64,000 nt of DNA from a virus. The stretch spans positions 61,025 to 125,024 of the IMG/VR virus record IMGVR_UViG_3300025141_000034. The stretch is one strand, 5' to 3'. The notes below the pieces were generated by a model. That model was not told where the DNA came from, did not search any database, and saw only the letters and a list, made by a program, of their open reading frames with translations. Both the position numbers and the translations under genes were made by a program. Positions 1-64,000 of the stretch are shown one piece after another. How positions within the stretch are numbered: the first letter of the stretch is position 1; the number at the start of each line of letters is the position of its first letter.

Positions 1-2942
1 CAATTAATAGCATTCCTACAAACGGTCATACACTTATCTTGACAGATGCTGATGGAACTTCTGACACATATACGTTTAGCACTAGTGTTACACAGGAAGA
101 TAGCACAAAATCCAATGTCGGGATATCAGGTGTTGATACGACTTCAGGTGTTGCTACCTCATTAAGAATATCAATTAATCTCGCCAGCCTAGACGATGAT
201 ATTCAAATCACAGCAGCTATTCCAGCATCTAATGAGCTAACTGTCTATATGTTGACAAAAGGCACAGCAGGAAATGGAAAGACGATAACAGGAACTGCGG
301 TATCTGCTGAGTCTATCTCTGTAAGCTCATTTAGCGGAGGTACACCTAAGCTGGACTCTGAGGGCAGATACATGGGTGCTGTTAGACAGCTAAGCTTACC
401 AGCAAAGAATTCAAAGGCCTTTAGCATCACAAGGTTCAGACCTCCATTTCTATTTCAGAGTGATGAGAATCAAGGTCAAGGAGGTGATAACTCATCTCCT
501 GAAAGCTTTGACGCCAAGAGGCGGATTGTGAAGAACCAGGTGAGGAATATTCTTCTCCCTCACTACATGTCAAAATTCACACATCCCAACTACGCATACA
601 CAAACTACCACACGTTAAACTTCTTTACATCATCGATTAACTGGCAGCTCACCAAGCCATACGCCACGTCCACAGAAATTACTAGCTCACCCTATAAGTG
701 GATGAATGGAAGTGTGCTAGCCTATCCCTGTCTAACAGGATCACTGAATACAACATTTACTAGTAATGAGCAATACGCGCTTAGGGCTAAACGATTTGAC
801 GGTCGGTACACACCTGAGAGTGCATTTACATTTGACTTCTACATAAATCCCAGGTATGGAAATGATGTTAGACCTACAGCTGGAGGTCCCAAGAAAGGAG
901 ACTTTAGGCCGGGAACAATCTTCCACATGAGTGGTACATACGCAATAAGTCTTGTTTCAGGATCAAGCAAGGCTGCAGACGGCTCTGCGAATGGATTTAG
1001 GATACTTGTACAGCTATCACAGAGCGCTGAGTATCCTCCCTCAAAGTGGAAGATATTACCGGGTCATGATAGACCAATTTTTGGAGCAAACAACTCAAAC
1101 TATAAGCAAGATCCGTATGGGTATGCCTGGGTCTCACCTGATAACGTTCTTAGGCGAGACCACTGGCATCACGTCGCGATTCGGTGGGGAGGATCAAAGG
1201 TAAATAACGGCACAGGTAGCTTTGTTATTGACGGAAATATTGTCTCTGAGTTTGTAATTACAGGAACAGATAGCATCAGGCCTTTTGTAAATCATTCATT
1301 TGGAGGTGTTAGGGCTAGGGCAGATAGATTCCTAGCAGGAAGGGCAGATCCGAATGCTCTGTTTATAGGAAACTTTTATGAGGGAACAAATGTAACTGGC
1401 TCTGGTGGAGCAAATACAACAATTGAGAGATTTTTTAATCAGGCCGCTCAAAAAGCAGAGGGATTTACACCAGCTGTCTCAGGAGTTCTCGGAAGAGGAG
1501 GTGACCCTAGCAGCTTTACGTTTAATCATCCTTTAAATGCTGAGGTCCATGATCTAAAGATATTTAACTCACACAGGACACTCCACCAGATAATGACAAG
1601 CTCAGTGGAAGGTCCCACTGATACATCTGATCTTATATTTTATGTTCCGCCATTTTTTATAAATGAAAATAGAAAAAGAAATTTTCTAGTTACTGCTGTC
1701 TCATCATCAAGAAGAGAGTACTTTACTGACACAGGCGGTGCTAAATATGACGATGAGTCAGCTGAGGAGCCCTTTAATTATCCGACTGATGTCTTTACAC
1801 AGCCATATACATCACTTCCGTTCAACGCCGGTCTGTCAATGACAGTTGACGCAACTGATATCAGTGTTGAGAATTTTACAAAGGATATTGCCAATAATGT
1901 ATATCCCAGGCTTGTGTATCTTACATCGTCAGTTGACTCATCTCTGGTCACATCAGCTGCAGCAACAAGGGCATCAAAAGGTGCAGTACAAGACTATCTA
2001 TTTTGGAATTTTAATACGGGATCTATTAGAAAGAGATCTTTAACAGTTCTTCCATGTGATAATGGAAAATTTAAGCCGAACTATTCTCTAATCTACACAG
2101 GATCAGATACAGATGGCGTAATGCTCACTGGATCTGAAGGATACCTTTATAGGGATGATCTCGGTGAATTTGACGCAAGTCTGATAAATCTAAGTGACAT
2201 GTTTGTCACAAGACCACAGCCGCTAACACCAATGATGGGCTGGGATGGGCTTGGTTATAATAGAATATCACATACACTATCTGTCTACACAGGCTCAGAT
2301 CACGCTAGCCCGCCTGAAGCGTCACCCTATAGCCCAAATGCTAAAATTAAAGATGGAACAGCAGATGTTCACTTTATAGCATATCAGGCATCACTTGATC
2401 AGTCTAGCAATGAGATTGTCTTATTTAACATACCAAATCTATTCTATGGAAATAGAATTGAACCTGGAAGCTTTAAACTAGAAGATGAGAACATATCTGG
2501 CTCCAATGGAAAGATAAAGATCACACTTCGAGATGATGGTCTGGGAACACTGTATAGGGCAGACTGCGAGACTGCACACGCGACATCTAATGGTGTTGGA
2601 AATATCTTTTACGATGAGGGAGTTGTCTTAATTAAGTCACCCCATCTGGCTCAGCTTGGAAAGGAGCAGTTTAAGATGACGTTTAACGGCGAGCAAAATA
2701 CTCATGTTCTATCAATAAGGGTTCCATGTCAGCCAGGTCTCATCAATAGCTCATCAAATCCTGGATTTAAGGTTCTATCTGCCTCACTAGACGCAAATGA
2801 TATTGAATCTGAGTTTGTATACATTACAGGGATCAATTTTCACGATGACAACATGAATGTTATAATGAAAGCTAACCTTGCGCAGCCTGTTGTGAAGAGA
2901 GACGACGACGACTTTCTATTCAGGGTAAAGATGGATTTTTAA
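1..2942 (+). CDS. Large virion structural protein with LamG-like domain (5' end outside window)
   Basis: The frame is open to the left edge, so the gene starts upstream; the TTG at 39 is only an internal codon. The first ~110 visible residues form a beta-rich module (ILTDADGTSDTYTF at its start, SSFSGGT at its end) that recurs inside the second sheath protein at 29514. Residues ~230-520 (counted from nt 39) look like a LamG/concanavalin-type lectin fold: FTFDFYINPR, then DHWHHVAIRWGG with a following 'GSFVIDGN', and a closing VHDLKIFNSHRT. The C-terminus (residues ~770-967) is a separate domain ending LFRVKMDF. I infer a tail or baseplate-associated protein, possibly glycan binding through the LamG part. 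The stop overlaps the start of the next gene (TAATG). Exact virion position is unknown. Confidence 0.7.
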   Translation, partial: INSIPTNGHTLILTDADGTSDTYTFSTSVTQEDSTKSNVGISGVDTTSGVATSLRISINLASLDDDIQITAAIPASNELTVYMLTKGTAGNGKTITGTAVSAESISVSSFSGGTPKLDSEGRYMGAVRQLSLPAKNSKAFSITRFRPPFLFQSDENQGQGGDNSSPESFDAKRRIVKNQVRNILLPHYMSKFTHPNYAYTNYHTLNFFTSSINWQLTKPYATSTEITSSPYKWMNGSVLAYPCLTGSLNTTFTSNEQYALRAKRFDGRYTPESAFTFDFYINPRYGNDVRPTAGGPKKGDFRPGTIFHMSGTYAISLVSGSSKAADGSANGFRILVQLSQSAEYPPSKWKILPGHDRPIFGANNSNYKQDPYGYAWVSPDNVLRRDHWHHVAIRWGGSKVNNGTGSFVIDGNIVSEFVITGTDSIRPFVNHSFGGVRARADRFLAGRADPNALFIGNFYEGTNVTGSGGANTTIERFFNQAAQKAEGFTPAVSGVLGRGGDPSSFTFNHPLNAEVHDLKIFNSHRTLHQIMTSSVEGPTDTSDLIFYVPPFFINENRKRNFLVTAVSSSRREYFTDTGGAKYDDESAEEPFNYPTDVFTQPYTSLPFNAGLSMTVDATDISVENFTKDIANNVYPRLVYLTSSVDSSLVTSAAATRASKGAVQDYLFWNFNTGSIRKRSLTVLPCDNGKFKPNYSLIYTGSDTDGVMLTGSEGYLYRDDLGEFDASLINLSDMFVTRPQPLTPMMGWDGLGYNRISHTLSVYTGSDHASPPEASPYSPNAKIKDGTADVHFIAYQASLDQSSNEIVLFNIPNLFYGNRIEPGSFKLEDENISGSNGKIKITLRDDGLGTLYRADCETAHATSNGVGNIFYDEGVVLIKSPHLAQLGKEQFKMTFNGEQNTHVLSIRVPCQPGLINSSSNPGFKVLSASLDANDIESEFVYITGINFHDDNMNVIMKANLAQPVVKRDDDDFLFRVKMDF

Positions 2943-3487
2943 TGGTTCTCGGTCTGGACATATCTACAAGTTGCACTGGGTGGTGCGTAGTTGACACATC
3001 TGGCCAGCTAGTAAAAATGGGATATATCTCACTATTAAAAGATAAGTCACCATTTAAAAAAGCAAAAAAAGTCCGCCAGGCTCTTTCTGATATAAACATA
3101 GACTACGAGATTGAAAAGATCTGCATAGAAGAGAACTTACAGGCGTTTAGACCTGGATTTTCATCTGCAAAAACGCTGCTTACACTAGCAAGGTTCAATG
3201 GTGTGGTCAGCTATCTTGTGCAGGAGGAATTTTGTATTGCTCCCAATTTTATAAATGTAAACACAGCTAGAAAGTCTTTAGGAATAAAAATTCAAAAGCA
3301 ATCTAAGTGCGGAATATCAACAAAAGATCAGGTTTTAAGCTGGGTTTCGTCAAATGTTCCAAAGAATTTTGTCTGGCCGTCAAAGATTTTAAAATCTGGA
3401 CCGAGAAAAGGTAAGACAGTAGTTCAGCCCGGGTGCTATGACATGGCAGATTCGTATGTCATAGCAAGAGCTGGCTTGATTAATTGA
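2942..3487 (+). CDS. RuvC-like Holliday junction resolvase (RNase H fold)
   Basis: The 181-residue protein has the acidic layout of RuvC-type nucleases. GLDIST near the N-terminus supplies the first catalytic Asp (D6), CIEENL gives an acidic pair at E63/E64, and DMADSYVIA near the C-terminus gives D167 and D170. By family, such enzymes cut four-way junctions in a metal-dependent way; in phages they resolve recombination intermediates or debranch DNA before packaging. A recombination-type nuclease (4996) lies just downstream and a RecA-type recombinase elsewhere in the window, consistent with recombination-dependent replication. Its ATG overlaps the stop of the preceding virion gene, so it is probably translated from that mRNA. 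The nuclease call is firm at fold level; the substrate is inferred. Confidence 0.8.
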   Translation: MVLGLDISTSCTGWCVVDTSGQLVKMGYISLLKDKSPFKKAKKVRQALSDINIDYEIEKICIEENLQAFRPGFSSAKTLLTLARFNGVVSYLVQEEFCIAPNFINVNTARKSLGIKIQKQSKCGISTKDQVLSWVSSNVPKNFVWPSKILKSGPRKGKTVVQPGCYDMADSYVIARAGLIN

Positions 3488-3503
3488 AAAGTTTAATTTT
3501 TAG

Positions 3504-3512
3504 TGTTATGAT
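3504..3512 (+). promoter_or_regulatory. Candidate extended -10 promoter box directly before the primase
   Basis: The sequence TGTTATGAT fits an extended -10 element (TG, one base, TATGAT). No TTGACA-like -35 is seen. The -10 ends only 7 bases before the GTG start at 3519, so transcription would begin at or next to the start codon. Similar TGTTATnnn boxes occur at 46741, 47354, 49230 and 58172. Prediction only. Confidence 0.4.
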
Positions 3513-3518
3513 ATACAT

Positions 3519-4493
3519 GTGGTAACATTTACACAAAAGATTAACTTTCTAAGAAGAATTTTTGGTAGTTATGATCTTGATAGAAAGCAGCAGAATGCCA
3601 TATTTTCATGCCCAAGCTGTGGCGGTGAAACTCATAAGAAAAAATTCTATATTAATCTAGATACGTGGCAGTGTCACTGCTGGTCTTGCAACCTAAGAGG
3701 AAAGACAATACTCTCTGTGCTAAGAAAGCATGGAACAAAAAGTGACGTTGAGTCATTTATGTCTCACATCGGTATCAAAGATAGGGGATTCTCATCTTTA
3801 AAGAGTGAATCACAAGATGAAATAGAGAGGATTAGGCTACCTGAAAACTTTATCCTCCTTGCTGATAGTCAGAGGTCGATAGATCCAGATATCAGGGGAT
3901 GTATTAAGTATCTAGGGTCCCGAGGGCTATCTGAGAGAGACCTGTGGAGATATAGATTTGGAACTGTGACCAGGGGAAGGTTTAAAAGAAGGGTAATAAT
4001 TCCTTCTTTTGACTCCTTTGGTGATCTTAATTTCTTTGTATCAAGGGCTATAGATGATAGTGCTAGAAGAAAGTATATTAACTCCAATAACAATAAAAAG
4101 TTTATTATATTCAATGAGATTGATATCGACTGGTCTAGAGAGCTTACACTAGTTGAGGGTCCTTTTGATATGGTAAAAGCTGGAGAAAATACCACCTGTA
4201 TTCTCGGTTCTAGCCTAAGGGATGACTATCTTCTATTCTCAAGAATAGTGTCAAATGAGACACCTATTCTTTTAGCACTTGACTCTGACATGAAGCCCAA
4301 AGAGCAGGAGATAGCTATGCAATTAAATTCATATGGCTGTCAAGTTCGGGTGATGGACTTGGGAGGATTTTCTGACGTCGGGTCAATGACAAGAGATGAC
4401 TTTATCAATCTTAAAAATAATTCAAAAGAATGGAACCCATCTCAGAGGCTTAAAATGAGAATTGGAGCCCTTAGGAGTGGATCTCTTCTCTAG
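3519..4493 (+). CDS. DNA primase, DnaG/gp61 type (zinc finger plus Toprim)
   Basis: This stand-alone primase would make RNA primers for lagging-strand synthesis with the DnaB-type helicase at 52256. The N-terminal zinc-binding domain has C31-x2-C34 and C52-H-C54-W-S-C57 (a CHC2-type finger in DNA primases). The catalytic core follows, with Toprim motifs VEGPFD (E213, D217) and LALDSD (D255, D257). At 324 residues it is close to T4 gp61 in size and shorter than bacterial DnaG because no helicase-interaction domain is visible. The start is GTG; no Shine-Dalgarno sequence is visible and a -10-like box ends 7 bases upstream, so a leaderless mRNA is possible. Function is secure, regulation is inferred. 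Confidence 0.88.
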   Translation: MVTFTQKINFLRRIFGSYDLDRKQQNAIFSCPSCGGETHKKKFYINLDTWQCHCWSCNLRGKTILSVLRKHGTKSDVESFMSHIGIKDRGFSSLKSESQDEIERIRLPENFILLADSQRSIDPDIRGCIKYLGSRGLSERDLWRYRFGTVTRGRFKRRVIIPSFDSFGDLNFFVSRAIDDSARRKYINSNNNKKFIIFNEIDIDWSRELTLVEGPFDMVKAGENTTCILGSSLRDDYLLFSRIVSNETPILLALDSDMKPKEQEIAMQLNSYGCQVRVMDLGGFSDVGSMTRDDFINLKNNSKEWNPSQRLKMRIGALRSGSLL

Positions 4494-4529
4494 TTCATAA
4501 TATTTATCTCTGTTTAACGAAGGTGCATG

Positions 4530-4952
4530 ATGAAGGTTAGTAGAAGTCAACTTAGGCAGATGATTAGAGAGGTCATGGCTGATCTTGAAGAGGACGCACT
4601 CTTTTCAAATCAGGATGTTCTCGGTCTTCAACCTGAAAAAGACATACCTGGACAGACACCCAGTCCGGTTTGTAAAAAATGTAGAATGAGCCACCCCCAC
4701 GGATCATGTCCTCACACAGCTGAGATTGGAAGAAATTTAAGCTACGGTCATCAGGGCTCAGGAGATGAAGAAGGAAGAATGTCTAGAAGCCAGCTATACA
4801 AGGTTTCAAAATACGCGCAGAGTCTTCATGACATCATTAGAGATGATGATGATCTACCTGAGTGGGTTCAATCAAAAATAGCTGTGATGGATAATGATAT
4901 AGATAAGATAAAACACTATCTTGAGTACAAGCTTAAAAGAATGGAGAAGTGA
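4530..4952 (+). CDS. Small protein with putative capsid-targeting N-terminus
   Basis: I do not recognise a family. The protein (about 140 residues) begins MKVSRSQLRQMIREV, a basic amphipathic helix ending I-R-E that closely resembles the N-termini of the proteins at 46101 and 14536. Residues ~45-65 carry CKKCRMSHPHGSCPH, a possible metal-binding Cys/His cluster. The C-terminal third is charged and helical (residues ~90-140). Start: two ATGs are adjacent (4527, 4530); AAGGTG at 4520-4525 fits 4530 better. By analogy with T4 internal proteins, the N-terminal helix could address the protein to the prohead core and be removed by the prohead protease, but that is inference. Confidence 0.6.
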   Translation: MKVSRSQLRQMIREVMADLEEDALFSNQDVLGLQPEKDIPGQTPSPVCKKCRMSHPHGSCPHTAEIGRNLSYGHQGSGDEEGRMSRSQLYKVSKYAQSLHDIIRDDDDLPEWVQSKIAVMDNDIDKIKHYLEYKLKRMEK

Positions 4953-4995
4953 CGATATTGTACATCGTTGATTCTAGTAGAATAATATACCATAT

Positions 4996-7900
4996 ATGAG
5001 AGTTATCCATATTGCCGATGTCCACTGGCGTGGTCTTTCTCGACATGATGAATACAGGGAATCTTTCTCAGCCTTTATTAAACAGGCTAGAGATTTAAAA
5101 CCTGATATTATTTACATTGGTGGAGATATAGTTCATTCAAAGACTCAAGGAATATCTCCTGAGCTAATCGACTGTCTGTGCTGGTGGTTTGATGAATTAT
5201 CAAAAATATGTCATGTTCACGTGATACTTGGTAATCATGACGGTCTGCTCAACAACAAGGATCGCCAGGATGCCATTAGTCCCATTCTATCAGCCCTGGA
5301 TAACAGGAGAGTTCACCTCTATAAGAAATCAGGCGTATACCCGACGGGTGTAACAGGGTTTAACTGGTGCGTTTTTTCATGTTTTGATGAAGCAGGGTGG
5401 GACAACATCGTGCCTGTCGAGGATGAGATTAATATTGCCCTCTATCATGGATGTGTCTGGGGTTCGAAAACTGACATTGACTGGGAGCTCGAGGGTGAGG
5501 TCGATGTTGAATTTTTTTCCGGCTATGACTTTGCACTACTTGGCGATATTCATAAGACACAATTCTTAAATGAGAAAAAGACTGTAGCCTATTGCGGCTC
5601 ATCAATTCAGCAAAATTATGGTGAGGATCCAGGAAAAGGATTTCTTTTATGGGATATTAGGGGTAAAGATGATTTTGATGTTAAATTTTATGAGATTCCT
5701 CACTTTCAACCATTTGTGACAATTGACTGGCTCGGAAGTGTCGATGCTACATTATCTTCAACAGGTAGTCTTGTAGATGGGTCGAGATTTAGAGTTAGAT
5801 CTGATAAAAAGATACATCAGTCTGATATAACAACCCTATACAAAAGGCTAAAGGATAAAAAGAATGCTACAGAGATAGTGTTTAAAATGGATCACGAAGT
5901 TGATCCCGGTATAATAGAGACGAATGGAGCATCATTTTCAAAGAAAAATTTAAGAGATTTCTCTGTTCATCAAAAATTAATGAGAAATTATTACGAAAAT
6001 ACAGAAATATCTGAAAAAAATTGGTCAAAGATTGAAGAAAAGATATCTAACTATATCAGCAATATTTCCAAGAGAGATGTTGTTACTAGAAACGCTAGAT
6101 GGTCAATTAATAAGCTATCATTTGATAATACATTTGGGTATGGAAAGGAAAATACTTTAAACTTTGAAAAGCTAGGGGGAATCACAGGTATTTTTGGAAA
6201 AAATAGGCAAGGAAAGTCTTCTATAATTGGATCTTTAATGTACTGTCTGTATAACACTACAGATCGCGGAGGAATTAAAAATATTCACATCATAAACACT
6301 AGAAAAAAATATTGTAAAGCATGTGTAGAAATAGATGTAAATGGAATAAGATATAGGATTGAAAGAGGGACAGTAAAACATCAGGCTAGAAAGGGACATG
6401 TTTACTCTACGACTAGCTTAGGAATATCAAAGATTGATAAAGATGGGCTCGTTATAGAAGATATGTCTGGAGAACAGAGAAGAGATACAGAGAAAATTGT
6501 TCAAAAACTGATAGGAACATCAGATGATTTTCTCTTAACCTCTTTAGCATCTCAAGGAGAGATGAATTCGTTCATTAAGGAAAAGGCCACTTCTAGAAAA
6601 AATATTTTAAATAAGTTTCTTGATCTTGAGATATTTGATCAAATGTTTGCAATGGCAAAAGAGGAGTCTTCTGAAATTAGATTACGGGCAAAAAATCTAC
6701 CAAAAATTGACTGGTCCACTGAGATAGAGTCACAAGAGAAAGAAATAAAAGAAAAAAGGGATAAGATTAACAAGATTGAGATATTTTTAAATAAATTAAG
6801 ATCTCAACATCAAGAATTACGAATACAACTGGCAACTTCACCAGAAAGAGACACAGTAACAGCACAAGATGTCTCTAGCCAAAAGGATCTAATATCAAAT
6901 ATTTTAAAATCGCTAAGTCAGCTTAAAAAAGATTCAAAAAATCTTGAATGTGAAATAGAAGAGTCAGAGAATAAGATTAATAAAATTGAATCTGTAAAGT
7001 CTGAATTTCCGCTAAGCCAGATAAAGGAGAGACTTTTAGATTTAAGAAATATTAAAACCGAGCTGCTAAAGCTTGAGCATGAGATAGATCGTCAAAAAAC
7101 AGTTTTAAAAAATCAGCAAAGGTCGGTTAAAAAACTTGAAGATGTTCCATGTGGAGATAAATTTCCCAGTTGTAAATTTATTAAAGATTCTCATAAGAAT
7201 AAGTTTAAAATAGAAGATCAAAAAGATTTAATTTCTCTACTTTCTTCTCAAGCTAGAGGCGCCAGAAAGAGAATTAAGTCACTAGAGAGTCAGAATCATG
7301 AAGAAAAGATTCAAAAATATGATGATCTCATAAATAAGGAGTCAGAATTAAGAGTTTCAATTTCATCAACAAGGGTGAGTATTCATGAAATATGCAGTGA
7401 GATTTCTGTGCTTGAGAAGAAATTAGAAATTGCCAGAGACTCTCTCTCGCATATGGAGGTACATGTTATTGATGATAGTGAAAATAATATAGCTTTGAAA
7501 CTTAAGAAAAAGATCTCAGAGGCTTCAGATAAGATAGATCAAGCTGATGACAGCAGACTGTCTCTTGTTGAGCAAGCTGGAAAATATGAAATGAAACTAT
7601 CAAACCTTCAAGAAGAAAGAGATATATCTGATAAAATTTTTAATGATCTTGAGATATATGATCTTATTATGCAGGGAGTGTCTAAAAAGGGAATTCCAAG
7701 ATTAATTATGAGATCTCAACTTCCTCACATTAATAATGAGATTGCAAAAATACTTCAAGGTGTTATGGGATTTACAGTTGAGCTGGAAGCTGATGTTGAT
7801 ACTAATTCAATGGATGTCTTTATCAACTATGGAGACTCAAAAAGAGTTATTGAGCTAGGGTCTGGAATGGAGAAGATGATATCTTCTCTTGCAATTAGGG

Positions 7901-8133
7901 TTGCATTAATTAATGTATCTTCACTTCCTAAGCCTGATGTGTTTATTATTGATGAAGGTTTTGGTAGTTTAGATGAGAATAATATTGCCTCCTGCAATTT
8001 GTTGCTTAACTCTATGAGAAAGTGGTTTAAAAATATTATGATTATTTCTCATGTTGACGGAGTCAAGGATGCTGTTGACAATATACTAGACATATCGCTA
8101 TGTGGAAAAGATGCCAAGCTCATACACAACTAA
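4996..8133 (+). CDS. Mre11-Rad50 (SbcD-SbcC, T4 gp47-gp46) fusion nuclease/ATPase
   Basis: One 1045-residue chain combines the two subunits of the recombination nuclease. Residues 1-~340 are a calcineurin-like phosphoesterase: DVHW (9-12), GGDIVHS (~42), GNHDG (~79) and LGDIHK further on, as in Mre11/SbcD/gp47. From ~residue 370 it is an SMC-like ATPase: Walker A GKNRQGKS (401-408), long coiled coils (~550-890) with a central C719-x6-C726 pair at the expected zinc-hook position, then the Walker B region VFIIDEGFGSLDE (~982-994) and a switch His in ISHVDG. In T4 the two proteins are separate, process DNA ends for recombination-dependent replication and degrade host DNA. There is no stop or frameshift between the halves. 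The AT-rich upstream spacer lacks a clear ribosome-binding site. Confidence 0.9.
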   Translation: MRVIHIADVHWRGLSRHDEYRESFSAFIKQARDLKPDIIYIGGDIVHSKTQGISPELIDCLCWWFDELSKICHVHVILGNHDGLLNNKDRQDAISPILSALDNRRVHLYKKSGVYPTGVTGFNWCVFSCFDEAGWDNIVPVEDEINIALYHGCVWGSKTDIDWELEGEVDVEFFSGYDFALLGDIHKTQFLNEKKTVAYCGSSIQQNYGEDPGKGFLLWDIRGKDDFDVKFYEIPHFQPFVTIDWLGSVDATLSSTGSLVDGSRFRVRSDKKIHQSDITTLYKRLKDKKNATEIVFKMDHEVDPGIIETNGASFSKKNLRDFSVHQKLMRNYYENTEISEKNWSKIEEKISNYISNISKRDVVTRNARWSINKLSFDNTFGYGKENTLNFEKLGGITGIFGKNRQGKSSIIGSLMYCLYNTTDRGGIKNIHIINTRKKYCKACVEIDVNGIRYRIERGTVKHQARKGHVYSTTSLGISKIDKDGLVIEDMSGEQRRDTEKIVQKLIGTSDDFLLTSLASQGEMNSFIKEKATSRKNILNKFLDLEIFDQMFAMAKEESSEIRLRAKNLPKIDWSTEIESQEKEIKEKRDKINKIEIFLNKLRSQHQELRIQLATSPERDTVTAQDVSSQKDLISNILKSLSQLKKDSKNLECEIEESENKINKIESVKSEFPLSQIKERLLDLRNIKTELLKLEHEIDRQKTVLKNQQRSVKKLEDVPCGDKFPSCKFIKDSHKNKFKIEDQKDLISLLSSQARGARKRIKSLESQNHEEKIQKYDDLINKESELRVSISSTRVSIHEICSEISVLEKKLEIARDSLSHMEVHVIDDSENNIALKLKKKISEASDKIDQADDSRLSLVEQAGKYEMKLSNLQEERDISDKIFNDLEIYDLIMQGVSKKGIPRLIMRSQLPHINNEIAKILQGVMGFTVELEADVDTNSMDVFINYGDSKRVIELGSGMEKMISSLAIRVALINVSSLPKPDVFIIDEGFGSLDENNIASCNLLLNSMRKWFKNIMIISHVDGVKDAVDNILDISLCGKDAKLIHN

Positions 8134-8419
8134 TATAGGAGACGGATTCATTCAGATCGAGCATAGAATGGGATTTACGATAGTTAAGTCATCTAAGTCA
8201 TCAAATATTCTACCTCTTTTTTGTAACTTGTGTGAGCTTTCAATGAATAGTGCTCTTGACAGGGTGTATCATGATAAATATAAGTGTTGCTCCTCTTGTG
8301 GGATTAAGTGGGCAGATTTAAATCAGGATAAATGGACGCTAGGCTGGCGACCTGATAAGGAAGAAATAGAAGATGAGATAAATAGAAGAACATCTGTTTC
8401 TGTCTATTTCTCTTCTTAG
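8111..8419 (+). CDS. Small zinc-ribbon-like protein
   Basis: About 102 residues; it overlaps the end of the preceding gene by 23 bases. An upstream in-frame GTG at 8102 exists, but the ATG at 8111 is preferred. Two Cys pairs (FCNLCEL and CCSSCG, about 23 residues apart) form a likely zinc ribbon, followed by a charged segment with KWTLGWRPDKEE. The function is not recognisable; zinc ribbons in small phage proteins often serve nucleic-acid or protein binding. Position between the recombination nuclease and the packaging genes is the only context. Confidence 0.6.
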   Translation: MPSSYTTNIGDGFIQIEHRMGFTIVKSSKSSNILPLFCNLCELSMNSALDRVYHDKYKCCSSCGIKWADLNQDKWTLGWRPDKEEIEDEINRRTSVSVYFSS

Positions 8420-8438
8420 AAAATATATAGAAGAAGAG
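8410..8438 (+). promoter_or_regulatory. Hairpin overlapping the ribosome-binding site of the 8449 gene
   Basis: CTCTTCTT (8410-8417) and AAGAAGAG (8431-8438) are exact complements around a 13-base AT-rich loop. The 3' arm includes the first part of the GAGGTG ribosome-binding site at 8436-8441, so folding would partly hide it. The 5' arm lies at the end of the upstream gene; ribosomes finishing that gene would open the hairpin, giving translational coupling. No U-tract follows, so it is not a terminator. Confidence 0.4.
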
Positions 8439-8448
8439 GTGTGCAATT

Positions 8449-8829
8449 ATGCTAAATTTCCATGAAGTCAATGTGCTGGGTGGCATTTGTGATTCAACAG
8501 TTGGTAGGTCTTCAACAGTTAACTCTCCTACAATGTCAATTAAAACAACCTTGCAAAGTGATAAATTTTCTGTTACATACATGACTATTGTAAACTTAGG
8601 ATCTGTCCGTGAAATGAGAGATCTTGCAAAGAGATATGAAGAGGAATCTTCAAAGCTTATTAATGAATATATGAAGCATGTTAAGAAGGATTTTAAGGTG
8701 GGAGCAGGTAGGTCACTTAAGGTTAAAGAGCTGTCTTCAAATGATACATTTGATATAATTACTGTGTCAGCTTATTCGCCAAGAAGGAATGCTTATTATA
8801 AAAGAACAGTAACATTTCGTGTGGAATAA
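8449..8829 (+). CDS. Hypothetical protein immediately upstream of TerL
   Basis: A 126-residue protein with a clear ribosome-binding site (GAGGTG at 8436). The N-terminal third has beta character; residues ~50-80 are a charged helix (REMRDLAKRYEEESSKL) and the C-terminus is beta rich (YYKRTVTFRVE). I recognise no family. It occupies the slot where T4 carries the small terminase gene 16, directly before the large terminase with a TAATG overlap, so a packaging role is possible, but no DNA-binding motif of a small terminase is visible. Treat as hypothetical. Confidence 0.55.
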   Translation: MLNFHEVNVLGGICDSTVGRSSTVNSPTMSIKTTLQSDKFSVTYMTIVNLGSVREMRDLAKRYEEESSKLINEYMKHVKKDFKVGAGRSLKVKELSSNDTFDIITVSAYSPRRNAYYKRTVTFRVE

Positions 8830-10454
8830 TGGCATCTGCTAACAAGTCACGTCAGATTAAGGAGATCATTAAGTGTGGAAAAGATCCAGTCTACTTCTTT
8901 AATAAGTATACAAAGATTCAACATCCAGTTAGGGGACTAATACCCTTCGACACCTATGGGTTTCAGGATGACTGTGTTAGTGATTTTATTGATAATAGAT
9001 TTACAATAATCGTTAAGTCAAGACAGCTTGGTCTTTCAACCCTAACAGCTGCATATGCTACGTGGCTTTGTATTTTTCAAAAAGATAAAAATATCTTAGT
9101 CATTGCAACAAAGCTTAGCGTTGCACAAAACTTTATTAAAAAAGTTAAAACTATCTTAAGAAATCTTCCACCATGGCTTGTATTACCACAACTTGTTACC
9201 AACAATAAGCAACTTTTAGAATTTAGTCACGGATCATCAGTTAAGGCAATTCCAACATCTGAAGACGCAGGTCGCTCAGAAGCGCTATCACTGCTAATTG
9301 TAGACGAGGCAGCTTTTGTTAGAAATTTTGATGATCTGTGGATGGGGCTTTATCCAACAATCTCTACTGGTGGAAGAGTTGTCATTCTATCTACACCGAA
9401 CGGTGTTGGAGGACAATATCATGAGCTTTTTACAAATGCTGAGGCAGGATTAAATGAGTTCAAAGCAATTAGGCTTCCATGGGATGTTCACCCCGAGAGG
9501 GATAAAGAGTGGTTTGATAAAGAAACTAGAAACTTTTCTGCTAGAAAAGTTGCTCAGGAGTATCTTTGTGACTTTGCATCATCAGGAGAAACGTTTCTCA
9601 CTGATAATGATATAAAGTTTTTACAATCTCAGATCATGGGACCAGTTGATAGGGGTGGAAGAGATATGAATGTCTGGATCTGGAAATATCCCCTATCGGA
9701 TCACAGATACGTTTTATCTGCAGATGTTGCGAGGGGAGATTCTAAGGATTATTCAGCTTTTCATGTTATTGATGTTGACGAGGGAGAGGTAGTTGCCGAG
9801 TATAAGGGAAAGATACCCCCAGATGATTTTGCTGTTCTTATAAATGAATTTGGTCTCAAGTATAATAAGGCAGTGGTCTGTCCTGAAAATAATAGCTATG
9901 GATTTGCTACAATTATAAAATTAAAAGATTTAAACTATCCAACGCTATATTATAGAAGACGAAAGGCTGTTACAATTGGCGGCTATATTCCGCCAGGAGA
10001 TACATCTATAGCTGGATTTACTACCAGTGGAAAGACAAGGGGAATGATTCTAACAAAATTAGAAGAGGTGATTAGAAATAAGCAGATAAAGATCTATTCA
10101 TCAAGATTCTACGAAGAGATGAAAACATTTATCTGGAAGGGAAATAAGGCACAGGCAATGAGAGGTAATTACAATGATGATCTCGTCATAAGCCTTGCCA
10201 TCGGATTGTGGCTCTATGATTCAGCATCAGATCACAGTAGAAACTCAGCTGCACTTAACAAGGCTATGCTAGAGGCAATGTCTGTAAAGACAAATACATT
10301 TGATATGCCACGCGACGTTCCGTCTGCTGTCACTGACGGTCGACCATATAATCCTATAAGAACAGACTCAACCGGAGGAAATAATGGTCGATGGGAAGAC
10401 AAGTGGGGAGAAAAGAGTGCTATACCCCCTGAACTAGAATGGGTGTATAAGTAA
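8829..10454 (+). CDS. terL: Terminase large subunit (T4 gp17-like)
   Basis: The packaging motor ATPase and nuclease of 541 residues, somewhat shorter than T4 gp17. ATPase domain: FQDD adenine-binding region near residue 46, Walker A variant SRQLGLST (64-71), Walker B LLIVDEAA (D159, E160) and coupling motif LSTPNG (~196). Nuclease domain: SADVARGDSKDYSAF (~300) supplies the first catalytic Asp of the RNase H-like fold, CPENNSYG an acidic centre, and a later NDDL the third acidic position. It would dock on the portal encoded directly downstream and pump DNA into the prohead. The ATG overlaps the preceding stop. Confidence 0.95.
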   Translation: MASANKSRQIKEIIKCGKDPVYFFNKYTKIQHPVRGLIPFDTYGFQDDCVSDFIDNRFTIIVKSRQLGLSTLTAAYATWLCIFQKDKNILVIATKLSVAQNFIKKVKTILRNLPPWLVLPQLVTNNKQLLEFSHGSSVKAIPTSEDAGRSEALSLLIVDEAAFVRNFDDLWMGLYPTISTGGRVVILSTPNGVGGQYHELFTNAEAGLNEFKAIRLPWDVHPERDKEWFDKETRNFSARKVAQEYLCDFASSGETFLTDNDIKFLQSQIMGPVDRGGRDMNVWIWKYPLSDHRYVLSADVARGDSKDYSAFHVIDVDEGEVVAEYKGKIPPDDFAVLINEFGLKYNKAVVCPENNSYGFATIIKLKDLNYPTLYYRRRKAVTIGGYIPPGDTSIAGFTTSGKTRGMILTKLEEVIRNKQIKIYSSRFYEEMKTFIWKGNKAQAMRGNYNDDLVISLAIGLWLYDSASDHSRNSAALNKAMLEAMSVKTNTFDMPRDVPSAVTDGRPYNPIRTDSTGGNNGRWEDKWGEKSAIPPELEWVYK

Positions 10455-10499
10455 TTTATGTAGAGATGCCCATGCTGTATGGTAGATCTGGAGAGTTTT

Positions 10500-12632
10500 A
10501 TGGCTGAAAATAGACAACAAGGCCTCTTTAGAAGGCTAACAAGCCTTTTTAGAAGCGGACCCGTTGTAAAGAGAAGAATTAAATCAACAAAGGGTGATAG
10601 TCCGTCATCTGCATTTGACATATTTGGAAAGTCACAAAGTCACGTCTACAGCACAGCTATGAGCGCATATGGCACATATGATAGAATGGCTAGATATAGT
10701 GACTTCTCAGAGATGGAGTATACACCGGAGATAGCAAGCGCATTAGATATCTATGCAGAGGAATCTGCTGCAACTGATGAAAACGGGTATGTTCTTCACA
10801 TACACTCAGAGAATCAAAAAATTAAACAGCTTCTTGAAGATCTTTTCTTTGATACAATCAATGTTGAATTTAATCTAACATCTTGGGTTCGAAATCTATG
10901 CAAATACGGTGATTTTTTTCTTTTTAATGATGTGTCTCCAGAGCACGGTGTGATCAATGTCATTCCAATTCCAGTGAATGAGATAGAAAGAGAGGAGGGC
11001 TTTGATCCAGAAGATCCCATGGCTGTGAGATATCGGTGGGTCACTCAGGGAAACCAGGTATTAGAGAACTGGCAGGTGACACACTTTAGGCTTCTTGGAA
11101 ATGATGCATTTCTGCCATACGGCTCCTCTGTGCTTGAGTCTGCTAGAAGAATATGGCGTCAGCTTATTCTAGTTGAGGATGCGATGCTTGTCTATAGGGT
11201 CGTCAGGTCTCCCGAGAGAAGGGTATTTAAGATCGATGTTGGAAATGTACCGCCAGAGGATATCCCAAACTACATGGAACAGGTTCAAACAACGTTAAAG
11301 CGGGCACAGGTTGTTGATAAAAATACAGGAAGAGTTGATCTAAGATATAATCCTCTGTCTGTTGATGAGGATTACTATCTTCCAGTACGGGGATCTGAGT
11401 CTGGAACAGAAATTACTACACTTGCTGGCGGTACAAACGCTACAGCGATTGAAGACGTTCAGTACATTCAGAAGAAGTTATTCGCTGCGCTTAAGATTCC
11501 AAAAGCATATCTTGGATATGATGAAGGACTCGGAGCTAAGGCAACTTTGGCACAGGAGGATATTAGATTTTCACGTGCGATTAACAAGATCCAGAGAACT
11601 CTTATATCTGAATTAAATAAGGTTGCCATTATCCACCTATACTCATATGGATTTGATGGAGAGGATCTCCTAGATTTCAGCCTTCAGCTTTCTAATCCCT
11701 CTACAGTTGCCCAACAGCAGAAGTTGGAGCTATTTCGGTCTAGATTTGAGATTGCAAGTGGACCCCCTGAGGGTCTTGTTGATAGAAACTTTTTAAGAAA
11801 GACAATACTTGGACTAACAGATAAGCAGATAGAAGACATAGAAAGGGGCAAGATTCATGACAAGATTATAGATCTTCAAGTTGAAGAGACAAAGCTTCCA
11901 GTATCAGATGAAGAAGGCGGCGAAGAAGGCGGTGAGGAAGAAGGCGACGAAGACATGGGCGGCGAGGAAGAAGAAATGGCCGCTGATGATAGAAATACCC
12001 TAGGATTACCAGTCCTAACAGGTGATAAGTCAAAATACTCTAGATCTTTAGGCGAAATGGATGATTTTGATGATAATATAGTGACGTTTAAGCTAGATGA
12101 CGAGAAAGGTCCAATAAGAGCTCAAAATAAGATTAAGAAATATTCAAATTTAATTTCTGAGGATGATGAAAGAGCTGAAAGAGATGAGGAAGACGACGTA
12201 GACATAGATGTAGACATAGATGTAGATGTAGATGTAGACGATTATTCATCTAAAGAAAAAGAGAGAAGAAATCGACGCCGCAGGGTGAAAAATGCTGCAA
12301 CTGTAGCAGGTGACAGGGGTCTTTTTCCAAACTTAGCAAAGATGACTGGAATTGATAGAAAGAGAGGTTCAAATACAGGTGATCCGTATGGTACTCAATC
12401 TCTCGGTAGAGCTATGAAAAATCTTATAGATCCAAATCCGCTAAGAGAGGAAGATGAACAACTAACATCAGATGATGAGTCATTCTTTGAGAGCTTCTTT
12501 AGCAAAAAGATCACTCAGCAGGCCAAGATGACCTCAGATGTAAGATCAACATTGAAATCACTTGGGAATAGTATAAATATTGATAGCAGCAAGGTTCTTG
12601 TTGAATCACCAGACGAAGAAGAGACGGGTTGA
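10500..12632 (+). CDS. Portal protein (T4 gp20-like)
   Basis: The dodecameric head vertex protein and DNA gate. Residues ~50-460 match the gp20 core: YTPEIASALDIYAEES, DDFFxF-like segments, VYRVVRSPERRVFKIDVGN and GLGAKATLAQEDIRFSRAI. After ~residue 460 there is an unusual tail of about 240 residues: a Glu/Gly block (~470-500), a DV/ID run at 12195-12239 and basic patches. An upstream in-frame ATG at 10479 exists, but ATG 10500 is preferred because GGAGAG (10490-10495) sits 4 bases before it. Placement between terminase and prohead protease is as in T4, apart from one extra gene. Confidence 0.9.
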   Translation: MAENRQQGLFRRLTSLFRSGPVVKRRIKSTKGDSPSSAFDIFGKSQSHVYSTAMSAYGTYDRMARYSDFSEMEYTPEIASALDIYAEESAATDENGYVLHIHSENQKIKQLLEDLFFDTINVEFNLTSWVRNLCKYGDFFLFNDVSPEHGVINVIPIPVNEIEREEGFDPEDPMAVRYRWVTQGNQVLENWQVTHFRLLGNDAFLPYGSSVLESARRIWRQLILVEDAMLVYRVVRSPERRVFKIDVGNVPPEDIPNYMEQVQTTLKRAQVVDKNTGRVDLRYNPLSVDEDYYLPVRGSESGTEITTLAGGTNATAIEDVQYIQKKLFAALKIPKAYLGYDEGLGAKATLAQEDIRFSRAINKIQRTLISELNKVAIIHLYSYGFDGEDLLDFSLQLSNPSTVAQQQKLELFRSRFEIASGPPEGLVDRNFLRKTILGLTDKQIEDIERGKIHDKIIDLQVEETKLPVSDEEGGEEGGEEEGDEDMGGEEEEMAADDRNTLGLPVLTGDKSKYSRSLGEMDDFDDNIVTFKLDDEKGPIRAQNKIKKYSNLISEDDERAERDEEDDVDIDVDIDVDVDVDDYSSKEKERRNRRRRVKNAATVAGDRGLFPNLAKMTGIDRKRGSNTGDPYGTQSLGRAMKNLIDPNPLREEDEQLTSDDESFFESFFSKKITQQAKMTSDVRSTLKSLGNSINIDSSKVLVESPDEEETG
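12195..12239 (+). repeat. Asp/Val-Ile microrepeat in the portal C-terminal tail
   Basis: Repeats built from GATGTA, GACATA and GACGTA hexamers encode a strictly alternating Asp-Val/Asp-Ile run. A Glu/Gly-rich stretch lies about 290 bases upstream (11907-11976). Such runs are prone to replication slippage, and the length may vary between relatives. Confidence 0.8.
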
Positions 12633-12633
12633 T

Positions 12634-13476
12634 ATGAAAAATTCTCACAATAAAAAGAGAAATATTGGAATAATTTATGAATTACTTCTGCGTCATGTCT
12701 CCGATAGGCTTATTGAGGGAAGAAGCGAAGATGCACAGACTGGCCTTAATATCATTGAAAATTATTTTAATGAAAATACTGAAATTTATAAAGAGTTTAG
12801 ACTCTTTAACGCTCTTGTTAAGTCGACAGTTAGTGCGACATCTGTTGCTGCTGCAATATTAACTGAAGCGAAAGGTGCAGCCAGAAGATGTAATTTTGAA
12901 AAACTTGATAGAGAAAAATCACTTCTTATTAGAGAGATTAACCATGGTCTCAATGATAATGGTTTTTACTATAGAAGAATACCAGACTATACGACATACG
13001 CAACAATTCAAACACTTTTAAATGAATGGAGAAGGGGTGATAGATCTGATCTATCAAAGCTTGTTATCTATGAGTCAAAGGTTGTTGAGTGGCTATTAAA
13101 GGAAAAGAAAGAAGAATCTATTGATGATCACTATGATCCAAATGTTGACAATCTTGTTGTTAAAATCTTAACTGAAAAATTTAATAAAAAATATATTGAC
13201 AGGTTAAATGAAGAGCAAAAGGATATCATTAAATCGTACGTTTTTTCAATGAATTCAGATGGTGGTAGGTCAATTAAGTCGAAGCTAGCCCTAATAAAGG
13301 AAAATACAATTAATCAAATTGATGAGCTCAAAAGAACAGCTAACAGTCAGGTTATCTTAGAAAAGATAGATGAAGTTAGATGTAATATTCAGGGTATAGA
13401 TTTAGAAATAATCAGTGATTCAACTATTTCTAGATTTCTCTTGATGTCAAAGCTTAAAAGTGAATTAGTGGAGTGA
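12634..13476 (+). CDS. Conserved-type head-module protein between portal and protease
   Basis: About 280 residues, predominantly helical, with many Lys/Arg and Glu residues; no recognised domain. It begins MKNSHNKKRNIGIIYELLLRHV. I place the start at ATG 12634, one base after the portal stop; an in-frame upstream ATG at 12580 would overlap the portal by 53 bases. T4 has the prohead core genes 67 and 68 at this place, so a core or assembly role is reasonable by position only. Its stop overlaps the start of the protease gene, so the two are translationally coupled. Confidence 0.6.
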   Translation: MKNSHNKKRNIGIIYELLLRHVSDRLIEGRSEDAQTGLNIIENYFNENTEIYKEFRLFNALVKSTVSATSVAAAILTEAKGAARRCNFEKLDREKSLLIREINHGLNDNGFYYRRIPDYTTYATIQTLLNEWRRGDRSDLSKLVIYESKVVEWLLKEKKEESIDDHYDPNVDNLVVKILTEKFNKKYIDRLNEEQKDIIKSYVFSMNSDGGRSIKSKLALIKENTINQIDELKRTANSQVILEKIDEVRCNIQGIDLEIISDSTISRFLLMSKLKSELVE

Positions 13477-13478
13477 TG

Positions 13479-14093
13479 ATGGATAATAAGTTAAAATTAT
13501 TAACAGAGTGGATGCCCCTTAAATATGATGCAGAGATGATAGAAGAGAATATGAGAAGGGACGGAGGAAAAATTATTCTAAAAGGTGTTCTTCAAAAGGC
13601 AGATACACTTAATCAAAATGGAAGAATCTATCCAAAGTCAATCTTGGAAAGAGAAGTAAAAAACTATCAAAAATTTATTCGTGAAAACAGGGCATTAGGT
13701 GAGTGCGACCACCCAGATTCATCAGTAGTGGAGCTTAAGAATGCATCTCATATCGTTAGAGAGGCTCACATGGATGGTGATATCTGCTATGGTTCTGTTG
13801 AGCTACTTAATACGCCTAGCGGCCAAATTCTCCAAAGCCTTGTCAAGTCCGGTGTAACCCTTGGAATCTCGTCTAGGGGTGTTGGTACGACAAGAAGTCA
13901 GGGAGACACACAGCTAGTTCAAGATGATTTTCAGCTAATCTGTTTCGACATGGTCTCGGAGCCTTCAACTCCAGGTGCATTTATGATGAATGAGGGAAAA
14001 GAGATCAATGCTAGTGAATTAGATAAGACTTTTACTAAGAGTGACAGGGTTGATAGAATATTTAATGAAATACTATCATGGGGAGATGAGTAA
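13479..14093 (+). CDS. Prohead maturation protease (T4 gp21-like)
   Basis: The serine protease that trims scaffold, core and capsid proteins inside the prohead. Residues ~20-50 have GVLQKADTLNQNGRIYP, typical of this family. The catalytic His is in LGECDHP (H78) and the nucleophile in LGISSRG (S131/S132), followed by DMVSEPSTPGAF. The length (204 residues) matches T4 gp21 (212). T4 gp21 cuts after (L/I)xE, and candidate sites of this type occur in the neighbouring scaffold, capsid and small head proteins. Start: GTG 13473, ATG 13476 and ATG 13479 are in frame; GGAG at 13469-13472 favours 13479. Confidence 0.92.
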   Translation: MDNKLKLLTEWMPLKYDAEMIEENMRRDGGKIILKGVLQKADTLNQNGRIYPKSILEREVKNYQKFIRENRALGECDHPDSSVVELKNASHIVREAHMDGDICYGSVELLNTPSGQILQSLVKSGVTLGISSRGVGTTRSQGDTQLVQDDFQLICFDMVSEPSTPGAFMMNEGKEINASELDKTFTKSDRVDRIFNEILSWGDE

Positions 14094-14536
14094 TGGGTGA
14101 ATATTATCCAGAAAGAGGCGCTGGACCAAATTTCGTTCCAGCATATCAGGCTTCAGGTGTTCCTTTTGTGACTTCATCGCTTTCAAGTGATCTAACAACA
14201 ACACCTGTTCAGATAGATTTTCCATATGTGACTCGTTTCTTTGTTGTTAATAACATAGGATCTGTTCCAATAAGGGTTGGATTTACAGAAAACGGTGTTA
14301 ATGCAAAGGGATCTGGTAACTCTAGCAACTATTTTCTTCTCGAGGCGTCTGGATCAACTGGACGTCTTGAGCTAAGGTGCAAGTCTTTATTCATAAGAAC
14401 ATCAAATTCAACAGGCGGATATACACTTCTTGCTGGATTGACCGGTATCAGCTCAGGGCAATTTCCAGTTTTAACTGGAACTGTCTCAGGATCTGCTCCT
14501 GGTCCTGTAGATGAAAAATTCCAGGGTGTCGGATAA
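14093..14536 (+). CDS. Beta-rich head-module protein, possible decoration protein
   Basis: 147 residues, almost entirely beta strands and glycine/serine turns, with PYVTRFFVVNNIG, PIRVGFTENGV and ELRCKSLFIRTSN, suggesting a compact beta sandwich. It lies between the protease and core-type genes, with TAATG overlaps at both ends. There is no transmembrane segment or signal peptide. A capsid surface or vertex protein is a plausible reading; I do not recognise a named family. Confidence 0.55.
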   Translation: MGEYYPERGAGPNFVPAYQASGVPFVTSSLSSDLTTTPVQIDFPYVTRFFVVNNIGSVPIRVGFTENGVNAKGSGNSSNYFLLEASGSTGRLELRCKSLFIRTSNSTGGYTLLAGLTGISSGQFPVLTGTVSGSAPGPVDEKFQGVG

Positions 14537-15048
14537 TGGCAAAGCTTTCAAGAAATGACCTTAAAGGAATTGTTAAGGAGTGCTTGATTGAAATATTAAA
14601 TGAGGGAATTTCAGGAGATATGCCCGTAAGAAGGCCACAGATTTCAGAATCAAGATTGAAATCTAGAACTTCTCGAGCAAGTGTAGCAGCCTCTTCATCA
14701 ACACCGAGCAGATCTGTGCTTGATTCTATAACGTACGGAAATAAGAGAAAGAGTAAGGGTAAGCAGGTTGCAAATGAAAAATTTGATAGAAATGTAAGTA
14801 ATACTATTGAAAATCTTACAAGTGATCCCATCTTATCTTCAATATTTCAGGATACTGCAAGAACAACACTTCAAGAGCAGAAAGATGCAAGAGTTGCTGA
14901 TAGCGGAATGATGTCACATGAAGCTGCTGTTCTTACTCAAGGAGACTCAGCAGCAAGAGTTGCTTCACAATCAGATCCAATGGATATGTTTTCCGAATCG
15001 TCTGAAAAGTGGGCACAGCTTGCTTTTTCATCTCCTACTAGCAAGTAG
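14536..15048 (+). CDS. Putative prohead core protein with capsid-targeting-like N-terminus
   Basis: 170 residues, low-complexity and Ser/Arg/Ala rich in the middle. It begins MAKLSRNDLKGIVKECLIEILNEG, an amphipathic helix that ends in L-I-E and L-N-E, both possible gp21-type cleavage sites. The C-terminus ends SEKWAQLAFSSPTSK, resembling the ending RWAKLAGITE of the scaffold at 16651. The location between the protease and capsid genes fits a core protein. Function is inferred from position and the N-terminal motif. Confidence 0.6.
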   Translation: MAKLSRNDLKGIVKECLIEILNEGISGDMPVRRPQISESRLKSRTSRASVAASSSTPSRSVLDSITYGNKRKSKGKQVANEKFDRNVSNTIENLTSDPILSSIFQDTARTTLQEQKDARVADSGMMSHEAAVLTQGDSAARVASQSDPMDMFSESSEKWAQLAFSSPTSK

Positions 15049-15114
15049 ATTGAGTATTTTTAACTCGACATAATATGTATAGTTGTGATTCAATATCTCA
15101 ATAGGAGAGCTTAA

Positions 15115-15351
15115 ATGTCCAGATCTAAAAAACTTACTCCCAATCTTCTTAAGCAGCTTGTGCTAGAAGAGAAGCAGAAGATTGAGAAAGAGGCAAAAGA
15201 GGTTAAGGCCAAAGATATGGCTAATACCCTTGCAAATAAAGTTGATTATCTAAAGGTTCTTAAGATTCATGAAGCAAAGCTTGCTAGAAAGCTTAAGAAA
15301 GTTATGAGAGAAAGAGCAAAGATTAAAAAGTTAATTATGAAGGATCTCTAG
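15115..15351 (+). CDS. Small basic coiled-coil protein of the head module
   Basis: 78 residues, extremely Lys/Glu rich and nearly all helix (for example KIHEAKLARKLKKVMRERA). It has a good ribosome-binding site (AGGAGAG before ATG 15115). The N-terminus (LTPNLLKQLVLEE) again has a helix ending L-E-E. In size, charge and location it resembles the small prohead core proteins of T4 (gp67/gp68), but I cannot assign it by sequence. The spacer 15049-15114 contains AT-rich ATAATATGTATAG, a possible promoter. Confidence 0.6.
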   Translation: MSRSKKLTPNLLKQLVLEEKQKIEKEAKEVKAKDMANTLANKVDYLKVLKIHEAKLARKLKKVMRERAKIKKLIMKDL

Positions 15352-15352
15352 A

Positions 15353-15886
15353 ATGCCGACTCATAAGCAAGGAACTGTGGTATCCGTCGGACCAGTTGGA
15401 GACGGCGGCCTTGGAAGTAGAAAAGATTCTAATCTTAAGGCACTATTTCCTGGATCACCATTGTATGATGGAGGCTATGATGAGCAATCTGTTTTCAATA
15501 TCGGCATATCAGCATTTAATGGAAATGGAGGTAAGGGAGATAAGCCCACTGGAACAACAAACGGAGTTGTTAATGATAGCGGTCACACATTTGGAACATT
15601 TGATCTGAACTATGGATCTGCTCCTGCAATAACTGATGTAAAGACAGGCGGAGGAGGGCTTCCCTCATCTCCCTATACACCAAATCCAACATCTCCAGGG
15701 CCGGGCAGTGTTTTTGCAAATGATCAAGATGCGTTTACAGGAGAGATTCCTGATCCTGGTGTAGAGTTTGGATCTGGACTGGGCGGATTAGCTCTACCAT
15801 CTGAGACATCAAAGGGTATATCAGAACAGACGATCGGATCATACATATCTGGAAGATCTTACGAGGGATCTGACGGTAAGGTATAG
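15353..15886 (+). CDS. Gly/Pro/Ser-rich hypothetical protein
   Basis: 177 residues dominated by Gly, Ser, Pro and Asp with few helices; probably extended or disordered. Segments such as GSRKDSNLKALFPGSPLYDGGYDEQSVF are the only distinctive parts. It follows the basic coiled-coil gene by one base and precedes the Arg-rich protein by five. No family recognised. Codon usage looks like the surrounding head genes, so I accept it as a real gene of the head module. Confidence 0.55.
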   Translation: MPTHKQGTVVSVGPVGDGGLGSRKDSNLKALFPGSPLYDGGYDEQSVFNIGISAFNGNGGKGDKPTGTTNGVVNDSGHTFGTFDLNYGSAPAITDVKTGGGGLPSSPYTPNPTSPGPGSVFANDQDAFTGEIPDPGVEFGSGLGGLALPSETSKGISEQTIGSYISGRSYEGSDGKV

Positions 15887-15891
15887 AGTTG

Positions 15892-16578
15892 ATGCGACGC
15901 TATTGTCGAATCAGAAGGCTAATACGGTCCATTCTTAATGAAGGAGGATTGCCAGGCCCACCATCAACATCCTATGTTCCGTATGACAGTAGAAAGGGTC
16001 ATGGATATGGAACAATTGATCCAGAATTTGACATCACTTATAAGATGGGATCAATATATCCCTACACAGAACCGCCTGAAAGCGATGTTGATGAAGATTC
16101 TGATGATATCTCTGATATCTTTAGTGGAAATACGTCGTCTATTGATAAATTTGTCAGAATGATAAATAAGAATGTAATGAGAAATGATCCGTCTAGAAGG
16201 GCAGACCGAGCTTCATTTGTATCAAATCAGAGAATTAGTGTTCGTGAGACTAATATCCCTATGAGAAAGGGAGACAGTCTTCACGGAACAATGTCTCCAA
16301 TTCCCAAGAAGGCTCTGTATGGTAGCTTTGATGGTCCTGCCATTGGCGGATCATCTGCAAACGTTGCGTTTAATCCCGGTCCCCTTAAGCGAACAGGAAC
16401 ACAATACGGAACAAGTAGGGCACCACTATATCTAGGCTCAGAGCAAGATGATCCAGGTGATGACATTGCTGCATATACACTCGAGGATATACTTGAGCCA
16501 GATGTAAAAGCTGTCGTAAAACAGAGAAGAAGGGCTAGAAGAGAAACGAGAAGAAGGGCTAGAAGAGAAACACAGTGA
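15892..16578 (+). CDS. Arg-rich head-module protein, candidate internal DNA-binding protein
   Basis: About 228 residues. It starts MRRYCRIRRLIRSILNEGG, a basic helix ending L-N-E that fits the recurrent N-terminal tag. The middle is polar and probably disordered. The C-terminus carries a tandem RRRARRET duplication coded by two identical 24-base repeats. Strong basicity at both ends suggests nucleic-acid contact inside the head. The ATG at 15892 is preferred over the TTG at 15889. Role inferred from composition and position. Confidence 0.55.
   Translation: MRRYCRIRRLIRSILNEGGLPGPPSTSYVPYDSRKGHGYGTIDPEFDITYKMGSIYPYTEPPESDVDEDSDDISDIFSGNTSSIDKFVRMINKNVMRNDPSRRADRASFVSNQRISVRETNIPMRKGDSLHGTMSPIPKKALYGSFDGPAIGGSSANVAFNPGPLKRTGTQYGTSRAPLYLGSEQDDPGDDIAAYTLEDILEPDVKAVVKQRRRARRETRRRARRETQ
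16524..16571 (+). repeat. Two perfect 24-base tandem repeats
   Basis: Copies at 16524-16547 and 16548-16571 are identical and in frame, each encoding RRARRET plus one boundary Arg. They extend the Arg-rich tail of the protein at 15892. Perfect identity at DNA level suggests recent duplication or continuing slippage. Confidence 0.9.
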
Positions 16579-16650
16579 CTAATTAAAGTTAATAGTCAAT
16601 TGTAGTTTGCAACAGAGATGAATAATTAAGATTGTTGAAGGAAATAGGGA

Positions 16651-18141
16651 ATGTCTAAGACTCTTTATGATGAAGCGATTGCAGAAGCTAGACAGCTAAG
16701 AGAGCTAGCAGAAAAAAATGCCAAGCAAGCCATTGTTGAAGCTGTAACTCCAAAAATTAGAAAATTTATAGAAGATCAGCTTATTAGTGAGTCAAGAGAA
16801 GACTCTCTAGAGCTTAGTGATTCTGCACAAAATTTAATTTCTGAATCATCTAAAGATAAAGATGATGTAATTCTTGATGAGTCAGCTTTAAATACTTTGC
16901 TTAGGCTTACTGGGCCAGTAGATGAGATGGATGCACACATAAAACAAAGATTTTTTAATGCGTTCAGCGATTCAGCCAATCTAATAGGAAATCAAAGAAG
17001 AGAAAAACTTTTAGAGATAGCAAAAAAGCTTCAGAATGATTCTGGAACTTTATCCTCTGGTGGCATAGTTATAGACCAGGAATTAAATTCTATTCATATT
17101 AAGGAGAATTCTGATATGTCGAGAAATCGTGAGACACTTTACGAAGTTGATCTTAATGACATCGTTAGCAGTCTTTATGAGTCTACTGAACCTAGTCATG
17201 GAGACCTCTCTAGTGAAAGTAGCATTAGAGAGATGCTTCGTGAGCTTGAGGATGGGGAAGCAGGAGAGGCATATGACCCATTGCAAGAGTATGATCTCTT
17301 CTTTGAACAAGATGAGCCTGAATCTGAGGTCGAGGAAGAAGAGGTCGAGGAAGAGGCGCCTGAGGGTGAGCTTCCTCCAATGGACGAGCCTGAGGGCGGT
17401 GAGCTCCCACCAGATGTCGAGGAGCGCCTCGATGATCTTGAAGACGCTATCATGGCAGCACTTGCAGGCGGCGGCGGAGAAGCTCCAGAAGGCGCCGAGC
17501 CAGAAGATCTAGAAGGACTTGAGGATCTTGAGGGCGGTGAGGGAGAGGAGTCTCCTGAGGAGCTTGCTGAAGTTCTCGATGTTGATCTCAATATGCTTAA
17601 ATCAGAGATCCGTCGCATGAAGCGACTTTCAGAGACAGGACGCGATACAGATCCTGATGCAATGGAAGAAGAGATATATTATGAGGAAGGGGACGAAGAA
17701 CAGCCCCCAGTTAAAGAAGAAAATAGAAAACTGCGTAGAGCGATATTAAATCAGGGCCGAAGTAATCGTGCCATGCGCTCTAAGCTCGATGAATACAGAA
17801 GTGCCGTTGGATCACTTCGTGAGCAACTTACAGAGATGAATCTATTCAATGCGAAGCTACTTTATGTTAATAAGATGCTTCAGAATAGAGATGTTTCATC
17901 AGCGCAGCGTCGTTCCGTAATTGAGGCTCTCGATAGCGCGAGAAGCCTCCGCGAGGTTAAGCTCCTATATAAGAGCCTAACCGAGTCTATTGGAAATAGA
18001 AAGAGCGGAAGAACGCTGACTGAATCAGCTGTTCGAAGAAATCTTGGATCAGCATCCCGTACCACCACGCAGTCTTCATCAACCAATAGTCAGGTTGCTG
18101 AGGTCGGCAGGTGGGCCAAACTCGCGGGAATCACAGAGTAA
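16651..18141 (+). CDS. Prohead scaffold/core protein (T4 gp22-like)
   Basis: A 496-residue, very acidic, mostly helical protein immediately before the major capsid gene, the T4 gene 22 position. Residues ~220-310 are a Glu/Gly/Asp low-complexity stretch; ~350-450 is a coiled-coil segment (NLFNAKLLYVNKML), and the C-terminus is EVGRWAKLAGITE. Possible gp21-type cut sites include AIVE|A near residue 31. In T4 the scaffold forms the prohead core and is degraded to peptides on maturation. A long opposite-strand frame over the acidic stretch is a composition artefact. Start has GAAGGAAATAGGG upstream. Confidence 0.85.
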   Translation: MSKTLYDEAIAEARQLRELAEKNAKQAIVEAVTPKIRKFIEDQLISESREDSLELSDSAQNLISESSKDKDDVILDESALNTLLRLTGPVDEMDAHIKQRFFNAFSDSANLIGNQRREKLLEIAKKLQNDSGTLSSGGIVIDQELNSIHIKENSDMSRNRETLYEVDLNDIVSSLYESTEPSHGDLSSESSIREMLRELEDGEAGEAYDPLQEYDLFFEQDEPESEVEEEEVEEEAPEGELPPMDEPEGGELPPDVEERLDDLEDAIMAALAGGGGEAPEGAEPEDLEGLEDLEGGEGEESPEELAEVLDVDLNMLKSEIRRMKRLSETGRDTDPDAMEEEIYYEEGDEEQPPVKEENRKLRRAILNQGRSNRAMRSKLDEYRSAVGSLREQLTEMNLFNAKLLYVNKMLQNRDVSSAQRRSVIEALDSARSLREVKLLYKSLTESIGNRKSGRTLTESAVRRNLGSASRTTTQSSSTNSQVAEVGRWAKLAGITE

Positions 18142-18171
18142 TCAATTCATCAAACTTAGGAGTAAATTAAG

Positions 18172-20103
18172 ATGAGTAAATCCTTTACGTTAAATCAACT
18201 AACAGAGGGTATTCGCCAGAGACATCTAGGTTCTCAAAACAAGCGTCTCGTTGAGAAGTGGTCTCGTACCGGTCTTCTTAGAGGCCTTGACGGACAGCAC
18301 AGAGAGAATATGGCGGGCCTTCTTGAAAATCAGGCTGCACAGCTTCTTAGAGAAGCTAACTCGATCGGCACAGGTGCCGGTGGAGGTACAGCCTCCGGAG
18401 ACCTTAACGGTTTCACAAATATCGCATTTCCAATTGTTCGTCGTGTTTTCGGCGGTCTAGTGGCAAATGAGCTAGTTTCAATCCAGCCGATGAGCCTTCC
18501 TTCCGGACTGCTTTTCTACCTGGACTACACATACGGCTCACGAGTCGGTGGTGATACAAACCTCGCCACAGGCGCTGCTGGAACAGTAGATGCACAGACA
18601 TATAAGATTGGTCAGTCAATCTATAACAACCCTGCTGGAAAGGGTATCCGTTCAGGATCTCTTGGTGTCGGTGGTCAGTATGACCTCGTCGGAGCAGGAT
18701 TCTCGAAGGTTCACACGTCTTCAGAGACAATTACCACAAAGGCCTCAGGTGCTTATGGTGTCGGCGGTTCTTCAATGACACAGGATACACTAGCTGTTGC
18801 AACAGGTACAGACGGTAAGCTTCTGCAGTTCGACCCTCAGGTCACAAGACTTATTGAGGATGACCCCGGTCAAAATAACACCGGAAGATTCTCATTCATT
18901 CTATGGAATCTGAGCTCATTCCCTGCAAGCATTGACCTTACACAGGCGAAAGAAGTTGCACTATTCAGCGGGCAGACTGTTTCAGATGCTGATGCTACCA
19001 CATTCAACTATAAGAATCTTCCTGTGACAATTCAGGGCGGTAACGGAATTAAGAATGTTCGTCGTCTCAACCAGATCGGTACATACGATGCTGGATCAGG
19101 TGTCTTTACAGCAGATCCATTTGCCAATAGAAACACCACAAACGGTGTTCTACTAACAGTCGTGTCCGGTGTTAATGCAACACAGGCTGCTACAGGTCAT
19201 CACATTACAGCATCGTTTGTTATCGCACCGACGCTGGGTGTTGACAGTAGTGATGGTTCCACACTTACGATTCCTTCGTTTGAGTCGAACTTCAGCTCAT
19301 CGTCACCCTCACCGATAATCCCAGAGATCGACATCAAGATCGAGTCCATCGCGGTTACAGCGGTTACCCGTAAGCTACGTGCTCGCTGGTCACCAGAGCT
19401 CGCCCAGGACCTGAACGCCTACCACAGCCTTGACGCTGAGGTTGAGCTTACTCAGATCCTCTCCGAGCAGATCGCACTCGAGATCGATAGAGAGATCTTG
19501 AATGACCTACTGGTCGAGGCACAGGGAGCTAACTTCTACTGGTCGCGTCTACCTGGTAAGTTCGTTAACAAGCGGACAGGTTCCGAGGCACTTAAGGCTA
19601 GCACACTAGCTTCAGGTCCTCAGTTCACAGGTACAGTCCGTGAGTGGTATGAGACTCTTGTTGAGACTCTTATCGATGTTGCTAATGAGATCCATCGTAA
19701 GACACTTCGTGGTTCGGCTAACTTCATTGTCTGCTCACCTGATGTTGCAACAATCTTCGAGGCATCCGTGCTCTATAAGCCGGCTCTCAAGATTGATGGC
19801 GACGGACAGGTTGGTGCTCCATTCTCACTGGGTGCTGCGTCAATCGGTTCTCTAAGTAACCGCTTCACAGTCTACAAGGATCCCTACTTCCCACGGAACA
19901 AGTGTCTCGTCGGATATAAGGGTGGAAGCTACCTAGAGACAGGCTATGTATACGCACCTTATGTGCCGCTGATCGTCACTCCCACTATCTTCCAGCCGGA
20001 AGACTTCACACCCCGTAAGGGCGTGATGACCCGCTACGGCAAGAAGATGGTTCGTGCTGACTTCTACGGTACAGTTACAGTCATGGATATGGACGTTATC
20101 TAA
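18172..20103 (+). CDS. Major capsid protein (T4 gp23-like)
   Basis: 643 residues, larger than T4 gp23 (521). The N-terminal ~61 residues form a helical propeptide ending LLENQAAQLLRE; cutting after L-R-E61 would leave a mature start ANSIGTG, closely parallel to the gp23 processing site. Then FPIVRRVFGGLVANELVSIQPMSLPSGLLFYLDYTYGS, a very typical gp23-family segment. An insertion-like beta region (~180-380) precedes the conserved C-terminal domain (RWSPELAQDL, EILNDLL, KCLVGYKG, YAPYVPL). It has a ribosome-binding site (TAGGAG), codon usage richer in C and G third positions than neighbours, and is followed by a strong terminator, all consistent with very high expression. Confidence 0.95.
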   Translation: MSKSFTLNQLTEGIRQRHLGSQNKRLVEKWSRTGLLRGLDGQHRENMAGLLENQAAQLLREANSIGTGAGGGTASGDLNGFTNIAFPIVRRVFGGLVANELVSIQPMSLPSGLLFYLDYTYGSRVGGDTNLATGAAGTVDAQTYKIGQSIYNNPAGKGIRSGSLGVGGQYDLVGAGFSKVHTSSETITTKASGAYGVGGSSMTQDTLAVATGTDGKLLQFDPQVTRLIEDDPGQNNTGRFSFILWNLSSFPASIDLTQAKEVALFSGQTVSDADATTFNYKNLPVTIQGGNGIKNVRRLNQIGTYDAGSGVFTADPFANRNTTNGVLLTVVSGVNATQAATGHHITASFVIAPTLGVDSSDGSTLTIPSFESNFSSSSPSPIIPEIDIKIESIAVTAVTRKLRARWSPELAQDLNAYHSLDAEVELTQILSEQIALEIDREILNDLLVEAQGANFYWSRLPGKFVNKRTGSEALKASTLASGPQFTGTVREWYETLVETLIDVANEIHRKTLRGSANFIVCSPDVATIFEASVLYKPALKIDGDGQVGAPFSLGAASIGSLSNRFTVYKDPYFPRNKCLVGYKGGSYLETGYVYAPYVPLIVTPTIFQPEDFTPRKGVMTRYGKKMVRADFYGTVTVMDMDVI

Positions 20104-20124
20104 GATAACAATCAATTAAATCTT

Positions 20125-20154
20125 GAGGCGGCTCTTTGAGCCGCCTCTTTTTTT
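20125..20154 (+). terminator. Strong intrinsic terminator after the capsid gene
   Basis: GAGGCGGCTC and GAGCCGCCTC pair over 10 bases around a TTT loop, followed by seven T residues. It would end the head operon just behind the major capsid gene. Confidence 0.93.
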
Positions 20155-20192
20155 GTCTGTTAACTGATTGACGTGAATTGATACCATTTATA

Positions 20193-21068
20193 GTGATCAT
20201 CTCTCACAAGAATAGATTTGTCTTCTTTAAGCCTATGAAGGTCGCCGGATCTAGCGTGGAAGTAGCACTTAGTGAGCACTGCGATGATGGTGATATTTTA
20301 ACAGGAACTAATCACGTAGATGAGATTTCGTCAGATGAATATGAGTATCCTACAAGAAATAACATCGTAAAGCATACACATAAGGGAGATGTTGCATTAG
20401 CAATAATGAGGAAGACAGGAAATATTCACAAGGTCACTCCTGAGATGATTGAGGCGGGATTAAGAATAGAGATCTTAGAGCCGAGATTTCACATGCATGC
20501 GCTTCCAGAGCAGATCTTAGATCAGGACATTCTTAAAGAAGGGTATAGAAAAATAACTGTTGTGAGAAATCCGTGGGACATGATCATTTCATTTTTTTGG
20601 TGGTCATTCTATACATCTCCAAGCGGATATGTTGACTCTGGTGGCACCGTTCATGAGAGCAATGGTGACTTAGGTTTTACTCCGAGAAGTCATCCAGAAG
20701 CTGCTCCTCGACCGTTAGACGATGCAGATACGCTGAGTCGTAAGCTAGAGATCTTTTGTCAGCTGACAGGTGACTTTAAGGGTCCCTTGGGTGTTGAGAA
20801 AGATAAGAATGTTCTTGATTGGTTCATAGAGACGAATAAAAAGTATTATCAGATTGATTACGATTATGTGATAAGACACGAAAGCCTCCAGCATGATTAC
20901 AATCAACTCTGTAGTGATCTCGATCTGCCTCCTTCAAGACTGCCTAGATTAAAAAGCAGTCAGAGAAAGATAAGACTGCCATATCAGGATTACTTTAACG
21001 AGTGGACTAGGTCTCACATTGATGATAGGGTAGCAATGTGGATTGAAAAATTTGGATACTCATTTTAA
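20193..21068 (+). CDS. Sulfotransferase family protein
   Basis: A PAPS-dependent sulfotransferase-like enzyme of 291 residues. The N-terminus has the 5'-phosphosulfate loop (FFKPMKVAGSSVEVAL), and VVRNPWDMIISFFWW holds the 3'-phosphate Arg/Ser-type motif. By family it would move sulfate from PAPS to a hydroxyl of a glycan, lipid or protein. The GTG at 20193 gives a start MIISHKNRFVFFK typical of these proteins; the upstream TTG 20178 is possible. No Shine-Dalgarno sequence is seen. It stands alone after the capsid terminator and before a structured leader, like an independently acquired accessory gene. The substrate is unknown; virion or host-surface glycans are candidates. Confidence 0.8.
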   Translation: MIISHKNRFVFFKPMKVAGSSVEVALSEHCDDGDILTGTNHVDEISSDEYEYPTRNNIVKHTHKGDVALAIMRKTGNIHKVTPEMIEAGLRIEILEPRFHMHALPEQILDQDILKEGYRKITVVRNPWDMIISFFWWSFYTSPSGYVDSGGTVHESNGDLGFTPRSHPEAAPRPLDDADTLSRKLEIFCQLTGDFKGPLGVEKDKNVLDWFIETNKKYYQIDYDYVIRHESLQHDYNQLCSDLDLPPSRLPRLKSSQRKIRLPYQDYFNEWTRSHIDDRVAMWIEKFGYSF

Positions 21069-21096
21069 TTTAATGATGATATCTTAATACTTAGCG

Positions 21097-21159
21097 TTAA
21101 GCCCGATGCACGGTATAAGGCGGAACCTACACGTTAGCATTGGAAGCATGTAGGCTTAA
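21097..21159 (+). ncRNA. Possible structured leader RNA upstream of the 21184 gene
   Basis: The spacer can fold as a three-way junction: outer helix TTAAG (21097-21101) with CTTAA (21155-21159), a short stem CCG/CGG (21103-21105 with 21111-21113), and a 6-bp stem CCTACA (21126-21131) with TGTAGG (21149-21154). The ribosome-binding site AAAGGAG follows about 12 bases later. Possibly a 5'-UTR stabilising element or cis-regulatory RNA. I cannot match it to a known riboswitch or ribozyme, and no tRNA features are present. Confidence 0.35.
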
Positions 21160-21183
21160 ACACAAAAAATAAAAGGAGAAATT

Positions 21184-21663
21184 ATGCCAAAGGTAAAATA
21201 TACATCATCTGCGGGACTAGTTCAGTCAGCAGGAGATGATGTTCAAATCGAGGGAACACTTCGTCTTCGAGCCACGAGTGCTCCAAGCCTGACAGTCAAG
21301 TATGCTGCAGCAGCTGTTCCAGGTACTTCAAATCAGACTATCACCATTGCCCAGCTAAAGACCGGCATTCTATATGACGATCCTGAAGGTGCAGGAACAT
21401 GGACGCTTCCGACAGCAACGTTGCTTTTGGCAGGTCTTCCAGGATATGCTGTCGGTGATTGTCTAGACTTTTCTGTCATTAACAATGCTACGACAGGTGC
21501 AGACGAGATAATTACTATGGCAGTGGGAACCGGTGGCACAGCTGCTGGAAATATGCTAGTTGCTGCTCCAAATGTTACTGAGGACCAGGAAAATTCCGGA
21601 AGTGCAATGTTTAGAATTAGAATTACATCATCTTCAGCGTATGTGTGCTATAGATTAGCATAG
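21184..21663 (+). CDS. Small beta-rich virion-type protein (candidate capsid decoration)
   Basis: 159 residues, strongly beta and alanine/threonine rich, with TWTLPTATLLLAGLPGYAVGD, DFSVINNATTGADEIITMAVG and a C-terminus FRIRITSSSAYVCYRLA. The pattern is that of a compact jelly-roll-like surface protein; no catalytic residues are apparent. It has an excellent ribosome-binding site (AAAGGAG), a structured leader and its own terminator, so it is a single-gene transcription unit likely made in large amounts. Position soon after the capsid gene supports a head decoration role, which is inference. Confidence 0.6.
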   Translation: MPKVKYTSSAGLVQSAGDDVQIEGTLRLRATSAPSLTVKYAAAAVPGTSNQTITIAQLKTGILYDDPEGAGTWTLPTATLLLAGLPGYAVGDCLDFSVINNATTGADEIITMAVGTGGTAAGNMLVAAPNVTEDQENSGSAMFRIRITSSSAYVCYRLA

Positions 21664-21686
21664 TACATCTGATTAATTGTCCCATT

Positions 21687-21720
21687 AAAAGCACCTCTTT
21701 TTACAGGGGTGCTTTTATCA
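21687..21720 (+). terminator. Intrinsic terminator after the 21184 gene
   Basis: AAAAGCACCTC (21687-21697) pairs with GGGGTGCTTTT (21706-21716) with one G-T pair and an 8-base loop. A-rich and T-rich flanks make it potentially bidirectional. Confidence 0.88.
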
Positions 21721-21772
21721 TTTTCATATTTCACAAGTTGCACAGCTGAATAATTATCTATAGGGCTGCTTT

Positions 21773-23005
21773 ATGGCGTCTAGCATGAGAACCCTTAAGA
21801 AAAACTACAGGAAAGAACCACCAAAAGAGCGTAAGAAGAAAGAAACTAACTCTAAATTTTACGCCGACCAGGACATGGTGGAAAATAACCTAACGCTAGA
21901 CGATAATAGCAAGCAAGAGCGAAAGCCAGCCTCACCTAAAGGGGAGATTAAGAGAGATATGACCAGTACTAATGACGATTTTGATTTTGTAGCAGACTAT
22001 GATGATGCTGTGGTCGGAGAGAGTGAAACTCTTCTTCCTGGAAACACAGCACCTTCGTCACTTTCCGTCGGTTTTGTCGGTGTAGGTGGGGGTGGCGGAA
22101 AGATGGCAAAGGCCTTTATAGATCTAGGATTTACTCAGACTCTGGTTGTGAATACCACAGACAAGGATCAGCCAACTGAACTGGGAGAGGATCACTTCCT
22201 TCTCATTCCAGGTGCAGACGGTGTAGGAAAGAATGTTGAGTTAGGTCGTCAGATTCTATCTAATAATAGCGCACTTGTTGAGGATCATCTTAGATCTAAG
22301 GTTGGAAGAGTTGACTGGCTATTTGTTCTTGCAGGCGGCGGCGGTGGGACAGGAAGCTCTTGTTACTCACTGGACTCAGCACTTCAGCGATATCTTAAGT
22401 CAGTATCTGCTTCTGGAAATGTTGTCTATGTAGTGACATCGCCTACAGCGCAGGAGCTCTTGAACCCGACGATTAAGAAGAACTATGAGTCATTACTGTC
22501 AGATGTCACAGGATCAGCGCATGTGGTTATAGACAATGAGAGACAGCTACAGCTACTTAGAGGAAAGGTTGGCATGCTCGGGCTCTATCCTTCTGCAAAT
22601 AAGAACTTTGCAAAATTGATTGCACAGGTTCTTAAGCTATCTTCAGAATCTTCACCAATTCAGACATTTGATTCCAAAGATCTTGAAGTTTGTCTCTCAA
22701 CAAAGGGAAGACTCTTTCTCGGAACAACAGTTGTTAAGGATCCAAGCGATCTAAACCTGGGATCGATGATTTATCAGAACTGCATGACGAAGTCTCCATG
22801 TCCCTCACCTAGCGGTAAGATAAAGACAGGTGTTTTGTTGCTTGTAGTTACTGAGGCGATGGCCTCCGATCCGGCAATAAGCACTCAGCTCGAGGCTGCA
22901 ATATCTTATGTCGGCGGAAGAACTGATGCACTATTCTCAGGTGTCTACGTTAGAGAGGGATTGCCGGGGCTTGTTGCTATTTCTGCCCTAGGCGGAATTG
23001 AGTAA
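21773..23005 (+). CDS. FtsZ/tubulin-like GTPase encoded in the head region
   Basis: A 410-residue protein with a ~95-residue basic then acidic, probably disordered N-terminal extension, then an FtsZ-type GTPase. Loops in order: T1 GFVGVGGGGGK (100-110), T2 NTTD (127-130), T3 GADGVGKNVELGR (147-159), signature T4 AGGGGGTGSS (187-196), T5 VVTSPT, the segment VVIDNERQLQLLRGKVGML at the ribose/guanine region, and a T7-like loop TFDSKDL in which D300 and D303 match the catalytic Asp pair of FtsZ (NVDFADV). It ends VAISALGGIE with no obvious FtsZ C-terminal peptide. It should bind GTP and probably polymerise. Closer by eye to FtsZ than to jumbo-phage PhuZ. It lies between a decoration-type gene and the neck genes; cellular role unknown. 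Confidence 0.85.
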   Translation: MASSMRTLKKNYRKEPPKERKKKETNSKFYADQDMVENNLTLDDNSKQERKPASPKGEIKRDMTSTNDDFDFVADYDDAVVGESETLLPGNTAPSSLSVGFVGVGGGGGKMAKAFIDLGFTQTLVVNTTDKDQPTELGEDHFLLIPGADGVGKNVELGRQILSNNSALVEDHLRSKVGRVDWLFVLAGGGGGTGSSCYSLDSALQRYLKSVSASGNVVYVVTSPTAQELLNPTIKKNYESLLSDVTGSAHVVIDNERQLQLLRGKVGMLGLYPSANKNFAKLIAQVLKLSSESSPIQTFDSKDLEVCLSTKGRLFLGTTVVKDPSDLNLGSMIYQNCMTKSPCPSPSGKIKTGVLLLVVTEAMASDPAISTQLEAAISYVGGRTDALFSGVYVREGLPGLVAISALGGIE

Positions 23006-23143
23006 AAAATAAGAAATATTTATATACCCCGCTTTCAAAGATGCTGAAGACTTTACTCTGTACTCTTTGTTAAATATTTTCATCATTGAATCTCCCGTTT
23101 AAGTCCATATTTATGGATAGTTATCTTAGTAACCGGAGTGTCA

Positions 23144-24328
23144 ATGGCAACATTTACAAATACAACTAATCCCACACCTTTTGGATTTTTTGACTCTGAT
23201 GGTGACTTTAAGGCGGAAGCTGATAATGTAGTTACATTTGTCAAGAGAAAGATGGGAGATGATATTCTATCTGTTGAATTAACAAAAAAGCAGATCTGGG
23301 CAAATCTTGAGGAGTCATGTCTAGAGTATGGCTCAATATTAAATCAATATCAGGCAAAGTCACAGCTAATTCAGTTTCTTGGAATGCCAACAACAGGCTC
23401 AGATGGTCACATGTCAGGGTCAGAGAGCAAGTATCCAAGAGAGAATCTTGAGTACCTAATCAGATTTGCAGAGCCGTATGCCATGGAAGCTGGCGTGGGA
23501 GGCTCATATAATATGATCTCAGGCTCTATACAGCTAGAAATGAATAGACAAGATTATGACATCTACTCAGAGCTTAAGAATTTTGACGGTGACGTTATAT
23601 TCACGTCTGGATCAAATACTAGACCGAAGACAAAGCTTAAGATTAGCGAGGTCTTTCACTTTGGACCTGAGGCTGCATATAGATTCTTTGACACGACAAG
23701 TGCTATTAATTACTTGAATAATGAATTTTCATTTGAGTCGTTTACTCCAGAGACTATATTCTATGTTCTTCCTGTCTTTGAGGATATTCTTAGAGCTGGA
23801 CAGCTAGACTTATCAAATAGAGTTCGTAGATCAAATTACTCTTATAAGATTGTAGGAACAAATATTAGAGTGTATCCCACACCCTCTAGTGCTAACCCGG
23901 CAAAGCTTTATCTGAGAGTGATGTACTATCCAGATCCTCTAAATCCATCATATCATGATGAGACAATAGGCGGCGTATCTAATTTGTCTAATGTTCCATT
24001 TGGAAATCTAGTGTACAGTAAGATTAACAGCATCGGAAGACAGTGGATTAGACAGTATTCACTTGCTCTATCTAGAGAGCAATTAGGTCTAATTAGATCA
24101 AAATTTGGAAGTATCCCTGTTCCAGGGGCTGAGGTATCTTTAAATGGAGGAGAGCTTATAACACAGGGAAGGGCAGATAGAGATGCTCTTATCACTCAGC
24201 TAAAGGAGATGCTTGATACACTTACATACGATAAGATCATGGAGACAGCTGCATCTAGAGCTGAATTTATTCAAAAGCAGCTTAGGTTCTCACCCATGCC
24301 AAATGGGTGGACAATTTTCATGGGATAG
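23144..24328 (+). CDS. Neck / head completion protein (T4 gp13-gp14 region)
   Basis: About 394 residues. The N-terminal part (KKQIWANLEESCLEYGSILNQYQAKSQLIQFLG) is the typical start of myovirus neck proteins in this position, and the C-terminal half (RVYPTP, YPDPLNPS, SKINSIGRQWIRQYSLALSREQLGLIRSKF) is helical. It follows the order neck, neck, tail completion, sheath seen in T4. ATG 23144 has GGAG at 23135-23138; GTG 23138 lies inside that site. The preceding 138-base spacer (23006-23143) holds an AT-rich AATATTTATATA and a small inverted repeat TCCATA/TATGGA, nothing else evident. Confidence 0.75.
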   Translation: MATFTNTTNPTPFGFFDSDGDFKAEADNVVTFVKRKMGDDILSVELTKKQIWANLEESCLEYGSILNQYQAKSQLIQFLGMPTTGSDGHMSGSESKYPRENLEYLIRFAEPYAMEAGVGGSYNMISGSIQLEMNRQDYDIYSELKNFDGDVIFTSGSNTRPKTKLKISEVFHFGPEAAYRFFDTTSAINYLNNEFSFESFTPETIFYVLPVFEDILRAGQLDLSNRVRRSNYSYKIVGTNIRVYPTPSSANPAKLYLRVMYYPDPLNPSYHDETIGGVSNLSNVPFGNLVYSKINSIGRQWIRQYSLALSREQLGLIRSKFGSIPVPGAEVSLNGGELITQGRADRDALITQLKEMLDTLTYDKIMETAASRAEFIQKQLRFSPMPNGWTIFMG

Positions 24329-24331
24329 TAG

Positions 24332-24997
24332 ATGGCTAGACTTTTTATTACACCGCGTGAGATAGATTTCATCAATGATACAGCCAAGGAGCTTGTCAAG
24401 GACGTCATCGGTCAGAGAATATATTACTTTCAGATATCTGAGATAAAGACAAATGTCCACGATGTCTATGAGGAGGCTCCAGAGAAGATCTTCGAAACTC
24501 CGATAGCAATTGATGCTCTAGTTAAGTACGAGCCCCAGACAATCAAAACAAATAGATTTGGTAGTGAGGAGTATTATTCAATAGAAGTGTATATTCAGAA
24601 AAGAGATTTAATTGACAAGGGGGTCAAGATACTTGAGGGTGATTTTTTTAGCTACGGAACTGTATTTTTTGAAGTCATAACAGCACCAGATTCTCAGAAT
24701 ATTTTCGGAGAAATTGAGTATAAGAGCTTTATCACAGTTAAAGGAAAACAGGCTCGAGCTGGACAGTTTGTTTCGAAAGTGTTCGGACCTACAAGTGAGG
24801 AGTATACAGATACCGACGCTGTCCAGGAGACATTTGTTCAGCAGCGAGGATTTAAAAATAATAGGCTTGGATCAACAGAAGATGTGCGAGACCTACGTAA
24901 GAAGGGTGTTCTAGATGAGCCGATCTCAGGTCCGTCTGAGGTTTCAAGAAGAGGCATCGCAGGAAAAACTGGGTCAAGCTTTTATGATGAAAAATAG
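24332..24997 (+). CDS. Second neck / head-tail connector protein
   Basis: 221 residues starting MARLFITPREIDFINDTAKELVKDVIGQRIYYFQI. The first 150 residues are mixed alpha/beta (ALVKYEPQTIKTNRFGSEEYYSIEVYIQKRDL); the rest is polar and basic, likely extended. It is three bases behind the previous neck gene and just before the tail completion gene, corresponding to the T4 gp14 position. Assignment rests mainly on gene order and overall sequence character. Confidence 0.65.
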   Translation: MARLFITPREIDFINDTAKELVKDVIGQRIYYFQISEIKTNVHDVYEEAPEKIFETPIAIDALVKYEPQTIKTNRFGSEEYYSIEVYIQKRDLIDKGVKILEGDFFSYGTVFFEVITAPDSQNIFGEIEYKSFITVKGKQARAGQFVSKVFGPTSEEYTDTDAVQETFVQQRGFKNNRLGSTEDVRDLRKKGVLDEPISGPSEVSRRGIAGKTGSSFYDEK

Positions 24998-25008
24998 TGA
25001 GGTGATAT

Positions 25009-26220
25009 ATGGCTGAGGGAATTCCTCCAAAATTTGAAGGAACTAACGTACCTAGTGATTTTCAAATCCCATCATGTGGAATAGAGGATATTGACAGGGC
25101 TGTGTTTCAGCTGTTCGACGATAGGCTTAATTTTTCTATTGAGGTTGACGGAGAGTCAAAAAAGGTTCCTGTCGTTTTTGCCGCTGGTGAAAGATTTGCT
25201 CTTACTAGAAGGTCGGCAAATTTTAGAGATGTCAATAATGCACTAATCTTACCGATTATTTCAATAGAGAGAGGCGTGATAGACTACTCACCAGGACTTG
25301 GTGGGTATGGAACACCTATCGCCTCTAGGGACCAGATATCATACACAATTAAGAGAAGACTTAGTGAAGCTGACAGAGATTATCAAAATATAGTTAACAA
25401 AAAGAGACTAAAGCATCAGTCAAATGTTGCCACCAGGGGAAATTTTGGAAATACGTCTGCGTTTCCTGGGTTAGGTGCAAAGCCAGGAAAAATTGCATCA
25501 AGGAGAAATGGAACAAATCTTTCATTTATAGATAGCCCACCTGGATCTCTATTTGAATCTGATATCGGAAATAATATATTTGAAATCATCACTGTTCCAT
25601 ATCCTGAGTTCATATTGATTGAATACAATGTGACATTCTGGACTCAGTATATGCAGAATATGAATAAGCTTCTAGAATCCATGTTAATTCAATTTGATGG
25701 TCAGGAAAAAGCCTTTCAGATTATTACAAGAAATGGATATGAGCTCGTTGCTTATTTTCAGGGTCAGTTTACTGCAGATACTAATTTTAGCGATTACACA
25801 GATAGTGAAAGGGTGATTAAGTATAACTTCAATATAAAGGTTCCAGGATGTATTATTGCGCCAGACGTTGAAGGATTACCAAGTCCGTTTAGAAGATTTC
25901 TCTCAGCACCTCAGATAGAGTTTGGTGTTGATCAAGTCAATACACAGGTCTCATCAACAGCAGATAAGGGACCTAGTCAAAATAATATTAATAAATTTAT
26001 ATTAAGTGACGTAGAGGAATTAGGATCAGATGGTGAGCAACCAACACAGAGGGGTCAACGAGGTGTTAGACTCTTAGAGACAATTCAAAATCCATTCACG
26101 GGTGAGAAAACTCAAAAATTTGTCAAGGTTATAACAAGAAATCAGAGATCGGGAGAAACTGTTGCTAGCTCTAGAATTGTTGTCAATCTTGAAACAATAA
26201 ACGATACTGATACTGAATAG
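25009..26220 (+). CDS. Tail completion / sheath stabiliser protein (T4 gp15-like position)
   Basis: 403 residues. A central segment (IITVPYPEFILIEYNVTFWTQYMQNMNKLLESML) followed by FQIITRNGYELVAYF resembles the conserved part of tail-terminator proteins that cap the tube and sheath of contractile tails. The C-terminal ~100 residues are charged and probably flexible. It immediately precedes two sheath genes, as gene 15 precedes gene 18 in T4 once packaging genes are moved. A spacer of 63 bases with TAGTTATATG and GAGGAGA separates it from the sheath. Confidence 0.7.
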   Translation: MAEGIPPKFEGTNVPSDFQIPSCGIEDIDRAVFQLFDDRLNFSIEVDGESKKVPVVFAAGERFALTRRSANFRDVNNALILPIISIERGVIDYSPGLGGYGTPIASRDQISYTIKRRLSEADRDYQNIVNKKRLKHQSNVATRGNFGNTSAFPGLGAKPGKIASRRNGTNLSFIDSPPGSLFESDIGNNIFEIITVPYPEFILIEYNVTFWTQYMQNMNKLLESMLIQFDGQEKAFQIITRNGYELVAYFQGQFTADTNFSDYTDSERVIKYNFNIKVPGCIIAPDVEGLPSPFRRFLSAPQIEFGVDQVNTQVSSTADKGPSQNNINKFILSDVEELGSDGEQPTQRGQRGVRLLETIQNPFTGEKTQKFVKVITRNQRSGETVASSRIVVNLETINDTDTE

Positions 26221-26283
26221 GACATTTGAAGTTCAGGTCAATAGTTATATGTGTGTATAGACTGATTTAGAGGAGAATGATCT

Positions 26284-29200
26284 ATGGCCGAACAGACCTT
26301 CAGATCACCAGGATTTTTTGAGAGAGAGATCGACCTATCCGGGAGAGTTCAGGAAGTTGCAGGAGTCCCCGCAGGTATCATTGGAACATCAGAATTTGGT
26401 CCAGCATTTATTCCCGTGACACTTGGATCGTTTGCAGACTTCAAAGAAAAATTTGGTGACTTAGACTCAACCAAATTTGGGCCCTACGCTGTTAATGAGT
26501 TTCTTAAGAATAGATCTGCAGTGACATTTATAAGGGTTCTTGGTGCCGGAGCAAATTCAGAAAGCACTGATATTCAAAATACTGTAAACCAGGGAACTGT
26601 TAAGAATGCAGGATTTAGAATTAAAGGGTCTGCTGCAACAGAGGCACCTGGTGAAAAGGGACATAAGGGTGCAGTTCAATTTATAGCTGCAAAACACGCC
26701 CTACAGACAAATGAGGCATTTGGCTATCCGATCTTTACTGATAATGATAGTTTTGATGTATCTGCCGGTGGTGATGTCTTTCTTGTCAGGGGGATGATCT
26801 TTACGTCAACTGGTAGCCGTGTACAGATTCTTCCATACTATGCAAATTATCCCGTTACAGCGTCTGTTGAGGATATTGCAGCAGTTGGACCTGATATCAA
26901 TGATTCCGTAAGCTATAAGAAGTTTAAAATAGTTCTTTCAAGCTCCGCGGGAGCAACATTTGCCAATGATGATGGAGTTGCTGGAATTAGAATCTACACA
27001 GCGTCACTTAACCCAACAAGCGATGACTACATTGGAAAGACATTAAATACAGACCCCACTAGATTTCAGGAGGAGCAGCACCTGCTCTACGCTGACTTCG
27101 CTGTAGAGGATGAGGTTGCATCTGTTACATCCTATGTTGCAATTCTTTCAGGATCAGCGTCAACATCTGCTGGGTCAGGAGATACCTCACAGACTTATCG
27201 TGATATGTACGGTAGATTTGACACAAGATATAGTCCATCAAAGACAACGTTCTTTACGTCGCAGTTATTTGGAAATGTTAAGTACAATCTCTTTCACTTT
27301 GAGACCATCTCTGACGGAGCAAATACATGTGACAAGTATAAGATCTCAATATCAAACCTTAGAAAGTCAACTGACCCCAGTGTTGAGTATGGATCGTTTA
27401 CAGTTTTGGTAAGAAATTTTGGTGACTCTGATACAAGTCCAGAAATCTTAGAGCAGTATCCCCTTTGCACACTTGACCCAACTGATGAAAATTTCGTTGG
27501 AAGAAAGATCGGTGACCTTAGTGTTAAGTACAATTTTGATGCACTAAGTGAGGATGAAAGAAGATTTGTTGTGAAGGGAGATTATCCAAATGTCTCTAGC
27601 AGGATTAGGATTGTCTTTAGTGACGATCTAAAGAATGGAAATGTTCCAGCTAGCGCACTACCCTTTGGATTTAGAGGTCTACCAGCGCTGAAGACAAATA
27701 ATCTGCTTTCTGATACGACATCGACATCAGACGTAAGGCAAATTATTAAAGACGTCTTAAACGGAGGCTCAGACGGAACAAGACTGGCATTCATTACCGG
27801 ATCAAATTCAGGGCGACCTGGAATTGCAGACGGTGGTGTAATAGTAGGGTCAATTGTTCCACCAGTTCCGATGACGTTTAAAGCAACTCAGGGAACCATG
27901 GGAACTTCTGGATATGCCGGGAAGCCAGGAACTAATGAGAGGGTTAATTCAAAGTACTACTGGGGTGTGAAGACAACACGAGTCCCACTGACAGGATCTC
28001 TGTCTAATGCTGTGTTGAATTCAAACGCATCATCAGAGACAAATGAGCTAGTCAGAAGTTATACAAAGCTCTTAGGTATTCAAAAGCTAGATGCTCTTGT
28101 TACCGGCTCAGGCGCAGATGTCTTCTGTAGTAATGAGTTTACCCTTAATAAGGTTGCTTTAAGCACAACACTTGAAAGCGGTGCAACAACAAGAACGTTA
28201 ATTAATACAATTGTACAGAGCCTTACTGGAACTGCAGATGAGCACATGCTAGAGGCTGCGTATATTAGAGATGGAAGAATCAGCAAAGGAAAGAGTTACA
28301 CAGTTAGAGAGAAGGGTGTTGCAGACCACAGAGTATCGCTAGGTTCTCTCTTAACGTTGACATCGTCAGTATATTTTAACAGGTTTACAAAGTACGCAAA
28401 ATTCACTAACATCATGCACGGCGGATTTGATGGAAATAATATTCTAGATCTGGACATGTCAAGAATGAATGATAGAGCAACAACAGTTGACTCTAGAGGA
28501 AAGGCCGGAAGGTCCAGACCGGAAGGTTCGACAGATCTTGATACCGGTCTAGATGCAACATCTACAAGTGGAGCAGGAAAGAATAACAATGCTGTCTTCT
28601 CATACAGATCAGCAATTGATATCATGACAGATCCGATGGTGACAAGAATTAATATTCTAGCTGTTCCTGGAATTAGAGAAGGCTTTGTGACTGATCACGC
28701 AGCTGATAAGACAAGGGAGTATAGCCAGGCAATATATCTGATGGATATTCCAAGCTACACAGACGGTGATGTTAGGATATTTACCAGCGATGACTTTAGG
28801 CCCAATGTCACAAAGACGCGAGACAGGCTTGATAGAAGATCAATAGATAACAACTACGCTGCAACCTATTTTCCTGACGTCACAATCACAGACGATAGGA
28901 ATGGAAATGCTGTTAGGGTTCCATCTTCTGTTATAGCGCTTTCTGCACTTGGATTCAATGACGCAGTTTCTTATCCCTGGTTCGCACCCGCAGGATTTAA
29001 TAGAGCTGCTTTGTCAAATGTTGTCAACGTTGCAACAAGATTAAATAATGCTGATAGAGATGATCTGTACGATTCCAGAATTAATCCGATAGCATCTTTC
29101 CCACAAGCTGGGTTTGTTATATTCGGTCAGAAGACGCTACAGCAGGCAAAGTCTGCGCTAGACAGGGTAAACGTGAGAAGAATGCTTCTGGAGGTTAAGA

Positions 29201-29475
29201 GAATAGTCTCTAATGCAGCTAAAAAGCTGGTGTTTGAACAAAATACACCTGCCACAAGATCAAAATTCATAGCTCAGGTAACTCCCATGCTAGCAACAAT
29301 TCAAAGCCAGCAGGGAATAGATAAGTTCCGTGTAGTTATGGATGAGAGTAACAATACTGTAGAGGATATTGAATCTAATAAGCTGAACGGAAGAATAGTT
29401 CTAGTTCCCACAAGAGCAATTGAATTTATTGCTATTGATTTCATTATCACTAATTCAGGTGTAAGCTTTGAGTAA
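26284..29475 (+). CDS. Tail sheath protein, first paralogue (T4 gp18-like)
   Basis: 1063 residues, against 659 in T4 gp18. The N-terminus (FRSPGFFEREIDLS, VAGVPAGIIGTSEFGPAFIPVTLGS, FGPYAVNEFLKN) and C-terminus (YPWFAPAGFNRAALSNV, GQKTLQQAKSALDRVNVRRMLLEVKR) are unmistakable sheath core sequences that form the contractile lattice. The middle contains extra beta domains, likely exposed on the sheath surface. It has a strong ribosome-binding site (GAGGAGA). A second sheath gene follows after 38 bases, so the tail may be built from two sheath types. Confidence 0.93.
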   Translation: MAEQTFRSPGFFEREIDLSGRVQEVAGVPAGIIGTSEFGPAFIPVTLGSFADFKEKFGDLDSTKFGPYAVNEFLKNRSAVTFIRVLGAGANSESTDIQNTVNQGTVKNAGFRIKGSAATEAPGEKGHKGAVQFIAAKHALQTNEAFGYPIFTDNDSFDVSAGGDVFLVRGMIFTSTGSRVQILPYYANYPVTASVEDIAAVGPDINDSVSYKKFKIVLSSSAGATFANDDGVAGIRIYTASLNPTSDDYIGKTLNTDPTRFQEEQHLLYADFAVEDEVASVTSYVAILSGSASTSAGSGDTSQTYRDMYGRFDTRYSPSKTTFFTSQLFGNVKYNLFHFETISDGANTCDKYKISISNLRKSTDPSVEYGSFTVLVRNFGDSDTSPEILEQYPLCTLDPTDENFVGRKIGDLSVKYNFDALSEDERRFVVKGDYPNVSSRIRIVFSDDLKNGNVPASALPFGFRGLPALKTNNLLSDTTSTSDVRQIIKDVLNGGSDGTRLAFITGSNSGRPGIADGGVIVGSIVPPVPMTFKATQGTMGTSGYAGKPGTNERVNSKYYWGVKTTRVPLTGSLSNAVLNSNASSETNELVRSYTKLLGIQKLDALVTGSGADVFCSNEFTLNKVALSTTLESGATTRTLINTIVQSLTGTADEHMLEAAYIRDGRISKGKSYTVREKGVADHRVSLGSLLTLTSSVYFNRFTKYAKFTNIMHGGFDGNNILDLDMSRMNDRATTVDSRGKAGRSRPEGSTDLDTGLDATSTSGAGKNNNAVFSYRSAIDIMTDPMVTRINILAVPGIREGFVTDHAADKTREYSQAIYLMDIPSYTDGDVRIFTSDDFRPNVTKTRDRLDRRSIDNNYAATYFPDVTITDDRNGNAVRVPSSVIALSALGFNDAVSYPWFAPAGFNRAALSNVVNVATRLNNADRDDLYDSRINPIASFPQAGFVIFGQKTLQQAKSALDRVNVRRMLLEVKRIVSNAAKKLVFEQNTPATRSKFIAQVTPMLATIQSQQGIDKFRVVMDESNNTVEDIESNKLNGRIVLVPTRAIEFIAIDFIITNSGVSFE

Positions 29476-29513
29476 TCTATATTTAATGATTAGAGTTTTT
29501 AGAGAGGATTGGA

Positions 29514-32500
29514 ATGGCTGAGCTGACATTCAAAAGTGCTGGAGTTAGCACGAGAGAAATAGATCTTTCATCGTCTAGCGTAACGGGTCCGGTAGGAGTT
29601 CCTGCTGGTGTCATTGGAACAGCTGATCAGGGACCAGCGTTTGTTCCCGTAACAGTTGCTAATTTTACTGAGTTTGTATCAACATTTGGACCAACAGATG
29701 GTGAGAAATTTGGACCGCTTGCTGTTAATGAGTGGCTGAAAAATGCACAGTCGTGCACATACGTCCGTGTTCTCGGTGTGGGTGATGGTAAGAAGAGAAA
29801 TACGTCTACAGGAAAGGTTACAAATGCAGGATTCATAGTTGGTGCCAAGCAGGTTCAACCAAACGGTCTTGTAGGAACTAATCCATACGCAAACACACAC
29901 GGTGACAGAGGAAACGTTCACTTTCTCGGATGCTACATGTCAGAGTCGGCTGGTAGTACAGTGTTTAGTAGTGCTGGAGGTCCACAGGCTTCACTTGCTT
30001 TTGCAAAAGCAAAGCTCACTATGGCAGACGGTGATAATAATACTAACGGACAGTTTACAGAAGGCGAATATGTCATAATCGTATCCCAGGACGGTACAAA
30101 AAGGGTATATGTTCTTTCTGATGGTAGTGAAAGTGGTGCAGCTGCAACCGGCGCTGTTTGTACCACTTCCACTGACATGGGCTCAGCAAATCTTTCCTCC
30201 GATGTTGCAGCTTTGGGTACATGTATAGCTGTAAACAACAACCTGAACACACATGGGCAGTATTTAATTTTAAATGAACTTAAAGCTGCAATTTCTCACG
30301 CAAACGGTCACAATGGAAAGATTACATGTAGCTCTGATGTAGCCAACACTGACGGCCCAGTATCAATTACACTAACACAGGCAATAGCAGGTGTTGACGG
30401 AAACACTGTAATAACTACAAATATAAGTCAGCTAACTACTGTTAATTTTGGAGGCGGGGGTGCAATTGCAGTTCCCATCCTCCGCGGAATTCTCATGTCG
30501 GCATCCGGTGTCATGCCGCTTCTCTCAGGAAATTTCCAGGTTACAGTCCCGGGATCAGGACCATCGTCAGCTGCAATCGGCAGAGACAAAGATGCCACCC
30601 TAAGGGGAGGTCTAACTGGATCGATGATACTAAGCAGCCAGGACTTTGTTCTATTCCTCAACGGTCACAAGGGATTGGGTTCTGATCCTAGAATCATCAC
30701 TGCGTCGATGGATCCTAACTCTCCTGCCTATATGTCTAGAGTTCTAAACACAGATCCCGCGATGATTGAGCAGAAGGGTCACCTACTCTACGCTCACTAC
30801 GACGTTCATCCAGCGATGGCAGTTCCTACAGGTTCTGGTATCCTGACTCCGGGTGCTACAGAGTTTCATAATAGTGAATATAATGATTGTATATTCATCA
30901 CAACGGGATCACTGAGCGCTGTGAACTTTGAAGGAAAGGGTCAAGCTGGCGGAAGCGCCACAGTTCCGGAGTATAGGTCGTGGGAGGATAGATTCACATC
31001 AGCAAAGTCACCCTACGTGATCTCACAGGACTTTGGTGGAAAGCCGTATGATCTATTTAGGGTAGAGTCACTATCTGACGGATCAGGCGTCAGCACTAAA
31101 TATAAGATCTCAATTGAGGGTCTAGCTAAGTCTAACTCTGACGTTAATAAATTTGGAAAGTTTGACCTCGTCGTTAGGGACTTTTACGACACAGACAATG
31201 ACAAGGTTGTCCTTGAGTCATTTAGGGGTCTAAGCCTAGATAATGAATCTGATAGATACTTTGCCAGGGTCATCGGTGATCAGAAGACATACTTTGACTT
31301 CGATCAGTCGTCAGACTCTCAGAAGATAGTCGTCGACGGCGATTTCACGAATCAGTCAAGATATATTCGTGTCAAGGTGAGCAACACACAGAGAGCAGGT
31401 GAGGTTCCTGACAACGCCCTCCCACTAGGCTTCAGAGGTCCTAGCCACCTGGTGACATCAGGCTCAGATCTTGTAGCGACTCTCGGTCACGGTGCTGCTA
31501 ACTTTGTTACTGTTCAAACAGGATCAATGAAAGAGCTTACTGAGCTACCAATTCCATACAGGGATAACTTGGCTCTCGGGACAGGTGACAAGAAGAGGGT
31601 TTCATCTCAACTATACTGGGGAATCCAGACAACAAGAAAGACAGATCCCACAGAGCCCAATAAACCTGATCTCTTCGACAGGTCGTTTGAAGGATTCGCG
31701 AAGTACTTCCCAGACTTTGCACTAAGCTATCAGAAGTTCTCAATTGGAAATAATGCAGGAAAAGCAGATACATTTGCAAATGGAATTCTAGACTCTGATA
31801 GGTTCAATAATAACAAGTTCACGCTTGAGAATGTCAAGGTCACAACAGGATCAGACACATACGCTAATCCTCGGGAATGGGCTAGCGCATCATACACACG
31901 TGCCGGCGGCGTAGGAACTGATAGAGATAATAAGACGCGGGCATTTAGCGTAGACGATCTAGGTATCGTTGGTAATAGAACATATGCCAAGTTCACATTC
32001 CTTCTTCAGGGAGGGTTTAACGGAACGAACATCTTCAACAAGGATAGGTCTAACCTATCTGACAATGCTGCCAAGAGAGAGATGGATGACTCCACAAATC
32101 AAGGCGGAAAGGACGGTTGCACAGTCGCATCATTCAGAAAGGCTGTAGATGTAATGGGCAATAAGTCTGATGTTGAGATTAAGCTTCTAGCAATTCCCGG
32201 CATGAGAGACGAGGCCATTACAGATTACGCAACTGATGCAGTTGAGAATAGGTTTGACTCACTCTACATCATGGATATTGAGGAGAAGGATGTTCTTAAC
32301 AATGTTGTAACATCGTCAGCACAGGACATAAGTGTTAGCGACACAGTGACAACGTTTAAGAATCGTGCTCTCGACTCATCGTTTGCAGCTGCATACTTCC
32401 CAGATGTTGTGATTCAGGATCCAAATAAGAGAACAAATGTTAGGTGCCCTCCGTCAGTAGCTGTTCTTGGAGCATTCTCCCTCAACGACGCTATCGGTCA

Positions 32501-32999
32501 TCCGTGGTTCGCTCCTGCAGGATTCTCCCGAGGTGCGCTGACATCTGTCATACAGGCATCAGTTGACCTTAACAGGGCAAATCTAGATAATCTCTACGAC
32601 GCTGACATCAATCCGATTACGGATTTCCCAGGAACCGGTGTCGTTGTCTGGGGTCAGAAGACGCTTCTAGCAGCTGCATCTGCTCTTGACAGGGTTAACG
32701 TAAGAAGGCTTCTGATAGACATCAGAAGAAAGGTGAGAGCTATCGCAAACACCCTTCTATTCGAACCCAATAGGGAGTCCACCCTGGAGAAATTCTCCGG
32801 TCTTGTCAATCCAATCCTGCAGAAGATCCAGGAGAAGAGCGGTCTGGCTCGCTACAAGGTGATCATCGATACGACCACCACGACACAGGCAGACATAGAG
32901 AATAACACACTTCGAGGAAAGATCTTCGTTCAACCCACAAGAACTGCAGAGTTCATAGCACTAGACTTCGTTGTTTCAAATGCAGGCGCAGAAGTCTAG
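29514..32999 (+). CDS. Tail sheath protein, second paralogue with inserted beta module
   Basis: 1161 residues, homologous to the previous sheath at both ends (VPAGVIGTADQGPAFVPVT, HPWFAPAGFSRGALTSV, GQKTLLAAASALDRVNVRRLLID). Compared with the first copy it carries an insertion at about residues 165-315 (GEYVIIVSQDGTKRVYVLSDGS to TTVNFGGGG) resembling the module at the start of the window's first protein. Third codon positions look more C/G rich than in the first copy, possibly reflecting higher expression. Both copies keep the core, so both are probably functional. Whether they mix or serve different tail regions cannot be told. Confidence 0.92.
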   Translation: MAELTFKSAGVSTREIDLSSSSVTGPVGVPAGVIGTADQGPAFVPVTVANFTEFVSTFGPTDGEKFGPLAVNEWLKNAQSCTYVRVLGVGDGKKRNTSTGKVTNAGFIVGAKQVQPNGLVGTNPYANTHGDRGNVHFLGCYMSESAGSTVFSSAGGPQASLAFAKAKLTMADGDNNTNGQFTEGEYVIIVSQDGTKRVYVLSDGSESGAAATGAVCTTSTDMGSANLSSDVAALGTCIAVNNNLNTHGQYLILNELKAAISHANGHNGKITCSSDVANTDGPVSITLTQAIAGVDGNTVITTNISQLTTVNFGGGGAIAVPILRGILMSASGVMPLLSGNFQVTVPGSGPSSAAIGRDKDATLRGGLTGSMILSSQDFVLFLNGHKGLGSDPRIITASMDPNSPAYMSRVLNTDPAMIEQKGHLLYAHYDVHPAMAVPTGSGILTPGATEFHNSEYNDCIFITTGSLSAVNFEGKGQAGGSATVPEYRSWEDRFTSAKSPYVISQDFGGKPYDLFRVESLSDGSGVSTKYKISIEGLAKSNSDVNKFGKFDLVVRDFYDTDNDKVVLESFRGLSLDNESDRYFARVIGDQKTYFDFDQSSDSQKIVVDGDFTNQSRYIRVKVSNTQRAGEVPDNALPLGFRGPSHLVTSGSDLVATLGHGAANFVTVQTGSMKELTELPIPYRDNLALGTGDKKRVSSQLYWGIQTTRKTDPTEPNKPDLFDRSFEGFAKYFPDFALSYQKFSIGNNAGKADTFANGILDSDRFNNNKFTLENVKVTTGSDTYANPREWASASYTRAGGVGTDRDNKTRAFSVDDLGIVGNRTYAKFTFLLQGGFNGTNIFNKDRSNLSDNAAKREMDDSTNQGGKDGCTVASFRKAVDVMGNKSDVEIKLLAIPGMRDEAITDYATDAVENRFDSLYIMDIEEKDVLNNVVTSSAQDISVSDTVTTFKNRALDSSFAAAYFPDVVIQDPNKRTNVRCPPSVAVLGAFSLNDAIGHPWFAPAGFSRGALTSVIQASVDLNRANLDNLYDADINPITDFPGTGVVVWGQKTLLAAASALDRVNVRRLLIDIRRKVRAIANTLLFEPNRESTLEKFSGLVNPILQKIQEKSGLARYKVIIDTTTTTQADIENNTLRGKIFVQPTRTAEFIALDFVVSNAGAEV

Positions 33000-33053
33000 A
33001 AAAACAAAATTGACGAATACTTAGGATAGTATACTCTCAGGAGAAATTTAGAG

Positions 33054-33545
33054 ATGGCAGAAACACTTTCAGTTAACGACTTACTTCCCAATAAGTTTGA
33101 ACCCAAGAGAAAATTTAGATGGGTCTTTGCTATAGAGGGAATAGACTCCTTCTTGATCAAGACGGCAAGTAGGCCTGGGTATGTGATAGCCGAACAGCCA
33201 ATTAAGTTTATTAACTCAATTAGATATGTTGCAGGTCGTCAGACATTTGATCAGGTTACCATTACCATGCACGATCCCATAGCGCCCTCAGGCGCTCAGC
33301 AGGTGATGGAGTGGATAAGGCTCCACTACGAGTCAGTCTCAGGTAGGGCAGGATATGCAGACTTCTACAAGCGTGACTGCCAGCTCAAGATGCTTGATCC
33401 AGTCGGAACAGTTGTTGAGCTGTGGGACCTAAAGGGCTGCTTTTTGATCGGCGCAAAGTATGGTGATCTCAGTTACGATGATGACTCAACTATGATGGAT
33501 GTCACTATAACAATGAGATTTGATAACTGCGTCCTGCAGTACTGA
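33054..33545 (+). CDS. Tail tube protein (T4 gp19-like)
   Basis: 163 residues, the same as T4 gp19. KFRWVFAIEGIDSFLIKTASRPGY, a central DQVTITMHDPIAPSGAQQVMEWIR and the C-terminal DVTITMRFDNCVL are typical of myovirus tube proteins, which stack as hexameric rings inside the sheath. The ribosome-binding site is CAGGAG. Position directly behind the sheath genes is canonical. A hairpin follows the gene. Confidence 0.93.
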   Translation: MAETLSVNDLLPNKFEPKRKFRWVFAIEGIDSFLIKTASRPGYVIAEQPIKFINSIRYVAGRQTFDQVTITMHDPIAPSGAQQVMEWIRLHYESVSGRAGYADFYKRDCQLKMLDPVGTVVELWDLKGCFLIGAKYGDLSYDDDSTMMDVTITMRFDNCVLQY

Positions 33546-33570
33546 TATATCCTTTTCTGATACTCTACCA

Positions 33571-33590
33571 AGGCCCACGTTTGTGGGCCT
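33571..33590 (+). terminator. Possible terminator after the tube gene
   Basis: AGGCCCAC and GTGGGCCT pair over 8 bases around a 4-base loop. The following sequence (GACTTATTTA) is only partly T-rich, so termination may be weak. Confidence 0.6.
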
Positions 33591-33640
33591 GACTTATTTA
33601 CAACTTCACTTCTTATGTTTAAAGTTACATATGTGAGGAG

Positions 33641-34501
33641 ATGACTGTGTCAGATAGTAGAAAAGAGAGGAATAAGGTCTTTGGCGGCGATAACATAGAC
33701 CACAACGTTCCAGCGAGAAATGTCATGGTAGATGACTTTAACTGGGAGGTTCCAGTTGAATCTGTCCCAGTCCCTTCAGAGGGGAAGGTCTACCCACCAG
33801 ACAGTCCTCTTCACGGAAGGAAGACAGTGAACATTAAGGCGATGACAGCCAAAGAGGAGGACATCTTATCGTCTCGCGCTTTGATAGGCAGCGGAACTGT
33901 TATCTTGGAGCTTCTAAGGTCTTGTATAGTTGACGGCGATGTTAGTGCCAGTGACATGTTAACTGGAGATAGAAATGCACTCATGGTGGCTGTCAGGATC
34001 ACAGGCTACGGTCACGAGTACCCAGTTGTTGCTACATGCCCAAAGTGCTCAAATTCAGATCAACACACATTTAACCTTGCTGACATGCCGATACGTCGCC
34101 TATCAATAGACCCTGTTGTACCTGGAGATAACTGCTTTGAATTCCTTCTTCCTGTGACAAAGAAGACAGTTTACTTTAAATTTCTTACAGGTAGAGATAA
34201 TGATATCATGGAGGCTGAGGCTGAGAAGATGAAACGTCTATTTCCAGAAAGCAAGATTGAAAATAACGTGACAAGGAGGCTCCGGACCTCAATCATCTCA
34301 GTCGATGGTGTGGCTGATAGAAATAAGATAGCAAAGTTTGTAGAGAACATGCCGGCAATGGACTCAAGAAAATTAAGGGCATATATCGAAAATAATGAGC
34401 CTGGAATTGAGATGTCTGGAAAAATGAACTGTAATGCCTGCGGCCAGGAATCGGAGGTGGGCGTTCCGCTAGGTGCCTCATTTTTTTGGCCTAAGTTCTG
34501 A
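33641..34501 (+). CDS. Baseplate hub protein (T4 gp26/gp51 family-like)
   Basis: 286 residues. VESVPVPSEGKVYPPDSPL, MTAKEEDILSSRALIGSGTVILELLRSCI and DRNALMVAVRITGYGHEYPV match the T4-type baseplate protein family that includes gp26. CPKC in the middle and CNAC near the C-terminus could bind zinc. It acts, by family, in assembly of the central baseplate hub. Start: GAGGAG abuts ATG 33641 with no spacer, whereas GTG 33647 has ideal spacing, so the true start may be 33647. A 28-base overlap with the next gene suggests coupling. Confidence 0.78.
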   Translation: MTVSDSRKERNKVFGGDNIDHNVPARNVMVDDFNWEVPVESVPVPSEGKVYPPDSPLHGRKTVNIKAMTAKEEDILSSRALIGSGTVILELLRSCIVDGDVSASDMLTGDRNALMVAVRITGYGHEYPVVATCPKCSNSDQHTFNLADMPIRRLSIDPVVPGDNCFEFLLPVTKKTVYFKFLTGRDNDIMEAEAEKMKRLFPESKIENNVTRRLRTSIISVDGVADRNKIAKFVENMPAMDSRKLRAYIENNEPGIEMSGKMNCNACGQESEVGVPLGASFFWPKF

Positions 34502-34724
34502 TCATAGGGTCCATGTACTTGAGGAGATATACCAGCTAATTAGACACCTCGGCGTGGGATACGAGGAGTGTCGACGGATGCCCATCAGATATAGAAGGTG
34601 GTTCATAGATAGGATTGTTGAGGATTTCAACAAAAAGAAGAAACAGCGTGAGAAGGATGTGATCACGCAGGACACGGGTCCGACAGTCAATCTTATGGGA
34701 ACTGATAAGAGAAGTTTCTCCTGA
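34473..34724 (+). CDS. Small baseplate-assembly protein next to the gp26-like gene
   Basis: 83 residues from a GTG start inside the end of the previous gene. FGLSSDHRVHVLEEIYQLIRHLGVGYEECRRMPIRYRRWFIDRIVEDF is a short helical protein of the kind usually found right after gp26-like genes in myoviruses; the C-terminus is charged. It may be an assembly chaperone or minor hub component. There is no catalytic motif. Support comes from the overlap, the location and the helical pattern. Confidence 0.6.
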   Translation: MPHFFGLSSDHRVHVLEEIYQLIRHLGVGYEECRRMPIRYRRWFIDRIVEDFNKKKKQREKDVITQDTGPTVNLMGTDKRSFS

Positions 34725-34766
34725 TCTTCTCTCGGTCGAAATACTTAATAGTGTAGGGGAATCTCC

Positions 34767-36935
34767 ATGCCAACAGATCAAGAAACAGATCAAGAAAAAA
34801 GAGATAAATTAGTAGCTGAGATCTCTGCCCTAGAGACACAGATGGCAGGACTTGACAAGACGACCGCCGAGTGGAAAAAATACAACAAGGAACTCGGAAA
34901 AGCTAGAGAGCAGCTAGTAGAGATTAGCAAGGATGCAGATACGGCAGCTAGTAGCCTATCTGCACTTGGAGCATCCGGAAAGACAGCGACAGGAGATATC
35001 CTTGCTGGTCTCAGCAAGACAGCGTCGGAGTCAAAGGAGGGGATAGACGCATACTACAAGCTGCTTGGATCTGTAAGCAAGGAGAAGAGAAAGCTATATC
35101 AGGAACTTCACGTTGCGCTAGGGACAGACTTCACAAAGGAGATGGAGAACTTTAGTGACGGTGCAGAGAAGTTAGGAAATCAGGTCGGCGGAACAATCCA
35201 GGATATGTACCAGGACTACTATGACAAGGGGTATAGGGTCTACTTCGGAGATGTTGAGGAATTCATGGAGTATGCCTCAGAGGTCTATCTATCAGTCGGG
35301 TCAGGATTCTCTGCAATGAGGTCGATGGGAGATCAGGCATCTGAGCAGATAGAGTCAGCTGCTATGATGGCAAGAGGTCTAGGCTTTAGCTCAACTGAGA
35401 TGATGGATGCCATGGACGCTCAATTTAGCAAGAGCGGTGAGTTTAGCAATAAGATCCTTAGAGAGATCACGACGTATTCTAACCTGATATCCAAGGAGAC
35501 AGGTGACTCTAACAAGGTCATAGCCAAGGGAATACTAGACATCAGGACAAACTTTGAAAGCTTTGGAAAGGTCTCTGTTGAGACAGCTGCCATGACTGTT
35601 GCAGGACTGAGATCAGTAGGCCTAGAGGTCAAGGACCTAGCGTCAATAGCTGATAAGTATATGAACTTTGACTCTGCATCTGAGTCTCTAGCAAACCTGA
35701 ATACATTAACGGGAATGCAGATCGACACCATGGCGATGATGGAGGCTGCAGCTAAGGATCCGTTTGATGCCATGATGATGCTGAGAGAGGGATTTTTAGA
35801 TACGGGCCAAGATTACACAAAGATGACCTTGCAGCAGCAGAAGGCAATAGCAGCCCAGGTCGGATTAAGCACAGAGGCAACAGCCAGGCTTCTCGATCCA
35901 AGCAGGGTCGTTGCAAACATGGAGGATCTGACAGCTGCAACTGAGGCACAGCAAAAGAAAGGTGTGGACAGCACAAAGGAGGCACTTGAAGCTCTTGAGG
36001 ATTCAATGGCCACAATTCCAGAGCACCAGCAAGAATTCAGTGATGCTGTGTTTAACACGATGGCCAACCGAGACCTCGCAGCGCTTACAGATAAGGCTGC
36101 ACTTGCGCATAAGGAGCTAACAAAGCTTGCAGCTGATCCAGCTAGGTTGAAGGGCGGATTATATAAGGACTTCCTTCCTGAGGATGCTGCTGAGAAACTC
36201 GAGGGTGATATCGCTTCACTGAAGGGCAAGACTATTGGTATTCTTAATGATGCATCAGCAGCTGTCGGTGAAAAAGCAGCATCGGTCGGTAGAAATATTC
36301 CATCCGAAATAGTAAAGAGCCTTGAAGGGACAGACGCTGAGATGGAGCTAAAGAGAGCCGGGATGATCGCTGGTGGGCACTTTGGAGAGGGTTTCAATGA
36401 TTCTGTAACAAGAGATGTGAAACGCGTCCAGGGAGACAATAAAGACGTCGCAGTAGTACCGCCAGCGGAAGACGCCGACGACCTCTACATTCCCAGGGTT
36501 GGGATGCCAAAGAGGCTAAACATGGCTGATGAGGTCCTGATCGGCAAGAGCGGCGGCCCAATAACTACGGCGATAGCAGACTTTGGTAGCGCAGTCATTC
36601 AGAATGTTGATGAGATCGTCGGAAGCATACACAGCGACTATCACGGTACAAAGGCCGTCTCTCCCACAGCAAAGGGTGTCGATGAATTTACTCCAGATCT
36701 GAAGCAAGACTTCAGTGATGCTGTGTATGGCTCGATGGCAAAGCGGAGTTCTCCACCCGGTTCCAAACATGAACGGATACCTGCTAAATTCGAGCCTATT
36801 TCGCCAGGTGTATCACCTCCCATCAATCTTAATCTTGAGATTAAGCTCGGACCAAGCACGATACTTGCTCTAAAGGATCAGATATTAAATGCTGGGCCTG
36901 TAGGGGATATTGAAATCATGAGAGAGACAGTATGA
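34767..36935 (+). CDS. Tail tape measure protein
   Basis: 722 residues, largely helical. The first ~60 residues are a heptad-rich coiled coil (EKRDKLVAEISALETQMAGL). The middle (MARGLGFSSTEMMDAMDAQF, KVSVETAAMTVAGLRSVGLEVKDLASIADKYMNFDSASESLANLNTLTGMQ) is the repetitive alpha pattern typical of tape measure proteins, which set tail length and are ejected ahead of DNA. The ending LNLEIKLGPSTILALKDQIL is beta-like. It lies between baseplate genes after the tube, as expected. T4's counterpart gp29 has 590 residues. No lytic enzyme domain was seen. Confidence 0.82.
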   Translation: MPTDQETDQEKRDKLVAEISALETQMAGLDKTTAEWKKYNKELGKAREQLVEISKDADTAASSLSALGASGKTATGDILAGLSKTASESKEGIDAYYKLLGSVSKEKRKLYQELHVALGTDFTKEMENFSDGAEKLGNQVGGTIQDMYQDYYDKGYRVYFGDVEEFMEYASEVYLSVGSGFSAMRSMGDQASEQIESAAMMARGLGFSSTEMMDAMDAQFSKSGEFSNKILREITTYSNLISKETGDSNKVIAKGILDIRTNFESFGKVSVETAAMTVAGLRSVGLEVKDLASIADKYMNFDSASESLANLNTLTGMQIDTMAMMEAAAKDPFDAMMMLREGFLDTGQDYTKMTLQQQKAIAAQVGLSTEATARLLDPSRVVANMEDLTAATEAQQKKGVDSTKEALEALEDSMATIPEHQQEFSDAVFNTMANRDLAALTDKAALAHKELTKLAADPARLKGGLYKDFLPEDAAEKLEGDIASLKGKTIGILNDASAAVGEKAASVGRNIPSEIVKSLEGTDAEMELKRAGMIAGGHFGEGFNDSVTRDVKRVQGDNKDVAVVPPAEDADDLYIPRVGMPKRLNMADEVLIGKSGGPITTAIADFGSAVIQNVDEIVGSIHSDYHGTKAVSPTAKGVDEFTPDLKQDFSDAVYGSMAKRSSPPGSKHERIPAKFEPISPGVSPPINLNLEIKLGPSTILALKDQILNAGPVGDIEIMRETV

Positions 36936-37198
36936 AAGACCTATTTTTACAACTTGAAAAGGACCCTGAGATGCAGCAGGTCCTTGCCAGCCTAACAGAG
37001 GACCAGAGAGATATTCTTCTCGCAGAGATGAGAGAGATAGCAGATAACTTTGGACGGTCACTAAAATCTCTCCAGGAGAACCTATCAGACGAGGATTCCA
37101 TCGTGAAATTTGTCGATAAGCTTGGGAAAGCTATAAGTATTGGTGACATATCAGACAATATTGGGACAGAGGTGCTACAGTGGCCAGAGAAACACTGA
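36932..37198 (+). CDS. Small helical tail-module protein
   Basis: 88 residues, acidic and helical (LEKDPEMQQVLASLTEDQRDILLAEMREIADNF). It overlaps the tape measure stop (ATGA) and itself overlaps the next large gene by 19 bases, so it belongs to the same translational unit. No family recognised. A chaperone or minor baseplate role is possible from context only. Confidence 0.6.
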   Translation: MKDLFLQLEKDPEMQQVLASLTEDQRDILLAEMREIADNFGRSLKSLQENLSDEDSIVKFVDKLGKAISIGDISDNIGTEVLQWPEKH

Positions 37199-40100
37199 GA
37201 GATTTTTTAACATCTATCGGAAGCGGAGAGGATTCTATCTCCTATAAGCTTAGAGACGACTCCGGTGACGGCTCATTCGGCAAGGGAGATGATCTCGGTG
37301 TCGATCCAAACACAGGAAAGGAGCTTGTAGATCTTACAGATAACGAAAAAGGTCTTCTGGGTGACTATCTAAATTTTATTCAAGCTGAACGTAACGTCAT
37401 CTTTAATGTTAGTCCGGGAAACACAGAGGCTGTGTCGTCAGACAGGGGAGCCTCTCTACCCCCAGCTGAAAATCAGGGTGCAGATAAGGTGTTCATTGAG
37501 ACAGGTAACTCAAGTCCGATGTCAGTTGAGTTGGGAATGTACTCTAACAGCGGACAATTTGACACAGCTGACACATCTCTAGATCAGATAGTAGACAAGA
37601 CGTCTGGAGAGGACGGTCACGATCTTCTCTCTAAGATTGGCGGAAGGGCGTTAGGCACAGAGGGAGATCTGTCAGTAAATCCTCCGATACAGTATAAGTC
37701 AACTCCCATAGGTGATAGAGAGAAGTATATTGTCAATGCATCGGTAAACATCTTAAGGAATAATAATAGATTCTCTCCTGCAGGAGATACAATTGGAGAT
37801 GCATTTTCTGAGAGAGGAAAGACAGATCAGGAGCTAGATGAGGAACAGATCCTAACATCTCAGAGGGAGTTCGGAGAGTATGATAAAAATCCCTCAGTCG
37901 TAAGCTTCGAGGAGCTTAGTAAGATTGGAGGATCTCTTCTTAAGGCATCTCTTGGAATTGAGGGAGATGTGAATAGCATAGCTCCCGAAGATCTTCGTGC
38001 AAAAAATGCAGAAGGTTTTCCCGTGATAAATGACGCTACGAAGGAGGTTGGACTATCAACTAGGTCCGGAAGGGGAGACTTTTTAACTCTAGATAGAACA
38101 GATGCATCAGACTCTATTGGATCAATGACAAGCACAGGAGATGCATCATTTGATCCATCTAATAAGTGGCTTCTTAGAGCTCGTGCTATCGCAGGTATAA
38201 AGACAGCACTAGTTGCAATTGATGCGTTTAAAAGTATTGCTTTAGAGAGCTCCGGAGGAATTGACGCTCTTGTCAATCCATCGAGGTCGCCTCATATAAG
38301 CGGAAAGAATAAATACTACGTTCAGCTTGGAATGTCAATGATTATGAACTCTATATTGGTTCCAACAGACAGACCATACACAAATTGTGTGAATATGGGT
38401 GCTAGGATAATGTTTGGCCTAGATAAAAGCCTATCAGATGTAGCATCTGAGAGTGACATTAAAGATGAGAACCTTGAAAAGTCAAAGATCATTATGACAT
38501 CACCTGGATTTAGCCTAGTCCTTGCAAGATCAATTCTTTCATCTATTAATAGGTTAAATGATACCATGTCTGATCTCTCTGGTGAGGATTTTGACTCTGT
38601 AGAAGATGCACAGGAGATTATTAACAAGCTAGGAAGAACTCGTATCATCGGTGTTTTAAATTCACTTGCAATTGTAGGGGATATAAGTCTATCAAGGGCA
38701 AAGTCAAATTCTGGAAATTTTGGATTCCCTAGATCTAATTCTGCCTGGGACGTTGATAGCCTTCCAGACGGCCCATCAACAAGGGTCTCAAAGAGTAGGA
38801 CATCTGATGGACACAACGTATCTGCCCTGTCGATGAGAACATCTGCAACTCCCTCAGCTTACGTTCTACCAGTGGGTGTTCTAAGGGCTGTGTCTAGAAT
38901 GGGAATGAGCAATACAGACACAAATCCAGCAAGGCTTCTGGCATCCACTGTGGGAAAGAAGATCTATGCAGGACAGTCTATCTCAAATGGAGGAAGAATA
39001 CCTGCATCAGTTGTCCACAGGCTTGAGGATCTACTTGACTCTGAGTATGTTCCATTTTACTTTCACGACATCAGGACAAATGAGATAGTAGCATTTCACG
39101 CATTTTTAGATAGCCTATCTGATGGCTTTACAGCTAACTTTACAGAAACAGGTGGGTACGGTCGGATGGATCCAGTCCAGACCTATAGCAACACCAAGAG
39201 GGCCATAAGCTTCTCATTTACAATAGCTGCTACATCTCCTGAGGATTTTGATGAGATGTGGTTTAAGATTAATAAGCTTACAACACTCGTCTATCCGCAG
39301 TGGACCAAGGGTGACATGATCGAGGGTCCAGACTCAACTAGATTCGTTCAGCCGTTTAGTCAGATCGTAGGCGCATCACCTCTCATGAGGCTTAGGGTTG
39401 GAGACGTGATCAAGGGCAACTATTCTAAGTTTAATCTCGGTCGTATCTTCGGAGTCGGTGAGGCAGAGGCAAATCTTGAACCACCCTCAGGTGTCGGAGG
39501 AATTTCAGCTATGATTGCCAGCGCGCTTAGGCCGCTAAAGAGAGCATCAGACGAGGTATTTTTAAAGATATTTCTTGCTGCATTTGGAAGCCCTGTAGAC
39601 TTACTTCAGCCAGGCGGGCTTCTTGGTGTGGGCGGAGGAGGACCGCTTGCCTCTAGGCTAGAATCAGCAGCTACAAAGTTACTGGGAAATGGATTTGTGA
39701 ATCCTATTTTAGGAACAATTCTTAAAAAGTTTGAGGATCCTGATAATGATATATCTGAAATGATCCCAGGCGCAGCGGGTGCAACAGGCTATGATCCGAC
39801 ACGTAATAGCCAACTTTTTGGGACCCGTGTCTTCATCAAGGCCACACAGGCATATCCCTACAGGGTTATCGGTAAGGACGGTGTAGATCTAGATACATTT
39901 GAAACAGTTAGGTTCTCTAGGCCAGTTCTTGGAATAGTCATCGGGAGAGAAGTTCTTGGAATGGACGCGCTGATAGAAAGATTTAAGGATCACTTCTCTC
40001 AATACGGGGTCCCACCGTCAGACAATATTGATAAGAGCAAGTCAAGAACACTTTACACGGTCAGCATCATAGACTGGAATGTTCCTGACGGATTTAGGGG

Positions 40101-40635
40101 AGCCAACCTCATTGTCACTCACTCAGATATCATTCACGATCCGTCACAGACATTTAGTAGATTTATGATGCCTATATTGAGCCCAGGTGCTGCATTGACA
40201 GCCGCAGGACAGAATCTAGCTAATGAGGCAGGATCTGCACTTGGAATCGATGCTAGCGGGCTATCTATATTTCTATCCCAAGAGAGAAGATTTCTAAGCG
40301 CTGAAAATAATGCAATAACTAGAGGATTTGAGAGCACCAGAGGCCGAGGTCTTGCCGGTGTCCTTAAGGGACTAAATTTTGAGTGGCTTTCTGAGAATAC
40401 AACTTGGGAGATTGACTGGGGTTCACGTGCTCCTAAGTTTTGCAAGGTGTCATGCACCTTCGCACCGATACACGACATTCCCCCTGGAATGGATCACGAG
40501 GGATTCAACAGGGCACCCATATACAATGTTGGAAGGCTATCTCGTGCGATGGGTGGAGATGCTTACGACGACGACGGTCGATCATCTCAGGAGATGTATG
40601 ATCTCGAACATAGAAAAACATTTAAGAATGAGTAA
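37180..40635 (+). CDS. Large tail/baseplate structural protein
   Basis: 1151 residues from a GTG start with AGGTG before it. The N-terminal half is low in recognisable signal, with many Asp/Ser/Gly. Residues ~620-750 (YVPFYFHDIRTNEIVAFHAFLDSLSDGF, KRAISFSFTIAATSPEDFDEMWFKINKL, MRLRVGDVIKGNY) are a well-structured beta domain often met in baseplate proteins of phages of this type. The C-terminus (FKGVSCTFAPIHDIPPGMDHEGFNRAPIYNVG-like, at 40441-40530) is also conserved in character. It is followed by a gp53/LysM-like gene, supporting a baseplate wedge or hub location. Exact counterpart unknown. Confidence 0.65.
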   Translation: MARETLRDFLTSIGSGEDSISYKLRDDSGDGSFGKGDDLGVDPNTGKELVDLTDNEKGLLGDYLNFIQAERNVIFNVSPGNTEAVSSDRGASLPPAENQGADKVFIETGNSSPMSVELGMYSNSGQFDTADTSLDQIVDKTSGEDGHDLLSKIGGRALGTEGDLSVNPPIQYKSTPIGDREKYIVNASVNILRNNNRFSPAGDTIGDAFSERGKTDQELDEEQILTSQREFGEYDKNPSVVSFEELSKIGGSLLKASLGIEGDVNSIAPEDLRAKNAEGFPVINDATKEVGLSTRSGRGDFLTLDRTDASDSIGSMTSTGDASFDPSNKWLLRARAIAGIKTALVAIDAFKSIALESSGGIDALVNPSRSPHISGKNKYYVQLGMSMIMNSILVPTDRPYTNCVNMGARIMFGLDKSLSDVASESDIKDENLEKSKIIMTSPGFSLVLARSILSSINRLNDTMSDLSGEDFDSVEDAQEIINKLGRTRIIGVLNSLAIVGDISLSRAKSNSGNFGFPRSNSAWDVDSLPDGPSTRVSKSRTSDGHNVSALSMRTSATPSAYVLPVGVLRAVSRMGMSNTDTNPARLLASTVGKKIYAGQSISNGGRIPASVVHRLEDLLDSEYVPFYFHDIRTNEIVAFHAFLDSLSDGFTANFTETGGYGRMDPVQTYSNTKRAISFSFTIAATSPEDFDEMWFKINKLTTLVYPQWTKGDMIEGPDSTRFVQPFSQIVGASPLMRLRVGDVIKGNYSKFNLGRIFGVGEAEANLEPPSGVGGISAMIASALRPLKRASDEVFLKIFLAAFGSPVDLLQPGGLLGVGGGGPLASRLESAATKLLGNGFVNPILGTILKKFEDPDNDISEMIPGAAGATGYDPTRNSQLFGTRVFIKATQAYPYRVIGKDGVDLDTFETVRFSRPVLGIVIGREVLGMDALIERFKDHFSQYGVPPSDNIDKSKSRTLYTVSIIDWNVPDGFRGANLIVTHSDIIHDPSQTFSRFMMPILSPGAALTAAGQNLANEAGSALGIDASGLSIFLSQERRFLSAENNAITRGFESTRGRGLAGVLKGLNFEWLSENTTWEIDWGSRAPKFCKVSCTFAPIHDIPPGMDHEGFNRAPIYNVGRLSRAMGGDAYDDDGRSSQEMYDLEHRKTFKNE

Positions 40636-40640
40636 CTAAG

Positions 40641-40937
40641 ATGGCAATAAGCAGATATGCAGGAATACAAAAGATCGATATGGGCAGGGGATTTGCAACT
40701 GTTAAGACCTCATCCAATATAAGAAATGCCATTAAGACAGGAGCGCTTGCGTATTCAACAGTTACCTTTAAAGAGGGACAGAGGCTTGACATACTTGCTG
40801 GTCAGAAATATGGAGATGCTAGCCTTTGGTGGATTATCGCTGCAGCATCTGGAATAGGGTGGGGGTTACAGGTCCCACCTGGAACAATTATATCCATACC
40901 TGACAATCCTGGTGCAGCTATGGCACTTATCTCCTGA
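40641..40937 (+). CDS. LysM-like baseplate wedge protein (gp53-like)
   Basis: 98 residues. YSTVTFKEGQRLDILAGQKYGDASLWWIIAAASGI then VPPGTIISIP is the LysM-like fold used by T4 gp53 and by gpX-type tail proteins, here without peptidoglycan-hydrolase parts. It would join wedge proteins around the hub. It sits 5 bases after the previous structural gene, and the next gene's preferred start is 7 bases behind it. Confidence 0.75.
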   Translation: MAISRYAGIQKIDMGRGFATVKTSSNIRNAIKTGALAYSTVTFKEGQRLDILAGQKYGDASLWWIIAAASGIGWGLQVPPGTIISIPDNPGAAMALIS

Positions 40938-40944
40938 GGAGCTC

Positions 40945-43900
40945 ATGCCTACATTTCCTAAGACATCATATCTTGCAATGACAGAGCTTATAAAGTACTA
41001 TTCATTCGACAGGTCTGTCGGTGATGTCACGCTATCTACAGCCGACTTCTTCCCGAAGAAGGAGGTTCTATCAGGGCTAGAGGATGATCAGGATCTTCTT
41101 GAGATATTTCTTGACGTGTCAAAGGGTGCCATGTTTACGTGTGACCTTCTACAGTTTCTAGCTGATAGAGCATCATCAGATAAGTCAGACAAGGCATCAG
41201 CTCTTGTTCAGGTTTACTATGAGCCCAATATCACAAATACTAGAATGGGTGCAATCCAGCCAGGATTGAGAGAGTATCAGATAGCTCCCAGCGGATACAT
41301 CTCTGAAGGAGTTACTTCTGGATTTGATGAGTATGCGTCTTACACTCTTGCTGGAAAGGCAATATCTTCACTTTGGGCCTCTTATGATTCCACAGCTGAG
41401 GCATTAGAAAAACTTTATGATCCTCTAAGCATCAGCAATACACTAAAGCTTACAACGTGGAGGGCTAAGAGTGATATAGACACTTATATTCTCGCAGAGC
41501 ACATGATGGCAGTTGCAGATCGCCCAGGTTCCATTCTTGGCGAAGGCACGCTTCGTTTTGAATTTATGGCTATAGCAGAAGACGGAACGGAAAAAAAGTT
41601 CTATCTTGACCTTGTAGAATCTGATATAAATCCCAGCAACGGCGCCACAGGAGCATCTCTTGTTGCACACATTGAGAATACGATACAGATTGCATCTCCT
41701 GAAATATCCAGTCAGGATTTAGTAACCGAGACTAGAAATTTAATTGAGTCGATTGAATCATTTGTTGGAATGAAAAAAAATATTAGACCTAATAGCATTC
41801 CTGTTGCAACACCTACAGAATTTCTTAATAACTTTAAGATAAACGGAAATCCAAAAAACCCGAGCTCATATTCTACTCCTGGACTTTCTGTCATTATCAT
41901 GCCCAATCTATCATTTAACCCTACAATGAGACATGTTGGACAGGCAGCTTTATTTTGTGCCGGTCCACCAACAACAGAGATGTCTCTGTGTGCTCCGTTT
42001 ATTAACCTTAGCTTCATTATTAACACACCAGCTGTTGACACCAATCTTACGACTAGCGCAAACATGATCTCTTTCTTAAGCGATGGAAGTCTCTCGCTGG
42101 GAACGGTTGACTATGCCATGGCAAATTCATTGCCATCTGATATTGGAAAAACTGGCGGGTTTATAGATTTAGGCTTCATTGGAGCAGGTGACAAGGGGTC
42201 TGTGTCATCAGAGGGCGCTGCTGTGACTAGATCGGGAATGGATCTATTTATGTCACCTCAGACTCTTGTCAACATGGACATTAACCAGGAGAGGTCAAAT
42301 CCAGTCATTGATCCCACACAGCCGCTTATGTCACTTGATGGAATAACTGTGAAGGAGTATCAATCTGGCTGGGGTCTTATAGGGTTTAAGAGAGCGACTA
42401 TAAACATAACACTTCATGATAGATCTCGGCTTGGTGAGGTTGCTCACTTTATAGCACCTGCATCTTTTGGACAGGTTAGCTCATTTTTAGAATTTGGCTG
42501 GTCACATCCTAACGGTGACATAGCGACTGGAAGCCCGTGGGGAATTTTTCTAAATTCGCTTAGAAATTCTGGAAAGTATAGGCTTATAAAGGGAAATTAC
42601 TCTATGACATCAACCGGTCAGGTGAAGATCACCCTAGAGATGGGCTCATCAGGAGGCGAAGACTCAAAAACAACACATGTCTGTACAGGTCAGTATGTCC
42701 ACACATCTCTAGTAAAGGGTGTCCTAAGGGAGATTAAGGCTCAATTAGTTAAGCAGGCTAGAGATCCGCTTGGTGTAAGTGTAGATGTAATGGCAAAGCT
42801 GCATGTTTCAACGAAAGGATCAGGGGGAAATCAGCTAATAGACAGGTCAATCTATGACAATCTTAGAAATGCAAGAGAGAAGTTATTTTCTGGTATGATG
42901 GCTGGTGAAGAGATGGAGGAAATACTATCACACACGTGGTCAGCTCTTGAGACACCTGGTACTGAGGGAGATGAGACATATGTCAGAAAGGTTTCAGTTA
43001 AGTCTATGCTTGGTGATGTATTTGACAATTTAAATCCCTGTACAACATCCTCAGATGATCCGTTTATCTCTAATCTTTCGTGGTCAGCTTACAAGCCTGG
43101 ATTAAACTTTGCTGATATTTCTATAGCAGTTGATAGACAACAGGGTGGTAGCGATGCCCTAGACCTCACTAATCCGCCAGAGACTGTGACGCCAGAAGAC
43201 AATGACGAAGAAGCTGAGGGAGAAGAGGAAGGATCAGAAGGTGCAGACGAAGATGTCACACCTGGGAATGACCTTATCCCTGACGTTGAGGGTGTTGGAG
43301 ACTGGGTGTCACTTGGAAAGGCAATGGCTGTCTTAGTTGCAAAGCCCCTCGCTGCTACAGGAAGATACGACGAGGTTCAGCTTATCTTCTATGGATTTAA
43401 TGAGTGTGCAGGAGCTCTTGCTGGACGTGAGATCTCATGTTTTCCGATAAGATACAGTACACTAAAGGGAAGGATAGCAGAGGCTGCAAAGAAAAATCCA
43501 AATGTAACAACAGCAACTATCAATAGTATTCTCGGTGATCTTGTTAACAACGGTGCAGCAAAACCGTACGGATTCGATGACCTCTACACCAAGGCGAGAA
43601 ATCTTCAGGAAATTGCTGACGCTGAGAGAAAGAAGAAAGAGGCGGCCGCCGCGGCTGCGGAAGAAGCCGGCGAGCCTCTCCCCAAGGAGGATTCAGTAGA
43701 AGATGAGACTCCGAAGTTTAATCTACGAGAGGCTGTTATTAAAGAAATGTATGACCTCGGCTTACCGATGCCTAAATTTAAGATACCGACACTAAAGATA
43801 CTTCTTGAGGCAGTTCCTGCTGTCACATTTCCAACAGGTCACAGCAACCCACCTATCAGAGATAGATCTAAGACAATTCTTCGGATTCACGTTCTTGACT

Positions 43901-44817
43901 CAAACTCATCATCTCATCCAGGCGAACAGCTGATCTTAGACTCAATATCAACAGGGGATGTTCCATCTCTATTTTCAAACTGGAATGTCCAGAAGGGTGA
44001 TATCTCCGGAATCGGAAGGGCTATTGATAGCGTCTACTCCGCAGTTGATCCAGAGACACTTGATAGCCTAATCACAGAGGGCTCAAAAACCGCTCCAGGA
44101 TCTGAAAATCAGTACGATTCATTAAAGTTTTTTGCCGCAAAGTCATCAAGAAAGAACATTCATAGGTTCATTAAGAGCAAGGTTCCAACAGTTCAGTTTG
44201 GAACAGCATTTAGCCCATTTAAGGATATAAGCATATCTGGAATGTCCAGCGGTGCTCTCTTCGACGCCCTCTTGTCGGCAGCATACAGAGAAAAATCAGA
44301 CCCTCAGACAAAGCTTGGAAATAAGACAGGAATTGAGGAGGTGACAGTTGTTCCAGTTACTGCAAAGGCGTCTGGCTTAGGAAATCCGATGTTTCACTAT
44401 GGGCAACAATTTTACCTTGACCTCAACACTGGCACGACAGCAGACAATATCTTTACAGTTCGTGACGTAACACATACCCTAGGTCCGGGAAAATTTGAAA
44501 CAGATATCAGTTTCTATCCATCTGGACAAAACTCTTCTGTCAGCTCCATCCGAGGCAATATGATCTCTGCTCTAGCGACGCTTGATAAGGCTAGTGGCCC
44601 ACGTACAAAAAGTCCGACAAATCTCCCAGAGCCACCCTCATCAGATATTCCGCTAACCGATCCCAAGACAGGCATTATTACAGGCCTTCTCGGGAGGATT
44701 CGGGGTAGCCGACAAAAAAGGCTGGAGGTCAGGCAGGAGCAGGCAGAAGCTGCTAAGAGAGTTGCTGAGGCAAGTGATGAGGCTGACGACTTTTATTGGA
44801 ATCTGGATCCAGAATAA
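40945..44817 (+). CDS. Very large baseplate/tail hub protein
   Basis: About 1290 residues. ATG 40945 follows GAGGAG at 40935-40940; the GTG at 40912 in the same frame would overlap the LysM gene. Residues ~470-600 (VKEYQSGWGLIGFKRATINITLHDRSRLGEVAHFI, FLEFGWSHP) form a hub-like beta domain. Residues ~750-790 are an acidic Glu/Asp linker, ~900-930 an Ala/Lys/Glu helix (KKKEAAAAAAEEAGE), then a second beta domain ending in FTVRDVTHTLGPGKFETDISFYPSG, typical of tail hub or base of spike proteins. The C-terminus is basic then acidic. Role within the baseplate is inferred. Confidence 0.65.
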   Translation: MPTFPKTSYLAMTELIKYYSFDRSVGDVTLSTADFFPKKEVLSGLEDDQDLLEIFLDVSKGAMFTCDLLQFLADRASSDKSDKASALVQVYYEPNITNTRMGAIQPGLREYQIAPSGYISEGVTSGFDEYASYTLAGKAISSLWASYDSTAEALEKLYDPLSISNTLKLTTWRAKSDIDTYILAEHMMAVADRPGSILGEGTLRFEFMAIAEDGTEKKFYLDLVESDINPSNGATGASLVAHIENTIQIASPEISSQDLVTETRNLIESIESFVGMKKNIRPNSIPVATPTEFLNNFKINGNPKNPSSYSTPGLSVIIMPNLSFNPTMRHVGQAALFCAGPPTTEMSLCAPFINLSFIINTPAVDTNLTTSANMISFLSDGSLSLGTVDYAMANSLPSDIGKTGGFIDLGFIGAGDKGSVSSEGAAVTRSGMDLFMSPQTLVNMDINQERSNPVIDPTQPLMSLDGITVKEYQSGWGLIGFKRATINITLHDRSRLGEVAHFIAPASFGQVSSFLEFGWSHPNGDIATGSPWGIFLNSLRNSGKYRLIKGNYSMTSTGQVKITLEMGSSGGEDSKTTHVCTGQYVHTSLVKGVLREIKAQLVKQARDPLGVSVDVMAKLHVSTKGSGGNQLIDRSIYDNLRNAREKLFSGMMAGEEMEEILSHTWSALETPGTEGDETYVRKVSVKSMLGDVFDNLNPCTTSSDDPFISNLSWSAYKPGLNFADISIAVDRQQGGSDALDLTNPPETVTPEDNDEEAEGEEEGSEGADEDVTPGNDLIPDVEGVGDWVSLGKAMAVLVAKPLAATGRYDEVQLIFYGFNECAGALAGREISCFPIRYSTLKGRIAEAAKKNPNVTTATINSILGDLVNNGAAKPYGFDDLYTKARNLQEIADAERKKKEAAAAAAEEAGEPLPKEDSVEDETPKFNLREAVIKEMYDLGLPMPKFKIPTLKILLEAVPAVTFPTGHSNPPIRDRSKTILRIHVLDSNSSSHPGEQLILDSISTGDVPSLFSNWNVQKGDISGIGRAIDSVYSAVDPETLDSLITEGSKTAPGSENQYDSLKFFAAKSSRKNIHRFIKSKVPTVQFGTAFSPFKDISISGMSSGALFDALLSAAYREKSDPQTKLGNKTGIEEVTVVPVTAKASGLGNPMFHYGQQFYLDLNTGTTADNIFTVRDVTHTLGPGKFETDISFYPSGQNSSVSSIRGNMISALATLDKASGPRTKSPTNLPEPPSSDIPLTDPKTGIITGLLGRIRGSRQKRLEVRQEQAEAAKRVAEASDEADDFYWNLDPE

Positions 44818-44859
44818 TTGTCTGTACAGTCATCATGGTTTAGTTAAGATATATGTGTG

Positions 44860-46071
44860 ATGAACGTATGCATTCACAAGGATCTACTGGGTTCTGATCT
44901 TTATCTAGTCAGTGATTCCGATGGATTTAGATGGTCAAGTTCTATACCTCATGACTACTGGCTTTGTGGAAGATCTGATGATTACGCTAGAAGCATAGAC
45001 CTATTGGCATCTGCTGCAGGTGTTGATCTTAGGATTGAACCTTCCAGCTCATATTCAAAGATGTGGAGCTCTCTAAGGGAATGTGGAACGATGGGTGTCC
45101 CTCTTCGGCATGCGCTTGCGGGAGACGTCTTTTGTGCTCACATTAAGCAGCTTCTGGCCCAGATCCATGAACTTCTATGCGATTATCATGACACATATTA
45201 TACTAGGGAGTTCGTGACAATACGTCAGTTCCTGCAGGGTTTAGAGAGATGCAAGATTGATAAAAAAGGTGTGTATAAGATCTTAGACGACGACTCCGAG
45301 AGAGACGGATCTCTCAGGTCATTTCTCCCTGACCAGCGCGGCTTTATTCGTAAGCCCGTGTATAGCCAGATTTCATCATGCAGCGGTAGGTTAACAGTCA
45401 CAGAAGGTCCGTCAATTCTAACACTTAGAAAGGATAGAAGACATCTTATAAAGTCTTCCTCACCAACTGGATCCATTGTCCAGGTTGACTTTGTCTCACT
45501 TGAACCGAGGGTCGCACTTTCAGTTGCAGGACGTGAATCACAGGGTGATATCTATGAGATGGTCCGTCAAGACGTCTTGGGTGGCATAGCTAGTAGAAAT
45601 GTTGCAAAGGTTGCAACTATCGGATCTCTATATGGGATGTCATCTAGAAAGCTATCTGAGATCTTAGGCGACATTAGTGCCTCTGAGGCTGTTAAAATCT
45701 TAAAGACAATTAGAGATTATTTTAGAATATCTGGTCTTGAAAAGAGATTAAAGCTAGAGGCTTCCAAGGGAGGCTCTATCAAAAGTCACTATGGAAGAGC
45801 TATGAATGTTGAGGATGTTTCTGGGCATGTTCTTGTTAATAGATTTGTTCAATCAACAGCGGCTGACGCAGCCATTCTTGGATTTTCAAATCTTGTTAAT
45901 AATATCAGAGAAAGAGGTATCGACATAAAGCCTATCTTTGTAATACATGACGCACTTATTCTTGATATTGAGAAGAGAGATCTTGATCAATTTTTTGAAA
46001 TAGCGTCAAAAAATATTATTCTTCCAAGATTAATAGGAAGTTTTCCTGTCTCATCAGAGATCATAAGCTAA
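44860..46071 (+). CDS. Compact family A DNA polymerase (palm/fingers only)
   Basis: 403 residues, less than half of typical PolI-type enzymes. Motif A VDFVSLEPR (D210, E215, R217), motif B R246-NVAK250-VATIGSLY258-G and motif C IHDAL (H363, D364, A365) are all present in order, so the polymerase fold is clear. Motif C normally reads HDE; here the Glu is Ala. The N-terminal ~190 residues show no 3'-5' exonuclease motifs. Proofreading may be on another polypeptide outside the window, as in phages with split PolA. GTG 44857 precedes ATG 44860; TAAGAT at 44845-44850 may be a -10 box with almost no leader. Confidence 0.82.
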   Translation: MNVCIHKDLLGSDLYLVSDSDGFRWSSSIPHDYWLCGRSDDYARSIDLLASAAGVDLRIEPSSSYSKMWSSLRECGTMGVPLRHALAGDVFCAHIKQLLAQIHELLCDYHDTYYTREFVTIRQFLQGLERCKIDKKGVYKILDDDSERDGSLRSFLPDQRGFIRKPVYSQISSCSGRLTVTEGPSILTLRKDRRHLIKSSSPTGSIVQVDFVSLEPRVALSVAGRESQGDIYEMVRQDVLGGIASRNVAKVATIGSLYGMSSRKLSEILGDISASEAVKILKTIRDYFRISGLEKRLKLEASKGGSIKSHYGRAMNVEDVSGHVLVNRFVQSTAADAAILGFSNLVNNIRERGIDIKPIFVIHDALILDIEKRDLDQFFEIASKNIILPRLIGSFPVSSEIIS

Positions 46072-46100
46072 CATTGAAATACTTATAGCTGAGGCTGGAA

Positions 46101-46721
46101 ATGAAGATTACTAGAAGACAGCTAAGAAGATTGATTAATGAAGAGATTGAAGTTTTCAATATTAGGAATAAGGGCCAATTTGCCTATGTGATGCAAAATA
46201 TTATGGACAACCCCGATCAGCAGATTAATAATGATCTTATAGAGCCAATAAAGGGAAAGATAATTCTATCAAAGGGGCAGACATTTAATGATATTACGCC
46301 AAATGCATCTTATATTTTAATGAAGTATTACAACATAGAGTCAAATCCATCTGCAAATTTAAGAAAACCTCTTTCAAGAACCCCTAGTAGAGAAATTGAT
46401 CAACAGCGACGTCAAAGTCAGGCTTTACATACAGGCCCAGATGATGTTGACTCAGTCGCAAGTTCACTAATGAGTCATGTTATGGGAGGATCGCCACCGC
46501 TTAGGGGATCAATTAATAAAATTGTAGCGGATGCCAAGAGGGGTGAGATAGCTGTATATCTTCAAGCTCCTGATAAAAGATCTGCAACTGACCAACAGGT
46601 TGCATGTGCTTTAAGATTTTTACTTGATAACAAGATTAATCCAGCAAGTAAGTATATTATTAATCCGTGCGGCTATAAAGATAGAAAGCATTCTGATCTA
46701 ATGATGATTGTTAAGCTTTAA
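46101..46721 (+). CDS. Protein with putative capsid-targeting N-terminus
   Basis: 206 residues starting MKITRRQLRRLINEEIE, which matches the N-terminus of the protein at 4530 in 8 of the first 12 positions and ends in I-N-E, a T4-type prohead protease site. The remainder has a helical middle and a C-terminal alpha/beta region (IVADAKRGEIAVYLQAP, QQVACALRFLLDNKIN). No family recognised. Although it lies in the replication region, the tag suggests that it may be packaged in the head and delivered with DNA. This is an inference. Confidence 0.6.
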   Translation: MKITRRQLRRLINEEIEVFNIRNKGQFAYVMQNIMDNPDQQINNDLIEPIKGKIILSKGQTFNDITPNASYILMKYYNIESNPSANLRKPLSRTPSREIDQQRRQSQALHTGPDDVDSVASSLMSHVMGGSPPLRGSINKIVADAKRGEIAVYLQAPDKRSATDQQVACALRFLLDNKINPASKYIINPCGYKDRKHSDLMMIVKL

Positions 46722-46740
46722 TGTACAGTTAAGCTCTTAA

Positions 46741-46749
46741 TGTTATAAT
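46741..46749 (+). promoter_or_regulatory. Candidate extended -10 promoter (TGTTATAAT)
   Basis: A perfect TATAAT preceded by TG and one base, located 16 bases before the HD-domain start. No TTGACA-like -35 at the right distance. The best promoter match I found in the window. Confidence 0.5.
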
Positions 46750-46764
46750 TTATAAGAGGTGACT

Positions 46765-47352
46765 ATGGAATTATCATTAGATCAAATTGAAAATAACTGG
46801 AGCTTATTTGAAAAACTTTGCGGAAGGCTCTGCGATCAAAATTTAGATCGGATGGTAGAAAGCTTAGGGGAGAGACTTTCTATATCACCTGCCAGCTCAA
46901 GAATCGATCAGTATAATGCGTATCCAGGAGGTTTAGTTCAACATACACTTGACGTAACTTCTACTGCGAGAACGGTTAATGATTCTCACGATCTTGGATT
47001 ACCTGTAAGCTCAATATTAAAAGTATGTCTTCTTCATGATCTGGGTAAGGTTGGTGATCTTGAGAATGACTATTTTGTCTCACAGGACTCAGACTGGCAC
47101 CGGGATAAGCTTGGTCAGATGTTTAAGTTTAATGAAAAGATATCGAAGATGTCTATTTCGCATAGATCACTTTTCCTTCTTCAAAGCTTTAATGTCTCAC
47201 TTACCAAAGATGAGTGGCTAGCCATACAGCTATCTTCTGGATCTCACTTTGAGGAAAATAGATTTTATGTTGGGCATGAGCCCACACTTGCTCTAGCCCT
47301 ACAGCAAGCAAAATCTATGACAATACACAGGTTCAAATCTTGCAATAGCTAA
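46765..47352 (+). CDS. HD-domain hydrolase
   Basis: About 195 residues with QHTLD (H60) and LLHDLGK (H91, D92), the metal-binding HD signature, plus a later GSHFEEN that may supply another ligand. HD enzymes in phages include nucleotidases and phosphodiesterases acting on dNMP/dNTP or cyclic nucleotides; the substrate cannot be read from sequence. The nucleotide-metabolism and replication context favours a nucleotide substrate. ATG 46765 is preceded by AGAGGTG; GTG 46759 lies inside that site. Confidence 0.75.
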   Translation: MELSLDQIENNWSLFEKLCGRLCDQNLDRMVESLGERLSISPASSRIDQYNAYPGGLVQHTLDVTSTARTVNDSHDLGLPVSSILKVCLLHDLGKVGDLENDYFVSQDSDWHRDKLGQMFKFNEKISKMSISHRSLFLLQSFNVSLTKDEWLAIQLSSGSHFEENRFYVGHEPTLALALQQAKSMTIHRFKSCNS

Positions 47353-47353
47353 T

Positions 47354-47362
47354 TGTTATGAA
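47354..47362 (+). promoter_or_regulatory. Candidate extended -10 promoter before the 47374 gene
   Basis: TGTTATGAA, with the GTG start only 11 bases after the box and no Shine-Dalgarno sequence between them. A transcript from here would have almost no leader. It overlaps the decamer TGAATAATTA (47359-47368), which also occurs before 16651 and 21773. Confidence 0.4.
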
Positions 47363-47373
47363 TAATTAGTAAT

Positions 47374-49002
47374 GTGAAAGGTAAAGGCGAGAGTAAGTCT
47401 GGATACTATTCCAGCCACGGAGTCATGGTCCCAATGGGACCTGCATTTTCTTCCGATGGATCTAAATATCTAGGAAGGCCAAGAAGGCCTAGATATGCTG
47501 GGTCATCTGGATCACCCTCAATGCATGCTGATAGCGGATTCTCATCAATCGATGGGCTCGGCAGGGTCAATAAAGGGTATGAAGAAGATGTCAAAATGCT
47601 ACCTATGTTTCCAGGTCAGTCAGATGACGATTTTGACGAAGAAGATGACATTGTAGCATTTTTGAGAACAAGAAAGCTACCTGTATATTCCATCGGAATT
47701 CATCCAAAATTTGAAGAAAGCGGGCTTAAGACGTTTAACGAAGGATTTATTCCAGACTTTGTTTCAGATTTCTTTAAGAGCGCAGGACTATCTGTTCCTG
47801 GAATTGATATTCTAATTGGAAAAATGATTCTCGATAGAGAAGCAGAGCGCGGAAAGGTTGCTATTGACAATCTATGTAGCGGAATTGGTGTCAGTGTTAA
47901 TGAGTTAAGCGCATCACTAATAGATCCAAATGACGATCCAATGATCTTAATAATACAGAGGGTGTGTGAGCTATCTGATAACGATAGACTTGATGCTCGA
48001 GATTATTTTAGAGAATTTCTTAAGGCACTTAAAGACTCGATTGTAACACTAGTTCAGGCTTATGACTCTCTTGCTGTAGTCGTAGCAGGTCAATTAGGTC
48101 CGCAGGCTGCTACTCCTGAAGAGTTAGTAACAGTCCCAGCTACAAATTTTATCTCAGGACTGGCAGGATTTTTTACAAGGGCTCTTCCAGTAGAAAGGCT
48201 TGTCTTTAATCTATCTTCTAGGCTTGCTAGAATGCTCATTGGTACAATGGAGATATCAGACACACTGGAGAAAGCTTCTCCAAGATACAAAGAAGCTATT
48301 GATAGATTTGAAAGCGGATTTGGTCCTATCTTTTCTGCCATTAGATCTAAGCCTGCTCTATCTCTTTCTCGTTTAGGAACACTTTATGCAGCACTCAATG
48401 GAGATAAAAGTCTCTGTATAGTTGAAGAGCTCCCGAAGACAGAAGAGGCAGAAAGTGAAATTACTGTAGATGAAGAAGAGCTTGATCAAGATGATGACTA
48501 TGTTGAGACAGTCGGAGCCGAGCTATCATATGAATCAAATTCTCTTGAATTCCCAGAAGCTGCTGGATGTGCCTGCCCAGTTTCAGAAGCAATGTTTGTG
48601 TTGCTGGAGAATAGATATAATAGTATAGCGAGGAGGCTAGAGATGCCTAAGTCAACATTAAGAGCTTTTGTTAGAGAGATGATAAGAGAGGCAGCAGAAG
48701 ATGAGATATCTGAAGATAACCCAAGCAGATATGGGGGAAGAGGATACCTTCCCAGTGATGTTCTTCCGTACGGCCAGAGCTATATCGATGCTGACGAACG
48801 TGACATGTGGGAAGATGTTAAAGATGAGTATGCCGTAACTTACAAGGGTGATGAAGACTTTACAGGTTACAGTGCCAGATCAACAGCAGAATCAGAGCTT
48901 AAAGAAGCTGCACTTAGAAGAATCATTAGAACTGAAGCAAAGAGAATTCTTGACTCCGACAACGACTCAAAAAAAAAAAAGATACCAAAGACGATGATCT
49001 AG
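47374..49002 (+). CDS. Acidic multi-domain protein with internal start and frameshift signals
   Basis: 542 residues in the annotated frame from GTG. Residues ~1-90 are Gly/Ser/Pro rich, ~90-360 a helical domain (VSDFFKSAGLSVPGIDILIGKMIL, FLKALKDSIVTLVQAYDSLAVVVAGQLG), ~370-400 acidic. At residue ~424 a new segment MPKSTLRAFVREMIREA begins, which has the recurrent tag found at N-termini of other proteins and is preceded by a perfect ribosome-binding site. The frame ends at TAG 49000-49002, just after a 12-A run; the -1 frame stays open to 49184. The protein could be a virion or head component. Its family is not recognised. Confidence 0.65.
   Translation: MKGKGESKSGYYSSHGVMVPMGPAFSSDGSKYLGRPRRPRYAGSSGSPSMHADSGFSSIDGLGRVNKGYEEDVKMLPMFPGQSDDDFDEEDDIVAFLRTRKLPVYSIGIHPKFEESGLKTFNEGFIPDFVSDFFKSAGLSVPGIDILIGKMILDREAERGKVAIDNLCSGIGVSVNELSASLIDPNDDPMILIIQRVCELSDNDRLDARDYFREFLKALKDSIVTLVQAYDSLAVVVAGQLGPQAATPEELVTVPATNFISGLAGFFTRALPVERLVFNLSSRLARMLIGTMEISDTLEKASPRYKEAIDRFESGFGPIFSAIRSKPALSLSRLGTLYAALNGDKSLCIVEELPKTEEAESEITVDEEELDQDDDYVETVGAELSYESNSLEFPEAAGCACPVSEAMFVLLENRYNSIARRLEMPKSTLRAFVREMIREAAEDEISEDNPSRYGGRGYLPSDVLPYGQSYIDADERDMWEDVKDEYAVTYKGDEDFTGYSARSTAESELKEAALRRIIRTEAKRILDSDNDSKKKKIPKTMI
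48630..48645 (+). promoter_or_regulatory. Internal ribosome-binding site and ATG within the 47374 gene
   Basis: GAGGAGG (48630-48636), a 6-base spacer, then ATG 48643-48645 in the host gene's frame. Initiation here would give MPKSTLRAFVREMIREA..., 119 residues in frame or 180 if the later -1 shift occurs. The product would carry the recurrent tag exactly at its N-terminus. Confidence 0.55.
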
Positions 49003-49184
49003 ATGAGTTCAGCGGAGCATCAGCAGGCGGGGGAGGACCAGCTACACCAGTTGGAACAGGTCCTGACGGCAGAGACTCTAGTGGAAAGGCTGCACGACAG
49101 AGAGCAATTGATGCTAATAGAAGATTCTTTGGTGGAGGAAAAAGCTCTGATTCCTGGATGGTTTATCCGACAAAGGGATACTAA
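48969..49184 (+). other. A12 slippery run and -1 frame extension
   Basis: Twelve A residues (48969-48980) followed by G contain A-AAA-AAG in the proper phase, the heptamer used for -1 frameshifting in E. coli dnaX. The 0 frame stops 20 bases later. From 48981 the -1 frame is open for 67 codons (DTKDDDLDEFSG at the start, DSWMVYPTKGY at the end; stop 49182-49184). The peptide has an ordinary composition and continues the acidic, Gly-rich style of the gene. A one-base sequencing or assembly loss in the A run would explain it equally well. Confidence 0.65.
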
Positions 49185-49220
49185 TTCTTGAACATTCGTG
49201 AATTTGGCTGTATGTTTAAA

Positions 49221-49242
49221 TTGTGATCTTGTTATATCACAA
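49221..49242 (+). promoter_or_regulatory. Inverted repeat with -10-like box upstream of the SSB gene
   Basis: TTGTGAT (49221-49227) and ATCACAA (49236-49242) flank an 8-base centre. A TGTTATATC box (49230-49238) overlaps it, so the palindrome may be an operator on a promoter for the gp32-like gene. If transcription starts further upstream, the same sequence would be an RNA hairpin in the leader, about 33 bases before the ribosome-binding site. Confidence 0.4.
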
Positions 49243-49284
49243 AAATATTGCCAATTTACCAGTTTAAAAATTTAGGAGGTTAAC

Positions 49285-50058
49285 ATGGCATTTGACAGAG
49301 AGGCCTTAAAGCGTCGGCTAGACGCCTTGAGTGGAAATAGAAGAAAGAAGTCTTCAACCTGGAGACCTACAGAGGGTGAGGATTCTACTATCCGCATTCT
49401 TTCATTTCCAGATAATGATGGTCAGCCGTTTAAGGAGCTTTGGTTCTACTATAATATCGGAAATAACCCAGGACTTCTTGCACCCTATCAGTTCGACGAC
49501 AAGGATCCAATTCAGGAGCTAATTACAAAGCTTCGTTCTGATGATAACCGTGAGTCCTATGAGCTTGCAAAGAAGCTTTATCCAAAGATGAGAGTCTACG
49601 CTCCAATTATCGTCCGAGGAGAGGAGGATAAAGGTGTTCAGATCTGGGGATTTGGAAAGATGGTATACCAGTCCCTTCTCAATATTATGCTTGATGAGGA
49701 CTATGGTGACATCACTGATCCAGAAAACGGTCGTGATGTCAAGGTTGTTTGTAATCGAGAGGCGGGAAGAAAGTGGGCAACAACTACTGTACGACCCAGG
49801 GGAAGGGTGTCTGACCTCTCATCCAATAAGAAGCAGGGGTCAGAGTGGATGACTAACATTCCTGATCCAACAAAGATGTATGAGTGTAGATCCTATGACG
49901 AACTCACGAAGATCGTTAATGACTGGCTAAACGCTGACACGGACGATGACTCAACAGGAACAAGTATGGGCGGTCCATCAGACAAGCCTAGTACAAGTGA
50001 TTCGACAGGGTCTGGCTATAAGTCATTAGATGCTGCCTTTGCTGATCTAATGGATTAG
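49285..50058 (+). CDS. Single-stranded DNA-binding protein (T4 gp32-like)
   Basis: 257 residues. Near the N-terminus KRRLDALSGNRRKKSSTWRPTEGEDSTIRIL is the typical opening of gp32-type SSBs, followed by an OB-fold core (VYAPIIVRGEEDKGVQIWGFGKMVYQSLL) and DITDPENGRDV. The C-terminal tail is acidic and Ser/Gly rich, ending LDAAFADLMD, as expected for partner binding. The zinc-binding Cys/His set of T4 gp32 is absent (only two scattered Cys). It coats ssDNA in replication and recombination with UvsX downstream. Very strong ribosome-binding site (TAGGAGGT) and own terminator imply high expression. Confidence 0.87.
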   Translation: MAFDREALKRRLDALSGNRRKKSSTWRPTEGEDSTIRILSFPDNDGQPFKELWFYYNIGNNPGLLAPYQFDDKDPIQELITKLRSDDNRESYELAKKLYPKMRVYAPIIVRGEEDKGVQIWGFGKMVYQSLLNIMLDEDYGDITDPENGRDVKVVCNREAGRKWATTTVRPRGRVSDLSSNKKQGSEWMTNIPDPTKMYECRSYDELTKIVNDWLNADTDDDSTGTSMGGPSDKPSTSDSTGSGYKSLDAAFADLMD

Positions 50059-50066
50059 TAATTAAA

Positions 50067-50102
50067 CGAGGAGAGGGGGTAATCTCCTCTCCTCGTGGTT
50101 TT
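50067..50102 (+). terminator. Intrinsic terminator after the SSB gene
   Basis: CGAGGAGAG (50067-50075) pairs with CTCTCCTCG (50087-50095) over 9 bases, followed by TGGTTTTT. It separates the abundant SSB transcript from the recombinase operon. Confidence 0.88.
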
Positions 50103-50136
50103 AAACTACTATTTCTAAACATCAGGAGGGTATATT

Positions 50137-51279
50137 TTGTCAAAGTCAGTAGATTTTACTAGTGATCTTATTAAGTCACTGAATAAGGAGCACGGAAGCC
50201 GTGTAGCATATAATCTAAGTCAGGACATGTCTCCCACACATGTAAAACGATGGATTAGCACTGGCTCTAAGCTTTTAGACTATATTTGTTCAAATAGAAG
50301 AGATGGCGGGCTTCCAGAGGGAAGAATTATTGAAATATTTGGTCCGCCGTCAATAGGAAAGTCTCACATCGCCACACAAATAGCACGTACCACCCAGAAT
50401 ATGGGTGGAATAGTTGTGTATATTGACACTGAAAACGCCACATCTGTTGAAAATTTAAAGATGCTTGGAGTTGATGTCTCCAATAGATTTGTCTACGTTG
50501 ACACACACTGCACAGAAGAGGTTCTTTCTATTGCTGAAGCGACTATCATGAAGGCAAAGGCAATGGACAAGGATATTCCGGTAACTATTGTATGGGACTC
50601 TGTGGCTGCATCTTCTCCAAAGGCAGAGCTTCTAGGAGACTATGACAAAGAGTCAATAGGGCTACAGGCACGTGCGATTTCTAAGGGAATGAGAAAGATA
50701 ACCGGCGTCATTGCAAATCAGAATGTACTGTTCGTAATTCTTAATCAGATAAGAACTAAGATTGGCGTGATGTATGGTGATCCTGATACAACACCAGGTG
50801 GGAAAGCGATCCCATTTCACGCGTCAACAAGAATCAAGCTAGGGGCTGGGCAGCAGATAAAGGACGGCGACGATGTCATTGGAATCCATGTCTCAGCAAA
50901 GACTATTAAAAATAAAGTAGCACCCCCATTCAGAAAGATTGACTTTGAGATTCACTTTGGTGTAGGAATTAAAGAGCATGAGCAGGTTTTCGATCTATTG
51001 AGAAAAAACGGTGCTGAGGCAATTGGTAAAAATCGTGTAGGTGTTTCTGGAACAGGATCCTGGAAAACATTTTCTGTGATAGATTGTGATACAGGTGAAT
51101 CTATTATTGAGAAGAAATTTCATAAATCAGACTTTAATGACATAATGATGAATCAAGAGTATAAAGGATATATTGACGACCTTTTAGAGGCTGTAATGGT
51201 TAAGAAGTTTAGTGAGGATCCTGACATTGACATTGAATCGTATGAAGAGGTTAGGTCAATAGCTCTAGAGGCTGAGTAG
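50137..51279 (+). CDS. uvsX: RecA/UvsX recombinase
   Basis: 380 residues with the complete RecA core: Walker A GPPSIGKS (69-76), VVYIDTENA, Walker B VTIVWDSVAA, and the L2-region signature FVILNQIRTKIGVMYGDPDTTPGGKAIPFHAS. It performs strand exchange, feeding recombination-dependent replication together with the gp32-like SSB upstream and the Mre11-Rad50 fusion. Starts at TTG 50137 with AGGAGGG upstream; no nearby ATG fits. The C-terminus is acidic. Slightly shorter or similar to T4 UvsX (391). Confidence 0.93.
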   Translation: MSKSVDFTSDLIKSLNKEHGSRVAYNLSQDMSPTHVKRWISTGSKLLDYICSNRRDGGLPEGRIIEIFGPPSIGKSHIATQIARTTQNMGGIVVYIDTENATSVENLKMLGVDVSNRFVYVDTHCTEEVLSIAEATIMKAKAMDKDIPVTIVWDSVAASSPKAELLGDYDKESIGLQARAISKGMRKITGVIANQNVLFVILNQIRTKIGVMYGDPDTTPGGKAIPFHASTRIKLGAGQQIKDGDDVIGIHVSAKTIKNKVAPPFRKIDFEIHFGVGIKEHEQVFDLLRKNGAEAIGKNRVGVSGTGSWKTFSVIDCDTGESIIEKKFHKSDFNDIMMNQEYKGYIDDLLEAVMVKKFSEDPDIDIESYEEVRSIALEAE

Positions 51280-51288
51280 GAAGTAGAT

Positions 51289-52266
51289 GTGAGTCAGATT
51301 AGGCCTGTCGTTTTAGTTGACGCCTTCAATCTTTTTATTCGACACTTTGTTGCACATCCAGCAATGAATGACCATGGAAGTCATGTCGGAGGAATTGTTG
51401 GGTTTATTAATGCTCTAAGGAGAATTAGCTCTGAGATGACACCTTCAGACATCGTAGTTGTGTGGGAAGGTGGGGGCTCAAAGAAGAGAAGAGATATCTT
51501 ATCTACATACAAGATGAGCAGAAGACCTCAGAAGCTAAATAGATTTTATGATGATGAGAATATTCCAAACACAATTGAGAATAGGAATGATCAAGTTGCT
51601 TTTTTGATAGAAGCTATAAAGATGCTACCTGTGATCCAAGCGTATATTCCTGACTGTGAGGCAGATGATGTTATCGGCTATCTTTCAAGATATAAGTTTA
51701 GAAATATGAACAAAGTTATAGTATCTTCTGATAGAGACTATTATCAGCTTTTAGATGAGAAGACAATAATATACTCACCAACATGGAAAAGATTTGTCAC
51801 AAAGAAAGAGGTGATTAATAAGTTTAACATCAGTGCCTCAAATTTTTGTCTTGCTAAGTCGATTTGCGGAGATCCCTCCGACAACATCAAAGGTGTAAAG
51901 GGCGCAGGATTTAAAACAATTTCTAAACGATTTCCAGATCTTTCAGGAGAGAGTGACTGTACAATCTCAGAGGTGCTGGAAATTTCTAAGAAAAAACTAC
52001 AAGAGAAAAACTCACCTAAGATCTTCAAAGAAATAGTTAATAATGAGAGACTGATTAGAAGAAATTGGAAGCTAACATATCTTGACACATCAAATCTTGC
52101 ACCCACACAAATTGAAAAAATTGAAAATTGTATTGATACTTTTAGCCCTTCACCTAATAAAATATCACTAATCAGGATGATGATAAAGAATGGAATTCAG
52201 AATCTTGATATTGATCAACTATTTTTATCGATGAGGAATATTGGAAAACGTAATAATGATGAGTGA
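51289..52266 (+). CDS. 5'-3' exonuclease / flap nuclease (T4 RNase H-like)
   Basis: 325 residues. VLVDAFNLFIRHF at the start, DCEADDVIGYL (from D122), SSDRDYYQLL and GDPSDNIKGVKGAGFKT mark the FEN/PIN-like 5' nuclease fold with its metal-binding acidic cluster and helix-hairpin-helix. By family it removes RNA primers and 5' flaps of Okazaki fragments. GTG start with AGGAAG before it; the end overlaps the helicase gene by 11 bases. This supplies the 5' nuclease missing from the small polymerase. Confidence 0.9.
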   Translation: MSQIRPVVLVDAFNLFIRHFVAHPAMNDHGSHVGGIVGFINALRRISSEMTPSDIVVVWEGGGSKKRRDILSTYKMSRRPQKLNRFYDDENIPNTIENRNDQVAFLIEAIKMLPVIQAYIPDCEADDVIGYLSRYKFRNMNKVIVSSDRDYYQLLDEKTIIYSPTWKRFVTKKEVINKFNISASNFCLAKSICGDPSDNIKGVKGAGFKTISKRFPDLSGESDCTISEVLEISKKKLQEKNSPKIFKEIVNNERLIRRNWKLTYLDTSNLAPTQIEKIENCIDTFSPSPNKISLIRMMIKNGIQNLDIDQLFLSMRNIGKRNNDE

Positions 52267-53650
52267 ATTTGCTTCTGAGGGTGTATCACACTTTAAACAA
52301 TACGGTAAGTCATTTCAGGAGAAAATCTTTCAGTGTTTGATCACTGATAGAAACTGGGCAACCCAGATGACTGAGGTTATGACCCCATCGTACTTTGACC
52401 TTAAATATCTTAGATATTTAACAGAGAAATATTTCTCATATCACTCAAAGTATAAGGACTTTCCCACTCTGCCTCTCTTAATTACAATTATTAGAGATGA
52501 TCTTAGAGAGGGAAAAGATATTATCATAAGAGATCAGATTGTTGAATTTCTGCATAGAGTTCGGATGAATCCAGCAATAGGGGATCTTCAATTTGTCAAG
52601 GACAAATCACTTGATTTTTGTAAGCAGCAGGCGATGAAAGAAGCACTGGAGGAGGCTGTTGAAAGAATCTCTGATGGAAAGCTTGAGTCTGTGATGGACC
52701 TAATGAGGCATGCCCTTTCTGTGGGAATTCCAGCATCTATCGGTCATGATTTTATGGAGGATGTTGAGGCTAGGCTTGTTCACATAAGCAGAAATACATG
52801 TCCAACAGGAATCCCTCAGCTTGACAGAAAGGATATTTTGAATGGTGGACTCGGACGAGGCGAGATAGGTGTTGTTGTAGCAAATACTGGGGTGGGAAAG
52901 AGTCACTTTCTCGTTAGCATCGGAGCAGAGGCACTCCGTAGAGGAAAGAATGTAGTACACTATACATTTGAACTTTCAGAAACAGCTGTCGGTCTAAGGT
53001 ATGATTCTAATTTTTGTAATATTCCAAGTAATGAGGTAGTCAGTAGAAAGAAAGAAGTTCTTAAACAATATGAAGAAATGGATCTTGGAAGATTAATTAT
53101 TAAAGAATACCCAACAGGATCTGCGACTGTAATGATGATTAGAAACCATCTTGAGAAACTATCTCTTAAGGGATTCGTGCCAAGCTTAGTCATAATAGAC
53201 TATGCTGATATCATGAGATCATCTAGAAAGTATGACTCTCTTAGACATGAACTTAAATTAATCTATGAGGAATTAAGAAATCTTTCAATGGATATGAACA
53301 TTCCTACATGGACAGCCTCTCAGGCAAATAGAGACTCAGCTAATTCTGACATTGTTGGTCTTGAAAATATGTCTGAAGCCTACGGAAAAGCCATGGTTGC
53401 TGATGTTGTCATTTCACTTTCTAGAAAGCCCATAGAGAAATCAAGCGGCATTGGTAGAATGTTTATTGCAAAAAATAGAGCTGGAAGAGATGGCATTCTA
53501 TTTCCTATAAAAATGGACACTGCAAGATCAAAAATCATTGTTGTCGACAGTGATGATGAAATGACTCTCTCTGAGGCATTGAGTTCTGACAATAATGACA
53601 TGAAGACCATATTGCGGAATAAGTGGAAAGAGATTAACAGTGATAGTTAG
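52256..53650 (+). CDS. Replicative DNA helicase (DnaB/T4 gp41-like)
   Basis: About 464 residues. The N-terminal helical domain (~1-170) is followed by a RecA-like motor with Walker A ANTGVGKS (209-216), YTFELSE with the catalytic Glu, Walker B LVIIDYADIM, and TWTASQANR. Compared with bacterial DnaB it has the compact gp41 form. It unwinds DNA at the fork and should load the primase at 3519. Two adjacent ATGs (52256, 52259) overlap the nuclease gene's end; the TTG at 52241 is less likely. Confidence 0.92.
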   Translation: MMSEFASEGVSHFKQYGKSFQEKIFQCLITDRNWATQMTEVMTPSYFDLKYLRYLTEKYFSYHSKYKDFPTLPLLITIIRDDLREGKDIIIRDQIVEFLHRVRMNPAIGDLQFVKDKSLDFCKQQAMKEALEEAVERISDGKLESVMDLMRHALSVGIPASIGHDFMEDVEARLVHISRNTCPTGIPQLDRKDILNGGLGRGEIGVVVANTGVGKSHFLVSIGAEALRRGKNVVHYTFELSETAVGLRYDSNFCNIPSNEVVSRKKEVLKQYEEMDLGRLIIKEYPTGSATVMMIRNHLEKLSLKGFVPSLVIIDYADIMRSSRKYDSLRHELKLIYEELRNLSMDMNIPTWTASQANRDSANSDIVGLENMSEAYGKAMVADVVISLSRKPIEKSSGIGRMFIAKNRAGRDGILFPIKMDTARSKIIVVDSDDEMTLSEALSSDNNDMKTILRNKWKEINSDS

Positions 53651-53688
53651 TCTGCAGTAAATTTTAAAAATATTGGAGAAACAGGTAT

Positions 53689-56148
53689 ATGAATAAACTC
53701 GATGATGTTATTAGTGCCTCAACAGAGTATTTTGGCGGTGATGACCTAGCGGCAAGCGTATTTTCTACAAAATATGCGCTGTGTGATAGATCTGGAAATT
53801 ATCATGAAAAAACTCCTGATGATATGCACAGAAGAATAGCACGTGAGTTTTCAAGAATTGAAAATAAATATCTTAATCCGATGCCTGAGGAGGAAATCTA
53901 TGGATTGCTTAAGGATTTTAAGTATGTTGTTCCTCAAGGCTCTCCAATGGCTGGTATTGGTAATAATAATCAAATTCAGTCAATTTCCAATTGTTTTGTC
54001 ATTGAGTCCCCTCACGACTCCTACGGGGGAATTTTAAAGTCAGATCAAGAATTAGTTCAGATAGCAAAGAGACGCGGCGGCGTAGGATTTGATATCTCAA
54101 CACTAAGGCCTAAGGGCCTATCTACTGGGAATGCTGCAAGAACTACTGATGGAATAGAAGTCTTTATGGAAAGATTTTCTAACTCTACTAGAGAGGTTGC
54201 ACAGGGAGGAAGAAGAGGGGCATTAATGATAACTATTTCTGTTCATCATCCTCAAATTGAAGACTTTATAAATATCAAGAGAGATAGAAAGAAGGTCACA
54301 GGTGCTAATATTTCCATAAGGCTTTCTGATGAATTTTTAACTGCAGTTAGGGAAAGAGCTGATTTTCATCTAAGATTTCCAGTTGAGAAAGATGCTCATC
54401 ACATAGTTGAGAGATGGCGAGATGCTAATGAAATCTGGAATCAAATTATTGAAGCTGCTCATGACTCTGCAGAGCCTGGTTTAATTTTTTGGGATTCTGT
54501 TATTAGAAATTCACCTGCAGATATTTATTCTGATGAAGGGTATGGAACAACATCTACAAACCCATGCTCAGAGCTTCCCCTTGCCCCCTACGATTCTTGC
54601 AGGCTGATGCTTGTCAATCTTATATCATTTGTTGACAATCCGTTTACACAAGATGCGTCATTTAATTTTGAAAAATTTTCTGATTGTTCAGTCAAAGCTC
54701 AGCGTCTTATGGATGACATGATTGATCTTGAAGTTGAACAAATTGATAAAATTATTAAAAAAATTAAAAATGATCCAGAGCCTGGAAATGTTAAAAAAAT
54801 TGAAAGAGATATGTGGAGAACAATTCGAGATAAAGCATTGACAGGACGAAGAACCGGACTGGGTGTGACCGCAGTTGGAGATACACTTGCTTCTCTCGGA
54901 ATACGGTACGGAAGTGAAAAATCTATAAGTGTAGTGGAAAAGATATATAAGACGCTCGCTGTCAGTGCCTATAGATCATCATGTATTATGGCAAAAGAGA
55001 GAGGTCCCTTCCCAATTCACAATCACATCAGAGAAGAGGGGCATCCATTCTTAGAGAGAATATGGGCTGAATGCGAGAAGACGCGCACTATGAATAAAGT
55101 GTCAGGTCGGAGGAATATTTCAATTTTAACAACAGCACCTGCTGGGTCTGTATCAACGTTAACACAGACAACGAGTGGCATTGAACCAGCATTTATGCTA
55201 AAGTATACTAGAAGAAGAAAGATTAGTCAGCTATCTGAGGGTGTACAGGCTGACTTTATAGACGATTTAGGCGATTCATGGAAAGAGTATGATGTATACC
55301 ATCATGGATTTAAAAAGTGGATGGATATTTCTGGACAGTCTGAGATTGAAGCTTCGCCGTACTATATGTCAACAGCAAATGAAATAGACTGGAAGTCTAG
55401 AGTTAAGCTTCAAGCTGCTGCTCAAAGGTGGATTGACCATGGAATCTCTTCTACAATTAATCTTCCCAGCTCTGCAGAAGTTGAAGAAGTTAAGCAAATT
55501 TATGAGGCAGGATGGGAGCTAGGGTGTAAGGGAATAACTGTTTATCGTGACGGGTGTAGAACCGGAGTTCTAATTAATTCAGATTCTAAAAATAATAAAA
55601 AAATAAACTCTCATGAGTCTCAAAGACCCAAAGAACTTGAGTGTTCAATTCACCATGCAACCATTAAGGGTGAGGCATGGACAATACTTGTTGGCATCCT
55701 GGGAGGGAGGCCCTATGAGATCATGGGAGGCCTTCAGCGGTATATAGAGACACCAAAGAAATTTAAAAAAGGTGTGATCATTAAGCACCCGTACAAGACA
55801 AAGAATTCTAGATATGATCTAAGAATTGGTGGAGAGGAAGACGAAATATTAATCAAAGATATTGTTGCTGTATTTGATAATCCCAATCATGCAGGATTTA
55901 CAAGAACTATTTCTCTCGCACTTCGTCATGGCGCGCCAATTCAATATGTAGTTGAACAGCTACAGAAAGATAGAGAAACGGACATATTTTCATTCTCTAG
56001 AGTTATTGCACGTGTTTTAAAGACCTATATACAGGATGGAACAGCACCTGGAAAAAATATCTGTGAAAGCTGTGATGCAAAAGATTCCCTCCGATATCAG
56101 GAGGGGTGTGTCACATGCATGTCTTGCGGATACTCTAAGTGCTCTTAA
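53689..56148 (+). CDS. nrdJ: Class II (B12-dependent) ribonucleotide reductase
   Basis: 819 residues converting ribonucleotides to deoxyribonucleotides with adenosylcobalamin. SISNCFVI near residue 100 gives one active-site Cys, NPCSELPL the radical Cys-x-Glu motif, and TTAPAGSVSTLTQTTSGIEP the phosphate-binding loop. The C-terminus has a Cys-rich tail (CESCDAKDSLRYQEGCVTCMSCGYSKC) typical of NrdJ, serving in reduction or metal binding. No small subunit (NrdB) is encoded nearby, as expected for class II. The enzyme is oxygen independent but needs host B12. It supplies dNTPs for the adjacent replication genes. Confidence 0.93.
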   Translation: MNKLDDVISASTEYFGGDDLAASVFSTKYALCDRSGNYHEKTPDDMHRRIAREFSRIENKYLNPMPEEEIYGLLKDFKYVVPQGSPMAGIGNNNQIQSISNCFVIESPHDSYGGILKSDQELVQIAKRRGGVGFDISTLRPKGLSTGNAARTTDGIEVFMERFSNSTREVAQGGRRGALMITISVHHPQIEDFINIKRDRKKVTGANISIRLSDEFLTAVRERADFHLRFPVEKDAHHIVERWRDANEIWNQIIEAAHDSAEPGLIFWDSVIRNSPADIYSDEGYGTTSTNPCSELPLAPYDSCRLMLVNLISFVDNPFTQDASFNFEKFSDCSVKAQRLMDDMIDLEVEQIDKIIKKIKNDPEPGNVKKIERDMWRTIRDKALTGRRTGLGVTAVGDTLASLGIRYGSEKSISVVEKIYKTLAVSAYRSSCIMAKERGPFPIHNHIREEGHPFLERIWAECEKTRTMNKVSGRRNISILTTAPAGSVSTLTQTTSGIEPAFMLKYTRRRKISQLSEGVQADFIDDLGDSWKEYDVYHHGFKKWMDISGQSEIEASPYYMSTANEIDWKSRVKLQAAAQRWIDHGISSTINLPSSAEVEEVKQIYEAGWELGCKGITVYRDGCRTGVLINSDSKNNKKINSHESQRPKELECSIHHATIKGEAWTILVGILGGRPYEIMGGLQRYIETPKKFKKGVIIKHPYKTKNSRYDLRIGGEEDEILIKDIVAVFDNPNHAGFTRTISLALRHGAPIQYVVEQLQKDRETDIFSFSRVIARVLKTYIQDGTAPGKNICESCDAKDSLRYQEGCVTCMSCGYSKCS

Positions 56149-56166
56149 AGGAATGAATATTTTACA

Positions 56167-56769
56167 ATGAAGTGGACAACAAAAATATCTGATCTTGTTA
56201 AAGAGGTGGAGCTAAGAAAGAATCCAGTAATCATTACTGTTAATAAGTTTGATGAAAAATCAGCTAAGGAATTTCAGCAGCAAGTCGCCCAGGCTCATAA
56301 TACAGGACAGAATGTAATTCCCATTGTTATAGACTCTTACGGCGGACAAGTTTATAGTTTGATGTCAATGATAAGCGCAATTAATCATGCAGAACTTCCA
56401 GTTGCTACTATTGTTGAGGGAAAGGCAATGTCTTGTGGCGCAATTCTATTTTCTTTTGGAGAGCAAGGATTACGATTTATGGATCCAGATGCCACAGTAA
56501 TGATTCACGATGTTTCATCAATGAAGCATGGAAAAGTTGAAGAGATAAAGGCATCTACAGAAGAGATGGAAAGATTAAATCAAAAAGTCTACACAATGAT
56601 GGCTAGAAATTGTGGAAAAAAAGATGATTATTTTCTTAAGCTAGTCCATAAGAAAGGTCACGCAGACTGGTTTTTAGATGCAACAGAAGCTAAGCGACAT
56701 GGAATGGCAAATCAGATAAGAGTTCCTAAGTTTAATATCAATATTTCAGTTGACATAGACTTTGAGTGA
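56167..56769 (+). CDS. ClpP-like serine protease
   Basis: 200 residues. VIDSYGGQVYSLMSMISAI, EGKAMSCGAILFSFG with S89, MIHDVSS with H114 and WFLDATEAKRHGMAN with D171 reproduce the Ser-His-Asp triad and oxyanion strand of ClpP. No ATPase partner gene is in the window, so it may work with host ClpX/ClpA or act alone as some phage ClpP-like prohead proteases do. The gp21-like protease at 13479 already fills the prohead role here, so a regulatory or host-directed function is more likely. No clear ribosome-binding site at normal distance. Confidence 0.85.
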   Translation: MKWTTKISDLVKEVELRKNPVIITVNKFDEKSAKEFQQQVAQAHNTGQNVIPIVIDSYGGQVYSLMSMISAINHAELPVATIVEGKAMSCGAILFSFGEQGLRFMDPDATVMIHDVSSMKHGKVEEIKASTEEMERLNQKVYTMMARNCGKKDDYFLKLVHKKGHADWFLDATEAKRHGMANQIRVPKFNINISVDIDFE

Positions 56770-56772
56770 AAA

Positions 56773-57693
56773 ATGGATAAAGTATTTTATAATAAATCAT
56801 CTTCTTTAAGTCTTGGCTGGGATCCTAACTGGTTTGGGTGCGATCATTTTGACGATACATTGACATCTGCTGTTAGAAAGTGGCAAAAAGAAAGCGGATT
56901 AACAGCAGACGGTCTTGTAGGTCCGGCTACATATAGAAGGATTTGGACAGAGAGAGAGTCTGAAATATCTATCTTTAAACCGTCGAGCAGAAATTTTGAT
57001 TCAAATCGCTGGATAGTTCACAATGGAAAGTTTATTCCCATTGAATGGAATAAGGTTATTCTTTGGGATGAAGATTGCGGACTTGATACAAAGAAGGGAA
57101 ACTATTATGACTATTCGGGAAAGCCTGAAAGAAAGCCAACATTCTTTGTTAATCACTGGGATGTCTGCTTATCATCAGAGTCATGTGCAGGTGTTCTAAA
57201 AAGAAGAGGAGCATCTGTTCACTTTTGTATTGATAATGATGGAACAATTTATCAGCTTTTAGATACACAACATGGCGCATGGCACGCAGGCGGTCAAAAG
57301 TGGAATCAAAAATCTATTGGCGTGGAGATATCAAATGCGTATTATACAAAGTATCAAAGCTGGTATGAGAAAAATGGCCTGGGATCTAGGCCAGTTTTGG
57401 AGGATTCATGGACCCATGGGAATAAGCATAAGCCTCATCTCGGATTTTATCCAGTACAGGTTGAGGCAGCGCGAGCACTGTGGAAAGCAATCCACATCGG
57501 ACACGGAATACCATTAGAGTGTCCGCTAAGAGATGGTCAGATGTTGACGGGTGTGTCTTCAGAAGCTGCTAAGGGAAAGTTTGAAGGATTTATTCATCAT
57601 TATCATCTCACAAGAAGGAAGATAGATTGTGGAGGATTTGACTTAGTGCCAAATCTCCAAATTGTAAGACAGTCGCCTATGTATTGTCTATAG
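56773..57693 (+). CDS. Endolysin: N-acetylmuramoyl-L-alanine amidase with N-terminal PG-binding domain
   Basis: 306 residues. Residues ~25-60 (TLTSAVRKWQKESGLTADGLVGPATYRRI) are a PG_binding_1 repeat. From ~residue 115 it is an amidase_2 domain: zinc ligands H128 (NHWD), a His in HHYHL (275-278) and C286 (DCGG), with GTIYQLLDTQHGAWHAG and SIGVEISNA. It cleaves the bond between MurNAc and L-Ala at lysis. No signal peptide is visible, so release needs a holin; I found none in this window. It starts 3 bases after the ClpP-like gene. Confidence 0.9.
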   Translation: MDKVFYNKSSSLSLGWDPNWFGCDHFDDTLTSAVRKWQKESGLTADGLVGPATYRRIWTERESEISIFKPSSRNFDSNRWIVHNGKFIPIEWNKVILWDEDCGLDTKKGNYYDYSGKPERKPTFFVNHWDVCLSSESCAGVLKRRGASVHFCIDNDGTIYQLLDTQHGAWHAGGQKWNQKSIGVEISNAYYTKYQSWYEKNGLGSRPVLEDSWTHGNKHKPHLGFYPVQVEAARALWKAIHIGHGIPLECPLRDGQMLTGVSSEAAKGKFEGFIHHYHLTRRKIDCGGFDLVPNLQIVRQSPMYCL

Positions 57694-57697
57694 TTTT

Positions 57698-58114
57698 GTG
57701 AGAAATAAATTGGAACTTGTATCGACGCATGTTTGTAAAACACAAAATCTCGGTATGCATGGCAACCTCTTCGGCGGAGTAATGCTTTCCTGGCTGGATG
57801 AGGCTGGAGCAGCATTCACGTCCCAGGTGTGCGGAACACCAAGGATGGTGACTAAGTCAATTTCTGAAGTAGTGTTTCAGAAGCCAGTTAGAGCTGGACA
57901 GATCATTAAGGTATACGCTGATGTTGTAAGAATTGGAGAATCATCAATTACAATTAGGCTGGAAGCTAGAAGGCATAGTGTGTATAACGGATCACAGAGA
58001 AATGTTGTCTCTGTTGATATGGTTTTTGTCAGAATAGACGGTGATGGTGAGCCTGTTCCAATTAAGACAATTAGGTCTGACTATCAGGATAGAAGATCTG
58101 AAAAGGAACAGTAA
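57698..58114 (+). CDS. Acyl-CoA thioesterase (hotdog fold, YciA/ACOT-like)
   Basis: 138 residues. MHGNLFGGVMLSWLDEAG (H21, N23, G26-G27, D34) is the catalytic segment of YciA-type hotdog thioesterases, followed by KSISEVVFQKPVRAGQIIKVYADVVRIG. It would hydrolyse acyl-CoA to free acid and CoA. It starts at GTG 57698, four bases after the amidase stop, so it is in the lysis/late unit. Unusual for a phage; it could alter host lipid metabolism or membranes, but this is conjecture. Confidence 0.85.
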   Translation: MRNKLELVSTHVCKTQNLGMHGNLFGGVMLSWLDEAGAAFTSQVCGTPRMVTKSISEVVFQKPVRAGQIIKVYADVVRIGESSITIRLEARRHSVYNGSQRNVVSVDMVFVRIDGDGEPVPIKTIRSDYQDRRSEKEQ

Positions 58115-58171
58115 GCTTTTTAACAACAGAAGATAGAGATGGTACTTTTATGAAACATCTGTGATCTTTTT

Positions 58172-58180
58172 TGTTATCAT
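58172..58180 (+). promoter_or_regulatory. Candidate extended -10 promoter before the fibre genes
   Basis: TGTTATCAT, 12 bases before ATG 58193, after a T-rich stretch. A weak GGGG ribosome-binding site lies between. Belongs to the TGTTATnnn group listed at 3504. Confidence 0.35.
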
Positions 58181-58192
58181 CTTGGGGTAAAA

Positions 58193-61100
58193 ATGACAGC
58201 CGTTAGAGTTACTGAATCCACCGGCTCTGTTGGATCTATTCAAATCGCTGACGGCTATGGGAGCTTTCTATCTGGGACACTGAAGGCTGGGGACAATATC
58301 ACAATAGCAGATATGGGATCAGGATCTTTTGCAATATCAGCATCGATATCAGCAGGATCTACAATCGGTACTGCAGAAGATAGTGACTATTCTGATGGTC
58401 TCTTTTCCAGCTTTACTTCTTCAACAGAAATAGGGACAGCCATTGATAAATTTAATGAAGTGCTTAAAGCGCTTGCACCTGATCCGGGTCCAGATTTAGA
58501 TGATATAAGCTCTAAAAATACTGGAACAACTTCAATTCTTTCTTTTGGATCGAGCAATAATCAAGCCTCTGGATCTCCTGCATATATTAGTGTCTCAACT
58601 TCTGCTGGTCTTTCTGCTGTTGATGTAAACGGATCTTATACAGTAACAACTAGTAGCAATAATATACGGCTTGGAGTTTTTGACGGTGATACACATGTAA
58701 GCGGTGTTTTAAATGCTGACGTAGGATCCAATAGCCAGGGAAATAGCGTACAGAATTATCCTGAATTTTCTTTTGGAAATGGTGAAACAGGTGTTCTCCG
58801 ACTTGAGGTTAACGGCTCTACAATTAAGGAGATCGATCTAACTACGGCAATTATTGGAAGCGGTACGTCAGGGATAGGAACAGGATCATACCTTGATTCA
58901 GACGGTTCGGGCTTTAATTTTTTCTCTACTGAGTCAACAGGAACACTTTCAAATGGAAACTCTTTTGCATCCTTTAAGCATAGAACTGGTCAATTTGTTG
59001 TAGCGTCAGGAAGCCAGAGGCGCGGGTGGAACTACACTAGAGTTTCACATGTCATGACCGGAACGACATCAAATACAAACTACGTTGAGTGGGTTAATGA
59101 TGATAACGCTAATTCACTGGCTGCAGCAGGAAATGAATTATCTTTCGTAGGCTCTGGTAGCATTCATCTATCTGGAATTGAATATTTTCAAAGTGGTACT
59201 GCTACGTATGCTGCTAGAGTTACGAACGCATACAAGTATGTTTATGATAATACTGACATAACTTTTACAACTTCAAATAGCGCCGCAGCAAGTTCAAGCC
59301 CATCATTCTCAATAAGCGCACAGTCAAAGCCCACGATAGGCGGAAGTGAAACACATACCAAGGTTCTTCACATAACTGGATCTGGAGCTGTAACTTCAAA
59401 TTATTTTATAAGTGGATCACTAACAGCAGGTATCAACGTCACACACCCACTTAAGTCTAATCTTTCAAACAGCGGTCAAGCGTCAGCGACAGGGATATTG
59501 ATGTATAACTTATCAAATACATCAACAGCCCAATCAGAAACCCTTAGGAGAGAAGACTATAGAATCATTAGCGGTGCATATAGCACTCAGGCTTCTTTGA
59601 CTGATGCTTCAAACAATTGGGACTCTGAGAAGCACATAACTGGATCTAACGGAGGTCATAGTAACGGGTTACAGGTCTATAATTCTAGACTTTACTCTCC
59701 GACTAGTACACTAAGATCAGGTGACTTTAGAGACTCTTCAGAGAGTGGAAAGCTAGATAATTCTCCGCCGGGAAATCCAAACTATTCTGGTGAATCTGGA
59801 CAGAGAACATTCTATAGATGGTTTAAAAATGAAACTGGATCGACAAAGTATGATCTAACGATTGCAATTAACGGATCAGGAACAACAATTGTCACACCTG
59901 CGACAGCACTTAATAGTGGAAGAATTAGAGTTTTTGTCAAGTTTCCATCTGATGGAACAAGGGAGACTGGGTGGCTTGATCTAGCAACTGAGTTTGTACT
60001 TGATTCCTATGATGATAATGATGGTGCGCATACAGCGAATGGCGGCTTAAGCTTTGATAGCAGCTTAAATGCTACAAACTATGTTACCCTTGGTACAGTT
60101 GGGATCGGAGATGATGAATACATTGGATTGAGAATTGAAGCAGATACAGCCTGGACAGGCTACATAAGTCAAGTTACTGTAACGTTTGGTGCGGGAACAG
60201 GAACAATAGCTGCAGTTCCAGACCTAGACGACATTGACTGCAATGACGATGGAACAGATTGCAATCTTTCCTTTGGATCTTCAAAGTCAATATCAGGATA
60301 TACTGATGTAGGAACAGCTGCAGGATTTTCTGCTACAGATGTTAATGGTAAATATCAAACCGCTGCTTCTTCAAATAACTTAAGAAGATCTGTCTTTGCT
60401 CTTGATACAATTATTGAAGGTGATTTAAATGAGGATGTTTCTGCAAACTCTCCTGACTATGTTGCAAATTCATTCTCTGATGCAAACAGCGGCTCATTAA
60501 AGCTTGAGGTAAATGGGTCTGTTATTCACACAGTTGAAATAACTGGATCATATAATCTAGTAGGCGCTGGAGAACCCGGATCTGGCACAGGAACATCTTT
60601 GAACAGTAATAGCTCAGGATTTTTCGACCTGAGTGTCTGGAGGCCTGCAGAGTGGGATAATGAAGTTCCCTATTATCCTGAGACACATAGAACAGGAAAG
60701 TGGAGAGTTAGAACAGCTGATCAGAGAAACGGATGGAACTATGCAAGAGTGATCCACACTGTGGGAGGAAGCGATAGAGAGACAAATTATGTTGAATGGG
60801 TAAATGACAGTAATTCAAATGCACTAAGCGCTGACGGATTGATTCTACAGCCCTTTGGAGATGATAGTTTATTTTACCTAAGCGGTGTAAAGTATTTTGT
60901 TGAGCCAAGCGGAAGTATTGAAGTCAGGGTGTCAAATCTCTATAAAAATGTTTATTCAGATAGCAATTCAGCAGTATCGTTTACAAATTTGACAAATGCA
61001 ACAGGTGAAAAGATTATTCAGGCAGGAACTGGACTTTCATCGACAAAGTCAACTAGCTCATCTACAGACAGTCTTCAAACGCTAAGCACATCTGCAAATT

Positions 61101-61978
61101 CTCAAAATGATGACGCGAACGTCACTGGATCCATTCAATTTTCACGATCATCATCTCTAAGCGGATCCTTTTCAACTGCATATAGTGCTTCTGGGTCTCT
61201 TGTCTTTGATCACCCGCTTAAGACAAATTTAACAACATCTGTTGTGACATCATCAATTCTTCATGTTTATTCTGCAAGCGATAATTCAAATGCAAACACT
61301 ACAGAGTATTTTAACGGAGAGGTATTCAGAATTCAGAGCGGAAGCTTTCCTACACAGGCAAGTGTTACATCTACTTCTTATAACTGGTCATCTACAGGTT
61401 CGATAAATGATAATAGCAATTTTTCTGGATACTATACAGGCCTCATGCTCTATGATGGAAAGTTAATAAGCCCACTAAAGGGCGGAAATAGTGGAGACTT
61501 TAGGAGATATAGTGAGGGAGGAGTTTTAGATGGACCGGTTAGTAATGTAAATTATAGCTCACTTGGTGTTTCAACTAGAGAATACTATAGAGGATTTTTA
61601 AATAATACTACAAATGATAGGCCCAGCGTGACAATTGTAGTATACGGAGATGCTACAATTGTAGGAAAAACAGGTGCAAATGCTGCATCCCTTGGTGCTA
61701 ATAAGAATATTTTTGTTGAAGTCAACATTCCCGCAAAGACAGCATTTTTAGATTTAGGAAAGCCATCCGCAGGGGCAGGAAATACTAGTGCAGGAGATGG
61801 ATGTCTAAGTGGAGATCTTGATGCAACTGTTGATGGAGGAGGTGCATCAAATACATGCACATTTAATGGGTCTACTGTAGATGGAACTGTCTCTGGTGCA
61901 GAATATCTTGTGATAAAGATATCTTCTCATAAAAGCTGGACTGGGTACGTTTCACAGGTAAGCGTGAGCTGGAGCTAG
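58193..61978 (+). CDS. Giant tail fibre/adhesin-type protein with internal duplication
   Basis: 1261 residues, Ser/Thr/Gly/Asn rich and nearly all beta. After a short N-terminal domain (GYGSFLSGTLKAGDNITIADMGSGSF), two homologous halves follow, about residues 99-673 and 674-1261. Matching pairs include PDLDDI with LSFGSS, SSNNIRL.VF with SSNNLRRSVF, LRLEVNGS with LKLEVNGS, RGWNYTRV with NGWNYARV, and TNYVEWVNDDN with TNYVEWVNDSN. Both halves end in SW-x-GY-xSQV. There is no catalytic motif. It is likely a fibre or surface fibril; receptor binding is inferred. A 78-base spacer with a promoter-like box precedes it. Confidence 0.7.
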   Translation: MTAVRVTESTGSVGSIQIADGYGSFLSGTLKAGDNITIADMGSGSFAISASISAGSTIGTAEDSDYSDGLFSSFTSSTEIGTAIDKFNEVLKALAPDPGPDLDDISSKNTGTTSILSFGSSNNQASGSPAYISVSTSAGLSAVDVNGSYTVTTSSNNIRLGVFDGDTHVSGVLNADVGSNSQGNSVQNYPEFSFGNGETGVLRLEVNGSTIKEIDLTTAIIGSGTSGIGTGSYLDSDGSGFNFFSTESTGTLSNGNSFASFKHRTGQFVVASGSQRRGWNYTRVSHVMTGTTSNTNYVEWVNDDNANSLAAAGNELSFVGSGSIHLSGIEYFQSGTATYAARVTNAYKYVYDNTDITFTTSNSAAASSSPSFSISAQSKPTIGGSETHTKVLHITGSGAVTSNYFISGSLTAGINVTHPLKSNLSNSGQASATGILMYNLSNTSTAQSETLRREDYRIISGAYSTQASLTDASNNWDSEKHITGSNGGHSNGLQVYNSRLYSPTSTLRSGDFRDSSESGKLDNSPPGNPNYSGESGQRTFYRWFKNETGSTKYDLTIAINGSGTTIVTPATALNSGRIRVFVKFPSDGTRETGWLDLATEFVLDSYDDNDGAHTANGGLSFDSSLNATNYVTLGTVGIGDDEYIGLRIEADTAWTGYISQVTVTFGAGTGTIAAVPDLDDIDCNDDGTDCNLSFGSSKSISGYTDVGTAAGFSATDVNGKYQTAASSNNLRRSVFALDTIIEGDLNEDVSANSPDYVANSFSDANSGSLKLEVNGSVIHTVEITGSYNLVGAGEPGSGTGTSLNSNSSGFFDLSVWRPAEWDNEVPYYPETHRTGKWRVRTADQRNGWNYARVIHTVGGSDRETNYVEWVNDSNSNALSADGLILQPFGDDSLFYLSGVKYFVEPSGSIEVRVSNLYKNVYSDSNSAVSFTNLTNATGEKIIQAGTGLSSTKSTSSSTDSLQTLSTSANSQNDDANVTGSIQFSRSSSLSGSFSTAYSASGSLVFDHPLKTNLTTSVVTSSILHVYSASDNSNANTTEYFNGEVFRIQSGSFPTQASVTSTSYNWSSTGSINDNSNFSGYYTGLMLYDGKLISPLKGGNSGDFRRYSEGGVLDGPVSNVNYSSLGVSTREYYRGFLNNTTNDRPSVTIVVYGDATIVGKTGANAASLGANKNIFVEVNIPAKTAFLDLGKPSAGAGNTSAGDGCLSGDLDATVDGGGASNTCTFNGSTVDGTVSGAEYLVIKISSHKSWTGYVSQVSVSWS

Positions 61979-61979
61979 A

Positions 61980-63224
61980 ATGGCAGGAAAAAGTAATACT
62001 TCAGCAACATTTTTTGCACAGAAGAAGCTTCTTGGAAAGGCTCACACGTCAAACCTTAAAGTTGACGGTGAAGAAGTTATTGGATCCAATATCCAGGCTG
62101 CATCAACTCTTATATTTGGAGAAGATATACCAACTGGCCCAAGTCAGACGCTTTACCTTATTCAAAGTGCTTCAAATGGAGGAGCTGCAACTGTTGAATA
62201 TATTCAGTTTGTTCTCACAGCCCTAACAGGCACAACGTACGACGCTGACTCTTCTGGCGGCGGTGCAGGATCAGACTCAGGTGAATCTTCTCAGTCATCT
62301 GGCCCTCACTGCTATAAGTTCGTAATGCCTTCTGACTATACGTCTAACTCTAGTAACGCTAGGGAGGGAAATGGAACATTTAATAATAATAAGATTGTTC
62401 ACGAAACCCTCGGTGCACTTCAGCTAATTCCCCCATTCTTTTCACAGGATTCGCCTAATCCGTATATAGTGAAAATTTTCGAGGATGACGGTGGTGACGC
62501 TGGTGATGAGATTCCCCTTTTGGATAATATTGACTGGAATGTAGACTACTACAATGGTGTTTTATTCTTACAGGATTACGATTCAGGGAAGATACCTGCA
62601 CATGCAAAAGCTTTTGCGTATGTTGGAAAAATGCTTGATGAAGTTGTTTCTAGCGGAAGTAGTGGAGGAGGAGGAGACGGAGATCCAAATGCTACATACC
62701 TTGTTAAGACGGCAACAGGATCACTTAGTGCAGAGAGGGCTTTAGTTGCAGGAACAGGATTAAACTCAGCAGACGCTGGTGCAAATGGTAATTTCACACT
62801 ATCTGTAAATAATTCTGTTGTTGCAACACTTACTGGTTCAATATTTTCTGGTCCTGTGAAAGCTTCTCAGATAACGGGATCCCTTACACGTCTTACTAAT
62901 GGGACTTCATATATGTCTGCTGGGTCTGATATAACTGTAGCATCGTCTTCAGCTGGGCAAATAACCGTAACATCTACTGCACAGGATCAGAGAAAAAAAT
63001 TCCTATATGAAGTTACAGGATCCCATCAGTCATCTGGTAGATTAGAAATACCATCTGTAAATTTCTCTAATGTAGAATATAATCCCAATAGAATTGACAT
63101 ATTTGTAAATGGTCAGATGATGAGTTCTGGATCTGGGAATGACTATTCTCTCCCACACACAGGGTCTATTAAATTTACCTTTGACCTAATTTTAGGAGAC
63201 ATTGTCACAATTAGGACTTACTAA
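61980..63224 (+). CDS. Tail fibre-type structural protein
   Basis: 414 residues following the giant fibre by one base. Gly/Ser linkers (~98-110 and ~235-245) separate beta domains. NIDWNVDYYNGVLFLQDYDSG in the middle and the C-terminal IDIFVNGQMMSSGSGNDYSLPHTGSIKFTFDLILGDIVTI are typical of repeat-containing phage fibre or baseplate appendage proteins. Probably works with the neighbouring fibre. The function is inferred from composition and context. Confidence 0.65.
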   Translation: MAGKSNTSATFFAQKKLLGKAHTSNLKVDGEEVIGSNIQAASTLIFGEDIPTGPSQTLYLIQSASNGGAATVEYIQFVLTALTGTTYDADSSGGGAGSDSGESSQSSGPHCYKFVMPSDYTSNSSNAREGNGTFNNNKIVHETLGALQLIPPFFSQDSPNPYIVKIFEDDGGDAGDEIPLLDNIDWNVDYYNGVLFLQDYDSGKIPAHAKAFAYVGKMLDEVVSSGSSGGGGDGDPNATYLVKTATGSLSAERALVAGTGLNSADAGANGNFTLSVNNSVVATLTGSIFSGPVKASQITGSLTRLTNGTSYMSAGSDITVASSSAGQITVTSTAQDQRKKFLYEVTGSHQSSGRLEIPSVNFSNVEYNPNRIDIFVNGQMMSSGSGNDYSLPHTGSIKFTFDLILGDIVTIRTY

Positions 63225-63299
63225 GCGGTGACATCAAAAATCTTATAAAGTTTCTTCATTTTATAAATTAATTCGTATTCACAGTTTTTTTTGATACTT

Positions 63300-63560
63300 A
63301 TGACTAGAGCTACACCAGCCATGGAATCTAGTCAAAAAATGAAAGAATATTCTACTCCAGACCTATCTCTTGCTGCCTTTTTATTAATGAGGGGTATCAA
63401 GCTAATAGGTGCAGAAAGGCTATCAAGTGGAAAATTTAATTTTACATTTAGTGATCCCGACAATAGATGCGGGATTTTAGCTTTAGAGTTTCTGAACTCG
63501 GAATTTTCTGATTATGATAATCATATTAGAAACCTCAAGAAGGTGATATATAGTAAGTGA
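63300..63560 (+). CDS. Small DUF5659-like protein
   Basis: 86 residues from ATG 63300. YSTPDLSLAAFLLMRGIKLIGAERLSSGKFNFTFSDPDNRCGILALEFLNSEF then IRNLKKVIYS resembles the small DUF5659 domain found in bacteria and phages, whose function is unknown. A TTG at 63291 is possible. The upstream spacer 63225-63299 has TATAAATT at 63262-63269, resembling a T4-type late promoter with one mismatch. Confidence 0.6.
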   Translation: MTRATPAMESSQKMKEYSTPDLSLAAFLLMRGIKLIGAERLSSGKFNFTFSDPDNRCGILALEFLNSEFSDYDNHIRNLKKVIYSK

Positions 63561-63642
63561 GGCAAAGGTCTCACAGTTAAATTTCTTCCTTTGTTAAAGA
63601 CAGCATACGTTAATTTGATTAAATTTTGTTGTTAAGGATTTT

Positions 63643-63696
63643 GTTAGATTTTTAATCTAACGTCACACAATGTGACCTAGATTACGCCAATAATCT
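63643..63696 (+). promoter_or_regulatory. Three consecutive hairpins in the spacer before the last gene
   Basis: GTTAGATT/AATCTAAC (63643-63661, 3-base loop), GTCACA/TGTGAC (63662-63676, 3-base loop) and AGATT/AATCT (63679-63696) lie nearly back to back. No T-tract follows, so they do not look like terminators. TATAAA (63696-63701) and an AAAGGA ribosome-binding site come next. They could be a protein-binding site or a structured leader. The rest of the 159-base spacer is AT-rich and featureless. Confidence 0.45.
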
Positions 63697-63719
63697 ATAA
63701 AACAAAGGAAAAATAAATA

Positions 63720-64000
63720 ATGGCTAATAAAACACAAATTAGGGTAACTCAGCTTTCAGGATCAATTCCGGGAGATACTGAGTCAGCAGCTGCATCAACC
63801 GGCCTAGCTCTCTCAGACCTCGGTGATATTCTTGATCACATGGCCTCCTCTATTAAAAGAATGCACGGTGCAGCTACTTTCACAGCTAACGCATCGGGTT
63901 CATTCTCAACAAACATCTACCCAGCTTCAGATGACGGAGCTGCTCTAGGTTTCACTGATAAGAACTGGTCAGATCTCTATCTTGCTGATGGAGCTGTCAT
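63720..64000 (+). CDS. Structural/tail fibre protein, 3' end outside window
   Basis: An open frame from ATG 63720 (AAAGGA upstream) to the right edge. The visible 93 residues include QIRVTQLSGSIPG, LSDLGDILDHMASSIKRMHGAATFT and IYPASDDGAALGFTDKNWSDLYLADGAV. The last segment is the kind of short beta repeat seen in phage appendage proteins that describe multi-copy fibres. Codon usage is richer in C/G third positions than the preceding small gene, suggesting a strongly expressed virion protein. No further assignment possible. Confidence 0.7.
   Translation, partial: MANKTQIRVTQLSGSIPGDTESAAASTGLALSDLGDILDHMASSIKRMHGAATFTANASGSFSTNIYPASDDGAALGFTDKNWSDLYLADGAV

Follow-up and report, generated by a model that had tools for sequence, protein, structure and literature searches.

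In proteins of the tubulin/FtsZ superfamily, GTP is held between two subunits, and the acidic residues in the neighbor's T7 loop act in trans, across the filament interface, to trigger hydrolysis. Tubulins encoded by phages are an established kind of these proteins and, to our knowledge, those with a known function come either from nucleus-forming phages or from plasmid-like prophages. By analogy, the closest functional counterpart of the protein described here would be PhuZ, which aids capsid migration and positioning of the nucleus and is non-essential (PMC11724907). In a survey of jumbo phages from the sea, tubulin was reported for the phiKZ-like cluster alone (PMC9123017), and two papers on Far-T4 phages (PMC4360716, PMC7198788) make no mention of an FtsZ-like protein. 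In the openly searchable journal papers, no tubulin is described in the phage lineage considered here. Distant phage FtsZ-like proteins already carry that name in databases; what appears new is a separate family in this T4-like lineage. The window, a stretch of 64,000 nucleotides from the marine bacteriophage record IMGVR_UViG_3300025141_000034 of IMG/VR, encodes a member of this family.

The GTPase gene, its conservation and the predicted fold

The gene and the motifs of its product are as follows.

21773..23005, + strand: tubulin/FtsZ-superfamily GTPase gene, 410 amino acids plus stop, ATG start (profile, structure and motif evidence)
21773..22054, + strand: N-terminal extension, residues 1-94; up to residue ~64 basic and variable (beginning MAS..), then an acidic-aromatic motif; disordered in the model
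21980..22006, + strand: motif FDFVxxYDD, specific to the family, residues 70-78; F70 and F72 identical in all 30 aligned members
22079..22102, + strand: T1 loop GVGGGGGK, residues 103-110 (conservation, FtsZ profile alignment)
22151..22168, + strand: T2, NTTDKD, residues 127-132; N127, T128, T129, K131 and D132 invariant
22211..22249, + strand: T3, GADGVGKNVELGR, residues 147-159 (alignment of relatives)
22334..22357, + strand: T4 GTP-binding signature GGGGGTGS, residues 188-195 (GGGGGTGSS, 188-196); G190-S195 in 57/57
22532..22558, + strand: DNERQLQLL, residues 254-262; equivalent to the FtsZ T6/NxR region
22574..22645, + strand: predicted central helix H7, residues 268-291 (AlphaFold model)
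22661..22687, + strand: T7 catalytic loop QTFDSKDLE, residues 297-305 (TFDSKDL, 298-304); D300, D303 and E305 in 57/57

All the motifs that the earlier note had read from the sequence (T1, T2, T3, T4, the NERQLQLL region and a T7-like TFDSKDL) are present, and all those listed follow each other in the FtsZ order. The window protein matches Pfam PF00091 with E 4e-6 and 27.6 bits, just below the 33-bit gathering score, and a match to PF00091 is found in 30 of 30 relatives; the NCBIfam ftsZ model matches 17 of 17 aligned members (best E 4e-13). An FtsZ profile-profile alignment covers 291 columns, spans both domains (E 1e-10) and pairs D300 and D303 with D209 and D212 of E. coli FtsZ. Both acids of the FtsZ T7 pattern, NxDxxD/E, are kept, and the asparagine (N207 in E. 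coli) is replaced, by T298 in the window protein and mostly by T, A or S in the family. The window protein stops one residue past the last strand (400-409) and therefore lacks the FtsZ C-terminal linker or peptide, as had been supposed for the peptide; in all relatives inspected, the chain likewise ends after the last strand, and the linker and the FtsA/ZipA-binding peptide are absent. The ~95-residue N-terminal extension is also real, with residues 1-66 mostly at pLDDT <50.

Conservation was counted over 57 distinct core sequences. The residues conserved in 98-100% of these include G103, G105, G106, G108 and K110 in T1; N127, T128, T129, D149, G150, K153 and G158 in T2 and T3; G188, G190-S195 and D254-E256 in T4 and the NxR region; and F299, D300, D303, L304 and E305 in T7. 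The T4 loop and D300/D303, on whose persistence in relatives the initial assignment depended, are both kept in all 57. Between the window and close relatives, dN/dS of the core is 0.016-0.029 (0.07 against one more distant relative); in the same three pairs, the capsid protein reaches 0.11-0.18, the neck gene 0.03-0.09. Such low core values indicate purifying selection and a functional gene product and are as would be expected of a protein with large self-interfaces. Residues 1-64 have a dN/dS of 0.17-0.33 between the window and relatives, which suggests that this stretch is translated but weakly constrained; the FDFVxxYDD motif that follows it is kept family-wide.

An AlphaFold model built with 30 relatives as the alignment reaches a pLDDT of ~95 over residues 90-410 and a pTM of 0.77. 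It contains the full two-domain arrangement of the tubulin superfamily, whose absence would have spoken against the initial assignment, with H7 (268-291) running into the T7 loop and then H8. A Foldseek search identifies FtsZ (E 1.5e-19), CetZ (E 1.7e-19) and TubZ (E 6.8e-19), with TMq 0.65-0.66 for FtsZ and TubZ; the modeled fold clearly belongs to the tubulin/FtsZ superfamily and does not discriminate between subfamilies. The best viral structural match (BFVD, searched with a first, poorer model) is A0A6J5RW92, with E 6e-20 and 20% identity. The protein is accordingly identified as a superfamily GTPase whose active site is intact.

Conservation of both halves of the composite site, together with the extreme constraint on the core, points to self-assembly into dynamic filaments, and the protein is probably a GTP-hydrolyzing filament former. 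We infer the polymerization, its timing, the positioning role and the tether in the following scheme. The phage would make the GTPase in the course of infection, perhaps late; its monomers would bind GTP via T1-T4 and stack head to tail, such that the T7 loop (D300, D303) of one subunit completes the GTPase site of the next, and hydrolysis, confined to the filament, would render it dynamic. The filaments would most likely organize the infected cell, with viral DNA and/or heads being placed as by PhuZ in phiKZ-type phages, and the charged N-terminal arm with FDFVxxYDD would probably serve as the tether, to a partner of phage or host origin. The reading of this protein as a GTP-binding, self-assembling phage cytoskeletal protein that places viral DNA and/or heads in the manner of PhuZ, while belonging to a separate family, is the one toward which we lean, with somewhat better than even confidence.

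Placement relative to FtsZ, PhuZ and TubZ

A maximum-likelihood tree of 43 rows covers the phage family, FtsZ, PhuZ and two plasmid TubZ-like proteins, from Paenibacillus and Bacillus velezensis, that represent the TubZ side. In this tree, the phage family forms one clade (91/92), PhuZ another (100/100) and FtsZ a third region. Both plasmid proteins group with the phage clade at 96/88 support, a join flagged as long branches meeting, and given this warning the family is called separate, with no claim on its origin. By sequence, the phage GTPases are a family of their own, apart from FtsZ and PhuZ. A search of the PDB sequences with the family profile detects FtsZ (1e-9), CetZ (2e-6, 3zid), TubZ (2e-5) and PhuZ (1e-4). 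The suggestion that the protein is closer to FtsZ accordingly survives for profile and pairwise scores but not for the tree, where the family is a separate clade with the TubZ-like plasmid proteins as doubtful neighbors, and the fold does not discriminate. Membership in FtsZ is rejected on the score of 32.1 bits against an equivalog cut-off of 295.2 bits on the position outside FtsZ in the tree (long branches) and on the missing C-terminal linker and FtsA/ZipA-binding peptide.

The distinction from PhuZ drawn earlier is borne out by the tree, and membership in PhuZ is rejected because the PhuZ clade (100/100) excludes the phage family. A PhuZ query against 7 large related records, run without a positive control, yielded no match; multi-subunit RNA polymerase was uninformative as a phiKZ marker, since phiKZ itself gave no match.

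The top PDB sequence match being bacterial FtsZ, and host FtsZ being a known phage target, the protein might instead disable or recruit the host Z-ring, through capping of FtsZ or copolymerization with it, resulting in an enlarged cell and a bigger burst. We consider such interference with division unlikely. Identity to FtsZ is only 23-27%, including the FtsZ of MAGs whose bins held related contigs, and the peptide that would contact FtsA/ZipA is missing; because of this ~25% identity and missing peptide, insertion into the Z-ring, and with it the copolymerization that the earlier note had entertained, is improbable. Moreover, a capping inhibitor needs neither a full active site nor a core with very low dN/dS, and the phage FtsZ inhibitors known to us are short proteins.

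The fold is equally near TubZ and FtsZ (TMq 0.65-0.66), and the plasmid TubZ-like proteins are tree neighbors (96/88), which would be compatible with a filament that segregates the phage genome, in the manner of a plasmid, in carrier or pseudolysogenic cells. Segregation of this type appears distinctly unlikely, given that the tree join is flagged as unreliable, that no tubR-like small partner gene is kept beside the GTPase gene across its different contexts and that no tubC-like iterons or repeats were found around it. On the same context, without a linked tubR gene and without tubC repeats, membership in TubZ is rejected.

Carrier phages and genomic contexts

A search with two conserved patterns identifies at least 354 encoding places in IMG/VR viral contigs. 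The largest carrier contig has 293,409 bases, and its ends overlap by 38 identical bases, consistent with a complete circle. A tblastn search with two family members finds no match among 50,697 deposited phage records, and the matches listed among 84,980 prokaryote genomes are four MAG contigs, which are probably viral contigs in bins. All 10 large records contain a single copy of the gene, and 9 of the 10 encode a gp23 capsid protein. In capsid and terminase, the nearest deposited phages with a named host are Flavobacterium phage immuto and Microcystis phage Mel-JY01; Rhodothermus phage RM378 is more distant in the capsid comparison. These relationships place the T4-like (gp23) carrier lineage near the Far-T4 phages. 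The family profile does not find the gene in immuto, Mel-JY01, RM378 or two huge uncultured phages. Of 14 contigs whose capsid protein is related to that of one family member, 13 lack the gene, as do 18 of 19 contigs in a further set that overlaps the first; most of these contigs are fragments, which makes the absences only partly informative. Presence in only 1 of 14 contigs with a similar capsid implies that the gene is not essential to T4-like growth, and the non-essential nature of PhuZ would fit such a patchy distribution.

The bins of the four MAG contigs are Flavobacteriales in three cases and Halobacteriovorax in one. The tags encoded by phage tmRNAs include ANDNVEYDYALAA and ANNNNHFEERLAA; those of the ANDNVEYDYALAA type look nearer to the tag of the Halobacteriovorax MAG (ANNDFAPAMAA) than to that of the Flavobacteriaceae MAG (GENNYALAA). 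Given this likeness, the host assignment from binning is not trusted.

In the window, the GTPase gene lies between capsid and neck genes, as initially described, with two other genes between it and the major capsid protein (MCP) gene:

18172..20103, + strand: gp23-type MCP, left border of the slot (PF07068, E 4e-76)
20178..21068, + strand: sulfotransferase-like gene, variable cargo whose presence varies between relatives
21184..21663, + strand: small MPKV..GLVQ head-associated-like protein (phrog_673, E 4e-6)
21686..21717, + strand: intrinsic-terminator-like hairpin, just upstream of the GTPase gene
23138..24328, + strand: neck/head-tail adaptor-like gene, bounding the slot on the right (phrog_211, E 1e-8)

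Across 39 loci with both border genes in view, the MCP-neck interval measures 162-2,671 bp, and the GTPase gene is inside it at 5 of them; among the other cargo are sulfotransferase-like genes, zinc-finger-like proteins and the recurrent MPKV..GLVQ protein. The interval (20103-23138 in the window) is a variable cargo slot across the lineage. The earlier note had taken the capsid-neck location as a hint of a role in head assembly, but synteny with these genes is kept in only 24 of the 57 distinct sequences, the remainder being located elsewhere (32) or near the terminase (1), and the tree of these sequences requires about 6-7 location changes. The 293-kb record is collinear with the window over the whole terminase-to-tail block, but its GTPase gene is about 100 kb away. 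Given that the location varies while the core remains near 60% identical, the function would be independent of the neighboring head genes, and the gene has no consistent linkage to a partner, an anchor or a DNA-binding protein. A head/neck assembly factor or virion-associated GTPase, which the position in the window and in 24 of the 57 would favor, is thus highly unlikely: the gene is elsewhere in 33 of the 57, is missing from related contigs with the same head genes, occupies a slot of varying cargo and is tmRNA-adjacent in other phages, and no conserved T4-type prohead-protease site (LxE) was seen in the N-terminal extension when the sequences were inspected by eye. The head-assembly reading from synteny is rejected on these grounds.

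Several other features of these genomes deserve a record. The window contains two adjacent, related, very long tail-sheath-like genes (26284-29475 and 29514-32999), and two large related records carry a tandem pair of gp23-type capsid genes (G001:C1:176509-180120 and G005:C1:139350-142938). Three window genes (4527-4952, 14536-15048 and 46101-46721) encode proteins with similar starts, like MKxSRxQLRxxIxE, possibly a targeting signal of head or virion proteins. A phage Clp protease and a 4HBT thioesterase (56167-56769 and 57698-58114) are encoded beside ribonucleotide reductase, an arrangement conserved in the 293-kb relative.

In 27 distinct relatives, most of those with the gene outside the capsid-neck slot, a tmRNA gene is located upstream of the GTPase gene on the same strand, at a distance of 150 nt or less in 13 and 500 nt or less in 19 of the 26 measurable cases; one of these tmRNAs is confirmed by Rfam (99 bits). 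The loci include:

L061:5492-5858, L069:5403-5801, L072:5611-5974, L087:5531-5930, L102:7447-7809 and 22 more: tmRNA

No tmRNA is in view at any capsid-neck locus, and the window's own record contains no tmRNA or tRNA within its 125 kb; in the capsid-neck phage G007, a tmRNA is present ~93 kb from the GTPase gene. Of the large records that carry the gene, 9 of 10 have a full-length tmRNA, versus 0 of 11 capsid relatives without the gene; lineage and contig size differ between the sets, so this is no more than an association. L061 (591-2528) and some 9 relatives have a gene for a PrkA-type serine kinase/AAA protein (PF08298 and PF06798, E 1e-140) a few kb upstream of the FtsZ-like gene, and a PIN-PhoH gene lies downstream.

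Since the terminator-like hairpin directly precedes the GTPase gene in the window, this gene probably starts a new transcription unit and forms a unit of its own. In many relatives, an element ATATTTATA is found 25-45 nt upstream of the gene, and in two related genomes it also precedes portal, sheath and tail genes. Strong matches to it are located near gene starts in 12/16 cases in G6 (3/13 on the control strand) and in 15/41 in G1 (2/23). In the window phage, the promoter-like element is not enriched (1/5 strong matches near a start versus 1/4 on the control strand), so that the case for late timing is weak; judging from the upstream sequences, late-phase expression of the GTPase gene is plausible.

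Implications and comparison with known systems

A GTP-dependent switch or scaffold that does not polymerize, as the replaced T7 asparagine might suggest, is very improbable because the T7 acids, which in this superfamily act in trans across the filament interface, are invariant and the conservation of the core is extreme. Under the favored reading as a filament-forming cytoskeletal protein, cells infected by these viruses probably acquire a small internal skeleton of viral origin; such skeletons have so far been documented chiefly in another group of giant phages. A highly conserved tubulin-family GTPase in hundreds of T4-like contigs would make viral cytoskeletons wider than thought and offers an independent system for asking what phages need filaments for. 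More tentatively, and with considerable doubt, this phage-specific branch of tubulins could form the cytoskeleton of T4-like phages that are abundant in the sea and make no phage nucleus, and could tend to travel with tmRNA as an infection module. If so, large phages in general, rather than nucleus builders in particular, would use filaments of their own to organize the cells that they infect.

Among the known systems, A0A6J5RW92 ("FtsZ Cell division GTPase", uncultured Caudovirales phage, BFVD) is the top viral structural match and only 20% identical to the window protein. The archaeal CetZ is similar in fold (E 1.7e-19) but scores below FtsZ in sequence (3zid, E 2e-6). TubZ of plasmids and prophages is likewise similar in fold (E 6.8e-19, TMq 0.66) and is a doubtful tree neighbor, whereas the phage gene lacks the tubR/tubC context, its product has no C-terminal tail and the TubZ profile score is below that of FtsZ. 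FtsZ (TIGR00065) gives the top sequence scores for the window protein among PDB entries and shares with it the two-domain fold, the T1-T7 order, the T4 GGGTGS and both T7 acids; the phage protein differs in its 23-27% identity, the ~95-residue N-terminal arm, the replaced T7 asparagine, the missing C-terminal linker and peptide, and its place in a separate clade. PhuZ of phiKZ-type jumbo phages is, like the present protein, a tubulin-superfamily GTPase encoded by large-genome tailed phages, but the two are only 19-23% identical, and the carriers here are T4-like phages with a gp23 capsid, the window encoding both a T4-like capsid protein and a T4-like portal.
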